Shown one piece after another: positions 1-64,000 of a stretch of DNA of 64,000 bases (its first letter is position 1; each line of letters starts with the position of its first letter). Position numbers and translations under genes: made by a program. The notes under the pieces are model-generated. The model worked only from the letters and a program-made list of their open reading frames with translations, was not told the origin of the DNA and made no database searches. Where the stretch lies: positions 2,302,501 to 2,366,500 of the forward strand of contig NZ_CP022540.1 of NCBI RefSeq assembly GCF_002237555.1. The letters run 5' to 3'. This DNA is from Antarctobacter heliothermus. GTDB lineage: Bacteria; Pseudomonadota; Alphaproteobacteria; Rhodobacterales; Rhodobacteraceae.

Positions 1-29
1 GCCTGCGTAGGGGACAAAGACAAAGCCCG
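1..29 (-). pseudogene. 3' portion of IS-interrupted polysaccharide export gene (continues off the window)
   Basis: These bases continue the reading frame of the export lipoprotein gene whose 5' part lies at 1406-1772. If the IS and one copy of its 9-bp duplication are removed, the frame reads through the junction as GFVFVPYAG, typical of the start of the polysaccharide-export/SLBB region of Wza/KpsD-like proteins. This reading fixes the IS boundaries and shows the gene was intact before insertion. The rest of the gene lies outside the window. Confidence 0.75.
21..29. repeat. Target-site duplication, left copy
   Basis: CAAAGCCCG, repeated exactly at 1406-1414. A 9-bp direct repeat is what IS256-family insertion leaves (8-9 bp). 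The perfect match suggests a fairly recent insertion. Confidence 0.85.
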
Positions 30-1405
30 GAGATATGCGCAGAAGTTGGTGACGCGTGATCAGGCGGCGTTTTGAAGTTGGCGGACGCCGTCGCGGAACT
101 CAACCCCGCTGATGACCTCCGGGAGGCGATTCCGCCCGTCGAGTTTTCGCCATTTCGTCTGAGCAGACATCATCAGCCGGAAAGCCATGGCGAGCCCAGT
201 CTTGCGGCTGAGGCAGCCCTTGGTGCGTTTCGTCCTGTGTCTGACGGTGGCGAACGTGCTCTCGATCGGATTTGACGTCCGGATGTGTTTCCAGTGTTCG
301 GCCGGGTAGTCGTAGAAGGTCAGTAGTGCATCCCGATCCTTGACCAACTTGGCGACTGCCTTGTCCCATTTCACGCCGTAGGCATCGACGAAGAAGTCGA
401 AGGCGGCCGACGCCGCGGCTCGGGTTTCGGCCTGCCAGATGTCGTGCAGGTGCGCCTTGGCCTTGGCTTGCACCGATTTCGGCAGCGCGTTGAGCACGTT
501 CATGGTTTTGTGGAGCCAGCACCGCTGCTCCTGTGTCGAGGGGAAGACCTCGCGCAGTGCCGCCCAGAACCCCAGGGCGCCGTCGCCTATGGCGAGCTTG
601 GGATCCTGCTTCAGTCCGCGGCGTTTGAGATCGAGCAGAACCTCGCGCCAACTCTGAGTGCTTTCGCGGAAGCCGTCGGTCATGGCCAGCAGCTCCTTGC
701 GGCCGTATTCATCCGCACCCACGATCACCAAAACGCATTGTTTTTCCTCGGCCCTTCGCGGCTTGAAATAGACGCCGTCGGCCCAGATGTAGAGAAACCG
801 CCGGGTGCCGAGGTCACGCTTTTCCCAGGCCTCGTACTCGGACCACCAGTCCGCTTTCAGCCGCGTGATCGTAGTGGCCGAGAGGCCCTTGGCGTGTGGC
901 CCCAGCAGGGCGGCAAGCGCCTCACTGAAATCGCCGGTGGACACGCCCTTCAGGTAAAGCCAGGGCAGCAGCTCTTCGACCGACTTTGCCTTGCGCAGAT
1001 ACCGCGGCAGGATGCTGGGCGTGAACGCGATCTTGTCCGTGCCCGGCTTGCGGTCCCGCACACGCGGCACCGTCACGGCAACAGGCCCGACACCGGTCAA
1101 AATCTCACGCTCGGGCAGGTGCCCATGACGAACCAGTCTTGCGCGACCATCCTCAAGCTTGTGATCGGCAAAGGCGCCAAGCAGCGTGGACAGTTCCGCC
1201 TCAATCGCCTGCTCGATCAGCTTGCGCGCGCCGTCCCGGATGAGGTCGGTCAGCGGGTCCGGCGAAATCCCGGATGGATCAGATAGCTGGGTGATGGTAT
1301 TCTCTTGCATGTGGCATATCCCTTTCTCGGTTGAGAATTGACGGCGCTTCGACACCGCCATGATATGTCGCCCCTCAGGGCATCACCAACTTTCGCGCAT
1401 ATCTC
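30..1405 (-). mobile_element. IS256-family insertion sequence, apparently complete
   Basis: A 1376-bp element bounded by 26-bp imperfect terminal inverted repeats (30-55 and the complement of 1380-1405, 23 of 26 identical, outer ends GAGATATGCGC). It is flanked by the 9-bp direct repeat CAAAGCCCG and carries one full-length transposase gene on the minus strand. Nothing visible suggests it is inactive. It sits inside a polysaccharide-export gene and separates that gene's 5' end from its remainder. Confidence 0.93.
60..1310 (-). CDS. IS256-family transposase
   Basis: A 416-aa DDE transposase of Mutator/IS256 type. Visible features are the acidic residues in ADGVYF and GDGALGFW, the late motif ESTFATVRHRT carrying the catalytic Glu, and a run-up of basic residues at the C-terminus. 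The start chosen (1310, MQENTITQL) has AGGG just upstream; an in-frame start 17 codons earlier lies close to the terminal repeat and is less likely. Length fits the family (about 400 aa). No frameshift or internal stop is present, so it is probably functional. Confidence 0.93.
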   Translation of the reverse strand: MQENTITQLSDPSGISPDPLTDLIRDGARKLIEQAIEAELSTLLGAFADHKLEDGRARLVRHGHLPEREILTGVGPVAVTVPRVRDRKPGTDKIAFTPSILPRYLRKAKSVEELLPWLYLKGVSTGDFSEALAALLGPHAKGLSATTITRLKADWWSEYEAWEKRDLGTRRFLYIWADGVYFKPRRAEEKQCVLVIVGADEYGRKELLAMTDGFRESTQSWREVLLDLKRRGLKQDPKLAIGDGALGFWAALREVFPSTQEQRCWLHKTMNVLNALPKSVQAKAKAHLHDIWQAETRAAASAAFDFFVDAYGVKWDKAVAKLVKDRDALLTFYDYPAEHWKHIRTSNPIESTFATVRHRTKRTKGCLSRKTGLAMAFRLMMSAQTKWRKLDGRNRLPEVISGVEFRDGVRQLQNAA

Positions 1406-1414
1406 CAAAGCCCG
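1406..1414. repeat. Target-site duplication, right copy
   Basis: CAAAGCCCG, identical to 21-29, directly outside the right terminal repeat of the IS256-family element. Confidence 0.85.
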
Positions 1415-1772
1415 CGCCATCCACCTGAACCTCTTCGAGGATCGTGGCATTGGCGGTTTCTGCGGCCAGCAGCCCGTCGTCGACGTTTTCCCAGATCGTC
1501 AGGCCCAGCGTATCGCCGGGGCGGATCGTGTCCGATCCGAGCAGGCTGGCGTTTTTAAAGGTATCGGAAAAGCCAAGTGAGGGCACCACGGCGGTAGCGC
1601 GCGTCACCCGGTCATTGACGGAGACGATGAAGGCATCGCCTTCGCGTTGTACGGAACCGGCAAAGATTTCACGTTTGTTGGGACCAACGCGGGGCAGGCC
1701 GCAGGACGCAACAAGCGATACCGCGACCAGGAACGCGATTCCACGCGCCCACCGGGAAATGGGTTGTTTCAC
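1406..1772 (-). pseudogene. Polysaccharide export outer-membrane lipoprotein (Wza/KpsD-like), 5' fragment cut by IS256 element
   Basis: The first ~122 codons of a capsule/exopolysaccharide export protein. A lipoprotein signal peptide ends at VASC (Cys24). The following region contains IRPGDTLGLTIWEN, the typical 'polysaccharide export' domain opening. The frame enters the IS after VQVDGAGF and stops inside it at 1383. The family normally has about 350-400 aa, so an export-competent product is not expected unless the IS excises. The gene lies 94 nt downstream of the KpsS-like gene on the same strand, consistent with a capsule operon. Confidence 0.85.
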
Positions 1773-1866
1773 TGCTCGGTCTCCTCGACCTTGTTATTCT
1801 GCCTCAGGTTTTTTGTTTAACCTACGGGACTCCGGCATTAATTGCCAGTCCGGCGTTCCGCGTGGC

Positions 1867-3159
1867 CTAGTGCACCACGCGCAACTGTTGCCGTGGGGCC
1901 GCGGTGCCATGGCTGAGCGCATCATAGGGATCATCCGGCGACAGCATCATGTCGACCACCTGCCGCAGCAGTTGCCGCCGCCCTCGGGCAGAGTAAAAAC
2001 CACCCGGAAGTTGCGAGGTTTCCAGCAGATAACGCCGGTAATCCTTGTAGGCGCGGTTGTCTGGCCGGGTCGGCATGTCAAAGAAGTCTGGTAGCGATTG
2101 GGTCGAGACAAATTCAGGTTTGGCATAAACCGCGTCGCCAAAAACCTTGAGCGGGATTCCGCGCCACAGCACCTGTTGCGCGGCGGTGGAATTGACCGTG
2201 ACCGCACTACGCGCGTCGTTCAAAAGCTGCGCCAGCTTGCCGCCACGGACATAGTGCACCCGGTCAAGGACGCCGTGTTTGCGCGCCGATACGGCCACCG
2301 CTGCGCGCACCCGCGCCCGGCCGTCCTCCAGTGGATGCGCCTTGAACACCAGATGGTGATGCCCCGGCGCGCCCTCTGCAAAGCCTCCGATCACCAGATC
2401 GACAAAATCCGGCATCGTCTTGAATGGAGAGTGTTTTTGAAAACTGGAGTCATGTTCCAACTGCATCAGCGCCAAATGGTAGGGGAACCCGCCCAGTCGG
2501 ATGCGCGCAGTCGAGATCACCCTGTCCAGCCAACTGACAGGCATCAGGAACAGCCGCCGCAGATACAGCAGAAACTCCTGAAAGACACTGATGGACCGGT
2601 GGGGTTGAAAGTTGCGGTAGTCGCCGTTTCGGAACATCACGAACCAATGGTAGAGCGCGCCGTAAAAGATGTGCTGGCGCATGTCTCCCCAATGGGCCGG
2701 GGGCAGGGGGGCCTCCATATCGGACAGTTCCAGCGCGCGGCGCATGTCCTCCACGCTCATCTGCATCAACCGCGAATGGCCGTTGCTGCCGCCGCGTTCA
2801 TAGGTGACCCAATAGGGCCGCATATAGCCCTCTTCGAAGACATGGACGGTCAAGCCGCGCGCGCGGGCCTGTTCCACCGCCTGCGCGTGGATGGGGCGGA
2901 CATCACCGTACAAGACGATGTCGGTCACATTGCGTGTTTCGATCAGGTCGACAAACCAGGCGCACCAATCGTCGGGTGTGCCGCGATAGGGCAGATAGCT
3001 GCGAGGGTGGAACCAGAATGCGCGGTCGCCGGCGTTGAACCCGACTCGCCAGACCTCTGCCCCCGTCTTGCGCAGCATTGTGCCAAGTCGGTGAAAGAAC
3101 GGTCCGTGGGGGCCCTGCAGGAACAGAAAGACCCGTTTGTCGCCGGTTGCCTTGGTCAT
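1867..3159 (-). CDS. Capsular polysaccharide biosynthesis/export protein, KpsS-like
   Basis: A 430-aa cytoplasmic protein of the capsule-synthesis family (KpsS/LipB type). In E. coli KpsS adds Kdo to the lipid anchor of group 2 capsules before export. Recognisable parts are the N-terminal VFLFLQGPHGPFF, the region FEEGYMRPYW, the motif FKAHPLEDGR and the late TVNSTAAQQVLWRGIP segment. Length matches the family (about 390-430 aa). It precedes the broken export lipoprotein gene and starts 89 nt from the divergent riboflavin synthase gene. The exact glycan is unknown. Confidence 0.85.
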   Translation of the reverse strand: MTKATGDKRVFLFLQGPHGPFFHRLGTMLRKTGAEVWRVGFNAGDRAFWFHPRSYLPYRGTPDDWCAWFVDLIETRNVTDIVLYGDVRPIHAQAVEQARARGLTVHVFEEGYMRPYWVTYERGGSNGHSRLMQMSVEDMRRALELSDMEAPLPPAHWGDMRQHIFYGALYHWFVMFRNGDYRNFQPHRSISVFQEFLLYLRRLFLMPVSWLDRVISTARIRLGGFPYHLALMQLEHDSSFQKHSPFKTMPDFVDLVIGGFAEGAPGHHHLVFKAHPLEDGRARVRAAVAVSARKHGVLDRVHYVRGGKLAQLLNDARSAVTVNSTAAQQVLWRGIPLKVFGDAVYAKPEFVSTQSLPDFFDMPTRPDNRAYKDYRRYLLETSQLPGGFYSARGRRQLLRQVVDMMLSPDDPYDALSHGTAAPRQQLRVVH

Positions 3160-3248
3160 TGTGCCGCTTTATGTCGGGTGTCTGAACACATCTTTACCGC
3201 CTGAGTTCGTCGAAAATAAGGCTCTGCGGCAGGGGAAAGGGCACATTC

Positions 3249-3836
3249 ATGTTCACCGGCATCGTCACCGATCTTGGCACTGTCCGCACGCTGGACCATC
3301 GCGGCGACCTGCGGGCGCGGATCGCCACCTCTTATGACACGGCCGGCATCGACATGGGCGCATCAATTTCCTGTAGCGGGGTCTGTCTGACGGTTGTGGG
3401 TCTGGGCGACGATTGGTTCGACGTGGATATCTCGGCAGAGACGGTGTCCAAGACCAATGTCGGCGACTGGGTCGAAGGCAAGCGCATCAATCTTGAGCGC
3501 GCCTTGCGGGTCGGGGACGAATTGGGCGGGCACATCGTGTCCGGTCATGTGGACGGCGTCGCAGAAGTGGTGGGCATGGCGGATGAGGGCGACAGCACTC
3601 GCGTCACCTTTCGTGCGCCTGACGCGCTAGCGCGGTTCATCGCACCCAAGGGATCGGTGGCGTTGAACGGGACGTCGCTGACCGTGAATGAGGTCGACGG
3701 ATGTGATTTCGGGATCAACTTCATCCCGCACACCAAGTCCGTCACCACTTGGGGAGAGGTCGCAGTGGGCGACCGGATCAACTTAGAGATCGATACGCTG
3801 GCGCGCTACGTTGCCCGTCTGCAAGAGTGGGGCTGA
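3249..3836 (+). CDS. ribE: Riboflavin synthase, alpha subunit
   Basis: A 195-aa enzyme dismutating two 6,7-dimethyl-8-ribityllumazine molecules into riboflavin and its pyrimidine co-product. It shows the two homologous lumazine-binding halves: MFTGIVTDLG at the N-terminus with SCSGVCLTV, and GHIVSGHVDG opening the second half with LNGTSLTVN. Length is normal for the family (about 195-215 aa). AGGGGAAAGG precedes the ATG. It is convergent with soxT. The gene is called ribE or ribC depending on the nomenclature used. Confidence 0.95.
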   Translation: MFTGIVTDLGTVRTLDHRGDLRARIATSYDTAGIDMGASISCSGVCLTVVGLGDDWFDVDISAETVSKTNVGDWVEGKRINLERALRVGDELGGHIVSGHVDGVAEVVGMADEGDSTRVTFRAPDALARFIAPKGSVALNGTSLTVNEVDGCDFGINFIPHTKSVTTWGEVAVGDRINLEIDTLARYVARLQEWG

Positions 3837-3879
3837 CCGACGGGCACATGCGCGTTTGGCCGCGCTTGGCGCGTCCGGA

Positions 3880-4938
3880 TCACTCTGCCGGTTGAAACCC
3901 GACAATCAACTGCCGCAGTCCCAGTGCCGCCCCGGCAAAGATCGCCGCAAAGGTCACCGGGGCAGAGATTGCCAGCACCGAAAAGGCCGACAGGCCCTGA
4001 CCGATGGAACAACCCAGCGCCACAACCGCGCCGCCGCCCATCAGTGCCGCACCAATGATCTGGCGGCGCAATTCGCGCGGATCTTCGCAGGCTTCCCAGC
4101 GGAAATGCCCCTTGATCAGTGAGGCGATAAAGGCCCCGCCCCAGACGCCCGCCACCGATCCGACAGCGAAACTCAGCGGTCGGGCACTGCCGGTCATCCA
4201 CCAAAGGATCGTGTCGCCCAAAGGTGCTGCAAAGCTGTGTGAGACCACCGGCAGCGCCTCGAACCCGCCGCGCGCCACCCATGTGGTGCCCGCCCAGGCC
4301 CCGACCACGGCCAGACCCACCGCTGCGGCCCAACCCACCTGCGCCGGCTTTTTCCAGACCTCGCGGGACGCGGCCGCGCCCGCAAGGATCAACAGGCCGA
4401 CAACGATTCCGATCACATTCACTGACACGCCGCTGAGCGCGGACAGCTGGTGCGCAATCCCCGGCGGCACATCCGTTGTGACCTCGGTCTGTGGAAAGAC
4501 CATCGCCCGCACGGGGGCCAGCGGACCGGATAGCACCACAAAGGTGGCCACCCCCATCACCAGCACAATCACAAAGCTGCGCAGATCGCCGCCGCCCAGC
4601 CGGGCAATCGCGCCGTAGCCACAGTTGCCCGACAGTGCCATGCCATAGCCAAACACCAATCCGCCCAGAATCGAGGCCATCGGTGCCCAGCGGATCGACA
4701 GATAGAAGGTGTCCGCGCCCGTCAACAGGCCCGTTGCCATCAGGGTAAAGCTACCGACCACGGCCAACCCGATCGCCATGCCCCACATCCGCAGCCGTAC
4801 GGTCGATCCGCCATACAGCGCGTCCTCGATCGCCCCAAGCGTACAAAACCGGCCCAGCCGTGCGGCCAGACCCAGCGGAATCCCCGTCAGTAGCCCAATC
4901 AGGGCCACCAATTGGTGTTCGGACAAAAATGAGATCAT
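3880..4938 (-). CDS. soxT: SoxT: YeeE/YedE-family sulfur-compound permease
   Basis: A 352-aa polytopic membrane protein of the YeeE/YedE family, whose members import thiosulfate or sulfane sulfur. Characteristic pieces are LAARLGRFCTLGAIEDALYGG near the N-terminus, the Gly/Cys segment GYGMALSGNCGYGAIARLGGGDL, and GCSIGQGLSAFS near the C-terminus; these are the two pseudo-symmetric signature regions with conserved Cys. The start at 4938 (MISFLSEHQ) has GGAGGAGG nearby; an upstream in-frame start would add a non-hydrophobic leader. It follows soxR and soxS on the same strand, the soxSRT arrangement known from Pseudaminobacter. The exact substrate is inferred. Confidence 0.88.
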   Translation of the reverse strand: MISFLSEHQLVALIGLLTGIPLGLAARLGRFCTLGAIEDALYGGSTVRLRMWGMAIGLAVVGSFTLMATGLLTGADTFYLSIRWAPMASILGGLVFGYGMALSGNCGYGAIARLGGGDLRSFVIVLVMGVATFVVLSGPLAPVRAMVFPQTEVTTDVPPGIAHQLSALSGVSVNVIGIVVGLLILAGAAASREVWKKPAQVGWAAAVGLAVVGAWAGTTWVARGGFEALPVVSHSFAAPLGDTILWWMTGSARPLSFAVGSVAGVWGGAFIASLIKGHFRWEACEDPRELRRQIIGAALMGGGAVVALGCSIGQGLSAFSVLAISAPVTFAAIFAGAALGLRQLIVGFQPAE

Positions 4939-5029
4939 GGCGGGGCCTCCTCCTGACACGCCGAAACTCAATTTATCAAGTATGCAGGGGCCACATGCCT
5001 GCGGCAAGCATCGCGCCTATGCGGACGGA

Positions 5030-5368
5030 TCAGTCGTCGTCGCGACAGAACAGGTCGTAGACACATTCCAGCATCTTGCGCGGCCGGTCGTCGGCCAGCC
5101 GGTAGTAGATCGCCTTGCCGTCACGGCGCGGCACCACCAGCCCCTCCAGCCGCAAGCGCGACAATTGCTGGCTCACGGCGGCCTGGCGCGCGGCCAGCAG
5201 TTCTTCAAGCTCGGTGACAGATTTCTCTCCGGTGACCAGATGGCACAGGATCATCAACCGCCCTTCGTGGCTGATGGCTTTCAGGAACGACGACGCGGCG
5301 GTCGCCTTTTCGACGATTGCATCAAGCTCATCGTCGGTCATGTTGTCATGCAATACCGGAAGCGCCAT
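5030..5368 (-). CDS. soxR: SoxR: ArsR-family persulfide-responsive repressor
   Basis: A 112-aa winged-helix regulator. SVTELEELLAARQAAVSQQLSRLRLEGLV is the recognition helix-turn-helix and RRDGKAIYY the wing. Cys42 (LMILCHLV) and Cys108 (DLFC) fall where BigR and SqrR carry the pair of cysteines that form a polysulfide bridge on exposure to reactive sulfur, so the protein probably represses sox genes until sulfane sulfur is present. A third Cys is at 102. It lies between soxS and soxT. Its likely targets are the ATTC-N8-GAAT repeats at 7536, 11708 and possibly 9917, 5804 and 49445. Confidence 0.92.
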   Translation of the reverse strand: MALPVLHDNMTDDELDAIVEKATAASSFLKAISHEGRLMILCHLVTGEKSVTELEELLAARQAAVSQQLSRLRLEGLVVPRRDGKAIYYRLADDRPRKMLECVYDLFCRDDD

Positions 5369-5383
5369 CAGTCCTGTTTTTCC

Positions 5384-5767
5384 TCAGTCATTGCTGCCAG
5401 GTGCGAAGGTCGTGTGCTCGTCGAGAAGGCGGGCGTAAAGCGGCCAGAAGAAATCCTCGCCGACATAGCCCTCCATACGGGCAAGCTCTTGGCCGTCCTT
5501 CACAAGGATGAATGTCGGGGTAAAGTTGACCCGGCGGGCATAGGTCACACCGTCAGGCGGTCCCATGTGCAGGTCCGCACGCTCCAGCGGGGCGAATTTA
5601 CCCTCGTCCGTGTGGGGGTACGCAGGGGCGATCTGATCATTCCACGCAGCGCAATAGGCGCATCCCGGCTGTTCGACCATGATCAGTCTGACATCGCTTG
5701 CCAGCGCAGAGGTGCCAGTCAGCACAAGGCTGAACAGGGTCGCGAACAGGAAATTCAAGGTTCTCAT
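5384..5767 (-). CDS. soxS: SoxS: periplasmic thioredoxin-like protein
   Basis: A 127-aa exported thioredoxin-fold protein. A signal peptide (about residues 1-23, ending ALASDV) is followed by the redox motif EQPGCAYCAAWN and a cis-Pro region VNFTPTFILVKDG. In Paracoccus SoxS keeps the Sox enzyme system reductively active, probably acting on the SoxY cysteine. It is first in the soxSRT unit, diverging from soxV with 74 nt between start codons; that gap holds a candidate operator. Confidence 0.9.
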   Translation of the reverse strand: MRTLNFLFATLFSLVLTGTSALASDVRLIMVEQPGCAYCAAWNDQIAPAYPHTDEGKFAPLERADLHMGPPDGVTYARRVNFTPTFILVKDGQELARMEGYVGEDFFWPLYARLLDEHTTFAPGSND

Positions 5768-5803
5768 GGTGCACCAATTGACGTCGGCCTGACAAACAAC
5801 TTA

Positions 5804-5819
5804 ATCTGAATATGTGAAT
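5804..5819. promoter_or_regulatory. Candidate SoxR operator in the soxS-soxV divergent promoter
   Basis: ATCTGAATATGTGAAT: one perfect GAAT half-site and a degenerate half-site (ATCT) at the N8 spacing of the ATTC-N8-GAAT motif reported for SqrR. It is A+T rich and lies midway between the divergent start codons. It is weaker than the sites before soxX and soxC. Confidence 0.4.
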
Positions 5820-5841
5820 TGATCAAGGAAAGGCGCGCCAG

Positions 5842-6579
5842 GTGCTCGACATTTCATTTGCGGGTGCAGCATTTGCTGGTTTGCTCAGCTTCTTTACCCC
5901 CTGCATCCTGCCGATGGTGCCATTTTACCTGTGCTACATGGCAGGCATTTCGATGTCTGAACTGCGCGACGATGCGGGCATCACCCCCGGCGCGCAGCGG
6001 CGGCTGATCCTGTCGTCGGTGTTCTTTGCCGCCGGTGTCACGACAATCTTTGTCTTGTTGGGGATGGGGGCCACGGCGGTTGGTCAGGCTTTTGCCGACT
6101 ACATGGGCTATCTGAAATGGGTGGCGGTGGTCGTTCTGGCCATCTTCGGCCTGCATTTCCTTGGCGTTCTGCGCATTGGCCTGCTGTACCGAGAGGCCAA
6201 GATCGAAAGCAGCGCAGAGCCGACAACCATCTTTGGCGCCTATGCTATGGGCTTGGCCTTTGGCTTTGGTTGGACGCCTTGTGTGGGCCCGGCGCTGGCC
6301 TCGATCCTGATGATTGCCAGCGGCATGGGCGACATCGGGCGGGGGGGGCTGTTGTTGCTGGTCTACGGTGTCGGCATGACCGCGCCGTTTGTGATTGCAG
6401 CGCTGTTCTCGGGTCCGTTCCTGCGCTGGACCGCGCGCCACCGGGACAAGCTGCAATATGTCGAGAAACTCATGGGCGTGATGCTGATCCTGTTTGCGAT
6501 CCTCATTGCGACCGATACTGTCAACCTGATCGCCCAGTGGATGATCGAGACGTTTCCGTCTTGGACATCGCTGAGCTGA
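5842..6579 (+). CDS. soxV: SoxV: CcdA-type transmembrane thiol transporter
   Basis: A 245-aa inner-membrane protein of the CcdA/DsbD-beta family with six predicted membrane segments. The paired redox cysteines lie in FFTPCILPMVP (TM1) and GWTPCVGPAL (TM4). It moves electrons from cytoplasmic thioredoxin to periplasmic SoxW/SoxS. It starts with GTG at 5842, preceded by AAGGAAAGG; no good ATG lies at the N-terminus. soxW follows after 64 nt on the same strand. Confidence 0.93.
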   Translation: MLDISFAGAAFAGLLSFFTPCILPMVPFYLCYMAGISMSELRDDAGITPGAQRRLILSSVFFAAGVTTIFVLLGMGATAVGQAFADYMGYLKWVAVVVLAIFGLHFLGVLRIGLLYREAKIESSAEPTTIFGAYAMGLAFGFGWTPCVGPALASILMIASGMGDIGRGGLLLLVYGVGMTAPFVIAALFSGPFLRWTARHRDKLQYVEKLMGVMLILFAILIATDTVNLIAQWMIETFPSWTSLS

Positions 6580-6643
6580 ATACGCTGCATTTGCGGTCGC
6601 GGGGCCGTCTGGCCCCCGCCGTGCCACTTGGGAGGACACCCTG

Positions 6644-7228
6644 ATGAAACACTGGATCGGAGCGGCGCTGGCCGTGGTCATGGCGCTGCCCCTTGCGGCG
6701 CAGGAAATGGGCGACGACGGGCTGTATAAAAGCCCGTGGATGCGCGACACCTTCAAGGATCTGCGCGAGGATCTGGACGAAGCAAACGCCGAGGGCAAGC
6801 GGCTGGTCCTGTTCTTTGAACAGCGCGGCTGCATCTACTGCAAGAAAATGCACGAAGAGGTGTTTTCCGATGCGCAGGTCTCGGAGTTCATCGACGAGAA
6901 TTACTTTGTGGTGCAATTGAACCTGCATGGCGACATCGAGGTGACGGATTTCGACGGTGAGGTGCTGACCGAAAAGGACATGGCCCGCAAATGGCGCGTC
7001 CTGTTCACCCCCAACATTGTTTTCCTCCCCGAAGAGGTGCCAGAGGGGCAAAGCGCGCTGGACGCGGCAGTTGCCGTGATGCCGGGCGCTTTTGCCAAAG
7101 GCACCTCGTTGGACATGTTCACTTGGGTCGCGGAAAAGCGTTACGAGATGGCAGATGAGACTGGCGAGGACTTTCAGCGCTACCATGCCCGCCGCATTCA
7201 GGAACGCAACAACGGCAGTTTCGACTGA
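6644..7228 (+). CDS. soxW: SoxW: periplasmic thioredoxin
   Basis: A 194-aa protein with a signal peptide (residues 1-19, ending LAAQ) and a thioredoxin fold with the active-site motif RGCIYCKKMHEEV, followed by VLFTPNIVFL with the cis-Pro. In Paracoccus SoxW is reduced by SoxV. The start is preceded by GGGAGGACACC. It closes the soxVW unit; the next 422 nt carry no gene. Confidence 0.92.
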   Translation: MKHWIGAALAVVMALPLAAQEMGDDGLYKSPWMRDTFKDLREDLDEANAEGKRLVLFFEQRGCIYCKKMHEEVFSDAQVSEFIDENYFVVQLNLHGDIEVTDFDGEVLTEKDMARKWRVLFTPNIVFLPEEVPEGQSALDAAVAVMPGAFAKGTSLDMFTWVAEKRYEMADETGEDFQRYHARRIQERNNGSFD

Positions 7229-7650
7229 GCACCATAGGCCCCGAATCGCCCCCTGTGCCTGACAAACTGCCGGGGGCGGGCCGCGATTATCAGCACGCGG
7301 CCCGTCGATGTGGGCGTTGTCCGGCTTCGCGTCCGCGCATTTGGTCGAGATTTCCAATTGTGGGACATGTCATGGCCTGAGATTTTCGCCTGATTGTCAT
7401 GACCGGCGGCACGGATTGACGCATCCATGCGGTGACAATGAACTGATTTTTAAGATGAAATTCAGGTGTTCGTTGCCGATCCGGCGTCCAAGGGGCGCAA
7501 GAACGGGCCTCGTGGCGTGCGGCGAAACGGAGTAAAAATTCACATCACTGAATTTGTTGTTGCGTGGAGGTCGCCCGGTAGCCTACGGTATACACCAACA
7601 GGTATAAGCGAGGGCCTCCTTTCGGGGGCCCAAAAGCCTAGGGAGGGAAC
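7229..7650 (+). promoter_or_regulatory. soxX upstream control region (no gene)
   Basis: A 422-nt non-coding region between soxW and soxX. After soxW there is a GC-rich stretch (GCCCCC ... GGGGGC) that could fold. The second half is A+T richer and holds the perfect operator-like inverted repeat at 7536-7555. Near soxX, GGGCC at about 7614 and GGGGGCCC at about 7624 could pair just ahead of the ribosome-binding site GGGAGGG, possibly affecting translation. No reading frame here looks like a gene. Confidence 0.7.
7536..7555. promoter_or_regulatory. Probable SoxR operator upstream of soxX
   Basis: A perfect inverted repeat AAATTCA-CATCAC-TGAATTT containing ATTC-N8-GAAT exactly (7538-7553). This spacing and sequence match the motif described for the SoxR relative SqrR. 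It lies about 95 nt before the soxX start, a position compatible with repression of an intervening promoter. Confidence 0.72.
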
Positions 7651-8127
7651 ATGAGGCTTACAGCAATCACGGCGGCGGCGGTCCTGGCGACCGGAGCGGC
7701 GTTCGCGGACACGGTCGCCCCCGGCGACGTCCAGTTTGGCGAATATGGCGAAGTCGCCACCTCACTCAGCGGCATGGACGGGGATGCGGACGCCGGACGC
7801 GTCATCTTTTCGTCGCGGTCCAAAGGGAACTGCGCGGCGTGCCACGCCGTTGCCCAATTGCCGGACGTTGCCTTTCAGGGCGAAGTTGGCCCCGAACTGA
7901 CCTGGACCGGCGAGGCACGCACCGCCGAAGAACTGCGCGGCATCGTGTCCAACGCCAAGATGACCTTCCCGGACACGGTGATGCCCGCCTTCTACAAGAC
8001 AACCGGCTTCACCCGTCCCGGCGACGGCTACACCGGCAAGGCCGCCACAGGTGAGTTGTCACCGATCCTGTCGGCTCAGGAAATCGAAGATGTGGTCGCA
8101 TTCCTGCTGACACTGCAGGAAAGCTGA
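7651..8127 (+). CDS. soxX: SoxX: monoheme cytochrome c subunit of SoxXA
   Basis: A 158-aa periplasmic cytochrome c. It has a signal peptide (1-20, ending AAFADT), one heme site GNCAACHAVAQL, and Met residues in the DTVMPAFY region able to supply the distal ligand. With SoxA it couples thiosulfate oxidatively to the SoxY cysteine. AGGGAGGG precedes the ATG. It is first in soxXYZA and lies 115 nt downstream of the strongest operator candidate. Confidence 0.95.
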   Translation: MRLTAITAAAVLATGAAFADTVAPGDVQFGEYGEVATSLSGMDGDADAGRVIFSSRSKGNCAACHAVAQLPDVAFQGEVGPELTWTGEARTAEELRGIVSNAKMTFPDTVMPAFYKTTGFTRPGDGYTGKAATGELSPILSAQEIEDVVAFLLTLQES

Positions 8128-8150
8128 CCCCCGATCACATTAGGAGAAAC

Positions 8151-8588
8151 ATGATGATCTTCACGCGACGTGATACACTGGCGTTGGGTGCCGGCGCCAC
8201 CGCACTGGCCTTGTTGCCGCTGCGCGCCATGGCCCAGGCCGATCCGAATGCCGAAATGGTCGGGACCCCCGACGACTTTCTGGCTGGCGCGACCGCCGGA
8301 ACGGGTGATCTGACCCTGACCGCCCCGGAAATTGCCGAAAACGGCAACACCGTTCCGATCTCTGTCGATGCCCCCGGTGCCGTCGAGATCCGCGTTTATG
8401 CTTTGGGCAACCCGACCCCGGGCGTGGCCAGCTTCCGCTTTGGCCCATTGGCTGGTGCGCAGGCGGCATCGACCCGTCTTCGTCTTGCCGGAACGCAGGA
8501 CGTGCAGGCAATCGCCAAGATGGCAGACGGCAGCTATGTGACCGCGATGAAGACCGTCAAGGTCACCATCGGCGGCTGCGGCGGCTGA
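8151..8588 (+). CDS. soxY: SoxY: covalent sulfur-carrier subunit
   Basis: A 145-aa periplasmic protein with a Tat-type leader (FTRRDTLALGAGATALALLPL) and the diagnostic C-terminal swinging arm ending IGGCGG. Its Cys carries the sulfur intermediates handled by SoxXA, SoxB and SoxCD. Two adjacent ATGs (8151, 8154) could serve as start, with GGAGAA upstream. soxZ follows after 30 nt. Confidence 0.97.
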   Translation: MMIFTRRDTLALGAGATALALLPLRAMAQADPNAEMVGTPDDFLAGATAGTGDLTLTAPEIAENGNTVPISVDAPGAVEIRVYALGNPTPGVASFRFGPLAGAQAASTRLRLAGTQDVQAIAKMADGSYVTAMKTVKVTIGGCGG

Positions 8589-8618
8589 TCAGCGGAAACC
8601 TAGAGGAGTTCTGAGAAA

Positions 8619-8948
8619 ATGGCATCTGGTGTCAAACCCCGCGTCAAGGCCCCCAAGAAGGCATCCGCCGGTGAGGTCGTGACCATCAAGACCCTGATTT
8701 CCCACAAGATGGAATCGGGTCAGCGCAAAGACGGATCGGGCAACGTGATCCCGCGTTCGATCATCAATCGCTTCACTTGCGAATTCAACGGTGAGAGCGT
8801 GATCGACATTGTCCTTGCTCCGGCGATCTCGACCAACCCCTACTTCGAATTCGACGCGATCATTCCGGAAGCGGGCGATCTGAAGTTTACCTGGTATGAC
8901 GATGACGGCGACGTCTACGAAGATACCAAAACGGTCGCTGTCGGCTGA
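8619..8948 (+). CDS. soxZ: SoxZ: partner of SoxY
   Basis: A 109-aa immunoglobulin-like beta protein with no signal peptide, as normal: SoxZ is exported by piggy-back with Tat-dependent SoxY. Visible features are VKPRVKAPKKASAGEVVTIKTLISHKMESG and FTWYDDDGDVYEDTK. GAGGAG lies just before the ATG. An intercistronic hairpin follows its stop. Confidence 0.96.
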   Translation: MASGVKPRVKAPKKASAGEVVTIKTLISHKMESGQRKDGSGNVIPRSIINRFTCEFNGESVIDIVLAPAISTNPYFEFDAIIPEAGDLKFTWYDDDGDVYEDTKTVAVG

Positions 8949-8961
8949 CCTGGCAAGAAAA

Positions 8962-8990
8962 ATCCTGTCCCGCACGACGCGGGGCAGGAT
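8962..8990 (+). other. Intercistronic hairpin between soxZ and soxA
   Basis: Arms ATCCTGTCCCGC (8962-8973) and GCGGGGCAGGAT (8979-8990) form a 12-bp stem with one T-G pair and a 5-nt loop. There is no T-run, so it resembles an mRNA-stabilising or processing hairpin rather than a terminator. The soxA ribosome-binding site GGGAGG follows within 10 nt. Confidence 0.6.
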
Positions 8991-9011
8991 CGCCAATTGG
9001 GAGGGATACCT

Positions 9012-9863
9012 ATGAAATTCAGGGCATTGACGGCAGTAGCCGCACTGCTGCTCGCGCCTGCGGCCTTTGCCGGCGGCGCAGATGACGATACGTTGACCAT
9101 CAACGGCGATCTGGACATGGTCACCAAGGCCGCCGCCCCGGATCACCTGTCGGACGTGTTGGACGAGGTCATCTCGGGCTGGCACTTTCGCTCGGACGAA
9201 ACCCAGCAGCTGCAAACTGACGATTTCGAAAATCAGGGCATGATCTTTGTCGATCAAGCCATCGATCAGTGGAACACAGCCGAAGGCACTGAGGGCAAAT
9301 CCTGCGCGGATTGCCACAGCGATCCGGCGGACAGCATGGTGGGCGTAACGACCACCTATCCGAAATGGAACGAAGACGCTGGTGAGATGCGCACCGTCCA
9401 GATGCAGGTCAATGACTGCCGGACCAACCGCATGGGCGCCGAGGCATGGAAATACGATGCCGGCGCTGCCGTGTCGATGGAGGCGCTGATTGCGTCTGTC
9501 TCGCGCGGAATGCCGGTGGACGTGGCCATCGACGGCCCGGCTGCCGAATACTGGGAGGCGGGCAAGGACATCTACTATACCCGCTATGGCCAGCTCGAAC
9601 TGTCGTGTGCCAACTGCCATGAGCAGAATTATGGCAACTACATCCGCGCCGATCATCTCAGCCAGGGCCAGATCAACGGTTTCCCGACCTACCGTCTGAA
9701 GAACGCCCAGCTGAATGGCGCGCATTCGCGCTTTAAGGGCTGCATCCGCGACACCCGCGCAGAGACCTTCAGCGCCGGTTCGGATGAGTTCATCGCGCTT
9801 GAACTGTATGTGAAATCGCGTGGCAACGGCCTCTCGGTCGAAGGCCCCTCGGTCCGCAACTAA
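9012..9863 (+). CDS. soxA: SoxA: diheme cytochrome c, L-cysteine S-thiosulfotransferase subunit
   Basis: A 283-aa periplasmic protein: signal peptide 1-20 (AAFAGG), heme sites CADCH (98-102) and CANCH (199-203), and the active-site cysteine in RFKGCIRDTRAE (Cys244), which becomes a persulfide heme ligand. The diheme form is the Paracoccus type. ATG 9012 follows GGGAGG; an upstream TTG is possible but less likely. It is last in soxXYZA, followed at once by a strong terminator. Confidence 0.96.
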   Translation: MKFRALTAVAALLLAPAAFAGGADDDTLTINGDLDMVTKAAAPDHLSDVLDEVISGWHFRSDETQQLQTDDFENQGMIFVDQAIDQWNTAEGTEGKSCADCHSDPADSMVGVTTTYPKWNEDAGEMRTVQMQVNDCRTNRMGAEAWKYDAGAAVSMEALIASVSRGMPVDVAIDGPAAEYWEAGKDIYYTRYGQLELSCANCHEQNYGNYIRADHLSQGQINGFPTYRLKNAQLNGAHSRFKGCIRDTRAETFSAGSDEFIALELYVKSRGNGLSVEGPSVRN

Positions 9864-9872
9864 GATACACGA

Positions 9873-9908
9873 ACCCCGCGTCAGGTGACTGGCGCGGGGT
9901 TTCTTTTC
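9873..9908 (+). terminator. Rho-independent terminator after soxA
   Basis: Stem ACCCCGCG / CGCGGGGT (9873-9880 and 9893-9900) followed by TTCTTTT. It lies 9 nt after the soxA stop. Confidence 0.85.
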
Positions 9909-9916
9909 CCTGATAA

Positions 9917-9937
9917 ATTCACACATGCGCATGTGTG
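9917..9937. promoter_or_regulatory. Candidate operator/palindrome upstream of soxB
   Basis: ATTC at 9917 followed by N8 and GCAT, one base short of ATTC-N8-GAAT. It overlaps a perfect 18-bp palindrome CACACATGCGCATGTGTG at 9920-9937, just after the soxA terminator and 23 nt before soxB. This is probably a regulatory site for a separate soxB promoter. The palindrome could also bind another dimeric regulator. Confidence 0.5.
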
Positions 9938-9960
9938 TCATGAGATAGAAAGACCCTCCC

Positions 9961-11658
9961 ATGATCTCAAGACGCGATTTCCTGCAGGTGTCCATGGCGG
10001 CCTCGGCGATGCTCGGGGCCTCTGGCTTTGGCAACTGGGCGCGGCTGGCGGCCCAGCAAAAGCTGACACAGGACCAGCTGCTGCAATTCGACACCTTCGG
10101 CAACGTCAGCCTGATCCACGTCACCGACATCCACGCGCAGCTAAAGCCGATCTATTTCCGCGAACCGTCGGTCAACATCGGTGTCGGCGGCAACAAGGGC
10201 GCGGTCCCGCATGTCACCGGCGCGGATTTCCGCAAACTGTACGGCATCGAAGACGGATCGCCCTCGCATTACGCGCTGTCCTCGGGTGACTTCAGCGCGC
10301 TGGCGCAGGGCTATGGCCGCGTCGGCGGCATGGACCGCGTCGCAACGGTTGTGAACTCGATCCGCGCTGATCGCCCCGATGCGCTGCTGCTGGATGGCGG
10401 CGACACATGGCACGGCTCTTACACCTGCTACCACACCGAAGGGCAGGACATGGTCAATGTCATGAACGGGCTGAAGCCCGACGCGATGACCTTCCACTGG
10501 GAATTCACGCTGGGCACCGACCGCGTCACAGAGCTGGTCGAAGGGCTGCCCTTCGCAGCCTTGGGCCAGAACATCTTTGACGCCGAATGGGACGAACCCT
10601 CGGAGCTGTTCAAACCCTACCAGTTCTTTGAGCGTGGCGGCGTCAAGATCGCCGTTATCGGGCAGGCCTTCCCCTATATGCCTATCGCCAACCCGCGCTG
10701 GATGTTCCCCGAATTCTCCTTCGGCATCCGCGACGAGAATATGCAGGCCATGGTGGACGAGGTCCGCGCACAGGGGGCCGAACTGGTTGTTTGCCTGTCG
10801 CACAACGGCTTTGACGTCGACAAAAAGATGGCTTCCAAGGTCACCGGCATTGACGTGATCCTGACCGGCCACACCCATGACGCGCTGCCCGAACCTGTTC
10901 TGGTGGGGGAAACGATCCTTGTCGCCTCCGGGTCCAACGGCAAGTTTGTCAGCCGCGTCGATCTGGATGTGCAGAACGGCCGCATGTTGGGCTTCCGGCA
11001 CAAGCTGATCCCGATCTTCTCGGACGTGATCACGCCCGACCCGGAAATGGCCAGCCTGATCGAGGAACAGCGCGCGCCCTACAAGGCGGACCTCGAAGAG
11101 GTTATCGGCCAGACGGATTCGCTGCTGTACCGCCGTGGCAATTTTAACGGCACATGGGACGACCTGATCTGTGACGCCCTGCTGTCCGAACGTGAGGCCG
11201 ACATCGCCATGTCGCCCGGCGTTCGTTGGGGGCCCTCGCTGATCCCCGGCGACGACATCACCCGTGAGGACATCTGGAACGTCACCTCTATGAGCTATGG
11301 TGAGGCGTATCGCTCGGAAATGACCGGCGAATTCATCAAGGTGATCCTAGAGGACGTGGGCGACAACATCTTCAACCCCGATCCCTATTACCAGCAGGGC
11401 GGCGACATGGTTCGCATTGGCGGCATGGGCTATCGCTGCGACGTGACCAAACCGCAGGGTGAGCGGATCTCGAACATGACCTTGCTCAGCACCGGAGAGC
11501 CGATTGATCCGGCCAAGACCTATGTGGTCGCCGGTTGGGCCAGCGTGAACGAGGGCACCGAGGGGCCAAAGATCTGGGATGTGGTCGAAAACCACATCCG
11601 CAAGCAGGGCTCCGTCTCGATTGCGCCCCGCGACAATGTCGAGGTGGTGGGCATTTAA
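9961..11658 (+). CDS. soxB: SoxB: thiosulfohydrolase
   Basis: A 565-aa periplasmic dimanganese hydrolase of the 5'-nucleotidase family that releases sulfate from SoxY-bound thiosulfonate. Tat leader ISRRDFLQVS, metal-site motifs HVTDIHAQL and LLLDGGDTWHGS, and the family's SHNGFDVD and LTGHTHD are visible. GGNKG is near residue 77. Length is typical (about 560-570). It is flanked by its own terminator and upstream operator candidate, so it may be monocistronic. Confidence 0.97.
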   Translation: MISRRDFLQVSMAASAMLGASGFGNWARLAAQQKLTQDQLLQFDTFGNVSLIHVTDIHAQLKPIYFREPSVNIGVGGNKGAVPHVTGADFRKLYGIEDGSPSHYALSSGDFSALAQGYGRVGGMDRVATVVNSIRADRPDALLLDGGDTWHGSYTCYHTEGQDMVNVMNGLKPDAMTFHWEFTLGTDRVTELVEGLPFAALGQNIFDAEWDEPSELFKPYQFFERGGVKIAVIGQAFPYMPIANPRWMFPEFSFGIRDENMQAMVDEVRAQGAELVVCLSHNGFDVDKKMASKVTGIDVILTGHTHDALPEPVLVGETILVASGSNGKFVSRVDLDVQNGRMLGFRHKLIPIFSDVITPDPEMASLIEEQRAPYKADLEEVIGQTDSLLYRRGNFNGTWDDLICDALLSEREADIAMSPGVRWGPSLIPGDDITREDIWNVTSMSYGEAYRSEMTGEFIKVILEDVGDNIFNPDPYYQQGGDMVRIGGMGYRCDVTKPQGERISNMTLLSTGEPIDPAKTYVVAGWASVNEGTEGPKIWDVVENHIRKQGSVSIAPRDNVEVVGI

Positions 11659-11674
11659 TCCCCCCACAGCTTTC

Positions 11675-11699
11675 AGCGGGCCTCGGCCCGCCGATTTTT
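11675..11699 (+). terminator. Rho-independent terminator after soxB
   Basis: Stem GCGGGCC / GGCCCGC (11676-11682 and 11685-11691) followed by CGATTTTTC, 17 nt after the soxB stop. Confidence 0.75.
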
Positions 11700-11707
11700 C
11701 AGCCAAT

Positions 11708-11727
11708 TCATTCACATAGATGAATGA
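11708..11727. promoter_or_regulatory. Probable SoxR operator upstream of soxC
   Basis: A perfect inverted repeat TCATTCA-CATAGA-TGAATGA with ATTC-N8-GAAT at 11710-11725. It has the same architecture and partly the same spacer (CAT) as the site before soxX. It lies 22 nt before the soxC ATG, where binding would block transcription start or ribosome loading. Confidence 0.72.
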
Positions 11728-11749
11728 GATGATCCGTAAGGAGAACGCA

Positions 11750-13027
11750 ATGAGCAAGGAAGCAAACGGCCCCTCGCGCCGCAAATTCCTGACCAGCGCC
11801 GCCGCACTTGGGGCAGGGGCGGTGGCTGCCACCGGCGCCCGCGCCGCGGGCCCCGATCCGCTGATCACCGAAATGCAGGACTGGGCCACCGGCTTTGGCG
11901 CGGGTGTCGATGAGGTCCCCTATGGCTTGCCGATCAAGTTCGAAGACGATGTCATCCGGCGGAACGTCGAGTGGCTGACCGCCGATACGATTTCCTCGAT
12001 CAACTTCACCCCGATTCACGCGCTGGACGGCACGATCACTCCGCAAGGGTGCGCGTTTGAGCGCCATCACTCGGGCGCAATCGAGCTGTCCAAGCCCGAC
12101 TACCGCCTGATGATCAACGGATTGGTGGATAAGCCGCTGATCTTCTCCTACGAGGATCTGGAACGTTTCCCGCGCGAACAGCACGTCTACTTCTGCGAAT
12201 GCGCCGCCAACACCGGCATGGAATGGGCGGGCGCACAGCTGAACGGCGCGCAGTTCACCCACGGCATGATCCACAACATGGAATACACCGGCGTCCCGCT
12301 GCGCACCCTGCTGGCAGAGGCCGGTCTGGACGCTGCGGGCGACTTCAAGGACAAATGGGTCTACGTCGAGGGCGCGGATGCCTCCTCCAACGGTCGTTCG
12401 ATCCCGATGGAAAAGGCGATGGACGACGTTCTGGTCGCCTTCAAGGCCAACGGCGAGGCCCTGCGCAAGGAACACGGCTATCCCGCCCGCCTTGTCGTTC
12501 CCGGTTGGGAAGGCAACATGTGGGTCAAATGGCTGCGCCGGATCGAGGTCATGGATGGCCCGGTCGAGAGCCGCGAAGAGACCTCGAAATACACCGACAC
12601 GCTGGCCGATGGCACCTCGCGCAAGTGGACCTGGGTTATGGACGCCAAGTCGGTCGTCACCTCGCCCAGCCCGCAAGCGCCGATCAAGCACGGCCACGGC
12701 CCGCTGGTCATCACCGGCATGGCGTGGTCCGGCCACGGCAAGATCACCCGCGTTGACGTGTCCAAGGACGGCGGCATCACATGGGAAACTGCCCGTCTGG
12801 CGGCCCCGGGTGAGGACAAAGCCCTGACCCGCTTCTATCTTGACACAACATGGAACGGTGAGGACATGTTGCTGCAATCCCGCGCGATGGATGAGACCGG
12901 CTATGTCCAGCCGACAAAGGCCCAGCTGCGCGATGTGCGCGGGCTGAATTCGATCTATCACAACAACTGCATCCAGACATGGCACGTCAAAGCCAATGGG
13001 GAGGCCGAAAATGTCGAAGTCTCTTAA
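11750..13027 (+). CDS. soxC: SoxC: molybdenum subunit of sulfur dehydrogenase SoxCD
   Basis: A 425-aa protein of the sulfite oxidase family with a Tat leader (PSRRKFLTSAAALGAGAV). The molybdenum-ligand region is HVYFCECAANTGMEW (Cys149/Cys151; Cys151 matches the CAGNRR-type ligand). It oxidises SoxY-bound sulfane sulfur and is the reason complete Sox systems do not deposit sulfur. ATG 11750 follows AAGGAGAAC. It overlaps soxD by 17 nt, implying coupled translation. Confidence 0.96.
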   Translation: MSKEANGPSRRKFLTSAAALGAGAVAATGARAAGPDPLITEMQDWATGFGAGVDEVPYGLPIKFEDDVIRRNVEWLTADTISSINFTPIHALDGTITPQGCAFERHHSGAIELSKPDYRLMINGLVDKPLIFSYEDLERFPREQHVYFCECAANTGMEWAGAQLNGAQFTHGMIHNMEYTGVPLRTLLAEAGLDAAGDFKDKWVYVEGADASSNGRSIPMEKAMDDVLVAFKANGEALRKEHGYPARLVVPGWEGNMWVKWLRRIEVMDGPVESREETSKYTDTLADGTSRKWTWVMDAKSVVTSPSPQAPIKHGHGPLVITGMAWSGHGKITRVDVSKDGGITWETARLAAPGEDKALTRFYLDTTWNGEDMLLQSRAMDETGYVQPTKAQLRDVRGLNSIYHNNCIQTWHVKANGEAENVEVS

Positions 13028-14267
13028 ACTCTACGGTGGCGTCGCCGCGGGCATCGGCCTGATGCTGGTGGGCGCGTATAACTTCGCCGATCGCAATATC
13101 GCGGGCTATCCCAGCAATCCGCAGGTTCTCGCAGACCTGCCCGCCCCCATCCCCGAGCCTGTGGCCCCGGTGCAGACCGCTGCCGCCCCGGACGCGGCGG
13201 ACCCGGCGGCGCTGGATGGCGGCATCGTGGCGGCCGCCCACGCCGACAATGGCGACAGCACCGGCCTGCGCTTTGGCCTTGGCCGTGAGGCGCTGGCAGA
13301 AGAAATCGCCGCGTGGGACGTGGACGTCAGCCCTGATGGCACCGGCCTGCCGGTGGGCACCGGCAACGCACTCAACGGCGAACCGCTGTTCGAGGACAAC
13401 TGCGCCGCCTGCCACGGCTCTTTCGCCGAGGGCGTTGGCAACTGGCCGAAACTGGCCGGGGGCGACGGCACGCTGGCCGACGACGACCCGCTCAAAACCG
13501 TGGGCTCCTACTGGCCCTATACTTCGACGATCTGGGACTATGTCCACCGCTCCATGCCCTTTGGCGCGGCGCAGACCCTGTCGGACGACGATGTTTACGC
13601 CATCGTGGCCTATATCCTCTATTCCAACGACATCATCGACGATGAATTCGAGGTCTCCAACGAAACCCTGCCGACGATCACGCTGCCCAACGCCGACGGC
13701 TTTATCGTCGATGACCGGGCAGAGACGGAATATTCGATCTGGCGGACAGAGCCCTGCATGGAAAACTGCAAGGATAGCGTCGAAATCACAATGCGCGCCA
13801 CTGTGCTGGACGTGACCCCCGACGAAGAGGGCACAGAGCCCGCCGTTGACCCAGCCCCCGCTGCCGCCCCGGCAGAGGCGGCCGCCGTCGACCCGGAGCC
13901 GGAAGCAGAGCCGGCCGCCGACCCCGCCGCCGCCCCGGCTGAGGACACACTTGATCCCGAACTGGTCGCCGCTGGTGAAAAGCTGTTCGGCAAATGCAAG
14001 GCCTGTCACCAGATCGGCGAGGGGGCCAAGAACCGCGTCGGTCCGCAGCTGACAGATGTGGTGGGCCGCGACATCGGCGCAATCGAGGGGTTCAAATACT
14101 CCAGAACCATGGCGGACATGGGCGGCACCTGGGACGAAGACATTCTGGGCGCTTTCCTTGCCAATCCGCGCAGCGCGGTGAAAGGCACCAAGATGGCCTT
14201 TGCCGGTCTCAAAAAGGATGAAGAGATCGCGGCAATGATCGCCTACCTTAAGTCCGTCTCTGACTAA
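13011..14267 (+). CDS. soxD: SoxD: diheme cytochrome c subunit of SoxCD
   Basis: A 418-aa protein with an N-terminal hydrophobic export segment, heme sites CAACH (131-135) and CKACH (about residue 326), and between them an Ala/Pro/Glu-rich low-complexity linker (about 265-310) joining the two cytochrome domains. It takes electrons from the SoxC molybdenum site. ATG 13011 has GGGGAGG ahead and lies inside the end of soxC. soxE follows after 9 nt. Confidence 0.95.
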   Translation: MSKSLKLYGGVAAGIGLMLVGAYNFADRNIAGYPSNPQVLADLPAPIPEPVAPVQTAAAPDAADPAALDGGIVAAAHADNGDSTGLRFGLGREALAEEIAAWDVDVSPDGTGLPVGTGNALNGEPLFEDNCAACHGSFAEGVGNWPKLAGGDGTLADDDPLKTVGSYWPYTSTIWDYVHRSMPFGAAQTLSDDDVYAIVAYILYSNDIIDDEFEVSNETLPTITLPNADGFIVDDRAETEYSIWRTEPCMENCKDSVEITMRATVLDVTPDEEGTEPAVDPAPAAAPAEAAAVDPEPEAEPAADPAAAPAEDTLDPELVAAGEKLFGKCKACHQIGEGAKNRVGPQLTDVVGRDIGAIEGFKYSRTMADMGGTWDEDILGAFLANPRSAVKGTKMAFAGLKKDEEIAAMIAYLKSVSD

Positions 14268-14276
14268 GGCACACAG

Positions 14277-14993
14277 ATGATGAAGCGGCTGATAACAACG
14301 GCCCTCGTCGCGCTGGCCCCCCTTGTGGGGCCAGCCACCGCAGAGGAAGAGGCCCAGCTGATCGGCGATGCCGAGCGTGGGGCAAAACTGTTTGCGCAAT
14401 GCTCTGGCTGCCACCAGATCGGACCAGAGGCGCAGAACCGCATCGGCCCGCATCTCAACGGGATCTTTGGACGCCGGGCCGGCAGTCTGGAGGGGTTCGA
14501 CTACTCCAGATCCATGGAACGCGCCTCTGGCGACGGCTTGACGTGGACCTACCAATACCTTGACGCCTATATAGAAAACCCGCGTGTCCTGTTGTCTGGC
14601 ACGCGTATGTCGTTCCGGGGCATCAAGAACGAACAGGACCGCCATGATGTGCTGGCCTACCTGCGCCAGTTCTCCGCCAATCCGCAGGATATTCCAGAGG
14701 CAGCGCCCACCGCCATCGCGCGTGAGGTAGACTTGCCGCCCGACATACTCGCTATCGTGGGCGACGTGGCCTATGGCGAATACCTCGCTTCGGAATGCCT
14801 GACCTGCCACAAACGTGACGGCAGCGATGACGGCATCCCCCCGATCGTCAAATGGCCGGAAGAGGATTTCGTTATCGCAATGCACGCGTACAAGCGTAAA
14901 CTGCGGGTGCATCCGGTGATGCAGATGATGGCCGGACGCTTGTCGGATGAGGAAATCGCCGCTCTGGCGGCCTATTTCGCAACCATCGAATGA
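14277..14993 (+). CDS. soxE: SoxE: diheme periplasmic cytochrome c
   Basis: A 238-aa exported protein (signal peptide about 1-22, PATAEEE) with heme sites CSGCHQIG and CLTCHKRD. The first half resembles the SoxD C-terminal cytochrome (QIGPEAQNRIGPHLNGIFGRRAG). SoxE and SoxF form a flavocytochrome resembling sulfide dehydrogenase (FccAB). ATG 14277 or 14280 could be the start, with a weak ribosome site. It is probably last in a soxCDE unit, since a terminator lies before soxF. Confidence 0.88.
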   Translation: MMKRLITTALVALAPLVGPATAEEEAQLIGDAERGAKLFAQCSGCHQIGPEAQNRIGPHLNGIFGRRAGSLEGFDYSRSMERASGDGLTWTYQYLDAYIENPRVLLSGTRMSFRGIKNEQDRHDVLAYLRQFSANPQDIPEAAPTAIAREVDLPPDILAIVGDVAYGEYLASECLTCHKRDGSDDGIPPIVKWPEEDFVIAMHAYKRKLRVHPVMQMMAGRLSDEEIAALAAYFATIE

Positions 14994-15142
14994 CAGGGGG
15001 TCAGGTATTCCGCAATTGAGCAAAAGCCGCCCAGATAGGAAAGTGCTCGCGCGGGGCAGACAGTCCCGCCGCAGCGGGTCGATTTTTGCCCCTGCGTGTT
15101 TGCGTTCCGCCGGGGCTGCCCCGGCCAGTTTGGATGGATTTC

Positions 15143-15226
15143 ATGCGGATGCCCTTCGCTACCCGGATACTGATGTTGGGCGCTTTGCTGGCGCTGGCGG
15201 CGTTTTTCGGCCTCCTGCCGACTTGA
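15143..15226 (+). CDS. Possible 27-aa hydrophobic peptide
   Basis: A short frame beginning MRMPFATRIL and running through an Ala/Leu/Phe-rich stretch long enough for one membrane span, ending LLPT. GGATGG lies about 8 nt before the ATG. It resembles an export signal or single-span membrane peptide. There is no homology evidence; it could be chance in GC-rich sequence or the remnant of a larger exported protein. Confidence 0.25.
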   Translation: MRMPFATRILMLGALLALAAFFGLLPT

Positions 15227-15275
15227 TGCCGCCGGGCCATATCGTGCCCCAACGACCTTTTCTGACACCACGTCG

Positions 15276-15308
15276 CCCCGCGCAGCCCCGTGCCGCGCGG
15301 GGTTTTTT
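15276..15308 (+). terminator. Rho-independent terminator between soxE and soxF
   Basis: Stem CCCCGCGC / GCGCGGGG (15276-15283 and 15295-15302) followed directly by TTTTTT. Confidence 0.88.
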
Positions 15309-15398
15309 GTGGGTTTGGAAAAGCCTTCCGTGCGTTCGATTTTCGACCCCGAAAGGGGGGTGCACCAAGAAACCTGTCCAATAAGGAGGAGTACGGAC

Positions 15399-16664
15399 AT
15401 GACATTTAACAGACGCACATTTCTGGGAACCGCTGTTGCCGCCACGTCGCTGACAGCACCGATGGTGCAGGCCGCCAGCCATGCCCGCCCGCGCGCCGTT
15501 GTGATCGGCGGCGGGGCAGGGGGCGCGACCGCGGCCCGCTATATCGCCAAGGACAGCAACGGTGAGATCGATGTCACCCTGATCGAGCCGTCGCGCAGCT
15601 ATTACACCTGCTTTTTCTCCAACCTCTACATCGGCGGCTTTCGCGATCTGCAAAGCATCGCCCACAATTATGCCAAGCTTGCCTCAGACTACGGCGTCAA
15701 TGTCGTTCATGACTGGGCTGTGGGCGTAGACCGGGACGCAAAGACCGTGGCACTGGCCGGGGGCGGCAGCGTGCCCTACGACCGCCTTGTGATCTCGCCG
15801 GGCATCGACTTTGTCGACGGCGCTGTGCCGGGCTGGGACGTCTCTGCGCAGACCGCAATGCCGCACGCCTACAAGGCCGGAACCCAGACCGCCCTGCTCA
15901 AGGCGCAGATCGAGGCGATGCCAGAGGGCGGCACATATGTCATGGTCGCCCCGCCCAATCCCTACCGCTGCCCGCCCGGCCCGTATGAGCGGATTTCGAT
16001 GGTCGCCCATGTGCTCAAGGCCACCAATCCCACCGCCAAGATCCTCATCGCCGACCCGAAAGAGGGCTTTTCCAAACAGGCGTTGTTCGAGGAAGGCTGG
16101 CAAAAGCACTACGGCGGCATGATCACCCGCATCGGCCCGGATTTCGGCGGCGGCAACGTCACGGTGAATCCCGACACGATGGAGGTCGACATCGACGGAG
16201 AGGTGGTCAAGGCGAATGTCTGCAACGTCATCCCGGCGCAAAAGGCGGGCATGATCTGTGCCGCCGCTGATCTGACCGATGGCAATTGGGCGCCGGTCGA
16301 CGGTCACACCATGCAATCGCGACTGGATGAGAACATCCACATCCTTGGCGATGCGACCAATCAGGGCGACATGCCGAAATCCGGTTTTTCCGCCAACAGT
16401 CAGGCCAAGGTCGCGGCGATGGCAGTGCGCGGCGCTCTGACCGGCAGCCGCGTCTTCCCGGCCAAGTACTCCAACACCTGCTGGTCGCTGATCGCCACCG
16501 ATGACGGCGTCAAGGTTGGCGCCGCCTACGAGGCGACGGATGAAAAGATCGCATCGGTTTCCAGCTTTGTCAGCCAGACAGGTGAGGATGCGGCGATGCG
16601 CAAGGCCACCTATGAGGAAAGCATCGGCTGGTACGCGGGCATCACCTCGGACATGTTTGGCTAA
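15399..16664 (+). CDS. soxF: SoxF: FAD-dependent sulfide dehydrogenase flavoprotein subunit
   Basis: A 421-aa periplasmic flavoprotein (FccB family). Tat leader NRRTFLGTAVAATS, FAD-binding Rossmann motif AVVIGGGAGGATAARYI, active-site Cys in YYTCFFSN and a second Cys in VCNVIPAQKAG, which together form the redox-active disulfide pair of flavocytochrome c. HILGDATNQGDMPKSGFSAN is the second FAD motif. ATG 15399 follows AAGGAGGAG. SoxE is the probable cytochrome partner. soxG and soxH of Paracoccus are absent downstream. Confidence 0.93.
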   Translation: MTFNRRTFLGTAVAATSLTAPMVQAASHARPRAVVIGGGAGGATAARYIAKDSNGEIDVTLIEPSRSYYTCFFSNLYIGGFRDLQSIAHNYAKLASDYGVNVVHDWAVGVDRDAKTVALAGGGSVPYDRLVISPGIDFVDGAVPGWDVSAQTAMPHAYKAGTQTALLKAQIEAMPEGGTYVMVAPPNPYRCPPGPYERISMVAHVLKATNPTAKILIADPKEGFSKQALFEEGWQKHYGGMITRIGPDFGGGNVTVNPDTMEVDIDGEVVKANVCNVIPAQKAGMICAAADLTDGNWAPVDGHTMQSRLDENIHILGDATNQGDMPKSGFSANSQAKVAAMAVRGALTGSRVFPAKYSNTCWSLIATDDGVKVGAAYEATDEKIASVSSFVSQTGEDAAMRKATYEESIGWYAGITSDMFG

Positions 16665-16687
16665 GGGCAGACACGCCGGCAAAACTG

Positions 16688-16716
16688 GGTCCGCCGCGCA
16701 TTCCCCGCGGCGGACC
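16688..16716 (+). terminator. Hairpin downstream of soxF
   Basis: Arms GGTCCGCCGCG (16688-16698) and CGCGGCGGACC (16706-16716), an 11-bp perfect stem with a 7-nt loop, 24 nt after soxF. There is no T-run, so it is a possible weak terminator or 3'-end stabiliser. Confidence 0.5.
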
Positions 16717-16801
16717 ACGGTTCGGCGGTTTAGCGCGCGCCCCGGTCGCGGGCGGGCGGGGCTCCCTTGACCCTGCCTGAAAACGGGCGCTTCCTCGGCC
16801 C

Positions 16802-17716
16802 ATGCCACACGGACACCACCACCATCACCACGTCGACCCTGAGGCCGGGGATGCCCGCATGGCCGCCGCCGTCGGTGTGAACCTCTTGCTGACCGTCGCG
16901 CAGGTCATCGGCGGTGTGCTGTCCGGCTCGCTTGCGATGATCGCCGACGCGCTGCACAACTTCTCGGACGCGGCCAGCCTGATCATTGCCGCATGGGCCC
17001 GCCGCATCGCCCGCCGCCCGGCGGATGCGGACATGACCTTTGGCTATGGCCGGGCCGAGGTGGTGGCCGCGCTGATCAATCTGACCACCCTCATCGTGAT
17101 CGGCCTCTACCTGATCTACGAGGCGGTGATGCGCTTCTTTCAGCCGCAGGAGGTGATCGGCTGGCTGATTATCGTCATCGCCGCGGTGGCGCTGGTGATC
17201 GACCTTGTGACCGCCGCACTGACCTACCGTATGGCGCAGGACAGCGTGAACATCCGCGCCGCCTTTTTGCACAACCTCGCCGATGCGATGGGATCGGTCG
17301 CGGTGATCGTGGCGGGGGCGCTGATCTGGGCCTTTGACTGGGCATGGGTCGACCCGGCCATCACCCTGCTGATCGCGGGCTATATCCTGTGGATGGCATG
17401 GTCCGAAATCGGCGGCGTCATCCGCATCCTGATGCTGGGCACTCCGCCGCGCATAGCCCCCGAACAGGTCCTGCACACCGCCGAATCCGTGGACGGCGTG
17501 CAAAGCCTGCACCACGCCCACCTGTGGCAGATGGATGAACATGCCGCTGCCCTGCAGGCGCATCTGGTGATCGAGACCGGCGCATGGGACCGCGCCGACG
17601 CGATCAAGACAGAGGTCAAGACCCAACTGGCCGCAGCGCACGGGCTGACCCATGTTACGCTGGAAATGGAATGCGCCGAACACATCTGCGTGGACGCGCG
17701 CCGCATCGGGCACTGA
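16802..17716 (+). CDS. Cation diffusion facilitator (CDF) metal efflux transporter
   Basis: A 304-aa inner-membrane protein that exports divalent metals, probably Zn(II), Co(II) or Ni(II), by proton exchange. The N-terminus is strikingly His-rich (HGHHHHHH). TM2 carries MIADALHNFSDA and TM5 HNLADAMGS, the HxxxD/NxxxD-type metal-site pairs. A cytoplasmic C-terminal domain (about 210-304) includes HHAHLWQMDEH. Six membrane segments are expected. It follows soxF by 137 nt but there is no sign of co-regulation. Confidence 0.92.
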   Translation: MPHGHHHHHHVDPEAGDARMAAAVGVNLLLTVAQVIGGVLSGSLAMIADALHNFSDAASLIIAAWARRIARRPADADMTFGYGRAEVVAALINLTTLIVIGLYLIYEAVMRFFQPQEVIGWLIIVIAAVALVIDLVTAALTYRMAQDSVNIRAAFLHNLADAMGSVAVIVAGALIWAFDWAWVDPAITLLIAGYILWMAWSEIGGVIRILMLGTPPRIAPEQVLHTAESVDGVQSLHHAHLWQMDEHAAALQAHLVIETGAWDRADAIKTEVKTQLAAAHGLTHVTLEMECAEHICVDARRIGH

Positions 17717-17962
17717 CCCGCGCCGCATCCCGGCGCGCGGATGGGTCTTGAATGGCCCCCGCGCGTCGCTATCTAAAACGCTCACCCCGAAACCCCCACC
17801 AGCCCCCGAAACCGCAAGAGGCCGCGCCGCGAAAGCGACCCGACACCAGCCCCGCGACCAATCCGTTTTGGCCTGCGCCCCTTGCAGCCCCCCAAGGGCA
17901 ACACTAAGACTCAGGTAACACTCAGGCGTTACATCTTTGACAGCAGTTGCAGGCAGGCCGAA

Positions 17963-18592
17963 ATGACAGATCCCATTGAGACATACATGAACCTCGTTCC
18001 CATGGTCGTTGAACAGACCAGCCGCGGGGAACGCGCCTATGACATCTTTTCCCGACTGCTGAAGGAACGGATCATTTTCGTCAACGGTCCGGTCCATGAC
18101 GGCATGTCCTCTCTGGTGGTGGCACAGCTGCTGCACCTTGAGGCGGAAAACCCGTCGAAAGAGATTTCGATGTACATCAACTCACCCGGCGGGTCGGTTG
18201 TGGCGGGCCTGTCGATCTACGACACGATGCAATACATCAAACCCAAGGTGTCGACACTGGTGTGCGGTCTGGCGGCCTCGATGGGCTCTGTCATCGCGAT
18301 CGGTGGCGAAAAGGGCATGCGCTACTCGCTCCCCAACGCCGAATTCCTCGTGCACCAGCCGTCCGGCGGCGCACAGGGCACCGCGGCGGACATCCTGATC
18401 TCGGCGCGCCACATCGAACAAACGCGCGAACGGATGTACAAACTGTACATGCGGCACTCTGGCCGCGACTTTGACACCGTCCGTGAGGCGCTTGACCGTG
18501 ACAAGTGGATGACCCCCGAAGAAGCCAAGGAATGGGGTCATGTGGACGAAATCGTGACCTCGCGCGTTACCGAAGGTGATAGCGACGCCTAA
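17963..18592 (+). CDS. clpP: ATP-dependent Clp protease proteolytic subunit
   Basis: A 209-aa serine protease forming the tetradecameric ClpP chamber. Catalytic Ser106 (GLAASMGSV) and His131 (FLVHQPSGG) are visible, with the Asp further on; SPGGSVVAG forms the oxyanion region. ATG 17963 ([13 protein letters not shown]) is chosen because it gives the family's usual N-terminus. It precedes clpX, as in most proteobacteria. Confidence 0.97.
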
Positions 18593-18759
18593 TGAGGCAG
18601 CCCCGCGCCACAGGGTGGCCCGGGGCGAACTTTCGGATTGTCGCGCCCGGCGACGTGGCCTAAGCTGTGCGGATACTGGTGGCAGGTCGCGTTGTGGGGG
18701 CGCAAATGTCGGTCGCTGGCGAAGCAGGAAACCGGAACTGAAACCGGGAAAGGTGCACT

Positions 18760-20025
18760 ATGGCAACGAATTCAGGCAGCGATAGCAAGAACACTCTCTA
18801 TTGCAGCTTCTGTGGCAAGAGCCAGCATGAGGTGCGCAAGCTGATCGCGGGCCCCACCGTGTTCATCTGCGACGAATGCGTTGAGCTCTGCATGGACATC
18901 ATCCGCGAGGAAACCAAAGGCGCCGGGCTGAAGGCGGCTGATGGTGTACCCACCCCGCGTGAGATCTGCGATGTGCTGGACGATTATGTGATCGGGCAGG
19001 CAACGGCCAAGAGGGTTCTCTCTGTCGCCGTGCACAACCATTACAAACGTCTCAACCACGCGCAGAAATCGTCCGACATCGAACTGGCGAAATCCAACAT
19101 TCTGCTGATTGGCCCCACCGGCTGCGGCAAGACGCTGTTGGCGCAGACCTTGGCGCGCATTCTGGATGTGCCCTTCACGATGGCCGATGCCACCACGCTG
19201 ACAGAGGCGGGGTATGTCGGTGAGGATGTGGAAAACATCATCCTCAAGCTGTTGCAGTCGTCGGAATACAACGTGGAACGCGCGCAGCGCGGCATCGTCT
19301 ACATCGACGAGGTCGACAAGATCACGCGCAAGTCGGAAAACCCGTCCATCACCCGGGACGTTTCGGGTGAGGGCGTGCAGCAGGCCCTGCTAAAGCTGAT
19401 GGAAGGCACCGTTGCCTCCGTTCCGCCGCAGGGCGGGCGCAAGCATCCGCAGCAGGAATTCCTGCAGGTCGACACCACCAATATCCTGTTCATTTGCGGC
19501 GGTGCATTCGCCGGTCTCGACCGCATCATCAAGCAGCGCGGCAAAGGCTCTGCCATGGGCTTTGGGGCCGATGTGCGCGATGACAGTCTGATTGGCGTCG
19601 GTGAGACGTTCAAGGAACTGGAACCAGAGGATCTGCTGAAATTCGGCCTGATCCCTGAATTTGTCGGTCGTCTGCCGGTCATCGCCACGCTTGAGGATCT
19701 GGATGAAGACGCGCTTGTCACCATCCTGACCCAGCCCAAGAACGCCTTGGTCAAGCAGTATCAGCGCCTGTTTGAGATGGAAGACACCAAGCTCGACTTC
19801 ACCGAAGACGCGCTGTCGGCCATCGCCAAAAAAGCGATTGAACGCAAGACCGGCGCGCGCGGGCTGCGCTCTATCCTTGAGGGCATTCTGCTCGACACCA
19901 TGTTCGAATTGCCGGGCATGGATGAGGTGACAGAGGTTGTCGTCAATGAGGAATCGGTTGTCTCCGAGGCCAAGCCGTTGATGATCTACGCCGATGCCAA
20001 AAAAGAGGGTGCCTCGGCCGGGTAA
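18760..20025 (+). CDS. clpX: ClpX unfoldase, ATP-binding subunit of ClpXP
   Basis: A 421-aa AAA+ unfoldase. The N-terminal C4 zinc-binding domain (LYCSFCGKS ... [10 protein letters not shown]) is followed by Walker A GPTGCGKT, Walker [11 protein letters not shown] and the sensor-2 region GARGLRS. It recognises and unfolds substrates for ClpP. The start ([10 protein letters not shown]) is preceded by GGAAAGG. The 167-nt gap from clpP could hold its own promoter. A terminator follows. Confidence 0.98.
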
Positions 20026-20063
20026 GGCCGCGACATTTCGAACCACGTAACGACACCATGTAG

Positions 20064-20086
20064 GGCGGGGATTTTCCCCGCCTTTC
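20064..20086 (+). terminator. Rho-independent terminator after clpX
   Basis: Stem GGCGGGG / CCCCGCC (20064-20070 and 20076-20082) with loop ATTTT, followed by TTTCC. Confidence 0.75.
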
Positions 20087-20108
20087 CTATGTCCGGAGGA
20101 CAGACACC

Positions 20109-20468
20109 ATGACCATCACCCGCATCTCGTCCGGCAGTCCGTTTGAGGAACAGATCGGTTATAGCCGCGCGGTTGTCGCTGGCGGCTTTGTCCATGTCGC
20201 CGGAACGGTGGGGCAGGGCGAAACGGTGCAGGAGCAGTGTCGCGCCGCTTTGGCCACGATCCAGTCGGCGTTGGAAAAGGCAGGGGCCAGCCTGTCCGAC
20301 GCGGTGCGGGTCACCTATTACCTGCCGGACCGGGCCGAATTTGAACCTTGCTGGCCAATCCTGCGTGAGACGTTCGGCGCAAATCCCCCCGCCGCCACCA
20401 TGGTGGAATGCGCGCTGATCGACCCGAAATATCGGATCGAAATCGAGGTCACGACGCTTGCCCCCTGA
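20109..20468 (+). CDS. Rid-family (YjgF/YER057c/UK114) protein
   Basis: A 119-aa trimer-forming protein of the Rid superfamily; archetypal RidA hydrolyses reactive enamines/imines. GYSRAVVAGGFVHVAGTVGQG and the C-terminal IEIEVTTLAP fit the family. The late strand reads VECALIDPKYRIEIEV and does not show the usual VARLP-type Arg motif of true RidA, so catalytic deaminase activity is uncertain. CGGAGG lies before the ATG. A GC hairpin (GGGCGGG ... CCCGCCC, 20479-20499) follows its stop. Confidence 0.85.
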   Translation: MTITRISSGSPFEEQIGYSRAVVAGGFVHVAGTVGQGETVQEQCRAALATIQSALEKAGASLSDAVRVTYYLPDRAEFEPCWPILRETFGANPPAATMVECALIDPKYRIEIEVTTLAP

Positions 20469-20598
20469 TCATGGCGCAGGGCGGGATTTACCCCCGCCCA
20501 CGCCTGAAACATCGCGCGCAAAGTAAAGAGATAGTTAAACCGTCTCTGCAAGCCATTGATTTTATTATGGCGTGCATCTGTCCACGCGTGGACAGCCC

Positions 20599-22374
20599 TT
20601 ATCCCGCCAGCCGGCTGCCCTCGTCGAGCAGCTCAAAATCCGGCCCCAAAAGCGCCCGAACCTCATCCTCTCCGGGCTGCTCCCAAACCGGGCCGGGGGC
20701 CACGAATCCGCTCCCCAAAAGGGCCGCCTGAACCGCCGCAAAATCCGGCTCCCCCACGGCCAATCTTTTTCGAACCTGCCCGGCCGGCATCCATGCCCGG
20801 CGCAGGGTCTCGATCCACAAAGGCGCCCGCCCCGAAAAGCTCTCAAGATGCGTCGAGATATGCTGCGTCGCCCCGGAGCGCCGCCGCAAAATCATCGCCA
20901 CCTGCTGATCCGGCCGCGCCACAAAAGCCAGAAAATGGAGCGACGATCCCTCCGCCGCCACGATCTGCTTGGCCGCCTTGTAGCGGGCCACCTGCTCGGT
21001 CAAGGAATGCGCCTGCGGGTGGAAAATCTCATAGCCCTCTGCCGCCAGATACGCCTCCAGCCGCGCCTCCCCCAACAACGCGCCCTTACCAGTCCCAAGC
21101 CGAGAGCGGCTGATATACAGCTTGTCAGACCCCTCCGGCGCGACGCTCTGACCGAACCGCAGGGCCACCGCCTCGATGAACCGATCCGTGCCGCGACTGA
21201 TCTCTCCCAGACCAAAGCCCTGACCGGGGACGATCAACTGATCCGGAATGCAAGGCACGCGCGCCTCATGGATCGGCAGATCACATCCCATCAGGGACAG
21301 GAACTCACGATGAAACGCGGGCAAGGGCTCCGTATTGGCCGGGTTCTTGGGCGTGAACAGAATGCCATCAAAGCGCGATGAGTCGATATGCTCCAGCGCC
21401 CAAAGTCGGGTCACGCTTTCGGTCACGAAATGCGGAAAATACCGCCACAGGACACCGCCCCACAACCACCGTCCCGGCAGCCGCTCTGCCTGCAGCGGGC
21501 GCGCGGGCGGCGGGGTCAGCAACCGCGCGGCCCGCCAGGTCGCCGCGTGCGGCACCACTTGCCCCTCGGCGGTCAGAACGCCTAAGGGCTGAACATGAGA
21601 CCGATGTGTCGGCGGGACGACCACGGGGTTTTTCAGCCGCGCGATCTGACAGGACCAGCCGCCGACCGGATTAGGCGGTTCCATCCGGACAAGGTTGCGC
21701 GTGCAGGTCCAGACATGACGAGTAGAGACGTCTTCGGACTTGCGGAATCCCATCGACCGCAGCCGATCCTTGCAGGTTCTGGTGCCGCCAGCACCATAGA
21801 CCGTTGGATGAAACTCGACCACCACCGCGCGGATACCCTTGAGAGTGGCGTGTTCAAGAAATTCCAGTTCACCGCCTTCGATGTCCATGATCAGCACGTC
21901 TGGGCGAAACTCTTCGATCACGGCATCAAAAGAGGCGGTCGGCACCTCGACAGGGCGCGTCTGACGGTTGTCCGCATCCACCAGCGAAGAGCCAAGAAAG
22001 GAGTTACGCAGATAAAATGTGCGGGTGTCCGGCCGTTCGGGCGCGCTCATCAACACCTGATTGCGCAGTTCGATCCGGTCCTGAAGTCCGTTCAGGTCAT
22101 GCAAGGCGCGGATGTGGGGGATCAGGTCGGGGTTGGCCTCAAACGACAAGACGGCCTTTGGGTTGGCGTTCTTCGCGATCACCGCCCCGACAACGCCTAG
22201 CCCTGCACCCAGTTCCAGCACCCTGTCGCCGGGCCGGACAACGGCCAGAGCGCCTGCTATTTCATCGGCCTCATAGCGCTCTTCGGCCATGCGTCGCTGG
22301 CGCGTCTCGGTCAGAAAGGGAGAGGCGGGCACAGCCACGCCCCGACAAGTGACTGTCGTCAAAGTATCCTGCAT
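20599..22374 (-). CDS. FkbM-family methyltransferase fused to a GT61 (DUF563) glycosyltransferase
   Basis: A 591-aa two-domain protein. Residues about 45-250 are an FkbM-type SAM methyltransferase (VLELGAGLGVVGAVIAKN; VLIMDIEGGELEF; VVEFHPTVYG). Residues about 300-570 are a GT61/DUF563 glycosyltransferase (YFPHFVTESVTRLWALEH; KLYISRSRLG; AEGSSLHFLAFV). The start at 22374 (MQDTLTTVTC) gives a clean methyltransferase start; the frame stays open further upstream, but that part looks non-coding. It stands alone, so the target, perhaps a surface glycan, is inferred. Confidence 0.8.
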   Translation of the reverse strand: MQDTLTTVTCRGVAVPASPFLTETRQRRMAEERYEADEIAGALAVVRPGDRVLELGAGLGVVGAVIAKNANPKAVLSFEANPDLIPHIRALHDLNGLQDRIELRNQVLMSAPERPDTRTFYLRNSFLGSSLVDADNRQTRPVEVPTASFDAVIEEFRPDVLIMDIEGGELEFLEHATLKGIRAVVVEFHPTVYGAGGTRTCKDRLRSMGFRKSEDVSTRHVWTCTRNLVRMEPPNPVGGWSCQIARLKNPVVVPPTHRSHVQPLGVLTAEGQVVPHAATWRAARLLTPPPARPLQAERLPGRWLWGGVLWRYFPHFVTESVTRLWALEHIDSSRFDGILFTPKNPANTEPLPAFHREFLSLMGCDLPIHEARVPCIPDQLIVPGQGFGLGEISRGTDRFIEAVALRFGQSVAPEGSDKLYISRSRLGTGKGALLGEARLEAYLAAEGYEIFHPQAHSLTEQVARYKAAKQIVAAEGSSLHFLAFVARPDQQVAMILRRRSGATQHISTHLESFSGRAPLWIETLRRAWMPAGQVRKRLAVGEPDFAAVQAALLGSGFVAPGPVWEQPGEDEVRALLGPDFELLDEGSRLAG

Positions 22375-22566
22375 CACTGCTTGCCCGTATTTGGTCTTTT
22401 TGGTTCCAATTTTGGTGCCACCCGTTTGTGTTAAGATTATGTTCACCACGATTGTCGCGCCAGAACCTTCATCAAGTGAGGTAAACGGGAAACATGCGTC
22501 ATGGCTGCCACTGGACCCCGCGCCGGGAATTCGCCATACAAGGGCCAGACACACGAGGAGTCGTCC

Positions 22567-22950
22567 ATGGGCATTCTCAATACCCTTTTGCGCGCCGTGA
22601 CATGGTGGAATGGCGCCACTCTCAACACCTTGATCTACACCAGCCGCAAAGGCGTGAAGGTGGGGGAAGATGAGCAGGGCAACACCTTTTACCACACTCG
22701 CGACGGCAAGCGCCGCTGGGTGATTTTCAACGGCGAGGCCGAGGCCACTCGTGTCAGCCCTGACTGGCATGGTTGGCTGCATCACACCTTCAAGGAAGCG
22801 CCGACAGACCGCCCGCTGCCGCACAAGGCATGGGAAAAGCCGCATATTGAGAACCTGACCGGCACCGCGCTGGCCTATGCGCCTGCCGGGTCCATTCGCC
22901 GCGAAGTACCAGCAGATCGTCGCGACTATGAGGCATGGTCGCCCAAATGA
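22567..22950 (+). CDS. NDUFA12-family (B17.2-like) complex I accessory subunit
   Basis: A 127-aa homologue of the mitochondrial complex I supernumerary subunit NDUFA12, which alphaproteobacteria carry outside the nuo operon. [24 protein letters not shown] is the diagnostic block. ATG 22567 follows GAGGAG; an upstream in-frame start lacks one. Its stop overlaps the next ATG (ATGA), indicating an operon with the MlaD-like gene. Confidence 0.93.
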
Positions 22951-23405
22951 CTCATTCCGTGGCCGAAGTGACCGTCGGCGGCGCTGTGCTGGCGGCGGCG
23001 ATTGTTTTTGGCGCCTACACCGTTCAAAGCACCGGCTTTTCCTTTGGTTCAACCGGGTATGAGCTATCAGCCTCTTTCCGGTCAGTCGAAGGGATCAGCG
23101 TCGGCACCGACGTGCGTCTAGCAGGCGTCAAGGTGGGCACCGTCAGCGGGATCGACCTGAACGCTGAAACCTATCGCGCCGACACCAAAGTGGTTCTGAA
23201 CGACGGCGTGCTTGTGCCCGATGACAGCGTGATCGCCATCGCGTCCGAAGGACTACTTGGCGGCAACTACGTTGAGATTTCTCCCGGCGGATCGCTGTTC
23301 TATTATGGCGCGGGCGAAGAGATTCTTGATACCCAAGGCTCTGTCAGCCTGCTCACGCTTTTGCTGCGCTATGTTGGCGGCGGGAGCGAGGATACAGCGG
23401 AATGA
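22947..23405 (+). CDS. MlaD-family outer-membrane lipid asymmetry/MCE protein
   Basis: A 152-aa protein: one N-terminal membrane anchor (about 8-30, [20 protein letters not shown]), then one MCE domain ([23 protein letters not shown] ... [16 protein letters not shown]). MlaD hexamers bind phospholipid in the periplasm for transport between membranes. No mlaE or mlaF neighbours are present, so it is an orphan copy. It starts inside the preceding stop (ATGA) and ends overlapping the next gene by 4 nt. Confidence 0.9.
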
Positions 23406-23770
23406 ACCTGCGCGTCGTGGGCGCCTTGCTTGCGCTGGCCGTTGCTGGGCCGGTTGCGGCGCAGGATACGGTCACGTCCGGGACCGGGGCCATTCTGCGC
23501 GGTCTGGACAAGCTGAACGCCAAAGTGACCGACATCGTGCTGCAAAACGGTGAGACAGAGGTTCTTGGTCTGATCGAAATCGCGCTGAAAGACTGCCGCT
23601 ACCCCGAGGGGGATCCGTCGGGCGATGCCTATGCGTTTCTGACTATCCGAGAGGCAGGGGTGGCCCAGCCGCTGTTTTCGGGCTGGATGATTGCCTCTTC
23701 TCCGGCATTGAACGCCATGGATCATGCGCGGTTTGATGTCTGGGTCTTGCGTTGCACCCTGCCGGACTGA
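23402..23770 (+). CDS. DUF2155 domain protein, exported
   Basis: A 122-aa protein with a signal peptide (1-20, GPVAAQ) and the DUF2155 core (LRGLDKLNAKVTDIVLQNGE; LFSGWMIASSPALNAMDHARFDVWVLRC), including two Cys (one in LKDCRY, one near the C-terminus) that could pair. The ATG overlaps the mlaD-like stop by 4 nt. Its function is unknown. A strong bidirectional terminator follows. Confidence 0.85.
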   Translation: MNLRVVGALLALAVAGPVAAQDTVTSGTGAILRGLDKLNAKVTDIVLQNGETEVLGLIEIALKDCRYPEGDPSGDAYAFLTIREAGVAQPLFSGWMIASSPALNAMDHARFDVWVLRCTLPD

Positions 23771-23830
23771 TCGCTTTTTCCCTTAGAGAAATCAAAGGCT
23801 CAGCCGTCGAAGGCCGGGTCAAATAATGGT

Positions 23831-23870
23831 AACCCAATGGCCGGACTGCACACAGTCCGGCCATTGGGTT
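23831..23870. terminator. Bidirectional terminator between DUF2155 and RND permease genes
   Basis: A perfect 18-bp stem (23831-23848 and 23853-23870) with loop CACA. It is flanked by T-rich DNA on the plus strand (GGGTTTTCTTC), and AACCC precedes the left arm for the opposite direction. It separates convergent genes. Confidence 0.9.
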
Positions 23871-23877
23871 TTCTTCG

Positions 23878-26800
23878 TCAGGCTGCGGCCTTGGCCGCCG
23901 CAGTGGCTGCGGCGTCCGCCTTGCGTGCTTTCGGGAAAAAGCTGAAGTACAGCACTGGAGCCGCGATCAATGTCAGGACTGAGGCAAAGCCAAGACCACC
24001 CATGATCGTCACCGCCATGGACGCAAAGAAGGCGTCAGACAGCAGCGGGATCATGCCAAGGATCGTGGTTGCCGCAGCCAACACAACGGGCCGCAGACGC
24101 GATGTGGACGCGTCCAGGACCGCCTTGCGAAAGCCTACGCCCTCGGCCCGGACCAGATCGATCTCCTCGACCAGAACAATGCCGTTCTTGATCAACATGC
24201 CCGACAGGCTGAGCAGACCGAGCAAGGCGGTAAAGGAGAAGGGCAGCCCGGTGCCAAGCAGACCCAATGCGACGCCGTTGACGCTCATTGGGACCAGCAG
24301 CCAGATCACCACTGGCTGACGGATCTGGCCAAACAGCAGGACAGAGATCAGCACCATGATGATCAGTGACAAGGGCAGTTGCTTGCCCAGGGCGGCCTGC
24401 GCCTCTGTCGAGCTTTCGTATTCGCCGCCCCATTCCAGAGTGTACCCTTCGGGCAGTTCAATGGCTTCGATCCCGGCGCGGATCTCGTTGAAGACAGCCG
24501 AGGCATTCACTCCGGCGGGGACGCCCGCCTGTACCGCGATGGTGGGCACCCGGTCGCGACGGCGCAGCAGCGTGTTCTGCGCCTCCCAGTCGTAGCCGTC
24601 AATCAACTGCAACACCGGGATGTAAGACTGTGCCGCGCTGGAATAGACGGGTTGATCAGCCAGATGCGCGCCCCCTTCCTGCGCTGCCACATCGGTGCGC
24701 AGGATGATCGGGATCAGGCGATCCCCTTCGCGGTAGACGCCCGCCTGCAACCCGTCAGAGCCCAGCAGAAGCGAATTGGCCAGGTCTTCGCGGGTTACAC
24801 CAGCCGCTTTGGCGCGTTCATCTGCAAAGATCGGCTTGATCACCATCTCCCGCTCGCGCCAGTCGGTGCGCAGATCCTGCAACTGGTTGGAGCCGTCCCG
24901 GAGTTCGGCCATCGCTTTTTCTGCCAGTTCACGCAGTACGACGGGGTTCGGGCCGGAAAACCGTGCCTCGATCGGGGCGCCGCCGCCGGGACCAAAGGCC
25001 AGGCGTTCGGTGCGGAACTCTCCATCCGTCAGGGTATTGCGGCCAAAGGACTCCAGTTCGTCGCGCAAAGACGGGATTTGTTCCAGGCTTTCGGTTCGGA
25101 TGATGAGGTGTCCGTAGGTCGGCAGCGCCTCTTCGGGAGCGTAGGTCAGCATGAACCGGGTCGCGCCGCCACCGACAAAGGTCGAGACTGAAACCACGTC
25201 GTCTCGCTCTGCCAGCCAAGCTTCCAGCAGCTTCATGTCCTCGGCCGTACGGTGGATGCTGGCCCCTTGCGGGAGCTTGTAGTGGACATAGAACAGCGGC
25301 GTGTTGCTGTCGGGAAAGAACTGCTGCTTGACCTGCCCGAAACCGATGTAACAGACCACGGTCAAGCCGATCAGCCCGGCGATCACCAGCCAGCGCAGAC
25401 GTAGCGCAAGGTTCAGAGTCGCACGGTAGGCGCGGAACAGCGGACCGCCGTATTGGTCGCCTGCGTCACCCGACCCGACCTTGAAGAAGTAATGCGCCAG
25501 AAGCGGGGTGGCGGAAATCGCGAGGACCCACGACAGCAGCAGCGAAATGCCAATCACCGCAAACAACGAGAACAGGAATTCGCCTGTGGCGTCCGGGGAC
25601 AGGCCGATGCCCGCAAAGGCCATGATGCCGATTACAGTAGCGCCTAGCAGAGGGGTCTGCGTCTTGGCGGCCACGTCCTCGGCGGCATCGCGGGCGGATT
25701 TGCCCTGTGCCATGTCGCCTTGCATCCCCTCGGCGACCACGATGGCGTTGTCCACCAGCATCCCCATGGCGATGATCAGCGCACCGAGAGAGATCCGTTC
25801 CATCTCGATCCCGAAAATCGCCATGACAAAGATCGTGCCGACCACCGTCAATAGCAGGGTTACCCCAACAACAACCGCCGCCCGCCAGCCCATAAAGAGC
25901 GCGAGAACGATCACCACGATGGCCACCGACATGGCAAGGTTCACCAGAAAGGCGTTCGATGCCTCGTCCACGACGACGTGCTGTTGGTAGATCGGATGCA
26001 ATTCCACGCCGGCGGGAATGTCGCGCATGATCTCTGCCAGCCGTGCGTCGACCCGTTGCCCGATCTCGACAATGTTCAGGTCCGCTTTGCCGGAAACGCC
26101 TAGGGTAAAGGCCTCTTGGCCTTGAAAACGGATGATTTCGGTCGGTTCCTGAACCCGATCCCGGGTCACATTGGCAATGTCCAGCAGGTCGATAACCTCG
26201 CCGCCGACACCAATGGTCAGCCGCGCGATTTCATCAACGGTTGCGTCGCCGGCCGGGGCCTGAATGCGGATGTCCTGCCCGTTCTGGACAATGCTGCCGG
26301 CGGGCGTGCGTGTGTCGGTGTTGGCAAGTGCGGTCGCCATTGCCGTGGGAGCGATTCCGAGGTTGCTGAAAATCGCCGGGTTGGCGTCAACATAGATTGC
26401 CTCGGACGGCAGACCGGCCAGCGCCACATCCGCAACGCCATCCACGGCCAGCAGTTCGCGCCGCAGATAGGCAGAGATCTCGTGCGTTTCCGCATCGGTA
26501 AAGCCCGGCGCAGTTACTGCATAGAACACGCCGTAGACGTCGCCGAAATTGTCGTTGACGATGGGCGTGCCTGCCTCTGCGGGCAGGCTGCGTTGGGCGT
26601 CTTGAACCCGGTTGCGCAGCTTGGTCCAGATCGCAGGCAGTTCGGTACCGTCAAAGGTCGATTCGATATTGACCGAGATGCGGCTGACGCCCGGTTTGTT
26701 CGATGAGGTGATGAAGTCGATTTCACCCATCTTCTGGATTTCGGATTCGATCGGCTCACTCACCTCGCGGGCGACCTGTTCGGCCGTCGCGCCGGGATAT

Positions 26801-26949
26801 TGGGTGATGATGATCGCGTTCTTGATGGTAAAGGCGGGATCTTCGAGGCGGCCGATGGTGGCAAAGCCCCAGACGCCGCCCAGAAGGCAGATCAGCATCA
26901 AGAGCCAGGTGATCAGCGCCTTGTCGATGGAGGCACGCGCGATGGACAT
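23878..26949 (-). CDS. RND-family efflux permease
   Basis: A 1023-aa inner-membrane RND pump (HAE/AcrB superfamily), 12 membrane segments expected, with large periplasmic loops after TM1 and TM7. TM4 carries MGMLVDNAIVVAEGMQGD, including the Asp used for proton relay. The N-terminus MSIARASIDKALITWLLMLICLLGG is typical. ATG 26949 has GGAG upstream; a longer version would overlap the membrane-fusion gene. It is encoded 4 nt downstream of its partner adaptor. No outer-membrane channel gene is adjacent, so it may use a shared TolC. Confidence 0.93.
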   Translation of the reverse strand: MSIARASIDKALITWLLMLICLLGGVWGFATIGRLEDPAFTIKNAIIITQYPGATAEQVAREVSEPIESEIQKMGEIDFITSSNKPGVSRISVNIESTFDGTELPAIWTKLRNRVQDAQRSLPAEAGTPIVNDNFGDVYGVFYAVTAPGFTDAETHEISAYLRRELLAVDGVADVALAGLPSEAIYVDANPAIFSNLGIAPTAMATALANTDTRTPAGSIVQNGQDIRIQAPAGDATVDEIARLTIGVGGEVIDLLDIANVTRDRVQEPTEIIRFQGQEAFTLGVSGKADLNIVEIGQRVDARLAEIMRDIPAGVELHPIYQQHVVVDEASNAFLVNLAMSVAIVVIVLALFMGWRAAVVVGVTLLLTVVGTIFVMAIFGIEMERISLGALIIAMGMLVDNAIVVAEGMQGDMAQGKSARDAAEDVAAKTQTPLLGATVIGIMAFAGIGLSPDATGEFLFSLFAVIGISLLLSWVLAISATPLLAHYFFKVGSGDAGDQYGGPLFRAYRATLNLALRLRWLVIAGLIGLTVVCYIGFGQVKQQFFPDSNTPLFYVHYKLPQGASIHRTAEDMKLLEAWLAERDDVVSVSTFVGGGATRFMLTYAPEEALPTYGHLIIRTESLEQIPSLRDELESFGRNTLTDGEFRTERLAFGPGGGAPIEARFSGPNPVVLRELAEKAMAELRDGSNQLQDLRTDWREREMVIKPIFADERAKAAGVTREDLANSLLLGSDGLQAGVYREGDRLIPIILRTDVAAQEGGAHLADQPVYSSAAQSYIPVLQLIDGYDWEAQNTLLRRRDRVPTIAVQAGVPAGVNASAVFNEIRAGIEAIELPEGYTLEWGGEYESSTEAQAALGKQLPLSLIIMVLISVLLFGQIRQPVVIWLLVPMSVNGVALGLLGTGLPFSFTALLGLLSLSGMLIKNGIVLVEEIDLVRAEGVGFRKAVLDASTSRLRPVVLAAATTILGMIPLLSDAFFASMAVTIMGGLGFASVLTLIAAPVLYFSFFPKARKADAAATAAAKAAA

Positions 26950-26953
26950 GAGA

Positions 26954-27976
26954 TTATTCTCCGACGCGAGTGAAAGGACGAACGGCTTGGCCGTCCGTGA
27001 CCAGCGCCGCACCGGTCAACATGATCTGAGTGCCATCCTCTAGCCCATCCTTGAGATAGGTTTGCCCGTCGGTGCGTATCTCGATCTCAATCGGCGTGCG
27101 GCGCACCGTGCCGTCTGTGTAGACCATGACGGCTGCAGTCCCGTCCGGCGCGTAGATCAGAGCCGTTTCAGGCAAAACAACGCCATTTTGGCCGTTTGTG
27201 CTGGCCGCGGCAATCACCGTCACTGACGCGCCAGGAAAGACAAAATCCCCCGGCGGATCATCAAAACTCAGCGTCAGGGTATAGGTCTGGCCAACCGAAT
27301 TGGTTTCGGTCTCGAATTCGCGCATGGTCAGCGGATAGCTGGTCGGGTCACCGGGCAATTGGGCGCTGAACGTCACTGTGTCGGAACCGCCAGCTTGGCG
27401 GAACAGCACTTCGGGCACTTCGATATCCACCCGCAATTCGGACACGTCATGCAGCCGAACAACGGGCGTCCCCGCGGAGACGGTTGTGAAATTGGCCACA
27501 AGACGGCGTGCGATCAATGCCTCGAAAGGGGCATGCAGCGTGGCGTGTTCCAGATTGTCCCGCGCGTCCTCAAAGGCGATTTCTGCAAGGTTCAACTGGG
27601 TCTGGGCATCGTTCACCGACACTTCGGAGACGGCTTGGCCACGCAGGCTTTCAAGGCGGGTCAAATCTCTTTGGGCTTTGGTCAGGTTAACTTCGGCCTG
27701 CGACATCGCGCGGCGAAACCGATCCAGATCCAGTTGGGCGATCTGTTGGTTCTTTTTCAGATAGGTGCCTTCTTCGGCGTCCAGTGTCTCAATCTGACCG
27801 GCGACCTGAAAGGCCAGATCGACTGTTTGCAGCGCCTGCACCTGTCCGTAGAACAGGCGATGGATCTGCGTTGGTTTGGAACTGATTTCCATCAGCTTGA
27901 CCGGCTTGGGCACCTCCTGCGCAACTCCGGCAGAGGCAAACAGACAACAAGCTAGGGCAAAGGCAAGGGAACGCAT
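26954..27976 (-). CDS. RND efflux membrane-fusion (periplasmic adaptor) protein
   Basis: A 340-aa HlyD/AcrA-type adaptor: signal peptide 1-20 (ASAGVAQ), barrel-sandwich half (GQIETLDAEEGTYLKKNQQIAQL), coiled-coil hairpin (about 85-150, RAMSQAEVNLTKAQRDLTRLESL), second lipoyl half (LHAPFEALIARRLV) and a beta-barrel domain. ATG 27976 gives the signal peptide. It precedes the permease gene by 4 nt and was probably co-transcribed with it. The substrate is unknown and no dedicated regulator is adjacent. Confidence 0.92.
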   Translation of the reverse strand: MRSLAFALACCLFASAGVAQEVPKPVKLMEISSKPTQIHRLFYGQVQALQTVDLAFQVAGQIETLDAEEGTYLKKNQQIAQLDLDRFRRAMSQAEVNLTKAQRDLTRLESLRGQAVSEVSVNDAQTQLNLAEIAFEDARDNLEHATLHAPFEALIARRLVANFTTVSAGTPVVRLHDVSELRVDIEVPEVLFRQAGGSDTVTFSAQLPGDPTSYPLTMREFETETNSVGQTYTLTLSFDDPPGDFVFPGASVTVIAAASTNGQNGVVLPETALIYAPDGTAAVMVYTDGTVRRTPIEIEIRTDGQTYLKDGLEDGTQIMLTGAALVTDGQAVRPFTRVGE

Positions 27977-28130
27977 CGACGGTCTCCGGATACGGCTAAT
28001 GGCGGTTGGTCCCGGCACATAGCGATTCTCACGAGAAATTCAAACCGTTCAGTTCACTTTTGCCGCCGCACAGGTGCTGTGCGACTGCGGCGTGTTCGAT
28101 TTTTTAGAACAGGTGCCGATTGGCCGCAGT

Positions 28131-28793
28131 TTATTGACCTGAGGATGTGGTGGCCGCTGCGGTTGCCGCTGCGTTACGGGTAACAACTTCGGCCCCGGCG
28201 TGGGCAAGAGGGGCTGACAGAATATCGGCTTCGGTCTTCAGCGCGGTGGACAAGCGCGCGCGATAATCGTGCCGGGTGATCTCAATCCCGCCGAGGGTTG
28301 CCAGATGCGGAGTCAGAAACTGCGTGTCGAACAACATGAATCCGGTGCGCCGGAGTAAATCCATCAACCAGGCCAGCGCGATCTTTGACGCATCTCGGCG
28401 GCGCGAAAACATCGACTCGCCGCAAAAGGCCGCGCCCACGGTCACGCCATAGACGCCGCCGACCAACTCGCCCGCCATCCACACCTCTAACGCGTGGGCG
28501 CGGCCCTCGATGTGCAGCGCATGGTAAAGGTCGCGGATTTCTGCGTTGATCCATGTTTCATCGCGGTCTGCGCATCCGTCGATCACGCCAGTGAAGTCGG
28601 CGTTCAAGGTGACCTTGTAATCATCTCGGCGCAACCTCTTGGCCAGACTGCGTGAAATGCGAAACCCGTCCAAAGGCAGAATGCCGCGACGCCGGGGATC
28701 GACCCAAAAGATTTCCGGATCGTCATGACGTTCTGCCATCGGAAAAATTCCGGTGCGATAGGCGTGAAGCAGCAGTTCGGGGGTAACGCTCAT
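28131..28793 (-). CDS. aat: Leucyl/phenylalanyl-tRNA-protein transferase
   Basis: A 220-aa enzyme that adds Leu or Phe to proteins with N-terminal Lys/Arg, marking them for ClpAPS degradation. LLHAYRTGIFPMAE, WVDPRRRGILPLDGFRISRSL, GRAHALEVW and GGVYGVTVGAAFCGESMFSR are family signatures. Length is typical (about 210-240). The gene follows accC on the same strand after 168 nt of sequence in which I see no gene. A stem (CGCACAG / CTGTGCG) sits 3' of it. Confidence 0.96.
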   Translation of the reverse strand: MSVTPELLLHAYRTGIFPMAERHDDPEIFWVDPRRRGILPLDGFRISRSLAKRLRRDDYKVTLNADFTGVIDGCADRDETWINAEIRDLYHALHIEGRAHALEVWMAGELVGGVYGVTVGAAFCGESMFSRRRDASKIALAWLMDLLRRTGFMLFDTQFLTPHLATLGGIEITRHDYRARLSTALKTEADILSAPLAHAGAEVVTRNAAATAAATTSSGQ

Positions 28794-28961
28794 GAGGTAT
28801 GTGAAATCATTTGGTAAAGGTGATCAACAATGTGGGTATTTGCCCAGGGGGGCAAGCCCGGACCGAAACCGGACCGGCGGAGCATCGCGCAGGCGCGACC
28901 TGCGTGGTCGCGGTGGCAATCCCCTCCGCGTCCCAGCAGGACACCCCGACAGGAGGCAGGA

Positions 28962-30311
28962 TTACTCCAGCCCGCCTGCCTCCAACCATTTTTCCAACCA
29001 GTGGATGTTATAGTCGCCGGTGTGGATGTCCTTTTCGCGCAAAAGCGCGTGGAACAGCGGCACCGTTGTGTCGATGCCATCCACGATCAACTCTCCCAAT
29101 GCGCGGTTCAGACGGGCCAGGGCCGCAGGCCGGTCGGCCCCGTGCACGATCAACTTGGCAATCAGGCTGTCGTAGTAGGGGGGGATGCGGTAGCCGTCGT
29201 AAAGCGCGGAGTCCATGCGCACGCCCAGACCGCCGGGGGCATGAAAATGTGAGATGGTGCCGGGGGAGGGCCGGAATTCCGGCAACTTTTCCGCGTTGAT
29301 CCGGACCTCGATGGCGTGGCCGTTGATCTTCAGATCGTCCTGCGTGAACGATAGCGGATGCCCTGCGGCAACCCGGATTTGCTCGCGCACAAGATCGACA
29401 CCAAAGATGGCCTCGGTCACGGGGTGTTCCACCTGCAGGCGAGTGTTCATCTCGATGAAATAGAACTCGCCGTCTTCGTACAGGAACTCGATGGTGCCAG
29501 CGCCGCGATAGCCCATTTCTGAAATCGCCTTGGCGCAGATGCCGCCGATATGGGCGCGTTCCTCGGGGGAGATCGACGGGCCGGGGGCCTCTTCAAACAC
29601 TTTCTGGTGGCGGCGCTGCAACGAACAGTCCCGTTCTCCCAGATGCACGCCATTGCCCTGACCGTCGCCAAAGACCTGAATCTCGATGTGGCGCGGCCGT
29701 TGCAGGTATTTCTCGATGTAGACTTCGTCGTTGCCAAAGGCGGCCTTGGATTCGGACCGCGCGGTCAGATAGGCGCGCTCCATTTCATCTTCGTCGCGCG
29801 AGACCTTCATGCCGCGGCCGCCGCCGCCCGCGGTGGCCTTGACGATGACCGGATACCCGAAGGAGGCGCCGATTTTCTTGGCCTCTTCGACAGAGCCGAC
29901 GCCGCCCTCTGACCCCGGAACAACCGGAATGCCCAAGGTCTTGGCCGTTTCCTTGGCGGTGATTTTGTCACCCATCGTGCGGATATGTTCCGCCGACGGG
30001 CCGATAAAGGTGATGTCGTGATCTTCGACAATCTGCACGAAACGGGCGTTCTCGGACAGGAAACCATAGCCGGGGTGGATTGCCGTAGCCCCGGTGACTT
30101 CGCAGGCCGAGATGATCGCAGGAATCGACAGATAGCTGTCGGTGGACGGCGCGGGGCCGATGCAGATGGTTTCATCCGCCATGCGCACATGCATCGCGTC
30201 GGCGTCGGCGGTGGAATGCACCGCGACTGACGGAATGCCCATTTCACGACAGGCACGAATAACGCGCAGCGCGATTTCGCCTCGGTTGGCAATAAGGATT
30301 TTGTCGGTCAT
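28962..30311 (-). CDS. accC: Acetyl-CoA carboxylase, biotin carboxylase subunit
   Basis: A 449-aa ATP-grasp enzyme carboxylating biotin on AccB, the first step of fatty-acid synthesis. [22 protein letters not shown] opens it; the glycine-rich ATP loop is [11 protein letters not shown], and [13 protein letters not shown] is the active-site segment. It lies 4 nt downstream of accB. Length is standard. Confidence 0.98.
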
Positions 30312-30315
30312 GCGC

Positions 30316-30807
30316 TTACTCGAGGATCACAAGCGGGGCGCCGTATTCGACCGGGGCGCCATCCTCGACAAGGATACGCTTGACGGTGCCTGCGCGCGGT
30401 GCCGGAATGTGGTTCATCGTCTTCATCGCTTCGACGATCAGCAGCGTGTCGCCTTCTTTAACGGCAGTGCCGACGCTGATGAACGGATCGGACCCCGGTT
30501 CCGCCTGCATGTAGACCGTGCCCACCATGGGCGAGGTCACGGCACCTGGATGGGCTGCCGGATCTTCGGGCATCTCAGGGGCAGCGCTCGCAGCGGGGGG
30601 CACTGCAGGCGCGGCATGTGCCACCGGAGCAGCGGGCGCGGCGATGGCCGGAGCGGCCACCGGGACAACGCGGCTTATGCGCACTTGCAGGCTGTCGTCA
30701 TCGCCGTATTCGCGCATGACTTCCAGTTCCGTCAGGTCGTTCTCCTGCAGGAGTTCCGCCAGCGCCTTGATGAAGGCCACATCTGCCTCGGTCTTCTTCT
30801 CGCTCAT
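30316..30807 (-). CDS. accB: Acetyl-CoA carboxylase biotin carboxyl carrier protein
   Basis: A 163-aa carrier: N-terminal dimerisation part ([21 protein letters not shown]), Ala/Pro-rich flexible linker (about 50-85) and a biotinyl domain with the lysine in [10 protein letters not shown]. It is first gene of accBC. It diverges from the acyl-CoA ligase gene, with 282 nt between starts, the likely promoter region for both. Confidence 0.97.
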
Positions 30808-31089
30808 GCCATCCTCGCCATGTTCATCGGCCCGTTACCGGTCACACCGGCGGGTTCTGCGCAGCTTATAGGCTATGGCGCGGCGAAGGAAAAGCGATGC
30901 CGCGCAGGTTCCGGCGCGGCTTTTGCCGGCTGTCGCGGTCTGGTTCCATGAGGTCGGTGCGCGACGGCGGTCTCGGTAGCGCTGGCAGCGCGCCCTGCAC
31001 CAGACCTCGCAACGGCGGCAGATCTGTTCCAAGCCGTGTTGCGGCCAAGCGGAGCCGCGCATAGCATTCCACCCCGGGGAGGACCATCC

Positions 31090-32601
31090 ATGAATATTTC
31101 CACTTGGCTTGCCCGCACGGCGCAGCAATCACCGGACTGTCCGGCACTGTTTCTTGGTTGCGATCCGGTGGCAAGCTACGGCCAATTCCACTTTGCAGCG
31201 CAGTGTCTTGCCGGGGCGTTGATTGCCCGGGGCATCCGGCCCGGCGACCGGGTTGCCCTGTTCATGAAGAACGTGCCTGACTATCTGATCGCGCAATACG
31301 GCGCGTGGTACGCAGGTGCCGCCATCGTTCCGATCAATGCCAAGCTGCACCCGCGTGAGGCGGATTTCATCCTGACAAACTCTGGCGCGTCGCTAGTCTT
31401 CGCAACGCCCGACTTGGCCCCGGATCTCGCGGTCGTAACTGCAACCGAAGTGATCGAGACCGGCAGCGCCGGATGGCAGGCTCTGCTTAATGCGCCAGCG
31501 AGCGACGCACCTGTCCAACGCGCGCCGGATGATCTGGCATGGCTGTTTTACACGTCCGGCACCACGGGCCGGCCAAAGGGGGTGATCATCACCCACCGGA
31601 TGCTGGTGACCATGTCACTGAGTTACCAATGCGACTGTGATCTCGTCCGTGCCGAAGATGCCGCCCTTTATGCCGCTCCGCTCAGCCATGGTGCAGGCAT
31701 CTACAACATGATGCACGTTCGCGCCGGGGCCCGTCATGTGTTTCCTCCGTCAGGCGGATTCGATGTCAAGGAGACACTGGACCTTGCCGTGCATTTCAGG
31801 GGCGTCCACATGTTCATGGCGCCTACCATGGTGCAGCGCCTGACCCGCCACGCCAAAGAGACAGACTGTCCTGGCACCGGGCTGCGCACCATCGTTTACG
31901 CCGGTGGCCCGATGTACAATGCCGACATAATCGAGGCAGTTGACCATTTTGGACCGATTTTTGTGCAGATCTATGGTCAGGGGGAGTGCCCGATGGGCAT
32001 AACTGCGCTGTCGCGCCATGACGTTACGGACCGGACTTATCCGCGTTGGCGGCAGCGTCTGGGCTCCGTCGGACGGGCGCAATCTGCGGTCGAGGTGCGC
32101 ATCGCCGATGAAGACGGCAAGACGGTGCCAACAGATGCCGTGGGTGAGATCCTTGTGCGTGGTGACATCGTAATGGCCGGCTATTGGAAGAACCCGGAGG
32201 CCTCGGCAAAAACGCTGAAGGACGGATGGCTGTGGACTGGCGACATGGGTGCGATGGATGGTGACGGCTACGTCACGATGAAGGACCGGTCCAAGGATCT
32301 GATCATCTCGGGCGGGACCAACATCTACCCGCGCGAGGTTGAAGAGGCGCTGCTGGAACACCCGCAAGTGTCCGAAGTTGCCGTGGTCGGACGTCCGCAC
32401 CCCGAATGGGGCGAAGAGGTGGTAGCCTTTGTCGTCTGCGACGGCTCTTTGGACGAGGCCGCACTGGATGCGCATTGCCTCGCCCGAATTGCGCGTTTCA
32501 AACGGCCAAAGGCCTATGTGATGCTGCCGGCGCTGCCTAAGAACAACTACGGCAAGGTGCTGAAGACCGACTTGCGCGCGTCGTTCGGTTCTGCCGATTG
32601 A
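31090..32601 (+). CDS. Class I adenylate-forming acyl-CoA synthetase (AMP-binding)
   Basis: A 503-aa ANL-superfamily ligase activating a carboxylic acid via acyl-AMP to acyl-CoA. AWLFYTSGTTGRPKGVIITHR is the P-loop signature, YGQGECPMG the A5 motif, LWTGDMGAMDGDGYVTMKDRSKD the A7-A8 region, and the catalytic Lys is in NNYGKVLKTDLR. The substrate (medium/long-chain or aromatic acid) cannot be told from sequence alone. ATG 31090 has GGGGAGGACC. Its 3' end overlaps the convergent gene by 55 nt. Confidence 0.92.
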   Translation: MNISTWLARTAQQSPDCPALFLGCDPVASYGQFHFAAQCLAGALIARGIRPGDRVALFMKNVPDYLIAQYGAWYAGAAIVPINAKLHPREADFILTNSGASLVFATPDLAPDLAVVTATEVIETGSAGWQALLNAPASDAPVQRAPDDLAWLFYTSGTTGRPKGVIITHRMLVTMSLSYQCDCDLVRAEDAALYAAPLSHGAGIYNMMHVRAGARHVFPPSGGFDVKETLDLAVHFRGVHMFMAPTMVQRLTRHAKETDCPGTGLRTIVYAGGPMYNADIIEAVDHFGPIFVQIYGQGECPMGITALSRHDVTDRTYPRWRQRLGSVGRAQSAVEVRIADEDGKTVPTDAVGEILVRGDIVMAGYWKNPEASAKTLKDGWLWTGDMGAMDGDGYVTMKDRSKDLIISGGTNIYPREVEEALLEHPQVSEVAVVGRPHPEWGEEVVAFVVCDGSLDEAALDAHCLARIARFKRPKAYVMLPALPKNNYGKVLKTDLRASFGSAD

Positions 32602-32984
32602 TCGACTGTGGCGGGGCCGTCTCCTGACGTGACCTTGTCCACATAGAGCTGCGAGTCCGGGGGGGGCTCAACTGTTTGGGCGTTGGCTGTGGTGTCTGAC
32701 TCGGGGTTGTCAAAGTCCGGGTTTTGCGCGTCCAGCAATCGGCTGATGGTTATCTGCATGATCGATGGTGGCGGGGCATTGGTCGAGGGGTCGGGCTGGC
32801 CAATGGCGGCGCGCCAAAACTTGGTCGGCTCCAGCCCGTCATTAAGCCGCGCCTCGGGGTTGCGGGCGTTGGCGATCGGCTGGACTTTGGTCTGCGCGCG
32901 GGTCTCCGGTTGTTCGCCCGGCAGCCCTTGCGGGTGGCCGGTGACCTGCGGCGCGGTTAGCGTCGGTGGAAAGTTCGTTTGCAT
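32547..32984 (-). CDS. Hypothetical protein, Pro/Asn-rich
   Basis: A 145-aa protein I do not recognise. No signal peptide or membrane span is visible. The composition is rich in Pro, Asn, Thr and Gln, suggesting disorder, except a short amphipathic segment IMQITISRLLDAQN near the middle. ATG 32984 is preceded by TGGAG. Its 3' end overlaps the acyl-CoA ligase gene antisense by 55 nt. Coding status is moderately supported by length and ribosome site only. Confidence 0.5.
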   Translation of the reverse strand: MQTNFPPTLTAPQVTGHPQGLPGEQPETRAQTKVQPIANARNPEARLNDGLEPTKFWRAAIGQPDPSTNAPPPSIMQITISRLLDAQNPDFDNPESDTTANAQTVEPPPDSQLYVDKVTSGDGPATVDQSAEPNDARKSVFSTLP

Positions 32985-33316
32985 GCGGCTGCTCCATCCA
33001 GAGCGCCCCCACATAAAGACATGTTAACATCCGAGGCATAGTTTTGCAGCGGGTTGGGTCGAATTGTGAAGAAAATCCGGCGATGGCAGGGCGGGGCTGT
33101 CCGGCGCAGGGCGAGCGGTTGTTTTCCCGCGCAACGATAGGGGCTTGGCGACTGCATTGCATGCGTTTGACATGCCGCAGGGGCACGCAGCGCACCAGAC
33201 TGATGCGTCTTGGTAAACAGCGTCCCGCAAGACAACCTGCCGATTGGCGCGGCGACGCCCCTGAAACACGTCAGCCGCCGATTAAATCGGCGGCTGACCG
33301 GGTGGTGGTGGTCAGA
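32985..33316. other. Intergenic region between the hypothetical gene and acs
   Basis: 332 nt without a convincing gene. It holds the promoter region of the minus-strand hypothetical gene and, near the acs end, the strong hairpin at 33270-33298. Nothing else is recognised. Confidence 0.55.
33270..33298 (-). terminator. Hairpin 3' of acs, probable terminator
   Basis: A nearly loop-less inverted repeat, arms GTCAGCCGCCGATT and AATCGGCGGCTGAC, 18 nt beyond the acs stop. On the minus strand it is followed by GTGTTTC, a weak T-tract. Confidence 0.6.
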
Positions 33317-35263
33317 TCACGCCTTATTCATCCGATTATCGATGAGATCGTCGACGACTGAGGGGTCGGCGAGGGTGGAGGTGTCGCCGAGGGCGCCGTA
33401 GTCGTTTTCGGCGATCTTGCGCAGGATGCGGCGCATGATTTTGCCGGAGCGGGTTTTCGGCAGGCCGGGGGCCCATTGGATCAGGTCCGGCGAGGCGATC
33501 GGGCCGATTTCGGTGCGGACCCAGGTGCGCAGCTCCTTGCGCAGATCATCCGTCGGCTCGACGCCGTTCATCAGGGTCACGTAGCAATAGATGCCCTGAC
33601 CCTTGATCTCATGCGGGTAGCCGACAACCGCCGCCTCGGCGACCTTTTCATGCGCGACAAGGGCGGATTCGACCTCTGCCGTGCCCATGCGGTGGCCCGA
33701 CACGTTGATCACGTCATCGACCCGGCCGGTGATCCAGTAATCGCCGTCCGTGTCGCGGCGGCAACCGTCACCGGAGAAGTAATAGCCTTTGTAATCAGAG
33801 AAGTAGGTCTTTTCAAACCGCGCGTGATCGCCCCAGACGGTGCGCATCTGGCCGGGCCAGGAGGCCTTGATCGCCAGCACGCCCTCGGTCGGGCTGGCGT
33901 CGATTTCAACGCCCGACTGCGGGTCCAGCACCACCGGTTCGATGCCGAAGAACGGCTTCATCGCGGCGCCCGGTTTGGTTGCATGGGCGCCCGGCAGGGG
34001 GGTCAGCAGGTGGCCGCCGGTTTCGGTCTGCCACCAGGTGTCGACGATCGGGCAGCGGCCGCCGCCGACCACGTCGTTGTACCAGTTCCACGCCTCTGGG
34101 TTGATCGGTTCGCCCACGGTGCCAAGGATGCGCAAGGACGACAGGTCACATTTCTCAACAAATTCCGTGCCTTGCCCCATCAGCGCGCGGATCGCGGTGG
34201 GCGCGGTGTAGAACTGCGTCACCTTGTGCTTTTCGCAGACCTGCCAGAACCGGCTGGCGTCGGGGTAGGTCGGCACGCCCTCGAACATCACGGTGGTGGC
34301 GCCGTTGGCCAGCGGACCGTAGACGATGTAGCTGTGCCCGGTGACCCAGCCGACGTCGGCGGTGCACCAGTAGACATCGCCGTCATGCACGTCGAACACC
34401 ACCTCGTGGGTCAGCGCCGCGTATAGAAGATAGCCGCCCGAGGAGTGCACAACCCCCTTGGGCTGGCCGGTCGAGCCAGAGGTGTAGAGGATGAACAGCG
34501 GGTCTTCGGCATTTATTTCAGCGGGTTGGCTGTAGTCCGATGCCTCCAGCGCCATTTCGTTATAGTCAAAGTCGCGGCCATCGACCCATGTGGTCTGGCC
34601 GCCGGTGCGCTTGACCACCAGACATTTGACGTCGTCCTTGCAGTGCAGCAGCGCCTTGTCGGCATTGGTCTTGAGCGGGGTCTTGCGACCGCCGCGCGGT
34701 GCTTCATCCGCTGTGATCACAACCTTGGCGTCGCAGCCGTTGACGCGGGCGCTGAGGGCATCGGGGCTGAAGCCGGCAAAGACGATGGAATGGATCGCGC
34801 CGATGCGGGCGCAGGCCAGCATGGCATAGGCGGCCTCGGGGATCATCGGGAGATAGATGATGACGCGGTCGCCTTTGCGAACACCCAGCGTTTCCAACAC
34901 GTTGGCCATGCGGCAAACGCGGCGGTGCAGGTCGTTATAGGTGATCGACTGCGCTTGTTCGTTGGGATCGTCGGGCTCGAATATGATGGCGGTCTGGTTG
35001 CCGCGCGTTTCCAGATGGCGGTCGATGCAGTTGGCGGCGACGTTCAGGGTGCCGTCGCGGAACCACTCGATGCCGACCTGGCCAAGGGTGAAATCGACGC
35101 TCTTGATCTCGGTCGGGGCCTTCATCCAGTCCAACCGCTGCGCCTGCTCGGCCCAGAACCCCTCAGGGTCACTGATCGAGGCCGCATACATCGCGTCATA
35201 GCGCGCTGCGTCGACGTGGGCGCTTTTGACTTGTTGGTCGGATGGGGGGTAGGTCTTGCTCAT
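33317..35263 (-). CDS. acs: Acetyl-CoA synthetase
   Basis: A 648-aa enzyme converting acetate, ATP and CoA to acetyl-Co[25 protein letters not shown] is the P-loop signature, [19 protein letters not shown] the A5 region, and [17 protein letters not shown] holds the catalytic Lys that is commonly acetylation-regulated. Length matches the family (about 650). It lies 84 nt after livF on the same strand and may be read from the liv operon. The nearby SLC5-STAC kinase resembles CrbS, known to control acs in gammaproteobacteria. Confidence 0.96.
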
Positions 35264-35347
35264 CGGGCTCTCCTCCAGAAAGTGATTGGGGGCAGGGAAA
35301 ACCTCCCCGCCCCCGAAATCAAGTGGTTCCTAAGTCGCGTGGGCGGA

Positions 35348-36103
35348 TCAGATGGCCAGATATTCAGCACGAAGCGCCTCATTCTCCAGCACTTCGGCGG
35401 CGGTGCCGTCAAAGACGATGGAACCTGTGTCCAGAATTACCGCCCGGTCGGCCAGTTGCAGCGCACGCACGGCGTTCTGTTCGACGATGACCGTGGTCAT
35501 GCCCTGCTCCTTGACGTGGCGCAGGGTCTTTTCGATCTCATCAACGATGACGGGTGCGAGCCCTTCGTAGGGTTCGTCCAGCAACAACACCTTGATGTCG
35601 CGTGCCAGAGCACGTGCGATGGCCAGCATCTGCTGTTCGCCGCCCGACAAAGTAACGCCCTCTTGTTTGCGACGTTCACCCAGGCGGGGAAAAAGATCAT
35701 AAAGCCGGTCCAGCGACCAACCGATCGGGGGGGCGATCTGTGCCAGTTGCAGGTTTTCCTCAACCGTCAGGCCGGGGATGATGCGGCGATCTTCGGGGAC
35801 AAGGCCCAGACCCGCGACCGACGCCTGATGCGATTTCATCAGGTGCAACGGTTGGTGGTCCAGCCAGATCTCGCCCTGGTTCACCTGTGGGTCATCCAGG
35901 CGCGCGATGGACCGCAGCGTCGTGGTCTTACCCGCGCCATTGCGGCCCAGAAGAGCAAGGATTTCGCCCTCGTGGACGTTAAAGCTAACGCCTTGGACGA
36001 TGTAGCTTTCGCCGTAGTAGGAATGCATGTCGTAGATTGACAGGAACGCGGGGGCCGTTTCGGCCATGTTCGAGTTCTTGGAAAAATCGGGACGGACGTT
36101 CAT
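35348..36103 (-). CDS. Branched-chain/short-chain acid ABC transporter ATPase, LivF-like
   Basis: A 251-aa ABC ATPase: Walker A LLGRNGAGKTTTLRSIA, signature LSGGEQQMLAIARAL, Walker B KVLLLDEPYEGLAP. It is the LivF-type member of the pair energising the LivHM pore. It is last of the five-gene transporter set, encoded 80 nt after livG and ahead of acs. The genuine substrate is uncertain; linkage to acs suggests a short-chain acid or amide rather than leucine. Confidence 0.9.
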   Translation of the reverse strand: MNVRPDFSKNSNMAETAPAFLSIYDMHSYYGESYIVQGVSFNVHEGEILALLGRNGAGKTTTLRSIARLDDPQVNQGEIWLDHQPLHLMKSHQASVAGLGLVPEDRRIIPGLTVEENLQLAQIAPPIGWSLDRLYDLFPRLGERRKQEGVTLSGGEQQMLAIARALARDIKVLLLDEPYEGLAPVIVDEIEKTLRHVKEQGMTTVIVEQNAVRALQLADRAVILDTGSIVFDGTAAEVLENEALRAEYLAI

Positions 36104-36183
36104 TTCGGGTCTCCCGTCCCGGGCATGTCCCGGGACATCAAGGGTGGAGGCCCCGGCAAAGGGCCAGGGCGCGTGTCATTGGT

Positions 36184-36939
36184 TCAATGCGCTTCGCCGA
36201 GATAGGCTTCTCTCACCTTGGGATGGCCCTTGATGTTTTCAGGCGCATCCTCAACCAGCGGCGTGCCCTGCGCCAGAACCGTGATCCGGTCGGCGAGGGA
36301 GAAAACCACATGCATGTCGTGTTCGATGATGGCGATGGTGATGTCGCGCTCATCCTTGATCTGCTTGAGTAGGTCGATGGTATTGTTGGTGTCTGCGCGT
36401 GCCATGCCGGCGGTGGGTTCGTCCAGCAGCAAGAGTTTCGGCTCTTGCACGAGGCACATGGCCATTTCCAGCCGCCGCTTGTCTCCGCGCGACATCGAGG
36501 CAGAGTGCATGTGGCGCTTGTCCAGCATGTTGACCTCTTCCAGCATTTTCTCGGCTTCTTCGATGAGCGTGCGTTCATTGAAAACGGATTCGATCGCATG
36601 TAGCCGATAGGCGCCGTCCCGTTTGGCAAAGAGCGGGATCATCATGTTCTCGAATACCGTGAGATCCCCAAAGATTTCGGGCGTCTGAAAGACGCGGGAA
36701 ATCCCCATCTGGTTGATCTCATGCGGGCTGCGTCCCAACACCGATTGCCCTTGGAACATGACTGATCCCGTGTCGGGGATCAGCTTGCCCACCAGACAGT
36801 TCAGCAGGGTGGATTTACCCGCGCCGTTCGGCCCGATTATCGCGTGGCAGGAGTTTTCCTGCACAGACAGGTTCACATCTGACAGCGCCTTCAGGCCACC
36901 AAACCGTTTACCCACGTCTTTGATTTCAAGGATACCCAT
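36184..36939 (-). CDS. ABC transporter ATPase, LivG-like
   Basis: A 251-aa ABC ATPase with Walker A IIGPNGAGKSTLLNCLVG and Walker B KLLLLDEPTAGMA. The signature helix reads SMSRGDKRRLEMAMCL in place of the usual LSYGxQR, a divergence shared by part of this family. It is LivG-like in length and in its C-terminal 'AQGTPLVEDAPENIKGHPKVREAYLGE'-type end. It lies between livM (12 nt upstream) and livF. Confidence 0.9.
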   Translation of the reverse strand: MGILEIKDVGKRFGGLKALSDVNLSVQENSCHAIIGPNGAGKSTLLNCLVGKLIPDTGSVMFQGQSVLGRSPHEINQMGISRVFQTPEIFGDLTVFENMMIPLFAKRDGAYRLHAIESVFNERTLIEEAEKMLEEVNMLDKRHMHSASMSRGDKRRLEMAMCLVQEPKLLLLDEPTAGMARADTNNTIDLLKQIKDERDITIAIIEHDMHVVFSLADRITVLAQGTPLVEDAPENIKGHPKVREAYLGEAH

Positions 36940-36951
36940 AGGTTTCTCTCC

Positions 36952-38157
<1,206 letters not shown>

Positions 38158-39165
38158 TTACTCCATCACGCCTTTGCGACCCATCAGACCGCGCGGACGG
38201 GTCAGAAGGATGACAATGGCGACAAGGTAGATGATGATCTGGTTGATGCCGGGGATCAGGGTGATGACCTGTTCCATGGAGGCAAAACTTTCTAGGATGC
38301 CAAGCAGGAAACCGGCCAGCACGGCACCGGGCAGAGAGCCCATGCCGCCGACAACGACAACCACAAAGCTAAGCACGAGGAAGTCCATGCCCATGTGATA
38401 GTTCGGTGCGTTGATCGGTCCGTACATGACACCTGCCAGACCGGCGACGGCGGCGGCGATGCCAAACATGATGGTGAACTTGCGGTCGATATCGATGCCC
38501 AGCAGACCCACGGTTTCCCGGTCGGCCATCCCTGCGCGGACAACCATCCCGAAGGTGGTGAATTGCAGGAAGGCAAAGACCGCGCCGATGATGACCAGCG
38601 AAAAGCAGAAGTAGACGATGCGCCAGACCGGGTAGACGATGGTCGATGTCAGTTGCGCGATGCCAGAAAGCGCCTCGGGGGCGGGTGTTTGGATCGGATT
38701 GGCACCGAAGTAGTATTTGACGATTTCCTGCAACACGATCGCCAGACCAAAGGTCACAAGGATCTGGTCAGCATGGGGACGCTTGTAGAAGTGCTTGATC
38801 AATCCGCGTTCCATGATGAAGCCGATGCCGATCATGATTGGGATGGCGAACAGGATGGCTAGGGGGACGGACCAATCTATGATGCTTGATCCCACCTCGG
38901 GACCAAACCAGCTTTCGACGTAGGGTGTCTTGACCTTGAGCGGGTTGCCGAGAAAGTCGGTTTGTGTTGCGTCTATGGTTTCATACGACAGGTTCAGGAT
39001 GCGTTGCAGCGTCACAGAGCAAAACGCGCCGATCATGAACAACGCGCCGTGCGCAAAGTTGACCACGCCCAGCGTGCCAAAGATGAGTGTCAGACCCAGC
39101 GCGATCAGCGCATAGGCAGAGCCCTTGTCGAGCCCGTTCAGTATTTGGAGGATAATAGCGTCCAT
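38158..39165 (-). CDS. ABC transporter permease, LivH-like
   Basis: A 335-aa permease. QILNGLDKGSAYALIALGLTLIFGTLGVVNFAHGALFM is the canonical LivH opening, and VVVGGMGSLPGAVLAGFLLGILE the conserved late loop. It has an unusually long periplasmic insertion (about residues 60-95), normal in the roseobacter sub-group. It is encoded 125 nt after the binding-protein gene. Confidence 0.92.
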   Translation of the reverse strand: MDAIILQILNGLDKGSAYALIALGLTLIFGTLGVVNFAHGALFMIGAFCSVTLQRILNLSYETIDATQTDFLGNPLKVKTPYVESWFGPEVGSSIIDWSVPLAILFAIPIMIGIGFIMERGLIKHFYKRPHADQILVTFGLAIVLQEIVKYYFGANPIQTPAPEALSGIAQLTSTIVYPVWRIVYFCFSLVIIGAVFAFLQFTTFGMVVRAGMADRETVGLLGIDIDRKFTIMFGIAAAVAGLAGVMYGPINAPNYHMGMDFLVLSFVVVVVGGMGSLPGAVLAGFLLGILESFASMEQVITLIPGINQIIIYLVAIVILLTRPRGLMGRKGVME

Positions 39166-39290
39166 TGTCCCACCCTTTGCGGTCGGAGTGCGGAGAAAAC
39201 GGGACCCGTCAGACGGGCCGAGGGGAATGAAGGCGTTGGGGCAGGGCGCGTTGCCCTGCCCCTACAGACGGTCCCAACGGGACCGATCCG

Positions 39291-40637
39291 TCAGGCGCCC
39301 GGGTTGCAGGAACCCAGCTGACCACCGGCGAACATCGGGTGATCGGGGGCGTATTCAACCTGCGCACGCGGGGTGATTTCCACGATCTCGAGAAGGTCAA
39401 ATTCCGAGGTCGGGTTCTCTTTACCCTTCACGACCAGCACGTCCTTGAAGCACTGGTGGTCTTCCGCACGGTAGAGTGTCGGGCCGTTGCCCAGACCGTC
39501 GAATTCAAAGCCTTCGAGGGCTTCGCCAACGGAGCAGGGGTTGAACGAGCCGCCACGCTGAACGGCATCCGCATAAAGCAGGGTCTGCACATAGCAGGTG
39601 TGTGCGGCCTGGCTCGGCGGGAAGCCGTACTTGGTACCGAAGGACTTGACGAATGCCTTGGACCCTTCATCCTGCAGCGACCAGTGCCAGTTGGTCGATC
39701 CGAAGATGCCCTTGACGTTGGCACCGGCACCCTTGGCCATAAGGCGCGAGTAGAGCGGAACAACGATCTCGAACTGTTTGTTCTCGACCATCTTTTCACG
39801 CAGGCCGAACTGAACGGCGTTGGTCAGCGAGTTGACCATGTTTCCGCCGTAGTGGTTCAAGACCAGAACATCGGCACCCGAGTTCAGGACCGGCGCGATA
39901 TAGGACGAGAAGTCCGTTGCCGCCAGCGGGGTCAGCACGTTGTTGACGGTCTGCCACCCCAGTGCTTCTGTCGCGGCTGCGATCGACTCTTGCTGGGTCC
40001 AGCCCCAAGTGTAATCGGCGGTCAGGTGATAAGCCTTGCGGTCATTGCCGTAGTTCTTGGCAAGCACAGGGGCCAGTGCTGCGGCGGACATGTAACCGTT
40101 GAAGAAGTGACGGAAACCGTTCGCCTTTTTGTCTTTGCCGGTGGTGTCGTTCGAGTGCGTCAGACCTGCCATGAAGATGACACCGGCCTCTTGGCACAGA
40201 CCCTGAACAGCAACGGCCACGCCGGAGGACGAACCGCCGGTGATCATGATTGCGCCGTCTTTTTCGATCATCGACTTGGCCGATGCGCGGGCGGCGTCGG
40301 ATTTGGTCTGGGTGTCGCCGGTCACATACTCGACCTTGCGGCCCAGAATGCCGGTGCCGTCCAGCGATTGCGATGAGAAGGTCGACAGCATGCCGCCGTC
40401 GCCGCCACCGTTCAGGTGTTCGACCGCCAGCTCATAGGCGCGCAGTTCGTCCGCACCTTCGTCAGCATAGGCGCCGGTCTGCGGAACGTTGAAGCCCAAC
40501 GTGACTTTGTCGTTGCCGGGCGCGTTGGTAAAACCTGTGTGGCTGGCAGCGGACAAATAGGTCGGCAGCGCAAGGCCGGCACCGGCTGCTGCGCCGGTCT
40601 TGATCACGCCACGGCGCGTCACATTCTTGATGGACAT
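39291..40637 (-). CDS. Periplasmic substrate-binding protein of the Liv-type transporter
   Basis: A 448-aa type I periplasmic binding protein with a Tat-like leader (TRRGVIKTGAAAGAGLALPTYLSA), an uncommon route for such proteins. The mature part opens DKVTLGFNVPQTGAYADEG and has the SSSGVAVAVQ and YTWGWTQQESIAAA regions typical of Urt/Liv/amide binding proteins. ATG 40637 is chosen with GGGAGGA upstream. It is the first and probably most expressed gene of the operon. The ligand is not deducible. Confidence 0.9.
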   Translation of the reverse strand: MSIKNVTRRGVIKTGAAAGAGLALPTYLSAASHTGFTNAPGNDKVTLGFNVPQTGAYADEGADELRAYELAVEHLNGGGDGGMLSTFSSQSLDGTGILGRKVEYVTGDTQTKSDAARASAKSMIEKDGAIMITGGSSSGVAVAVQGLCQEAGVIFMAGLTHSNDTTGKDKKANGFRHFFNGYMSAAALAPVLAKNYGNDRKAYHLTADYTWGWTQQESIAAATEALGWQTVNNVLTPLAATDFSSYIAPVLNSGADVLVLNHYGGNMVNSLTNAVQFGLREKMVENKQFEIVVPLYSRLMAKGAGANVKGIFGSTNWHWSLQDEGSKAFVKSFGTKYGFPPSQAAHTCYVQTLLYADAVQRGGSFNPCSVGEALEGFEFDGLGNGPTLYRAEDHQCFKDVLVVKGKENPTSEFDLLEIVEITPRAQVEYAPDHPMFAGGQLGSCNPGA

Positions 40638-40859
40638 GAAAATCCTCCCGTTTCGAGAAATCCGCCCAGCATTCTCCTCAGCATGCGGGGCGATCGCACA
40701 TCTGTGCAAAATCAGTATGGCAGCGAGATGGAAAATTGCGCAACAAGCGCTTTACGAATAAGGGTTTTTTTGTCAACGTCTGAAAAGTAATTCCGGGTTT
40801 CTTGTAAATGTGTTTATATTGCGCCGCAGAAACCCCTTGAATCCGCAGAGGAATGCACC

Positions 40860-42170
40860 ATGCCCCGCGATACCTTGACCGGATCGCGCATCCGCGAACG
40901 ACGGGTGCTGCGGGGGCTCAAACAGGCCGATCTTGCCCGACGCGCAGGAATCTCGGCCTCGTACCTTAATCTGATAGAGCATAATCGGCGCAGAATCGGC
41001 GGCAAGCTGCTACTGGTGATCGCCGACATTCTCAGGGTCGAACCGGCCGCGCTGACCGAGGGGGCGGGCGCCGCATTGATTGCTTCGCTGCGCGAGGCTG
41101 CGGCTGACAAACCGCAGGTCGGGCCGGAACTGGACAGGGTGGACGAATTTGCCGGACGGTTTCCAGGCTGGGCGCAACTGCTGGCGGACGGGCGTTCACG
41201 CATCGCCCAACTGGAACGCAGCCTTGAGACCCTGAATGACCGCATGACCCACGATCCGCATCTGGCGGCCTCCTTGCACGAAATGCTGTCAACCGTGACG
41301 GCGATCCGCTCTGCCGCCTCTATCCTGGCCGAGCCGGGGGAGGTGGACGCAGAATGGCAAGCCAGGTTTCACCGCAACATCTACGAGGACAGTGCCCGCC
41401 TAGCCGAAACCAGCCGTGGTCTGGTGAATTATCTCGAAGCGGACGAGACTTCCTTGCTTGAGACGGGCGCACCGCAGGAAGAGGTCGACGCTGTTTTGGA
41501 AAGTGTTGGGCATTCTATCCCCGAACTTGAAGAGGGCGCATCCGTGGATACGGCGCTGTCGCGACTGGGCAGTGGCATGTCCGGTCCCGCGCAGGGCGTG
41601 TTCCGGCAATGGTTGGAGCGCTACTTTGCCGACGCCCAGGCGCTGCCTATGGCAAGGCTTCGCCCGGCGATTGAGGTGCACGGGCCGAATCCTGTCGCTC
41701 TGGCAGCTGATCTGGGGGCCGATCCGGCGCGTGTCATGCGTCGTTTGGCTGCCATGCCGCCTGATGTGTTGCCCACGCCTGTCGGGCTGGCCATCTGCGA
41801 CGCGTCCGGGGCGCTGACCTACCGCAAGCCGCTGCCGGAATTTCCCATGCCGCGCTTTGGGGCGGCCTGCCCGCTATGGCCGTTGTATCGTGCGCTCAGC
41901 CGCCCGCACGTTATCCTGTCGGGACCAATCGGCCAGGCCGGGCGCGGGGGCGCAGCGCTTTGGGCCGAGGCGCTGGCCACGCCGCTGGGCGGTCCTGCGG
42001 TGAATACCGACCCACTTTACCAGGCGCAAATGATGGTTCGCCCACTGCCACCGGGCGCTGAGGTGCCTGCCGCTTTACCCCAATTGGGCGTGGCCTGCCG
42101 GGTTTGCCCCCGAGAGGCCTGCGAAGGAAGGCGCGAACCGTCGATCCTTGCATCCTCCGGCCGACGTTGA
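40860..42170 (+). CDS. XRE-family regulator, ScfR (short-chain acyl-CoA regulator)-like
   Basis: A 436-aa protein: an N-terminal HTH (GSRIRERRVLRGLKQADLARRAGISASYLNLIEHNRRRI), a helical middle, and a C-terminal region ending CRVCPREACEGRREPSI that resembles the Cys motif of the DUF2083 domain in ScfR regulators (PccR, RamB, MccR), which sense acyl-CoAs. It diverges from the transporter operon, with 222 nt between starts. Its place beside acs and the transporter suggests control of acetate or other short-chain acid use. The effector is inferred. Confidence 0.75.
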   Translation: MPRDTLTGSRIRERRVLRGLKQADLARRAGISASYLNLIEHNRRRIGGKLLLVIADILRVEPAALTEGAGAALIASLREAAADKPQVGPELDRVDEFAGRFPGWAQLLADGRSRIAQLERSLETLNDRMTHDPHLAASLHEMLSTVTAIRSAASILAEPGEVDAEWQARFHRNIYEDSARLAETSRGLVNYLEADETSLLETGAPQEEVDAVLESVGHSIPELEEGASVDTALSRLGSGMSGPAQGVFRQWLERYFADAQALPMARLRPAIEVHGPNPVALAADLGADPARVMRRLAAMPPDVLPTPVGLAICDASGALTYRKPLPEFPMPRFGAACPLWPLYRALSRPHVILSGPIGQAGRGGAALWAEALATPLGGPAVNTDPLYQAQMMVRPLPPGAEVPAALPQLGVACRVCPREACEGRREPSILASSGRR

Positions 42171-42432
42171 TCGAAACCCGCCTATGTGGACCCTTGCTGT
42201 GTCCCACTTGGTCCGCTGGTAATGGCCCTTGATGCCACAAGGCGCTGGGTTGGACGCCCATGCCAAGACTGGCAGACACTGGTTTTCAGTCCGACCAGCG
42301 ACCGAGGTTGCAAGAAAACCTTTGCCATGGGGCAACAGTTTTTTGACACGGGCAGAAAATACCGCCTAAAATCACTCCATCTGCTGGGGGACGGGCGCCA
42401 AAAGACCCGGGAGGCGGAGAGCGGGGGATAGA

Positions 42433-42801
42433 ATGGGCGGACAAGTTCTGCTGATCGAGGACGAGCCGAATATCATCGAGGCAATCCGGTTCATACTGTC
42501 CCGAGACGGATGGCAGGTGCATACCCATTCCAACGGGATTGACGCGGTCCAGATTGTCCGCGAACGGGCACCGGATGTGGTGATCCTAGACGTCATGCTG
42601 CCGGGCCGGTCGGGCTATGACATCCTGCGAGAACTGCGCGACGACCCGGCCCATGTCGATTTGCCGGTTCTGATGCTGACCGCGCGCGGACAGAGCAAGG
42701 ACCGTGAAATGGCCAAACGCGCGGGGGCCAGCCAGTTCATGACAAAACCCTTTTCAAACGCCGAAGTGCTCGACGCAGTCCGCGCTTTGTCGACACAATG
42801 A
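42433..42801 (+). CDS. Single-domain response regulator (REC only)
   Basis: A 122-aa CheY-like receiver: acidic pair in LLIEDEPNI, phospho-acceptor Asp in VVILDVMLPGRSG, conserved Thr (LMLTARG) and Lys (MTKPFS). There is no DNA-binding domain. Its stop overlaps the next gene (ATGA). It is the probable partner of the symporter-kinase two genes downstream. CrbR/MctR-type partners usually carry an output HTH, so signalling must pass to a third protein. Confidence 0.92.
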   Translation: MGGQVLLIEDEPNIIEAIRFILSRDGWQVHTHSNGIDAVQIVRERAPDVVILDVMLPGRSGYDILRELRDDPAHVDLPVLMLTARGQSKDREMAKRAGASQFMTKPFSNAEVLDAVRALSTQ

Positions 42802-43118
42802 GCAGCACTGGCAGCGGTTTGCCCATCCGGCCGTCTGGCAAGCCACCCACTGGCCCGGCGCCGATTCAGGTCGAACGTCAAACCGTTCGCCGCCGCCGGC
42901 TGATAGATGCCACCTGCGCGCTTCCGCTGCTGGGCTGGATCCTCTGGTGGTTGCCGCTGCTCTGGAATGGGGCTGCTGAAAGTGTCCCTGCCTCTCAGGC
43001 CCTGATCTATATTTTCGGGGTTTGGATCGCTCTGGCCATCGGAGTCGGGCGACTTGTCCATTTGCTGACCCGTAGCCGACCTGTCGTCGGACCCGGGACC
43101 TACGGAGGCGGGCGGTGA
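42798..43118 (+). CDS. Small two-TM protein between response regulator and symporter-kinase
   Basis: A 106-aa protein: a basic, Pro-rich N-terminus (about 1-35) and two hydrophobic segments (about 39-58 and 68-90). It overlaps both neighbours by 4 nt (ATGA and GTGA), so its synthesis is coupled to the sensor kinase. The size and topology recall the DUF485/DUF4212 proteins encoded just upstream of acetate-type SSS symporters such as ActP, suggesting an accessory subunit for the kinase's symporter domain. That is inference; no specific motif is seen. Confidence 0.7.
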   Translation: MSSTGSGLPIRPSGKPPTGPAPIQVERQTVRRRRLIDATCALPLLGWILWWLPLLWNGAAESVPASQALIYIFGVWIALAIGVGRLVHLLTRSRPVVGPGTYGGGR

Positions 43119-45799
43119 GCACGCTCAACCTGCTGGCGGTGATTTCGCTCGCCTATGTAGCCCTGTTGTTTTCCGTCGCCTTTTTTGCCGAACGCGCCGC
43201 GATGCGAGGTCGCGCGCGTTGGTTTCGTGCGCCCTTGGTCTACACCCTGTCGCTGTCGATCTACTGCACCGCCTGGACCTTTTACGGCGCGGTGGGCAGT
43301 GCTGCGCGCAACGGGTTCGAGTATCTTACGATCTATCTTGGCCCCAGCCTTGTCATGTTGGGATGGTGGTGGATCCTGCGCAAACTGGTGCGGATCGGGC
43401 GCAATCAACGCATTACCTCTATCGCTGACCTGATCTCATCACGATATGGAAAATCCAACCTGTTGGGTATCGGTGTCACCATTCTCGCGGTTGTCGGTTC
43501 AACGCCTTATATCGCCCTGCAACTTCAATCCGTAACCCTATCAGTTGAGGTTTTTGCTCCGGCCCAATTTGTTGACGGGGACGGGCCGCGCTTTACCGCG
43601 TTCTGGGTTGCCGCAGGCCTTGCGGTCTTTACCGTCATTTTCGGCACCCGCAATCTGGACGCCAATGAACGCCATCATGGGGTCGTGATGGCGATTGCCG
43701 TCGAAGCGGTGGTCAAATTGACTGCCTTGATCGCTCTGGGCATTTTTGTGGTCTGGGGCCTGTCGGATGGCGTGTCCTCCACACTGGCCCGTATCGATGC
43801 GTCGCCGCTGGGCACCTGGTCGGTCGACAACGGTCGCTGGGCCGGGGTCATGCTGCTGTCCGCAGCGGCGTTCCTGTGTCTTCCACGGATGTTTCAGGTT
43901 CTGGTCGTCGAGAACGACAATGACGCGCAACTCCGCATGGCTGCCTGGGCCTTTCCACTGTACCTCATGGGGATGAGCCTGTTTGTGGTTCCGATTGCGG
44001 TAACCGGGCTTGAACTGTTGCCGCCCGGATCCAACCCAGACCTGTTTGTGCTTACGTTGCCGCTGAGTCAGGGCAAGGAAGGGTTGGCCATGCTGTCTTT
44101 CCTCGGCGGCTTTAGCTCGGCCACGTCCATGGTGATCGTGGCGGCCATTGCCCTGTCGACGATGGTGTCGAACCACATTGTCATGCCGGTTTGGCTGCGT
44201 TTGCGCGTGGGATCGGCCAGCGTTTCTGGCGACGTGCGACATGTGGTGCTGCTGTCCCGGCGAATTTCGATCGCAGGGGTGCTGTTGCTGGGCTATCTCT
44301 ACTACACCCTGTCCGGTGGCCGGACAGAGCTTGCCGCGATTGGGTTGGTGTCCTTTACCGGTGTAGCTCAGGTCTTGCCCGCGCTCCTTGGCGGGATTTT
44401 CTGGCGTGGAGCTACCCGAGTGGGCGCCTTGGCGGGGTTGACCGTAGGGTTTGTGATCTGGCTTTACACCCTGTACCTGCCCAGTTTCGGACCGGGTACA
44501 GTATTGCCGGATGCATGGTTCATATCCGGACCACTGAACATCGTTGCGCTGCGGCCCGAGGCGTTGTTCGGAATAGGCTTTGACGACAAGCTGCTACATG
44601 CCGTGTTCTGGAGCTTGCTGCTCAACACGCTGGTCTTTGTCGCCGGTTCATTGATGAGCGAAGCGTCGCCACTGGAACGTCTGCAAGGTGCGCATTTCGT
44701 CTCTGTCCAGCAAGCGGGGCCAGGTCCCCGCAACTGGTTGCCAAGCACGGCGGAAAGCGAAGACCTGATGGTCATGACGCAACGCATTCTAGGAGCGCAA
44801 GAAGCGCAGGACCTGTTTCTGCGTGAAGCGCGGGCGCAGGGAGTGGAGGGCGATCTACCTGCCTCGACGCCAGAGTTCCTGCAGCGCCTGGAGCGCGAAC
44901 TTGGGGGGTCTGTGGGCGCGGCGACGGCACATGCGATGGTGAGCCAGATCGTTGGCGGGTCTATGGTCTCTGTCGAGGATCTCATGGCGGTGGCCGACGA
45001 GACGGCGCAGATGATGGAATATTCTGCCCGGCTGGAGGCGCAATCACAGGAGTTGACGCGCACTGCGGGAGAGCTTCGCCGCGCCAACGAGAAACTGACC
45101 CGTCTATCGGTTCAGAAAGACGCTTTCCTGAGTCAGATCAGCCATGAATTACGCACGCCGATGAGTTCTATCCGTGCGTTTTCAGAGATCCTGCGGGACG
45201 CGCAAGGCCTGACTCGGTCCGAGCAGAACCGCTATGCCTCTATCATCCATGATGAGGCACTGCGGTTAACCCGTCTGCTGGATGATCTACTTGATCTATC
45301 AGTGCTGGAAAACGGCCAAGTCAGTCTGAACGTGACAGAGGGCAGGCTGGAGGATGTGCTGGACAGGGCGGTTTCCGCGGCGTTGGCAGACGAGGCTGGC
45401 TCCGGGATCCGGGTAATCCGGCGGCGGGTCAACGAACAAGTCTGGCTGTCGACAGACGTCGAACGGCTGGCGCAGGTCTTTATCAACCTGATCGCCAATG
45501 CGCGGAAATACTGCGATGCGGCCACCCCAGTCCTGCACATCGTCGTGACCGAGGCGCGCGATGATTTGTTGGTCGATTTCATCGACAACGGGTCCGGCGT
45601 CGCGCCCGAGGCACAAGACGTGATATTTGAGAAATTCGCCCGTGTGAGCGATCAAAAAGCAGGTGGTGCCGGGCTGGGGCTGGCAATCTCGCGTCAGATC
45701 GTGGCGCGATTGGGGGGCGAAATCAGCTACCTGCCAGATCGCGACGGCGCGGCATTTCGCGTGGCATTGCCGCTGCGGCAGGTGCTTGCTGCACAGTAG
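43115..45799 (+). CDS. Sensor histidine kinase with SLC5/SSS symporter and STAC domains (CbrA/CrbS/MctS-type)
   Basis: An 894-aa fusion. Residues about 1-525 form a 13-TM sodium/solute symporter-like domain (SLSIYCTAWTFYGAVGSAARNG; FLGGFSSATSMVIVAAIALSTMVSNHIVMP). About 565-640 is a STAC linker (FLQRLERELGGSVGAATAHAMVSQ). Then comes a coiled coil, the H-box FLSQISHELRTPMSSIRAF and an ATPase domain with N (LINLIANARKY) and G boxes (DFIDNGSG; GGAGLGLAISRQIV). It starts with GTG inside the preceding stop. In relatives it senses acetate/organic acids or amino acids. It is probably co-functional with acs and the ScfR-like regulator. Confidence 0.93.
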   Translation: MSTLNLLAVISLAYVALLFSVAFFAERAAMRGRARWFRAPLVYTLSLSIYCTAWTFYGAVGSAARNGFEYLTIYLGPSLVMLGWWWILRKLVRIGRNQRITSIADLISSRYGKSNLLGIGVTILAVVGSTPYIALQLQSVTLSVEVFAPAQFVDGDGPRFTAFWVAAGLAVFTVIFGTRNLDANERHHGVVMAIAVEAVVKLTALIALGIFVVWGLSDGVSSTLARIDASPLGTWSVDNGRWAGVMLLSAAAFLCLPRMFQVLVVENDNDAQLRMAAWAFPLYLMGMSLFVVPIAVTGLELLPPGSNPDLFVLTLPLSQGKEGLAMLSFLGGFSSATSMVIVAAIALSTMVSNHIVMPVWLRLRVGSASVSGDVRHVVLLSRRISIAGVLLLGYLYYTLSGGRTELAAIGLVSFTGVAQVLPALLGGIFWRGATRVGALAGLTVGFVIWLYTLYLPSFGPGTVLPDAWFISGPLNIVALRPEALFGIGFDDKLLHAVFWSLLLNTLVFVAGSLMSEASPLERLQGAHFVSVQQAGPGPRNWLPSTAESEDLMVMTQRILGAQEAQDLFLREARAQGVEGDLPASTPEFLQRLERELGGSVGAATAHAMVSQIVGGSMVSVEDLMAVADETAQMMEYSARLEAQSQELTRTAGELRRANEKLTRLSVQKDAFLSQISHELRTPMSSIRAFSEILRDAQGLTRSEQNRYASIIHDEALRLTRLLDDLLDLSVLENGQVSLNVTEGRLEDVLDRAVSAALADEAGSGIRVIRRRVNEQVWLSTDVERLAQVFINLIANARKYCDAATPVLHIVVTEARDDLLVDFIDNGSGVAPEAQDVIFEKFARVSDQKAGGAGLGLAISRQIVARLGGEISYLPDRDGAAFRVALPLRQVLAAQ

Positions 45800-45909
45800 G
45801 GTATTCGGACACCGAATTATTCAAACAAAACTCAGAGCGTTAAAGCCCTTGGTAACCAAATCGGCCGATAACGATGGCCGGAGGCAGATTTTGATGGGCA
45901 TTCATTTGC

Positions 45910-47112
45910 ATGGCTGACGGCGCACGCAATGACGTGATGGGTCAAAAGGCTCAAGCGGCACAACGGGCCTTTGAGGCGCGGGGCATGTCGCTGGCCAAGG
46001 CGTTGCGCCGGGCCCTTTCGCGCACGGCTGACGTGCTGTGGGATCTTGCCCTTGTCACGCAGTCCGTCACGGTCGAGACGATGGACCAGGACGAGGTGGT
46101 CGATGCGCTCGGCAAAACGGATCTTCTGGTCTTGCTGGATGGACCGGACGGTGCAGTTGGGATCGCCTCGGTCGATCGTCAAGTCATGACCGGAGTGATC
46201 GAGGTGCAAACCATCCAGCAAGTCACCCAGATGCCGGTTGAGGATGATCGCATCCTGACGCAGACCGACGCCGCGATGCTTGCGCCGCTTCTTGATGGTG
46301 CTTTGGGGCGTCTGGCCGACACACTGACGGAACACCCCTTGCATAGCCAGCTGGTTGGCTATCGCTTTGGCGCGATGATTGAGGACTCGCGCGCCGCCGG
46401 GCTGCTGTTGGATGCTGCGGGCTATCGTTCGTTCCGGGCCGACATTGATCTTGCGCTGGGTCGGCGGCGTGGTGTGCTGACCCTCTTTTTGCCTGAACGC
46501 AAACCCAAGCGCAGCACGCCGGGAGTAGTACAAGGTGCCGGCCCACACGAGGAACGGTTGAGCCGCGTACCTGCGCGACTTGACGCAGCCTTGGCACGGA
46601 TCACTTTACCCCTCAGCAAAGCGGAGGCGTTGAAGCCCGGGGATCTGCTGAACCTGCCGCCAGATGCACTGTCCAAGGTCGAGGTGATGGCCGGTCGTGG
46701 TCATTTGGTCGCCTGCGGTCGTCTTGGTCAATTAAACGGGCTGCGGGCAGTCCGCCTCACATGGCCTGCTGGCAATGCCGCGATCTCCTCTGCGGCGGAC
46801 CCGGCCGGGGCGGTATCGGTCGGTCTGCCAAAGGTAGAAAAGACCGCGTCATTCAACGGTACGCAGCAAGATGCAAAAGCGGGATTGCCCGCGCTTACCG
46901 ACACACCGGTCAGCGATGCCGATGCGTCAGAGGATTTGCCGGACCTTCCACCGATGGACTTCGAGGCTGGCTCTGCAGATTTCGATTTCAGCGATCTGGG
47001 TGGGGAATTCGGTGACGTCGGAAATGCCCAACCTATGGAGGCGTTGCCCGAGATCGACAACAGCGAAGGTTTCGCGTCGGCGTCGATGGATTTCGATTTC
47101 GATGAAACATAG
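45910..47112 (+). CDS. FliM/FliN-family (SpoA-domain) protein, stand-alone
   Basis: A 400-aa cytoplasmic protein. The N-terminal ~210 residues are FliM-like (middle-domain features around MTGVIEVQTIQQVTQM and AAMLAPLLDGALGRLA). Residues about 230-290 are a SpoA/FliN module (ARITLPLSKAEALKPGDLLNLP ... RGHLVACGRLGQLNGLRAVRL). The C-terminal ~90 residues are acidic and low-complexity (DFDFSDLGGEFGDV ... MDFDFDET). No other flagellar genes are nearby, so it is either an orphan switch protein or has been recruited elsewhere. Confidence 0.75.
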   Translation: MADGARNDVMGQKAQAAQRAFEARGMSLAKALRRALSRTADVLWDLALVTQSVTVETMDQDEVVDALGKTDLLVLLDGPDGAVGIASVDRQVMTGVIEVQTIQQVTQMPVEDDRILTQTDAAMLAPLLDGALGRLADTLTEHPLHSQLVGYRFGAMIEDSRAAGLLLDAAGYRSFRADIDLALGRRRGVLTLFLPERKPKRSTPGVVQGAGPHEERLSRVPARLDAALARITLPLSKAEALKPGDLLNLPPDALSKVEVMAGRGHLVACGRLGQLNGLRAVRLTWPAGNAAISSAADPAGAVSVGLPKVEKTASFNGTQQDAKAGLPALTDTPVSDADASEDLPDLPPMDFEAGSADFDFSDLGGEFGDVGNAQPMEALPEIDNSEGFASASMDFDFDET

Positions 47113-47139
47113 ATCGCGCCGCACTCTGGGGCGCGATAC

Positions 47140-47571
47140 TCAGGGGCGGGCCAGCGTTTCTAGCGTCGGGCGAAGCCCGGCCAGATTGTAGCCCGCCTTG
47201 GCCGCGGCCTCGATCACCGCGTCTGCGCCCAGCGTTTCGGCGTTGCCCAGCGCCCAGATCACCGAACAGCGCGTGCCCGATGCACAATAGGCCAACACCG
47301 GACCATTGGCGGCGGCCACAAGTTCTGCCTGTGCAAGAATGTTTTCCGCAGTCATGGTCTGATGCGTGATTGGCAGCGCGGAAAAACGCAGCCCGACCGC
47401 CTCTATTGCCTGTTGCATCGCTTTTGTCTGATGCGAAGGCGGAACCTCTGCATCAGGGCGGTTGTCGATGACCAGAACATACCCCGCCTCCTTGATCGCC
47501 GCAGCATCCTGCGGGTCAATCTGGGGGGACACATGGTATCGGTCTGTCAGTGCGCTTGGTGTCATGATCAC
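47140..47571 (-). CDS. DUF442 / TIGR01244-type sulfurtransferase-phosphatase
   Basis: A 143-aa protein of the rhodanese/dual-phosphatase-like DUF442 family. The active-site loop is AYCASGTRCSVIWA, with the Cys and a following Arg in CxxGxR form. In Xylella and Agrobacterium this domain is fused N-terminally to the persulfide dioxygenase BLH; here it is a separate gene at the far end of the blh operon. It follows the YeeE-like gene by 3 nt. Confidence 0.88.
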   Translation of the reverse strand: MIMTPSALTDRYHVSPQIDPQDAAAIKEAGYVLVIDNRPDAEVPPSHQTKAMQQAIEAVGLRFSALPITHQTMTAENILAQAELVAAANGPVLAYCASGTRCSVIWALGNAETLGADAVIEAAAKAGYNLAGLRPTLETLARP

Positions 47572-47574
47572 GGT

Positions 47575-48012
47575 CTATTCTGCTGGAACCACTCTGTCCA
47601 GATGCGCCCGCGCAAATGGCGCAATCAGCATCCCGCCCATCATGGCGGCAAGGAAGACATACAACGACGGACCTCCATAGCTGAGCGACGCGATGGATGG
47701 TCCCGGGCACAAACCGACAAGCCCCCACCCCATACCGAACATCACGGAACCGAGAATGAGCTTGCCGTCTATCTCCGTCGAAGGGGGCGGCGGCAAAGCC
47801 TCACCTGTCAGCGACGTGGTGCGCTGCTTGCGGATCAGCCAGGCGATGGCCATTGGGATCATGGCGCCCACCATGACAAAGGCCAGGGTCGGATCCCATG
47901 CCCCGAAAACATCCAGCCAACCCTGGACTTTGGTTGTGTCGGTCATGCCCGACACAAAGAGCCCCGATCCGAAAAATCCGCCTGCGATGAAGGCTATGAT
48001 CAGCTTTAACAT
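47575..48012 (-). CDS. Half-size YeeE/YedE-family membrane protein (second of pair)
   Basis: A 145-aa protein with four likely membrane segments and the signature GMGWGLVGLCPGPSI carrying the conserved Cys. Together with the preceding half-size protein it would build one full YeeE/YedE channel for sulfur compounds (PmpAB-like). ATG 48012 (MLKLIIAFIAGGFFGSGLFVSGM) lies 1 nt after the preceding gene's stop. Confidence 0.87.
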   Translation of the reverse strand: MLKLIIAFIAGGFFGSGLFVSGMTDTTKVQGWLDVFGAWDPTLAFVMVGAMIPMAIAWLIRKQRTTSLTGEALPPPPSTEIDGKLILGSVMFGMGWGLVGLCPGPSIASLSYGGPSLYVFLAAMMGGMLIAPFARAHLDRVVPAE

Positions 48013-48013
48013 G

Positions 48014-48439
48014 TCAGATGATCCCCAGGATGTGACGGAAGATAACGACCCCGACGCCACCGGCGAAAATGTAGATGAAGGTGGCGACAAACCCTCGGAT
48101 CGAAAGCCGCGACATGCCGCAAACGCCGTGACCTGACGTGCATCCGTTGGCGATACGCGTACCGATCCCGACCAGAAGGCCGGCGGCGATCAGCACGGCG
48201 TAGTTGTCAGTGATGTGCGGATCGACTTCGCGGTAGAAAGGCGCCAGCAAGACCGGCAGCAGTGCGACTCCGATCAAGAAAATGGCGCGTTCTGCGGCTG
48301 TGGACCAGCCCGATCCATCGACAAGGCCGCCGATGATGCCACTGGCACCCATAATGCGGCCATTGCCAAGAAGGTAAATGGCCCCGCCAGTGCCGATCAG
48401 CAAGCCGCCGATCAGCCCCCAGATCCAGTCGATAGGCAT
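48014..48439 (-). CDS. Half-size YeeE/YedE-family membrane protein (first of pair)
   Basis: A 141-aa protein with four likely membrane segments. GGLLIGTGGAIYLLGNGRIMGASGIIGG and RIANGCTSGHGVCGMSRLSIRG, with its Cys-rich signature, define the family. It probably heterodimerises with the next gene product to pass sulfide or other sulfur species. It is encoded 109 nt downstream of the Blh-like hydrolase gene. Confidence 0.88.
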   Translation of the reverse strand: MPIDWIWGLIGGLLIGTGGAIYLLGNGRIMGASGIIGGLVDGSGWSTAAERAIFLIGVALLPVLLAPFYREVDPHITDNYAVLIAAGLLVGIGTRIANGCTSGHGVCGMSRLSIRGFVATFIYIFAGGVGVVIFRHILGII

Positions 48440-48548
48440 GAGTGAATTTCCTTTGTTGGGTAGGCCAAAAGCGCCCGGTTCACGATGGGACGTAGCTTTG
48501 CCGAAACGTCGGCTCTACGGCATGAACCGCCGGAGTTCATAGATTTTG

Positions 48549-49412
48549 TCAAAGTTTGTTGACGGGCACTTTGAGGAACACGTCGCCCTTCTCGTCGGCC
48601 GGGGGCATCTGACCGGCCCGCATGTTGACCTGCAGCGACGGGATGATCAGCTTGGGCATGGCCAGCGACGCATCACGTTGGTCGCGCATCTCGACAAATT
48701 GCTCTTTGGACTTGCCTTCGCCGACGTGCACATTCCGTGTTTTTTGCTCACCCACGGTGGTTTCCCAAGCATATTCTTCGCGCCCCGGTGCCTTGTAGTC
48801 GTGTCCGACAAAGATACGGGTCTCGTCGGGCAGGGTCAGGATTTTCTGGACAGAGTCGAACAGCGTCTCAGACGAGCCACCCGGAAAATCACAGCGCGCT
48901 GTGCCAAAGTCCGGCATGAACAGCGTGTCGCCGACAAAGGCCGCGTCACCGATGGTGTAGGTCAGGCAGGCCGGGGTGTGGCCGGGAGTATGCAGCACGT
49001 CGCCGCGCATCTGGCCAATGTGAAAGCTGTCGCCTTCCTGAAACAACTGGTCAAACTGTGATCCGTCGCGTTGGAATTCGGTGCCTTCGTTGAAAACCTT
49101 GCCAAAGGTATCCTGCACGATCTTGATGCGATCGCCGATGCCGATCTTGCCGCCCAACTGCCCTTGAATGTAAGGCGCGGCGGAGAGGTGATCGGCGTGG
49201 ACGTGGGTTTCCAGCAACCACTCTGCCGTGTACCCCTTGTCCTTGACGAAGGTGATGATCGCGTCTGCCGATTTGGTATCGGTCCGGCCGGACGAGTAGT
49301 CAAAGTCCAGCACGCTGTCGATGATGGCGCAGGACAAGCCATTGGGATCGCGCACGACATAGGAGATCGTGTTGGTTGCGTCGTCAAAGAAGGCGGTGAC
49401 TTCAGGTTTCAT
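48549..49412 (-). CDS. blh: Blh/ETHE1-like persulfide dioxygenase (metallo-beta-lactamase fold)
   Basis: A 287-aa MBL-fold enzyme oxidising glutathione persulfide to sulfite. Metal ligands are THVHADHLSA, the His in VLHTPGHTP, the Asp in FVGDTLFMPDFG, and the His in FVGHDYK. Length fits the catalytic part of BLH. It is first in an operon with two YeeE halves and DUF442; the order matches BigR-controlled loci, but bigR is absent here, so soxR may act in trans. A degenerate operator lies 33 nt upstream. Confidence 0.9.
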   Translation of the reverse strand: MKPEVTAFFDDATNTISYVVRDPNGLSCAIIDSVLDFDYSSGRTDTKSADAIITFVKDKGYTAEWLLETHVHADHLSAAPYIQGQLGGKIGIGDRIKIVQDTFGKVFNEGTEFQRDGSQFDQLFQEGDSFHIGQMRGDVLHTPGHTPACLTYTIGDAAFVGDTLFMPDFGTARCDFPGGSSETLFDSVQKILTLPDETRIFVGHDYKAPGREEYAWETTVGEQKTRNVHVGEGKSKEQFVEMRDQRDASLAMPKLIIPSLQVNMRAGQMPPADEKGDVFLKVPVNKL

Positions 49413-49444
49413 GGCGGTTCACTCCAATCAGTTCTGCAAGTCAT

Positions 49445-49460
49445 ATACGCAAAAATGAAT
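49445..49460. promoter_or_regulatory. Candidate SoxR/BigR-type operator upstream of blh
   Basis: ATACGCAAAAATGAAT: ATAC-N8-GAAT, one mismatch from the ATTC-N8-GAAT motif found twice perfectly in the sox locus. It lies about 33 nt upstream of the blh start, in A+T-rich DNA. Confidence 0.45.
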
Positions 49461-49552
49461 GTGTTGCAAGAGACAAGCTAAGATTGATGTGTATCAAGGT
49501 CGTTGTCACATTCTTTTGACAAAGTCCGTCCGGGGTTAAGGAGGCCTGCGTC

Positions 49553-49873
49553 ATGTCCCATCACGTTCAGAAACTGATCTTGCTCGAAAGATTGCGCGCA
49601 TTGGGTGTGCGATTGGACGGAATCGAAGAGGCGCTAGAGGCGCCGCATTCAAAGGACTGGGACGAGATGGCCGTGGAACGCGAGGGGGAAGAAGTGCTGG
49701 AGCGGTTGGGGGAAAGCGGCAAGGCCGAAATCGCCCGGATCAAGGCGGCTCTGGGGCGCATGGCGCAGGGCGAATACGGTTTCTGTGCGCGGTGTGGCGG
49801 TGAAATCTCTGCAGAAAGGTTAGCCGTGGTGCCGGAAGCGCCGCTTTGCAAAGGCTGTGCTGCCGAGGTCTGA
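49553..49873 (+). CDS. TraR/DksA-family C4 zinc-finger protein
   Basis: A 106-aa DksA-like protein: helical N-terminal coiled coil (RLRALGVRLDGIEEALEA ... AALGRMAQGEYGF) and C4 zinc finger CARCGGEISAERLAVVPEAPLCKGC. Such proteins bind the RNA polymerase secondary channel. It is shorter than DksA proper (about 150 aa) and lacks a visible acidic DxxDxA tip. It starts after GGTTAAGGAGGC. A small gene follows 34 nt downstream. Confidence 0.9.
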   Translation: MSHHVQKLILLERLRALGVRLDGIEEALEAPHSKDWDEMAVEREGEEVLERLGESGKAEIARIKAALGRMAQGEYGFCARCGGEISAERLAVVPEAPLCKGCAAEV

Positions 49874-49907
49874 AACCGGGGAACATCAAGTCAGGAGAGA
49901 ACGGATC

Positions 49908-50126
49908 ATGTCTGGATATGAACACCTCGAAGCGCGTATCGACTCTTTGCGCAAGGAAATTTCCACGACGAAAGGCAAGGCCCGAGAGGATCTGATGGAA
50001 CATCTCGATCAGGCCGTACTGGGGTTGGAAAACATCGGCGGGACGGCTCCGGCTTGGGCGCGCGAAGTGTTGGAAGCCGAGCATGAGGACGACGCCGAAG
50101 ACGGCTTTGACAACATGCCCTTGTAA
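49908..50126 (+). CDS. Small conserved-looking helical protein
   Basis: A 72-aa protein, unrecognised. It has a charged helical body (LEARIDSLRKEISTTKGKAREDLMEHLDQAVLGLEN) and an acidic tail EDDAEDGFDNMPL. No membrane span or Cys is present. CAGGAGAG precedes the ATG. It probably shares a transcript with the DksA-like gene and is followed by a terminator. Confidence 0.7.
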   Translation: MSGYEHLEARIDSLRKEISTTKGKAREDLMEHLDQAVLGLENIGGTAPAWAREVLEAEHEDDAEDGFDNMPL

Positions 50127-50174
50127 GGTGCCCGACGAGAAGCGTTGTTGCCCAGGTCTGAAGGGGCGGGGCAG

Positions 50175-50214
50175 GGCGCGCGCCTGATGTCCTCAACGGT
50201 AGGCGCGCGCCTTT
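50175..50214. terminator. Hairpin terminator after the small helical-protein gene
   Basis: Stem GGCGCGCGCCT / AGGCGCGCGCC (50175-50185 and 50201-50211) followed by TTT. It lies between convergent genes and may serve both. Confidence 0.75.
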
Positions 50215-50249
50215 GACGGGTCACCTAGGGTGCTTAGTCGGGCGTGTGA

Positions 50250-50993
50250 TCAAGGTTGTGCGGGCGCGTCGAATGCGGGCAGGCTATGGAGTGCCTGTTT
50301 CAAAGCCTCGCTCCAACCGTCGCTGATGGTCCGGTAATAGGGATCATCAAGTTCGATCCGACCGGTTTTGCCTCGGACAAGGCTATCGGCCTCGTAGAGG
50401 TGATAGTCGAACGGGGCGCCTACGGTCAGGTTCGCCTTCACGGTACTGTCGAAACTGACAAGCAGAAGTTTCACAGCTTCGGCAAAGCTGGACGCTGGAT
50501 CATAGGCACGCACCAGAATCGGACGACCGTATTTGATCTCGCCGATCTGAAAGAAGGGCGTGTCGGGGCCAGCCTCGATAAAGTTACCTTCGGGGTAGAT
50601 CAGGAACAGCCGCGGCGGACCGCCAGCTATCTGACCGCCTAGAATCAACGTGGCGTTGAAGACCGAAGAGGCGCGCTGTCCGGTGTCGGAATGGCGCGCG
50701 ATCACGTCACGCAACGTGTCCGCGATCATTCTCGCGGCCTGATACATCGACGGCACATCCAGAATTGATGGATTGCGGTCTTCGCGAGCCTTTTCGCGTT
50801 CATCTAGTTCGCTGACGACCGCCTGCGTGGTTGCCAGATTACCCGCACTGAGCAGCGTGATGACGCGGTCGCCCTTTGTCTCCCAGATCTTGGTCTTGCT
50901 AAAAGTCGAGATGTTGTCCATCCCGGCGTTGGTTCGGGTGTCGGACATAAACACCAATCCCCGATCCATCATCATTCCTACGCAATAGGTCAT
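50250..50993 (-). CDS. Anbu: proteasome-related Ntn hydrolase
   Basis: A 247-aa member of the Anbu family (ancestral beta subunit of the proteasome/HslV lineage). It starts MTYCVGM; removal of Met exposes the nucleophile Thr. DRGLVFMSDTRTNAGMDNISTF and ITLLSAGNLATTQAV match 20S-type strands, with the conserved Asp/Lys region KTKIWETKGDR. Anbu assembles as an open helical or ring-like oligomer and its substrate is unknown. It is last gene of the four-gene operon with transglutaminase, alpha-E and ATP-grasp proteins. Confidence 0.93.
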   Translation of the reverse strand: MTYCVGMMMDRGLVFMSDTRTNAGMDNISTFSKTKIWETKGDRVITLLSAGNLATTQAVVSELDEREKAREDRNPSILDVPSMYQAARMIADTLRDVIARHSDTGQRASSVFNATLILGGQIAGGPPRLFLIYPEGNFIEAGPDTPFFQIGEIKYGRPILVRAYDPASSFAEAVKLLLVSFDSTVKANLTVGAPFDYHLYEADSLVRGKTGRIELDDPYYRTISDGWSEALKQALHSLPAFDAPAQP

Positions 50994-51041
50994 CGATCGT
51001 CCCCGAGTGTCCTACGGGTCACGCCCGATTCGTCGGGGACA

Positions 51042-51839
51042 TTACTGCTGCGCTACCTCTATTGCCACATCCAGAGATTCTGCAGCTCCGCCCTGACGCG
51101 TTCCACGCACGGGAGCGGCATCGTGATAGTCCATTCCCGTGGCAACGCGGACATAGCGGTTGTCTGGGGAAATGCAGTTGGCGCAGTCAAATCCGACCCA
51201 ACCCAACCCGGGGATATGCGCCTCTGCCCATGCGTGCATGGCATCCTGTTCGATCTTGTCATCCAGCAACAGGTAGCCAGAGACATAGCGCGCAGGCAGA
51301 CCCATCTCCCGCATGCAGGCAATAAAGACATGGGCATGATCCTGGCAGACGCCGCGCCCTTCGGCCAGTACGGTTTCTGCGGTCGAGTTCGAGTCAGACG
51401 TTCCCACCTCGTAGGCCACGGCCTCGGCCACCGCTGCCATCAAACCATGCGCCTGATCCAGTTCGGTTTCGCCACCTACCGCGCGGATCAATGCCCGTAC
51501 CCCGGCCCCCGGACGGGTTTGCGGCGTGACCCGCTCATACAGCCAGAGCGGGGCAGGGCCCTGATGGCGTCCGACGATGCCATTCGATTCACCGATTGAG
51601 ACCTCACCTTCACAGGTGATGGTCAATTCCTGCGTGCCCCGGTCGACTTCGATTAGGTCGACGGTATTCTGGTGGTGGTCGACATAGGTCAGCCCCTTTT
51701 GCCCGCCCGTGACTTTTGTCGTCCAATTCACAACGGTCTGATTGTGACGGGATTTTGGTGTCTTGCGCAGCTGCTGAAGCCCAAAACTCACAGGCTCTTC
51801 AAAGCTGTAGCGGGTGGTGTGGCTGATGGTCAGGTTCAT
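51042..51839 (-). CDS. Transglutaminase-like cysteine protease/amidase family protein
   Basis: A 265-aa cytoplasmic protein with an N-terminal beta domain (LTISHTTRYSFEEPVSFGLQQLRKTP) and a transglutaminase core: catalytic Cys in GRGVCQDHAHVFIACMREMGLPARYVSGYLL, His in DAMHAWAEAHIPGLGWVGFD with the following Asp. In Anbu operons it is predicted to cut or rearrange an isopeptide-type linkage made by the ATP-grasp partner. It is encoded 48 nt ahead of Anbu. Confidence 0.92.
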   Translation of the reverse strand: MNLTISHTTRYSFEEPVSFGLQQLRKTPKSRHNQTVVNWTTKVTGGQKGLTYVDHHQNTVDLIEVDRGTQELTITCEGEVSIGESNGIVGRHQGPAPLWLYERVTPQTRPGAGVRALIRAVGGETELDQAHGLMAAVAEAVAYEVGTSDSNSTAETVLAEGRGVCQDHAHVFIACMREMGLPARYVSGYLLLDDKIEQDAMHAWAEAHIPGLGWVGFDCANCISPDNRYVRVATGMDYHDAAPVRGTRQGGAAESLDVAIEVAQQ

Positions 51840-51881
51840 ATGATTCTCGGGAGCCTCACGCTCGGAACGGGGGGAGAGGGT

Positions 51882-52823
51882 TCATTCGTAGAACCGGTAA
51901 TCGACTTCGATCTGTTTTCCCAGTTCGCTGAGCGACGTCAGCATGGTCTGGATGAACTCATGCAAACCATAGTCGAACACATCGTCGATGTCGAAGCTCA
52001 GGTAAGCCCGTTCGATATGGTCGATTTTGGCAAAAGATGGTGCGTTGTGCCCATATTCCGAAGCCAGATAGCCAAGATTGTCGCGCAGCTTGTGCGCGCA
52101 AAAGGCAAGGGAACGGGGCATGCGCCGGTTCAGGATCAGGAACTGAGCAATATCGCGCGGTTCGGTCGAAGCACCGTATTCCATACGAAACCCGCCACGC
52201 GCCGAAACGGAGCGCAGGATCGTTTCCCATTGCACGTTGTCCAAAGACGTCCCGACGGATGTCACAGAGGGCAGGAGCACATAGTATTTCACATCGATGA
52301 TACGCGCGGTGTTGTCCGCGCGTTCTAGAAAGGTGCCGATGCGAGCAAAATCGTAGATGTCATTGCGCAGCATGGTGCCATGCGTTGCCCCGCGTACAAG
52401 CCCTGTACGCTGTCGGATCATGCCCAGAACACCTGGCAGATCGCGTTCGCTGATCTTGCGGGCGAGCACCTCTTTGACACGCATGTAGGTGCCGTTCAGG
52501 GCCTCCCAGACTTCGCCGGTCAGCGCGGTCCGTACTGTCCGAGCGTTTTGCCGGGCATGCTCGACGCTGGACAATACCGAAGACGGGTTATCCTTGTCGC
52601 GTAACAGCCAGTCGATGGCGGCGTCCTTGGTCACTTGCTCATGACGTTGAGTGAAACCATGCAGTGACCCGGCAGTTTGCAGGACGGATCGCCACTCGTC
52701 GTCAGTGCTGCCTAGTCGAGTCAGCGCGATGCGCTGCCCGGTTTCGATCAAGCGGGCGGTGTTTTCAGCCCGTTCAAGACCGCGGTACATCCAGAACAGG
52801 CCGTTTGCAGTTTTTCCCAGCAT
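51882..52823 (-). CDS. Alpha-E domain protein
   Basis: A 313-aa all-helical protein of the alpha-E family (LGKTANGLFWMYRGLERAENTARLIE; FLERADNTARIIDVKYY), with two repeats of the RxERAxNTAR motif. No catalytic residues are recognised. It always travels with the circularly permuted ATP-grasp protein and transglutaminase. It is encoded 6 nt after the ATP-grasp gene. Confidence 0.93.
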   Translation of the reverse strand: MLGKTANGLFWMYRGLERAENTARLIETGQRIALTRLGSTDDEWRSVLQTAGSLHGFTQRHEQVTKDAAIDWLLRDKDNPSSVLSSVEHARQNARTVRTALTGEVWEALNGTYMRVKEVLARKISERDLPGVLGMIRQRTGLVRGATHGTMLRNDIYDFARIGTFLERADNTARIIDVKYYVLLPSVTSVGTSLDNVQWETILRSVSARGGFRMEYGASTEPRDIAQFLILNRRMPRSLAFCAHKLRDNLGYLASEYGHNAPSFAKIDHIERAYLSFDIDDVFDYGLHEFIQTMLTSLSELGKQIEVDYRFYE

Positions 52824-52829
52824 CGCGCG

Positions 52830-54263
52830 TCAGTCCTCCAGCACCCAAGTGTCCTTGGTGCCCCCGCCCTGGCTCGAATTGACGACGAGCGACCCTTTCT
52901 TCAGCGCCACACGGGTCAGTCCGCCGGGCGTGATGTTGATTCCCTTGGGGCTGACCAGAACATAGGGCCGCAGGTCAACGTGGCGGGGCGCAAGGCCCGC
53001 GCGGGTAAAGATCGGCACCGTCGACAGGCTCAGCGTGGGCTGGGCAATGTAGTTGGACGGCCGCGCCTCCAGCTTCTTGCGGAACTCGGCGATATCCTTC
53101 TTGGTCGCGGTCGGTCCGATCAACATGCCGTAACCGCCCGACCCATGCACTTCCTTGACGACCAGATCGGCAAGATTTTCGAGCACATAGGCCAGCGCGT
53201 CTTTTTCGGAACAGCGCCATGTCGGCACGTTTTCCAGCAACGGCCGTTCCCCGGTGTAGAATTCGACGATCTCGGGCATGTAGCTGTAGATTGCCTTGTC
53301 ATCGGCAATGCCCGTTCCTGGCGCATTGGCGATGGTCAGACGACCAGCGCGGTAGACATCCATGATGCCCGGAACGCCCAAGGCGCTTTCTGGGTTGAAC
53401 GACAGTGGGTCCAGATATTCATCATCGACCCGGCGGTATAGCACGTCGATGGGTTTGTACCCGCGCGTCGTGCGCATGTTCAGTTGACCGTCCTGCACGC
53501 GCAAGTCATGACCCTCGACAAGCTCGACTCCCATCTGATCCGCCAGAAAGCTGTGCTCAAAATAGGCAGAGTTGAAGATGCCCGGTGTCAGAACGCCCAC
53601 GGTCGGCTTGCGGTCCAGTCCTTGGGGGGCGCAAGCAGCAAGCGAATTGAACAGGTCGGTCGAGTAGGTCGATACCGGCTGTACACGGTTCTCCGAAAAC
53701 AGTTCGGGGAACATCTGCAGCATGGTCTCGCGGTTTTCCAGCATATAGCTGACGCCGGATGGTGTGCGTGCATTGTCCTCAAGCACATAGAACTGATCGG
53801 GGCCGGTCCGGACCAGGTCGATCCCGACGATATGAGTATAGACACTGCCCGGCGGTTGCACGCCGATCATCTCTGGCAAGAACGCCTCGTTGCGGGCGAT
53901 CATTTCTTGCGGCACTCGCCCCGCTTTCACGATCTCCTGCCCGTGATAGATGTCGTAGAGAAAGGCATTGATGGCGCGGACGCGCTGTTCGATGCCACGA
54001 GAGAGCTTTTGCCATTCTCGCCCCGAGATGATCCGCGGGATGATGTCAAAGGGGATCAACCGTTCTTCGGCTTCGGCGCGGCCGTAGACGTTGAAGGTGA
54101 TGCCGGTCAGGCGAAAGAGATCCTCTGCCTCACGCTGTTTGGCGCGCAGATGTTTGGGATCTTCGCCGTTTAGCCAGGTGTTGAAAGGCGCGTATGGGGC
54201 ACGAACCGTGCCCTCTGTCCCGCCTGTGCCCCACATTTCGTCAAAATAGACTTGATCACTCAT
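52830..54263 (-). CDS. Circularly permuted type-2 ATP-grasp ligase
   Basis: A 477-aa predicted peptide or amide-bond ligase. It begins MSDQVYFDEMW and contains EDPKHLRAKQREAEDLFRLTGITF, YVLEDNARTPSGVSYMLENRETM (metal/ATP region), VVKEVHGSGGYGML and a late basic RHVDLRPYVLVSPKGINITPGGLTRVAL. ATG 54263 is preferred over one 21 codons upstream because MSDQ-type starts are normal, though the ribosome site is weak. It is first gene of the Anbu operon, supplying the probable synthetic step. Confidence 0.93.
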   Translation of the reverse strand: MSDQVYFDEMWGTGGTEGTVRAPYAPFNTWLNGEDPKHLRAKQREAEDLFRLTGITFNVYGRAEAEERLIPFDIIPRIISGREWQKLSRGIEQRVRAINAFLYDIYHGQEIVKAGRVPQEMIARNEAFLPEMIGVQPPGSVYTHIVGIDLVRTGPDQFYVLEDNARTPSGVSYMLENRETMLQMFPELFSENRVQPVSTYSTDLFNSLAACAPQGLDRKPTVGVLTPGIFNSAYFEHSFLADQMGVELVEGHDLRVQDGQLNMRTTRGYKPIDVLYRRVDDEYLDPLSFNPESALGVPGIMDVYRAGRLTIANAPGTGIADDKAIYSYMPEIVEFYTGERPLLENVPTWRCSEKDALAYVLENLADLVVKEVHGSGGYGMLIGPTATKKDIAEFRKKLEARPSNYIAQPTLSLSTVPIFTRAGLAPRHVDLRPYVLVSPKGINITPGGLTRVALKKGSLVVNSSQGGGTKDTWVLED

Positions 54264-54424
54264 GCCTGTGTGGCCCACCCCGTCACTGATTTGTGCCTCC
54301 CACGCTAGCGGGGTGTTGCGGGGCATGCAACGGTCGTGAAAGGCAAGTCGTAGCCTCTCAAAGGCAATTTGCTGAATAATCGGGCAGGGTTGTGCGTCTA
54401 CACTCCGCCTGCCCGCCCATGCGT

Positions 54425-54682
54425 TCAGGACATGCCAAGGGCAGCCTTGTACATGTCCAGTACGGCCTCTTCTTCGGCAATGTCGTCCGCGTCGCGTTTG
54501 CGGAGCGAAATTACCTTGCGCATGACTTTTGTATCATAGCCGCGGCCTTTGGCCTCTGCCATGACTTCTTTGATCTGCTCGGCGATCTCTTTCTTTTCTT
54601 CTTCAAGCCGTTCGACGCGCTCGATGAACTGTTTCAACTCTCCGGCGGCGACGCCATAGCTGTCCGTTGGGGTGTCCTGCAT
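54425..54682 (-). CDS. gapR: GapR-type DUF2312 DNA-binding protein
   Basis: An 85-aa nucleoid-associated protein. The coiled coil LKQFIERVERLEEEKKEIAEQIKEVMAEAKGRGYDTKVMRKVISLRK is the DUF2312/UPF0335 signature; Caulobacter GapR clamps overtwisted DNA ahead of forks and polymerases. ATG 54682 follows AAGAGGCAGAC; longer starts add a non-conserved leader. It is widely conserved in alphaproteobacteria. Confidence 0.92.
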   Translation of the reverse strand: MQDTPTDSYGVAAGELKQFIERVERLEEEKKEIAEQIKEVMAEAKGRGYDTKVMRKVISLRKRDADDIAEEEAVLDMYKAALGMS

Positions 54683-54831
54683 GTCTGCCTCTTCAGCCTT
54701 GTGACCGTTTGTTTGGGCCTCTCGATAACCCATGGCTGCGTCCTGCATCAAGTGCATGTGGGCATGGGGTTGCCTAGACAGGCAAGGGTGCGCTAGGCGC
54801 GTCGGCGATGGCAAACGGAAGGATCCGGAAT

Positions 54832-55047
54832 ATGGCGGGATTGATCTGGGGAGGCGCTGCAATGTCGGCGGCCGGGCTTGGCGGTTTGATCTGGTGCATT
54901 ATCCGGGTTTGGTCGGCGCGTCGTGCGGGATTGTCGGACGAAGAATTGCGCGATGCGGTGCGCAAGGTGGTTCCCTTGAACATGGGCGCACTGATGTTGT
55001 CGGTTCTGGGTCTGATGATGGTGATTCTTGGGATCTTTCTGGGATAG
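54832..55047 (+). CDS. Small two-TM membrane protein, unrecognised
   Basis: A 71-aa protein with two hydrophobic segments (about 2-24 and 48-70) separated by a charged loop SARRAGLSDEELRDAVRKVV, giving a hairpin with a likely cytoplasmic loop. GGATCCGGA lies before ATG 54832; an alternative ATG is 24 nt upstream. It sits divergently from gapR. Confidence 0.65.
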   Translation: MAGLIWGGAAMSAAGLGGLIWCIIRVWSARRAGLSDEELRDAVRKVVPLNMGALMLSVLGLMMVILGIFLG

Positions 55048-55056
55048 CGCGATCGC

Positions 55057-55944
55057 CTATGCGTCCGGGGTCAAAAACCGAACGCCTGGCATGTCTCCGA
55101 TAACCTCAAGATCATCTTCGTAGATTTCGGTCAGCATATCGACATAGGCGGCGTCCCACCCTGGCAGGTCCAGTTCTTCCTCGATCTTGTCGTCCAGCGC
55201 GTATTTGTCCAGAAACGCCATCATCACGCGCCGCTTCTGGCCTTCGGTGATCGTTGGGTTCTCTTTGAGAAAGGCGCGGAAACGCTGCATCCCCTCGCGG
55301 GAGATGATCTGGGAATACAGGTCAAAGGCCCCGGTGATCTTGCGACCCAGGGCGATTCCGGCCATCTCGCGGATGATCTGACCCCAAAGAAACGGGGTGT
55401 CTTCATTGCACCACAAAGTGATGGGCAGTTCCGGCAGTGTTCCCCTGATCCGCCGGATCAGGTCCGACCAGCGAAACCGCATCGGGTCCAGCCCCTCCAT
55501 GAAATCCGAGAAATCTGCATGTGGGGTTGCAGCAAAGGCGGCTGGTAAAAAGCTAGCAGGATCGCGCAACCCCATGAAAAGTTGCAGATCACTGTCCCGG
55601 AAAACCTGGGACAGAGTTGTCAGTCGCTCTTCAGCACGATGATAGATGTAGCCGTTCTGAAACATCAATTTTGGCACAGAAAAGAAATTGTCATTGGACA
55701 GAACGAGCCGTGAGAACTGACCCACGTCGTCCTGAAGGATCGCATCCAGAAGGACATCGCGCGTTTCAGGATCTGGTGTGCCTCCGCGCAGCTTATTGAG
55801 AGCCTCGGTCAGCAGGGTCCGATAGTTGGAGGGGCCGGGGATCGCAACACCTTCATGACGCCACGCCTCGGCGTTGCGCAAAAGACCTTTCAGAAGGCGG
55901 TCCTCGTCCGTGCAATGGACCCCGGTGTGTAGAATAACCTGCAT
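55057..55944 (-). CDS. Hypothetical protein, weakly sulfotransferase-like
   Basis: A 295-aa soluble protein starting MQVILHTGVHCTDEDRLLKGLLRN, which resembles the first strand-loop of sulfotransferase/P-loop-like proteins but lacks a clear GxxGxGKS/T. LQLFMGLRDPASFLPAAF recalls the 3'-phosphate-binding region (RDPxxxxxS-type) of sulfotransferases. The C-terminal half is helical. ATG 55944 is preferred over one 43 codons upstream whose leader looks non-coding. Function is not assigned. Confidence 0.6.
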   Translation of the reverse strand: MQVILHTGVHCTDEDRLLKGLLRNAEAWRHEGVAIPGPSNYRTLLTEALNKLRGGTPDPETRDVLLDAILQDDVGQFSRLVLSNDNFFSVPKLMFQNGYIYHRAEERLTTLSQVFRDSDLQLFMGLRDPASFLPAAFAATPHADFSDFMEGLDPMRFRWSDLIRRIRGTLPELPITLWCNEDTPFLWGQIIREMAGIALGRKITGAFDLYSQIISREGMQRFRAFLKENPTITEGQKRRVMMAFLDKYALDDKIEEELDLPGWDAAYVDMLTEIYEDDLEVIGDMPGVRFLTPDA

Positions 55945-56129
55945 GTTTATCGATTTCTTTGTTTGCTCTGGGCGCAGTATAGCCGGGTGATCGGACAAGG
56001 GAACCGGGCGAGGTGGCGGCTTGGCGCTTTCAGACGCGAAAAACGCGAATTCGAGGCTTCCTTTGGCTTGCAAGACAGGCTAAACACCCCGCACGCCGAA
56101 GCACCGGGACGCCCGGGACATGGCCCGGC

Positions 56130-56205
56130 GCCCCTATAGCTCAGCTGGTAGAGCAACTGATTTGTAATCAGTAGGTCCGCGGTTCGAGTCCGTGTGGGGG
56201 CACCA
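56130..56205 (+). tRNA. tRNA-Thr (anticodon TGT)
   Basis: A 76-nt cloverleaf: acceptor GCCCCTA/TGGGGGC, D-arm AGCTCAGCTGGTAGAGC, anticodon stem CTGAT/ATCAG with loop TTTGTAA (anticodon TGT, reading ACA), T-arm GCGGTTCGAGTCCGT, discriminator A and encoded CCA. It marks the start of the accessory region, a common insertion point for islands. Confidence 0.95.
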
Positions 56206-56395
56206 TTTATTTCCAAGAAGTTTAAGAAAATCAATGGCTAGGCTGTCATGGGCGTACTTCTGTCCACCTTTCCGTCCACCTAGCCATCTTGGTGCCGCAG
56301 CCCTGTCGCTCATTGATGGCTACCCTACGATGTTGCGTTGCGGTGCATCGGTGACTAGGACAGGACACCGCCCCAATCCATGGTAGACTGGCAAC
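56206..56395. other. Region between tRNA-Thr and methyltransferase pseudogene
   Basis: 190 nt with no convincing gene. It contains an imperfect repeat of GTCCACCT (TGTCCACCTTTCCGTCCACC). I looked for an integrase remnant and could not identify one. Confidence 0.4.
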
Positions 56396-56649
56396 ATGAC
56401 CATACGAGTTATTGATCTATTTTTGCGGGCCGGGAGGCTTTTCCGCAGGTTTTGAAGCCGCCGATTTCGAGGTGGTGGCTGCTCTCGACTATGACAAAGC
56501 CGCAGTGTCGACCTTCAGCGCCAACCATGGCATTCAAGCCCGGCAACAAGACCTAACAGATTTTGACTACAGCACGTTGCCGGATGCTGAGGTCGTGATA
56601 GGTGGCCCGCCCTGCACTCAGTTCAGTTCAACTAAGTCGAACAAAACTA
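56396..56649 (+). pseudogene. C5 cytosine DNA methyltransferase, frameshifted and truncated
   Basis: The frame MTIRVIDLF from ATG 56396 is continued one base out of register by CGPGGFSAGFEAADFEVVAA; joined they make methyltransferase motif I (DLFCGPGGFS). Five T residues at 56420-56424, where four would keep the frame, explain the shift. Motif IV VIGGPPCTQFSSTKSNKT follows, with the catalytic Cys. The gene then stops at the left end of an IS5-family element, and no later motif (VI, VIII, X) is seen beyond it. Probably a dead restriction-modification or orphan methylase remnant. Confidence 0.85.
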
Positions 56650-57481
56650 GGGTCAGGATTCATTAATTTTGGTCGCGCAGCATGATTCACGGCTCGGAAA
56701 ATGGAGCGGTGACATGAACGATCTCTTCTGGCTGACCGACCCGCAGATGGCCCGTCTGGCGCCTTTCTTTCCCAAGTCCCATGGTAAGCCTCGGGTCGAT
56801 GACAGACGCGTGTTGAGTGGGATTATCTTCATCAATCGCAATGGCTTGCGGTGGCGCGATGCCCCTGCCGCCTGTGGGCCGCACAAAACGCTCTACAGCC
56901 GGTGGAAGCGGTGGAGCAAAAAAAGGATCTTTGCGCGGATGATGGTCGGGCTGGCGGCAGAACACGGCGAAGAGAAGACCGTGATGATCGATGCGACATA
57001 CCTGAAGGCACACCGAACGGCGACCAGCATGGCCGCCAAAAAGGGGGACGTGGCCGCCTGATCGGTCGCACCAAGGGCGGCATGAACACCAAACTGCACG
57101 CCATCTGCGACAGCCAGGGGCGGCCCATCGACCTGTTCGTAACCGCTGGACAGGTGAGCGACTATATCGGCGCACGCGCGATGCTCCGCGGCTTGCCAAA
57201 CGTCAAATGGATGCTCGCGGATCACGGCTATGACGCTGACTGGTTCAAAGAAGCGTTGCAGGACAAGGGCATACGCGCCTGCATCCCCGGTCGGAAATAA
57301 CGCAAGACGCCGGTCAAATACGACAAGCGCCGATTCAAGCGGCGAAACCGCATCGAGATCATGTTCGGCAGACTTAAGGATTGGAGGAGGGTCGCCACCC
57401 GCTATGATCGATGCCCAAAGGTGTTCCTCTCAGCCATCGCCCTCGCGGCGGTCGTCATCTATTGGTTACGAATCCTGACGC
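56650..57481 (+). mobile_element. IS5-family (IS427-like) element, defective
   Basis: An 832-bp element with imperfect terminal repeats (left GGGTCAGGATTCATTAA; complement of right GCGTCAGGATTCGTAA) and a TA duplication (56648-56649, 57482-57483), as in IS427-group elements. It carries a two-frame transposase gene. It truncates the methyltransferase gene. Confidence 0.85.
56714..57481 (+). pseudogene. IS5-family transposase with premature stop
   Basis: ORF A (56714-57061, MNDLFWLTDPQMARLAPFFP) has the first DDE acidic residue in VMIDATYLKAH. A -1 frameshift at the slippery AAAAAGGGGG (57038-57047) would join it to ORF B (GRLIGRTKGGMNTKLHAICD ... LADHGYDADWF). ORF B meets TAA at 57298-57300 after CIPGRK, then stays open in the same frame with RIEIMFGRLKDWRRVATRYDR, the catalytic-Glu region. 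The stop (probably CAA to TAA) separates the third catalytic residue, so the element is likely inactive. Confidence 0.85.
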
Positions 57482-57531
57482 TAGCGATTGACCGCAAAGG
57501 GCCGGTCATGAAGCAGGCGTTGGCGGGCCCC

Positions 57532-58575
57532 TCATGCTTTGTCATTTTCCTCATTTCTCTTGGGACGAGAGAATAGAAATTGCAGAAGCGTCAAGACCCC
57601 TCCAAGGGCGCCCATCAAGAGGACAACCGGATCCGACCCCAACGAATCTATGATCGTGGGGCCAATCACAACCGGGTCGGTCCGAAAATAAAGAAGCGTT
57701 AAATCAACTGGCGCATAGTCTGAAATCGCGGTGACCCTCATTATGGATGTGTCCGGGTCGGGTATGGAAATTTGCAGTCTGGCCTGCGCCGCCGGGACAC
57801 CCATCGGAGGGACCAGTGCGTCGTCTTCTTGCGCGCTGGACTGATGCAGGCACTCCCTGCCACGATCTGTAAAAAGCACCTTCAGGCGCGATTGCAGATC
57901 CCCGTCGTGCCGACAGAAAAAGAGTTGGGCACCGGACCTGACCTCGCCGGTTTTCAGGATGCGGCGCCCGAACCCCAGAGCACTTGACGGTGTGTCTCCG
58001 TTGATTTGGTAGTTGCCCTCCGTCAATGGAATTCCATCCGCTTCAATCGGCCCCGCCCCAAGCACAGCAAGGCCTGAAATCGACAGACTGCCGAACCTTG
58101 TGAGCGCCTCCTTTTCCAGGATGAGACCGCCGCGCAACAATTTTCCGACGTCTGTTTCGGCGTATTCGTCGGGAACGCTTATCACTCGGATCGCCAACCA
58201 GTCGGCGCCGATTGAAAACGTCAATTCCGTGCCCTTTGGCAAAACAGCCGCGAATGTTTCGCCGGGAGGCGCTGACAGGTCGTGGGTTCTACTGTTGCAG
58301 CCAGATTCAACCTTTGCCGTGCTCAGCATGATCTCTGACTTTGCGCGCGCGCGGCACACGCGTGCCCCGAGAAAGGTCTTGTTCATTTCACTAGTCAGCG
58401 TCACGTGCAGTGTTCCGGTGTCAGCCTGCACAAGAACGCTGCGTGAGCGGGTATTCTCGTACCATTTCGGTCCGACGACGGACAACAGTACGACACTCAA
58501 GATCGTCAGCTTGCGCCTGTTTCGCAGGATCCATGCCCAAACTTGTCCGCTCAAAGACCCAACGTTTTCAGCCAT
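57532..58575 (-). CDS. Unrecognised two-TM envelope protein (island gene A)
   Basis: A 347-aa protein with an N-terminal membrane anchor (about 23-38, LTILSVVLLSVVG), a large probably periplasmic domain (about 45-305) containing five cysteines, and a C-terminal membrane segment (about 315-335) followed by a basic tail FSRPKRNEENDKA. No domain is recognised. GAGGGGG precedes the ATG. It is encoded 9 nt after gene B, so the pair probably forms an operon. Lower GC and codon use unlike the sox region point to acquired DNA. Confidence 0.8.
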   Translation of the reverse strand: MAENVGSLSGQVWAWILRNRRKLTILSVVLLSVVGPKWYENTRSRSVLVQADTGTLHVTLTSEMNKTFLGARVCRARAKSEIMLSTAKVESGCNSRTHDLSAPPGETFAAVLPKGTELTFSIGADWLAIRVISVPDEYAETDVGKLLRGGLILEKEALTRFGSLSISGLAVLGAGPIEADGIPLTEGNYQINGDTPSSALGFGRRILKTGEVRSGAQLFFCRHDGDLQSRLKVLFTDRGRECLHQSSAQEDDALVPPMGVPAAQARLQISIPDPDTSIMRVTAISDYAPVDLTLLYFRTDPVVIGPTIIDSLGSDPVVLLMGALGGVLTLLQFLFSRPKRNEENDKA

Positions 58576-58584
58576 GTCGCCCCC

Positions 58585-59286
58585 TCAGTCGCGCGGCCGA
58601 ACGGGTGACACTTCTAAAACGAAGGATTCTTCAGTATTGCTGCGCGTTATGAAAAAGGTCAGCCTTGCATTCTTGTCCGGCGGAAGAAATTCCGTAGGGA
58701 TCGCGCAATCGGCGGTGTATTTGAGGCCGGTCAGTTCAGACACGTCTTTGCAGGCCTCAAAAAAACGATCGCCACGTCCAACCGCGACCGAAGAGGGGTT
58801 TCCGGCAGCGTTGAGATAAACGTGAAGCACCGAATTCTGTGTGCGCGGTGTGGCCCGCCACAGGGTCGGAACCGCCGTCCGGTTGCGGTTGCCGCATCGG
58901 TCCGGCACGACGAGCGCAACAGCCGTCCGATCCGCAAGAAAGTCAGCGTGTTCGCCAGTGTACGGAAAATCCGCGCTATCAATGTCAAAGCCGGGTGGGA
59001 CCATGTAGGTGTTTTCGGCCTCGTACCGTCCATCTTTAGAAACGATCCGCACGCAGACAGGGACGGGCTTTTCAGGGCGCTTCCAAAATGTTGGTATACC
59101 GGTGATCACCGTGGGTGGCAGATCCGAGGGCGAGTCGTCGGTCAGCATGACGCCCATCACGATATCCCCGGACACTTTGGACGTTTCGCTTACGGTCTCA
59201 TGGAAAACATCCTTTTCCAAACCGATTCCCTGTGCCAAGCTTGGAAGAGGAAAGAATATTAAAATAAAAAGGGCTTTAATTGACAT
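58585..59286 (-). CDS. Unrecognised secreted protein (island gene B)
   Basis: A 233-aa protein with a signal peptide (about 1-18, FFPLPSLAQ) and a mature part with four Cys (VCVRI; DRCGN; ACKDVSEL; ADCAIP) likely forming disulfides. The segment IVMGVMLTDDSPSDLPPTVITGIP opens the mature domain. No family is identified. ATG 59286 is preferred over an upstream TTG because GCGGA lies just before it. Its start is 15 nt from the divergent protease gene. It is co-directional with gene A. Confidence 0.8.
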   Translation of the reverse strand: MSIKALFILIFFPLPSLAQGIGLEKDVFHETVSETSKVSGDIVMGVMLTDDSPSDLPPTVITGIPTFWKRPEKPVPVCVRIVSKDGRYEAENTYMVPPGFDIDSADFPYTGEHADFLADRTAVALVVPDRCGNRNRTAVPTLWRATPRTQNSVLHVYLNAAGNPSSVAVGRGDRFFEACKDVSELTGLKYTADCAIPTEFLPPDKNARLTFFITRSNTEESFVLEVSPVRPRD

Positions 59287-59301
59287 GGTTCCGCTCAACT
59301 G

Positions 59302-60390
59302 ATGTTTCGCTTCCAGTGGAAAAATAGTATCGGCTTTCTGCTATTGTGGCTAGTCCTTGGATCGACGGCACAAGCACGTGTCGTCGGGGTCGAAGATGGC
59401 GCCGGTTCGGGGTTCATGTACACCCACCGCGGCAATTGCTTTCTGATACTTCCAACGCATTTGCACGGCCTCATGCGGGAGGGGATCCGGATCGGGGCCC
59501 CCCAAAGCGGAGAAATTGGCACGGCGCAGATTGTCTATCAGGCGCCGGGGGGATCAGATATTTCTCTGGCTCTGGTGCGTGGTGGTATCACCCGCGATTG
59601 CGGGGCGCAGTGGGCCGAACTGCCGCGCAGCCTCTCTGGCGATCTTGATATCGGCGGCGGCGTATTACTTGAACGCGCCCGGCAGAAATCGACAGAGGGG
59701 CGGCAGGTCATTATCCATAGCAAGAACTTCCGACAAGTGCGTCTGGTCCCCGCTGCGGGCGAGGCGGTGGATCTGTTCGGCGGCACAAGCGGCGCAATCG
59801 CGTTTCGCGGCGCGGTTCCGATTGCCATGGTGCTGGATGCGGAAAGCACGGACGCAGTCTGGGCGACGCGGATGGATGAGATCGTGAACCTTCTGGCGCG
59901 TTTTATGGGAGAAGTTCCGCTGGCCGACGATTGCGCTGAAGGCGGCGTTTTATCAGAGGCCTGCGCGGCGGCCCCCGCCCCTGTCGCGGGCGATCCCTTT
60001 GAAATCACCGCTTGGTCGGCCCATCCGGTCGAAGGCGCGGCTGATCCCGCCGGGATGGTGGCCGGAGAAGGAGCCTACGTCGCGTCGCTGGTTGCCGGTA
60101 TGGCTTTTGAGCTGCAACTACAACTTACGGAAACCGACAGGCTCAGCCGGGTACAGATTTTCACCGATCCGAGTAGTGGGCAGGCCGTGCCGAAAACAAT
60201 CGAAATCATCACCGACATGGCAAACGGGCGATCCAAGCGCCCCAATCCGATGCCATTGCGCGATATGTCCCCCGACGGGGTCTATGAAAACCGTGTGGGC
60301 GAACGATTTGCGAAGGTGGTGACGATCCGCGTGATTTCGTCCTGGGGCGGCGGATCGCCGGTCCGGATAGACCGGATCGTGATCGACTGA
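59302..60390 (+). CDS. Secreted trypsin-like serine protease with C-terminal beta domain (island gene C)
   Basis: A 362-aa protein. A signal peptide (about 1-25, GSTAQA) is followed by a chymotrypsin-fold protease with a visible triad: His53 (FLILPTHLHG), Asp86 (GGSDISLALV) and Ser163 (FGGTSGAIAF). After an Ala/Asp/Cys linker (about 205-230), residues 232-362 form a separate beta-rich domain resembling discoidin/galactose-binding modules (LSRVQIFTDPSSGQAVPKTIEII). No ribosome site is obvious. It ends directly against paralogue D1 with no gap (TGATCA shared). Confidence 0.78.
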   Translation: MFRFQWKNSIGFLLLWLVLGSTAQARVVGVEDGAGSGFMYTHRGNCFLILPTHLHGLMREGIRIGAPQSGEIGTAQIVYQAPGGSDISLALVRGGITRDCGAQWAELPRSLSGDLDIGGGVLLERARQKSTEGRQVIIHSKNFRQVRLVPAAGEAVDLFGGTSGAIAFRGAVPIAMVLDAESTDAVWATRMDEIVNLLARFMGEVPLADDCAEGGVLSEACAAAPAPVAGDPFEITAWSAHPVEGAADPAGMVAGEGAYVASLVAGMAFELQLQLTETDRLSRVQIFTDPSSGQAVPKTIEIITDMANGRSKRPNPMPLRDMSPDGVYENRVGERFAKVVTIRVISSWGGGSPVRIDRIVID

Positions 60391-61002
60391 TCAACGCCCT
60401 AGGTCGATAACAACTTCGGTCCGGTAGCCACCAATCATGGGTGTTCCCATAAGGCGGCCTGAATCGTCGAGAGCGACCTGCGCCCAACCGTCCATTCGAA
60501 TGCTGATTTCGCCGGAATTGATCCGAAATAGACAGTAACGGCTTTCCCGCAGGTCCACCCAGCACTTTGCGTCTTCCGAGTACTGCCCGACCGCAAGGGG
60601 GACGCGGGCGGATTTGTCGGCATTTATCGTACCGCGGAAGTGCTTAACTCTATTCCGGAAGTTGTTATTAATATCCCTTTCTTCCGGATACCAGCGCGAC
60701 ACAAGGATTGGCTGAGAGTCGAAGACTGCTGTAACTGCGGCCATCCGTATAGCGGGGTTCGTACTGGACAACCCGTGCTCAATGGCCATCTGTTTTTGTT
60801 GCGTGTCGCCTTTTGTGATCAACAATTGCATGGCGGTCATTGCCCGATCGGGATCAGGATCGTTCAGGCGGTCGCGGAAGGCCGCCATTTGATCGCTGCG
60901 CGAATCCATAGCCTTATCAAGATCATCCAGACTCACCTGAGCTGCTGCGCTCGACGCACAAACAAGACTAAGGCCCACCAAGGCCGCACGAATCATATTC
61001 AT
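60391..61002 (-). CDS. Exported HEAT-like paralogue D1
   Basis: A 203-aa protein: signal peptide 1-21 (SSAAAQ), then QVSLDDLDKAMDSRSDQMAAF and a helical-repeat segment (DRAMTAMQLLITKGDTQQKQMAIEHGLSSTNPAIRMAAVTAV) that looks HEAT-like. A beta-rich C-terminal domain carries two Cys (C-x9-C) and the pattern LDDSGRLMG. It is about 40% identical by eye to D2 in the N-terminal half. It is third in the D3-D2-D1 operon, 26 nt after D2. No known family is assigned. Confidence 0.78.
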   Translation of the reverse strand: MNMIRAALVGLSLVCASSAAAQVSLDDLDKAMDSRSDQMAAFRDRLNDPDPDRAMTAMQLLITKGDTQQKQMAIEHGLSSTNPAIRMAAVTAVFDSQPILVSRWYPEERDINNNFRNRVKHFRGTINADKSARVPLAVGQYSEDAKCWVDLRESRYCLFRINSGEISIRMDGWAQVALDDSGRLMGTPMIGGYRTEVVIDLGR

Positions 61003-61028
61003 ACAGGGGAATTCCTTTTACAGACCGG

Positions 61029-61637
61029 TCATTCGTTCAAATCGATAGTGGCGTTTGTCAGGTTGTCGTTTATGGCCTGTTGGCCGATCAATTTTCCAGA
61101 ATTGTCCAGAGTGTAGTTCCCCCAGCTTCCGCCAAAGTTAATGTTTACGACCTCGCCTCGCATTCGGGCCAAGCAGGGAGTGTAGACGCCATGTGTATAG
61201 GTCCAGCATTGTTCTTTTTCGTCGAAGCCAGAAATTTTGCGGAGAACTTCGGAAGACTTGTCGTCTTTAACGACACCAGCGCTTTGTTTTATCGTTCTAA
61301 AATAATATGTGTCCGGCTCTTCAGAGACCGGTACGAAGGTCAAAACCAACGTCGGTTTGGAATCAAGGATCGCGCGCAGGGTGGTGGCGCGGATTGCCGA
61401 GTCCGTGCTTTGCAACCCATGGCGGATCGCAAGGCGGCGCTGATCGGGGTCGCCTTTGACAATCAACAATTTCAACACCGCAAGCGCGCGGTCAGGGTCC
61501 GCGTCGTTCAGTCGATCCTGAAACGCCCGCAGTTCCTTGCTTCGCGCATCCATCACCTCATCAGCATCGTCCAGACTTACTTGCGCGGCAACGGCTGAGG
61601 CGGCCAACACAACGATCAGTGCTATCATTAATCTCAT
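61029..61637 (-). CDS. Exported HEAT-like paralogue D2
   Basis: A 202-aa protein: signal peptide 1-18 (ASAVAAQ), the same opening QVSLDDADEVMDARSKELRAF, helical repeats (DRALAVLKLLIVKGDPDQRRLAIRHGLQSTDSAIRATTLRAIL) and a C-terminal domain with C-x10-C and LDNSGKLIG. It starts within the stop codon of D3 (ATGA), so translation is coupled. Closest relative in the window is D1. Confidence 0.78.
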   Translation of the reverse strand: MRLMIALIVVLAASAVAAQVSLDDADEVMDARSKELRAFQDRLNDADPDRALAVLKLLIVKGDPDQRRLAIRHGLQSTDSAIRATTLRAILDSKPTLVLTFVPVSEEPDTYYFRTIKQSAGVVKDDKSSEVLRKISGFDEKEQCWTYTHGVYTPCLARMRGEVVNINFGGSWGNYTLDNSGKLIGQQAINDNLTNATIDLNE

Positions 61638-62257
61638 CGGAATTCGATCCTCGCTGGGAAAACGGACTTCGTGTTGAATCTCATGATCTGCCCCGCAAGA
61701 GCGCCGGTCTCATCGAGGGCGAACTGGCCCGAAAGCCCGTCACCGTAGTTAAAGACCATGTCCACGCGAATGCCAGAAACGCTGAGGTTGCGCCCCGGAT
61801 AGCATTCTGACGAGGCATCGACGTTGATGCACTGCGTATCGGGGAACTTTTCTCGAAGAGTCCAGGTTTGCAATGGACCGAACCAGTCATTCAGATTCGA
61901 TTTTTCCTCTGTGTCGAGATCCGTCGTGTCGACGATGACAGACACTGAATCTTTTCGAGCCAGCGCCTCCCAAAGCGCCCTTGCGCGGATCCGGGAGTCC
62001 GTGGCGGATAGCGCTGAATTTATGGCCACCTCTATCAAGGTGGCATCGCCAGATTCGACCATCACATCAAAGGCGGCAAGCGCTCGGTTGGCGTCTGCTC
62101 CCTGCAGGATCTCGATAAGTTGTTGATATTGCCCACTTCGCGTATCAATGCGCGAGAGCAAGGCGTCTATATCGGCGATCTGGGCTTGGGCCGGTACTGA
62201 AAGAGCCACCGCCACGATGGCCACCGAAGAGTGTTTAATCATATTCTTCATATGCAT
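61634..62257 (-). CDS. Exported HEAT-like paralogue D3
   Basis: A 207-aa protein, the most divergent copy: signal peptide about 1-25 (VPAQAQ), helices IDTRSGQYQQLIEILQGADANRALAAFDVMVESGD and ATDSRIRARALWEAL matching D1/D2, then a C-terminal domain with C-x8-C and LDETGALAG. It is first gene of the D operon; the promoter should lie in the 107 nt up to the IS5-family element at 62365, which may have altered its expression. Confidence 0.76.
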   Translation of the reverse strand: MHMKNMIKHSSVAIVAVALSVPAQAQIADIDALLSRIDTRSGQYQQLIEILQGADANRALAAFDVMVESGDATLIEVAINSALSATDSRIRARALWEALARKDSVSVIVDTTDLDTEEKSNLNDWFGPLQTWTLREKFPDTQCINVDASSECYPGRNLSVSGIRVDMVFNYGDGLSGQFALDETGALAGQIMRFNTKSVFPARIEFR

Positions 62258-62364
62258 AATCCAAACAACGAAAATGCCAGATTATGGAAGTATTCCAAAT
62301 TTTTGTCTTTTGGGCAAGGTATTAGAATATTATAGCAACAGACGATGCCCGAGCCGAATGGTTA

Positions 62365-63215
62365 GGTTATGTTGACAAAAGGGATTCCCACCGACCGCTG
62401 ATCGTGATTCAAGCTGGTATTTGCAATGGAGATCAGCTTGGCACGAGACCTCATGTCGGACGAGGAGTGGACATTCTTTGAACAGTTCATCCTGGCCGTT
62501 CGCGCCCCGAATGGGCGCAAACCGACCAACCACCGCATTGTTCTTGATGGAATTTTCTGGATAGCGCGAACAGGAGCGCCGTGGCGTGACCTGCCGGAAG
62601 AGTTCGGCAAATGGTCGAGCGTTTATCGCCAGTTCCGACGCTGGACACTGGCAGGACTATGGGAAGAGATCATGGACGCCCTGAACGACAGCGGGGCCGT
62701 GCCGGACGCCCTACAAATGATCGACAGCACTGTAATTCGCGCGCACCATCAGGCAGCGGGCGCAAAAGGGGGACTCCGCGGCAGGGTTTTGGCCGCTCAA
62801 GAGGTGGCTTCACGACCAAGATCCATCTCCGCGTCAATGCAGCAGGTCTGCCCATGAGAACCGAGATCACGCCCGGTCAGACTTCCGACTATCTGGGGTT
62901 CGATCTGGTCATGGCCGACAACCTGCCTGAACCGCGCGTCCTGTTGGCCGATAGAGGCTATGATTCTGATAGAATACGCAAAAAAAAGGATGCCCGGGAT
63001 GTTCTAACCCAAATCCCGATGCGCAAATCACGCAAGATGCGTGTCGGTGTCGATCATTCGCTGTATTCCTTGCGCAACCTGGTCGAGCGCTGCTTCAACA
63101 AGCTCAAAAACGCCCGCCGCGTCGCAACCCGCTATGACAAGACCGCCGGGAGCTTCCTCGGCTTCATAGACATAACGTCAATCCGCCTTTGGCTGCAGCT
63201 TTTGTCAACATGACC
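62365..63215 (+). mobile_element. IS5-family element, apparently complete
   Basis: An 851-bp element. Terminal repeats GGTTATGTTGACAAAAG (left) and GGTCATGTTGACAAAAG (complement of right end) differ at one position. TA duplications lie at 62363-62364 and 63216-63217. It carries one transposase gene in two overlapping frames with a plausible -1 slippery site and no other visible damage. It lies between the D operon and the lectin-like pseudogene. Confidence 0.88.
62426..63213 (+). CDS. IS5-family transposase (two frames, -1 frameshift expected)
   Basis: The first frame (MSDEEWTFFEQFILA ... PNGRKPTNHRIVLDGIFWIARTGAPWRDLP) contains the first catalytic Asp (QMIDSTVIRAHH). At AAAAGGGGG (62764-62772) a -1 shift enters the second frame (FGRSRGGFTTKIHLRVNAAGLPM; VLLADRGYDSD with the second Asp; LVERCFNKLKNARRVATRYDK with the catalytic Glu region), ending at the TGA at 63211-63213, 2 nt before the element end. 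Frameshift-made transposases are normal in this group. It is likely functional. Confidence 0.85.
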
Positions 63216-63232
63216 TAGCAAACGCCCCTCCG

Positions 63233-63754
63233 ATGCGCTCCGCACTTGTGGCCGCGATTTTAAGCCTCATCCTGCCGTATGGCGCACTGGCGCAAAGCCC
63301 GGTCATCCAGACCGAAGGGCCGATCATCCAACTTGCGGACAATCTGGGTGAAGAGGCCATGTTCGGCTGGTGTATCGACACCGAAGGACGTGGGCGGACC
63401 GATCAGCTTCACGCGCATTCCTGCAAACCGACCGGGAACGATGTGCCGATCTTCTATGGCGCGGACAAAGGGCGCATTGAATCTGCGACTTACACCGGTC
63501 GGTGCATGGTGCACAAAGCGCCGGACAGCGAGGAAAAGCCGTTTGGATTGATCGCATGCGACGATACGGACCCGAACCAGCGCTTTGTCCATGACGCCGA
63601 AAGCGGGCAGATCCGTCTGGGTTCCGAGGCGACGTAATGAGTGACGGTCAGTGCCACCATCGACGATGCTGGACCCTTCCAGTCGAAAGACCTGCTTCTG
63701 GGGGCGTGCGACGACCTCGATCCGAGTTTCCCGACGTGGGCCATTCGCGGCTGA
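63233..63754 (+). pseudogene. Secreted ricin-B-lectin-like protein, interrupted by TAA TGA
   Basis: From ATG 63233: signal peptide (1-20, YGALAQ), then a beta-trefoil-like repeat CIDTEGRGRTDQLHAHSC and LIACDDTDPNQRFVHD. The frame ends with two consecutive stops (63635-63640), yet continues in the same frame for 37 codons, including LLLGACDDLDPSFPTWAIRG, a second copy of the LxACDDxDP motif, to a stop at 63752-63754. The intact gene probably had about 170 aa. The truncated 134-aa form could still be secreted. Confidence 0.7.
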
Positions 63755-64000
63755 ACGGTGTCTGCCGAATTCGCATCAAACAGGGGTCAGGCGGGGTTCT
63801 TATTCAGGAAGCAAGTCTCTCCGATGAGTTGTCTGCCTGACCGGCGTCCCGAGCCGATGGTCCTCCAGACACAGAGAAAGGCTTCACTCACTCCAAGCTG
63901 ACAAAAGCGTGAGCACTGCGACGGAACTTGCGGCAGGATGCGTATCAAGTGGGATGAGGCCCTCAGACAGGTAGAAAAACATGCGCCATCTATCAGACAG
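63755..64000. other. Window end, no gene recognised
   Basis: 246 nt after the lectin-like pseudogene. A reading frame to 63840 (ending DELSA) has no recognisable features, and the last 150 nt have no good start/ribosome-site combination. Genes may begin beyond the window. Confidence 0.4.

Follow-up and report, generated by a model that had tools for sequence, protein, structure and literature searches.

A putatively exported trypsin-like protease and HEAT-like proteins in a horizontally mobile four-family gene cassette of Antarctobacter heliothermus

The window considered here is a stretch of 64,000 nucleotides from Antarctobacter heliothermus (contig NZ_CP022540.1, positions 2,302,501 to 2,366,500). 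Towards its right-hand end lies a compact cluster of six genes, with a tRNA gene and two insertion elements as neighbours. In positions of the window, the features are as follows.

56130-56205, forward strand: tRNA-Thr; synteny with G383, a genome of the same genus, stops at the 3' end of this gene
56651-57481, forward strand: IS4/5-family element with a PF13340 transposase, limits read by eye
57532-58575, reverse strand: gene A, membrane protein of 347 aa
58585-59286, reverse strand, from ATG: gene B, secreted all-beta protein
59302-60390, forward strand: gene C, exported trypsin/HtrA-like serine protease of 362 aa
60388-60393, no strand: TGATCA, in which the stop codons of C and D1 abut tail to tail
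60391-61002, reverse strand: gene D1, exported, with HEAT-like hairpins and a beta domain
61029-61637, reverse strand: gene D2, paralogue of D1 (40% identity)
61634-62257, reverse strand: gene D3, more distant paralogue of D1, overlapping D2 by 4 nt
62369-63214, forward strand: second IS4/5-family element with PF13340, limits read by eye

The six-gene cluster at 57532-62257 is confirmed, and its tight packing (gaps of -4 to 26 nt) is borne out by the open reading frames and the sequence. A and B are joined on the reverse strand with 9 nt between them; C diverges head to head from B across 15 nt and ends directly against D1 (0 nt), its TGA stop at 60388-60390 followed at once by TCA at 60391-60393, from which the D1 stop is read. 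D1 and D2 are 26 nt apart, and D2 and D3 overlap by 4 nt. For B, the mechanical open reading frame opens at a TTG at 59298 (237 aa), and the ATG start was taken for the limits given above. The original prediction spoke of six genes, three of them paralogous. The paralogy is real (40% identity for D1-D2 and 29% for D1-D3), and six reading frames are present, but the unit that recurs in other genomes consists of four families, A, B, C, and D, with D in one to three diverging copies per locus.

Is C an active protease? Its trypsin-like label holds: the His-Asp-Ser triad is invariant in all 34 homologues, and its profile weakly matches DegP/DegQ/HtrA-type proteins (DegP-like 5y28, E 0.007; HTRA1, E 0.03), which are the nearest to its protease domain among solved structures. 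A Pfam scan of the window protein gave no match. The pair Cys46/Cys100 is likewise kept in 34/34 homologues. The codons of the triad were read directly from the sequence, and the protein continues into an additional C-terminal domain.

59458-59460, forward strand: CAT, catalytic His53 of C, invariant in 34/34
59557-59559, forward strand: GAT, catalytic Asp86 of C, invariant in 34/34
59788-59790, forward strand: AGC, catalytic Ser163 of C, in GGTSGA, invariant in 34/34
59974-60387, forward strand, approximate limits: C-terminal domain of C, with weak similarity to the small domain of a glucanase/chitosanase

The tail, possibly of the CBM32/F5-8C type, matched 4zz5 (glucanase/chitosanase) and 2rva (glucanase) at E 0.004 when alignment A4 was used; with the broader alignment A11, neither was among the matches at E<=1. 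Pfam scans of the 34 members gave no match for the tail, and no PDZ domain was found in these members or in the C of the window. In one homologue (L087), the tail is replaced by a bacterial SH3 domain (E 6.5e-5, below the curated cut-off). Comparison of homologous sequences shows in C an intact serine protease of the trypsin/HtrA type, to which a further C-terminal domain is joined.

The D proteins were originally described as HEAT-like. For a single sequence the Pfam match is weak (D1, E 0.009, below cut-off), and the label is backed by the family profile, which matches a designed ARM/alphaRep protein at E 9e-4, and by the predicted fold. HEAT_2 was matched in 8 of 49 D members (best 1.2e-4). 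The model of D1 is confident (pLDDT 92, no stretch below pLDDT 50), places four helices at residues 25-95, and gave no enzyme-like match.

Residues 25-95 of D1: HEAT-like part of two hairpins, from the predicted fold and the profile
Residues 99-200 of D1: beta domain with conserved Cys147/Cys157

For neither A nor B did the searches bring up a relative of known function. B has four invariant cysteines (C82, C135, C183, and C198) and an invariant N163, numbered on the 237-aa reading frame. Homologues of A have transmembrane segments near both ends and a conserved cysteine pair, C74 and C93, in the region between them, which would lie in the periplasm. Conserved cysteines are present in each of the four families.

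Export signals or membrane anchors had been proposed for the whole cluster, and they recur in the homologues of all four families. By a simple hydropathy rule, which is distinct from a signal-peptide predictor, an N-terminal hydrophobic core is found in 33/34 C, 48/49 D, 30/34 B, and 31/32 A proteins. The same rule finds two transmembrane segments in 28 of 32 A homologues, whereas the A of the window passes for its C-terminal segment only: the highest score of any 19-residue segment near its N-terminus is 1.14, short of the threshold of 1.6. The description of A as a two-segment protein therefore rests, for the second segment, on its homologues. Together with the catalytic triad, these segments support the idea of an exported proteolytic system.

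Do the four families belong together? Both C and D are present at 39 loci, 37 reached through C and two through D; two of them (L033 and L113) are the same cassette of one species, which leaves 38 distinct loci. B is present at 39/39 and A, by profile, at 37/39, an unmatched reading frame with two transmembrane segments standing in the place of A at the other two (L041 and L098). At 37 of the 39 loci, C and D are encoded tail to tail with a median gap of 4 nt, so this arrangement is not a product of chance, and three further gene orders still hold the A-D set together. Excluded were six C matches that were weak and partial (G602, G467, G972, G737, G696, and G843), whose loci show no A, B, or D within 1.5 kb to either side, and three D matches of similar quality (G055, G125, and G359). 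For a set of 45 proteins, gene context was seen where the genomes had been retrieved otherwise. Homologues scattered independently over other genomes were thus not what was found: the four families move as a set.

The pairwise distances of the four families correlate with each other (Spearman 0.72 for C-D, 0.67 for B-D, 0.66 for B-C, 0.64 for A-B, 0.58 for A-C, and 0.43 for A-D) and hardly with those of rpoB (0.02-0.22), where D stands for the first listed copy per locus, which need not adjoin C, and where p-distances approach saturation between distant relatives. This indicates that the cassette moves as a block. The closest relative by C is the closest by rpoB for only 4 of 28 C genes (27 genomes), and one same-genus pair (G604 and G410) is 97% identical in rpoB and 32% in C. 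The cassette recurs in Alphaproteobacteria, was seen once in a gammaproteobacterium, and is found on plasmids, including pC of Cereibacter sphaeroides 2.4.1. On pC, A is DQL45_RS22035, B RS23585, C RS22025, and D RS22020, with roles assigned from identical protein accessions at L113. Its distribution is patchy, with C, B, and D together in 17 of the 384 genomes of the family scan (about 4%). By comparison of their sequences, A-D are thus shown to form a real unit of four co-inherited families that is horizontally mobile. Horizontal acquisition, as originally proposed, is supported. Its proposed site beside tRNA-Thr fares less well: synteny with one same-genus genome does end there, but most other scanned loci have no tRNA within the stretch examined.

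In the window, the left-hand insertion element starts where a dcm-like methyltransferase fragment stops, and the two transposases share 32-34% identity. Neighbouring genes at the other loci were called by a home-made codon score, which leaves starts and small genes uncertain. Among the recurrent neighbour groups listed, ABC-transporter ATPases are the commonest (12/43 loci, some kb away), and none is a constant client gene. Of 167 Pfam families among the neighbours, the 25 listed mostly concern metabolism, transport, and regulation. Secreted PG_binding_1 proteins occur within two genes of the cassette at no fewer than 6 of 39 loci, in three of which the gene immediately follows A in the same orientation, and at one locus (L029) a Slam-like outer-membrane protein adjoins D. 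Along with the tail of C and the SH3 domain in one C, the peptidoglycan-binding neighbours give weak hints of a link to the cell wall.

How does the cassette compare with known systems? None of the six window proteins reaches a Pfam or NCBIfam cut-off, and the best PADLOC defence models are partial matches (E 0.024 and 0.039). In the libraries and literature searched, no described system matched, as had been predicted; the cluster itself is not unique, since the cassette recurs. C resembles the HtrA/DegP-DegQ proteases (S1C) as an exported trypsin-like protease with His-Asp-Ser. Members of the HtrA/DegP family have one or more C-terminal PDZ domains, whereas C has a different C-terminal domain; C is also mobile, patchy, and accompanied by its partner families. 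An exported protease gene beside the gene for a small beta-barrel inhibitor is known from serralysin-Inh and staphopain-staphostatin, but these are other protease classes with neither a HEAT part nor A/B partners. The components of NTP-dependent conflict systems (Trypco/VMAP, iSTAND) are probably mainly intracellular; all four A-D families have export or membrane segments. The passages of PMC7159879 on these systems describe trypsin-like peptidases with Trypco/VMAP partners and HEAT repeats among the effectors, in compact multi-gene sets reminiscent of A-D, and one NucA-trypsin system in which trypsin domains are fused to transmembrane segments. As presented there, such systems centre on NTPases or the NucA nuclease (PMC7159879); neither was matched in A-D, and for an NTPase component this covers the Pfam and NCBIfam cut-offs and PADLOC (best E 0.024) in the six proteins. 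Sections of PMC12799240 deal with antiviral pairs of MBL nuclease and trypsin protease, in which a trypsin-like protease is likewise co-inherited with its partner and spread by transfer; that partner is a nuclease, and no nuclease was matched among the six proteins. HEAT-repeat immunity proteins are known from polymorphic toxin systems, as part of PMC3482391 relates, and D is similar to these Imm-HEAT proteins in that it contains HEAT-like hairpins and its gene adjoins that of a possible toxin. D differs by its beta domain and signal peptide, and C showed no domain for trafficking or delivery.

What might D do? D accompanies C at all 34 loci found through a full-length C (0/34 without D), yet three of the 20 genomes with a full-length D match in the family scan have D without C. 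In these three genomes, the C and B profiles matched nothing, in searches run without a positive control. Of the roles originally proposed for D (substrate, inhibitor, or sensor of the protease), the asymmetry would favour that of an inhibitor or immunity protein. A different possibility is that C cleaves the D proteins and thereby activates them as proenzymes or effectors, while A and B serve as sensor and anchor. Effectors activated by trypsin-like proteases are established in antiviral systems according to parts of PMC12799240, and the diverging D copies would fit, but the compact, confident fold of D1 and its lack of an enzyme-like match speak against it, and an effector that depends on C would less readily account for solitary D genes. 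This possibility appears unlikely.

The cassette could also encode an accessory envelope protease of the HtrA kind for quality control or stress, together with dedicated adaptors, and have spread as a set of fitness genes instead of a conflict system, as its nearest solved structures and the mainly metabolic, transport, and regulatory families among the neighbours listed would allow. The lack of a PDZ domain in the Pfam scans of C, the patchy distribution unrelated to species distance, and the extreme divergence within one genus speak against such a role, which we consider improbable. Alternatively, the cassette might be a device for maturation or secretion, trimming or assembling a protein of the surface or cell wall whose gene lies in cis. 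The peptidoglycan-binding genes near A and the Slam-like protein beside D are in keeping with this, but the recurrent neighbour groups include no constant client, and such a device seems very unlikely.

We tentatively prefer, at close to an even chance, the reading in which A-D form a mobile, self-contained, membrane-tethered protease module of the envelope in which C is restrained by D. A and B would together act in the periplasm as a scaffold or sensor bound to the membrane, and the C-terminal domain would bring C to cell-wall glycan. D, as a cognate inhibitor or immunity protein, would bind C and keep it off; such restraint would account for the tight pairing of C and D, for the duplication of D, and for the existence of solitary D but no solitary C. 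Disturbance of the envelope might then release C, which would cleave proteins of the envelope or of foreign origin. That the cassette is mobile and diverges fast suggests conflict with phage, predators, or rival cells over a housekeeping role.

To our knowledge, most bacterial conflict systems described so far that rely on proteases work in the cytosol. Since unrelated bacteria exchange A-D as a unit and no described match was found, A-D may be an unrecognised envelope device. It is conceivable, though rather doubtful, that they represent an undescribed class of envelope immunity or antagonism: an NTPase-free four-gene cassette with a tethered, glycan-docked protease that is held by a HEAT antidote and freed in the periplasm when phage entry, a predator, or a rival cell attacks the envelope. 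The copy on pC makes the cassette directly open to deletion and assay in Cereibacter sphaeroides 2.4.1. An exported four-family cassette that is transferred as one block across families and classes, with A and B lacking relatives of known function, would add a periplasmic branch to protease-based conflict biology.

The six-ORF arrangement of the original prediction, an exported cluster at 57532-62257 beside tRNA-Thr, is borne out by ORF calls and by the sequence of the window. The cassette encodes a membrane protein (A), a secreted all-beta protein (B), an exported trypsin/HtrA-like serine protease (C), and three paralogous exported proteins of one family (D), with HEAT-like hairpins and a beta domain:

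A and B: minus strand; C is divergent, 15 nt from the ATG of B
C/D1 boundary: the end of C abuts D1 at TGATCA
D1, D2, D3: minus strand, with successive gaps of 26 and -4 nt
Left flank: tRNA-Thr, a dcm-like methyltransferase fragment, and an IS4/5-family element
Right flank: a second IS4/5-family element, its transposase only 32-34% identical to the left one

The dcm-like fragment is the 5' part of a DNA cytosine methyltransferase gene (56412-56666; TIGR00675, E 2.4e-19) and stops where the left IS element starts. Directly past the second element lies a small secreted protein (63233-63637) that matches ricin-type lectins weakly (PF00652, E 9e-5, short of the cut-off); it was not met as a recurrent neighbour at other loci. 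None of the six cassette proteins reached a Pfam or NCBIfam cut-off; their best PADLOC E-value was 0.024, and PHROGs gave no match at E<=0.01.

Do these genes form a unit? The locus contexts were searched with profiles for all four families, and 39 loci (37 found via C, two via D) contain both C and D. All 39 have B and 37 have an A profile match; the other two have an unmatched two-TM ORF between B and C. The C and D genes are convergent, tail to tail, at 37/39, with gaps of -7 to 220 nt (median 4); D is single at 27 loci, double at eight, and triple at four. Most loci have the order A<B<C>D<. Five (L041, L085, L097, L098, and L116) have B>A>C>D<, with or without an A profile match, while C>D>B>A> and D>A<B<C> occur only at L087 and L037, respectively. 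Because the genes remain together through rearrangement, the cassette is under selection as a whole.

Among the recurrent neighbour groups listed, the largest is that of the ABC-transporter ATPases, a common family, at 12 of 43 loci and some kb off. On a Cereibacter sphaeroides plasmid (L113), the stretch next to gene A (5491-6939) encodes a Caspase-family (Peptidase_C14) protein and two small proteins, all three with hydrophobic segments.

Homologues of C were sought in whole genomes, in overlapping sets, and were found in 15/394 genomes of the family (one per genus), 19/390 of the order (two weak and partial), 10/385 of the class (four weak and partial), and 3/398 of the phylum; the six weak, partial matches lack D and were set aside. 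Named contigs supplied six C loci, three of them shared with the genome sets, and plasmid records gave cassette stretches, some from species already sampled. Phage records, and viral contigs in narrow pattern scans, yielded no relatives.

Has the cassette followed the descent of its hosts? With rpoB located in 28 of 30 genomes examined, 28 C genes from 27 of these could be compared. The A-B-C-D distances intercorrelate at 0.43-0.72 and correlate with those of rpoB at only 0.02-0.22; near-saturated distances weaken the exact figures but not the contrast with rpoB. For 4/28 C genes, the closest relative is also the closest by rpoB, and in one same-genus pair (G604, with the locus of Paracoccus maritimus, and G410) RpoB is 97% identical and C only 32%. 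Judged by these sequence comparisons, the cassette is mobile. Plasmid-borne copies are found on Cereibacter sphaeroides pC, Tistrella mobilis pTM2, and one Paracoccus aminovorans plasmid, as well as in a gammaproteobacterium, Pseudoalteromonas shioyasakiensis.

In a same-genus genome (G383), searches for C and D gave no match, and its DNA matches the window at 89% through the 3' end of tRNA-Thr and not beyond, on a contig that stops about 1 kb on. Integration at tRNA-Thr is no more than likely, as the next 80 kb contain no exact repeat of the tRNA's final 20 nt. At the same tRNA-Thr in G383, an ORF resembling by eye a serine recombinase fragment (L107, 904-1278) suggests that other elements use the site.

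Is this a known system? C shares its fold type with HtrA proteases but no PDZ domain was found in it. Trypsin-like proteases act alongside NTPases or nucleases in NTP-dependent conflict systems, including one whose trypsin domains are joined to TM segments (PMC7159879), and in nuclease-protease pairs (PMC12799240). In contrast to those systems, no NTPase or nuclease match was found here and every part carries an export or membrane segment. A literature search found no paper describing this gene combination, and passages of a Cereibacter (Rhodobacter) sphaeroides Tn-seq study showed nothing on the pC cassette genes (PMC5513736).

The listed neighbour families speak against a defence role. When 107 neighbouring genes were scanned, the 25 Pfam families listed of 167 were mainly transport, metabolic, and regulatory. 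PADLOC matched 119 families; among the 25 listed, mad3 was matched by three members, two others by two each, and the remainder, including PtuA and DpdF, by one, raw counts without a control that point neither to nor against enrichment. In a single case, the Pseudoalteromonas copy, a nuclease-related protein, a helicase, and an HNH endonuclease lie nearby. A role in conflict is thus read from mobility and divergence rather than from the neighbourhood.

Three weak hints link the cassette with the cell wall. The tail of C is similar to a glucanase-associated domain; at L087, the most remote locus (listed just as same phylum), a bacterial SH3 domain takes the place of this tail (E 6.5e-5, short of the curated cut-off); and PG_binding_1-domain proteins lie within two genes at 6/39 loci or more, a raw count without a background rate in which L029/L039/L073 share one family and L036/L077 another, so that the six are not independent. 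At L079 the domain lies within a 1568-aa protein; the others are:

L029 12422-13789, L039 6319-7563, L073 6185-7699: secreted PG_binding_1 protein, about 47-50% mutual identity, directly downstream of A on the same strand
L036 6208-8840, L077 11698-14503: on the D side, a different PG_binding_1 protein (60-63% identical) and an unclassified, probably exported protein

In the first group, the PG_binding_1 protein has a convergent partner of about 420 aa (54-57% identical), two examples of which were scanned against Pfam without a match; the two proteins are possibly the fifth and sixth components of one subtype. Just outside D at L029 (5335-8786) there is also an outer-membrane protein of Slam-like type (SlipAM, E 3e-33), along with two ORFs that resemble lipoproteins by eye.

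What might the proteins do together? D is present at all 34 loci found through a full-length C. A D search over 384 family genomes gave 23 hits, three of them weak and partial: C, B, and D occur together in 17 genomes (15 with an A profile match, the remaining two with an unmatched two-TM ORF) and D alone in three. In these three, searches run without a positive control gave no match to the C or B profiles and a single marginal match to A. One genome without a C or B match has an intact solitary D (L096, 2694-3401); roughly 1 kb away is a large ORF, SMC/AAA-like by eye.

No full-length C without D, yet D without C, is the pattern that an antidote gene would show, and polymorphic toxin systems include HEAT-repeat immunity proteins (PMC3482391). 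Because of this occurrence pattern and the known HEAT-repeat immunity proteins, a protease restrained by D is the favoured model. The C protease would be held in check by D, A and B would tether it, and an inferred trigger would release its action in the envelope.
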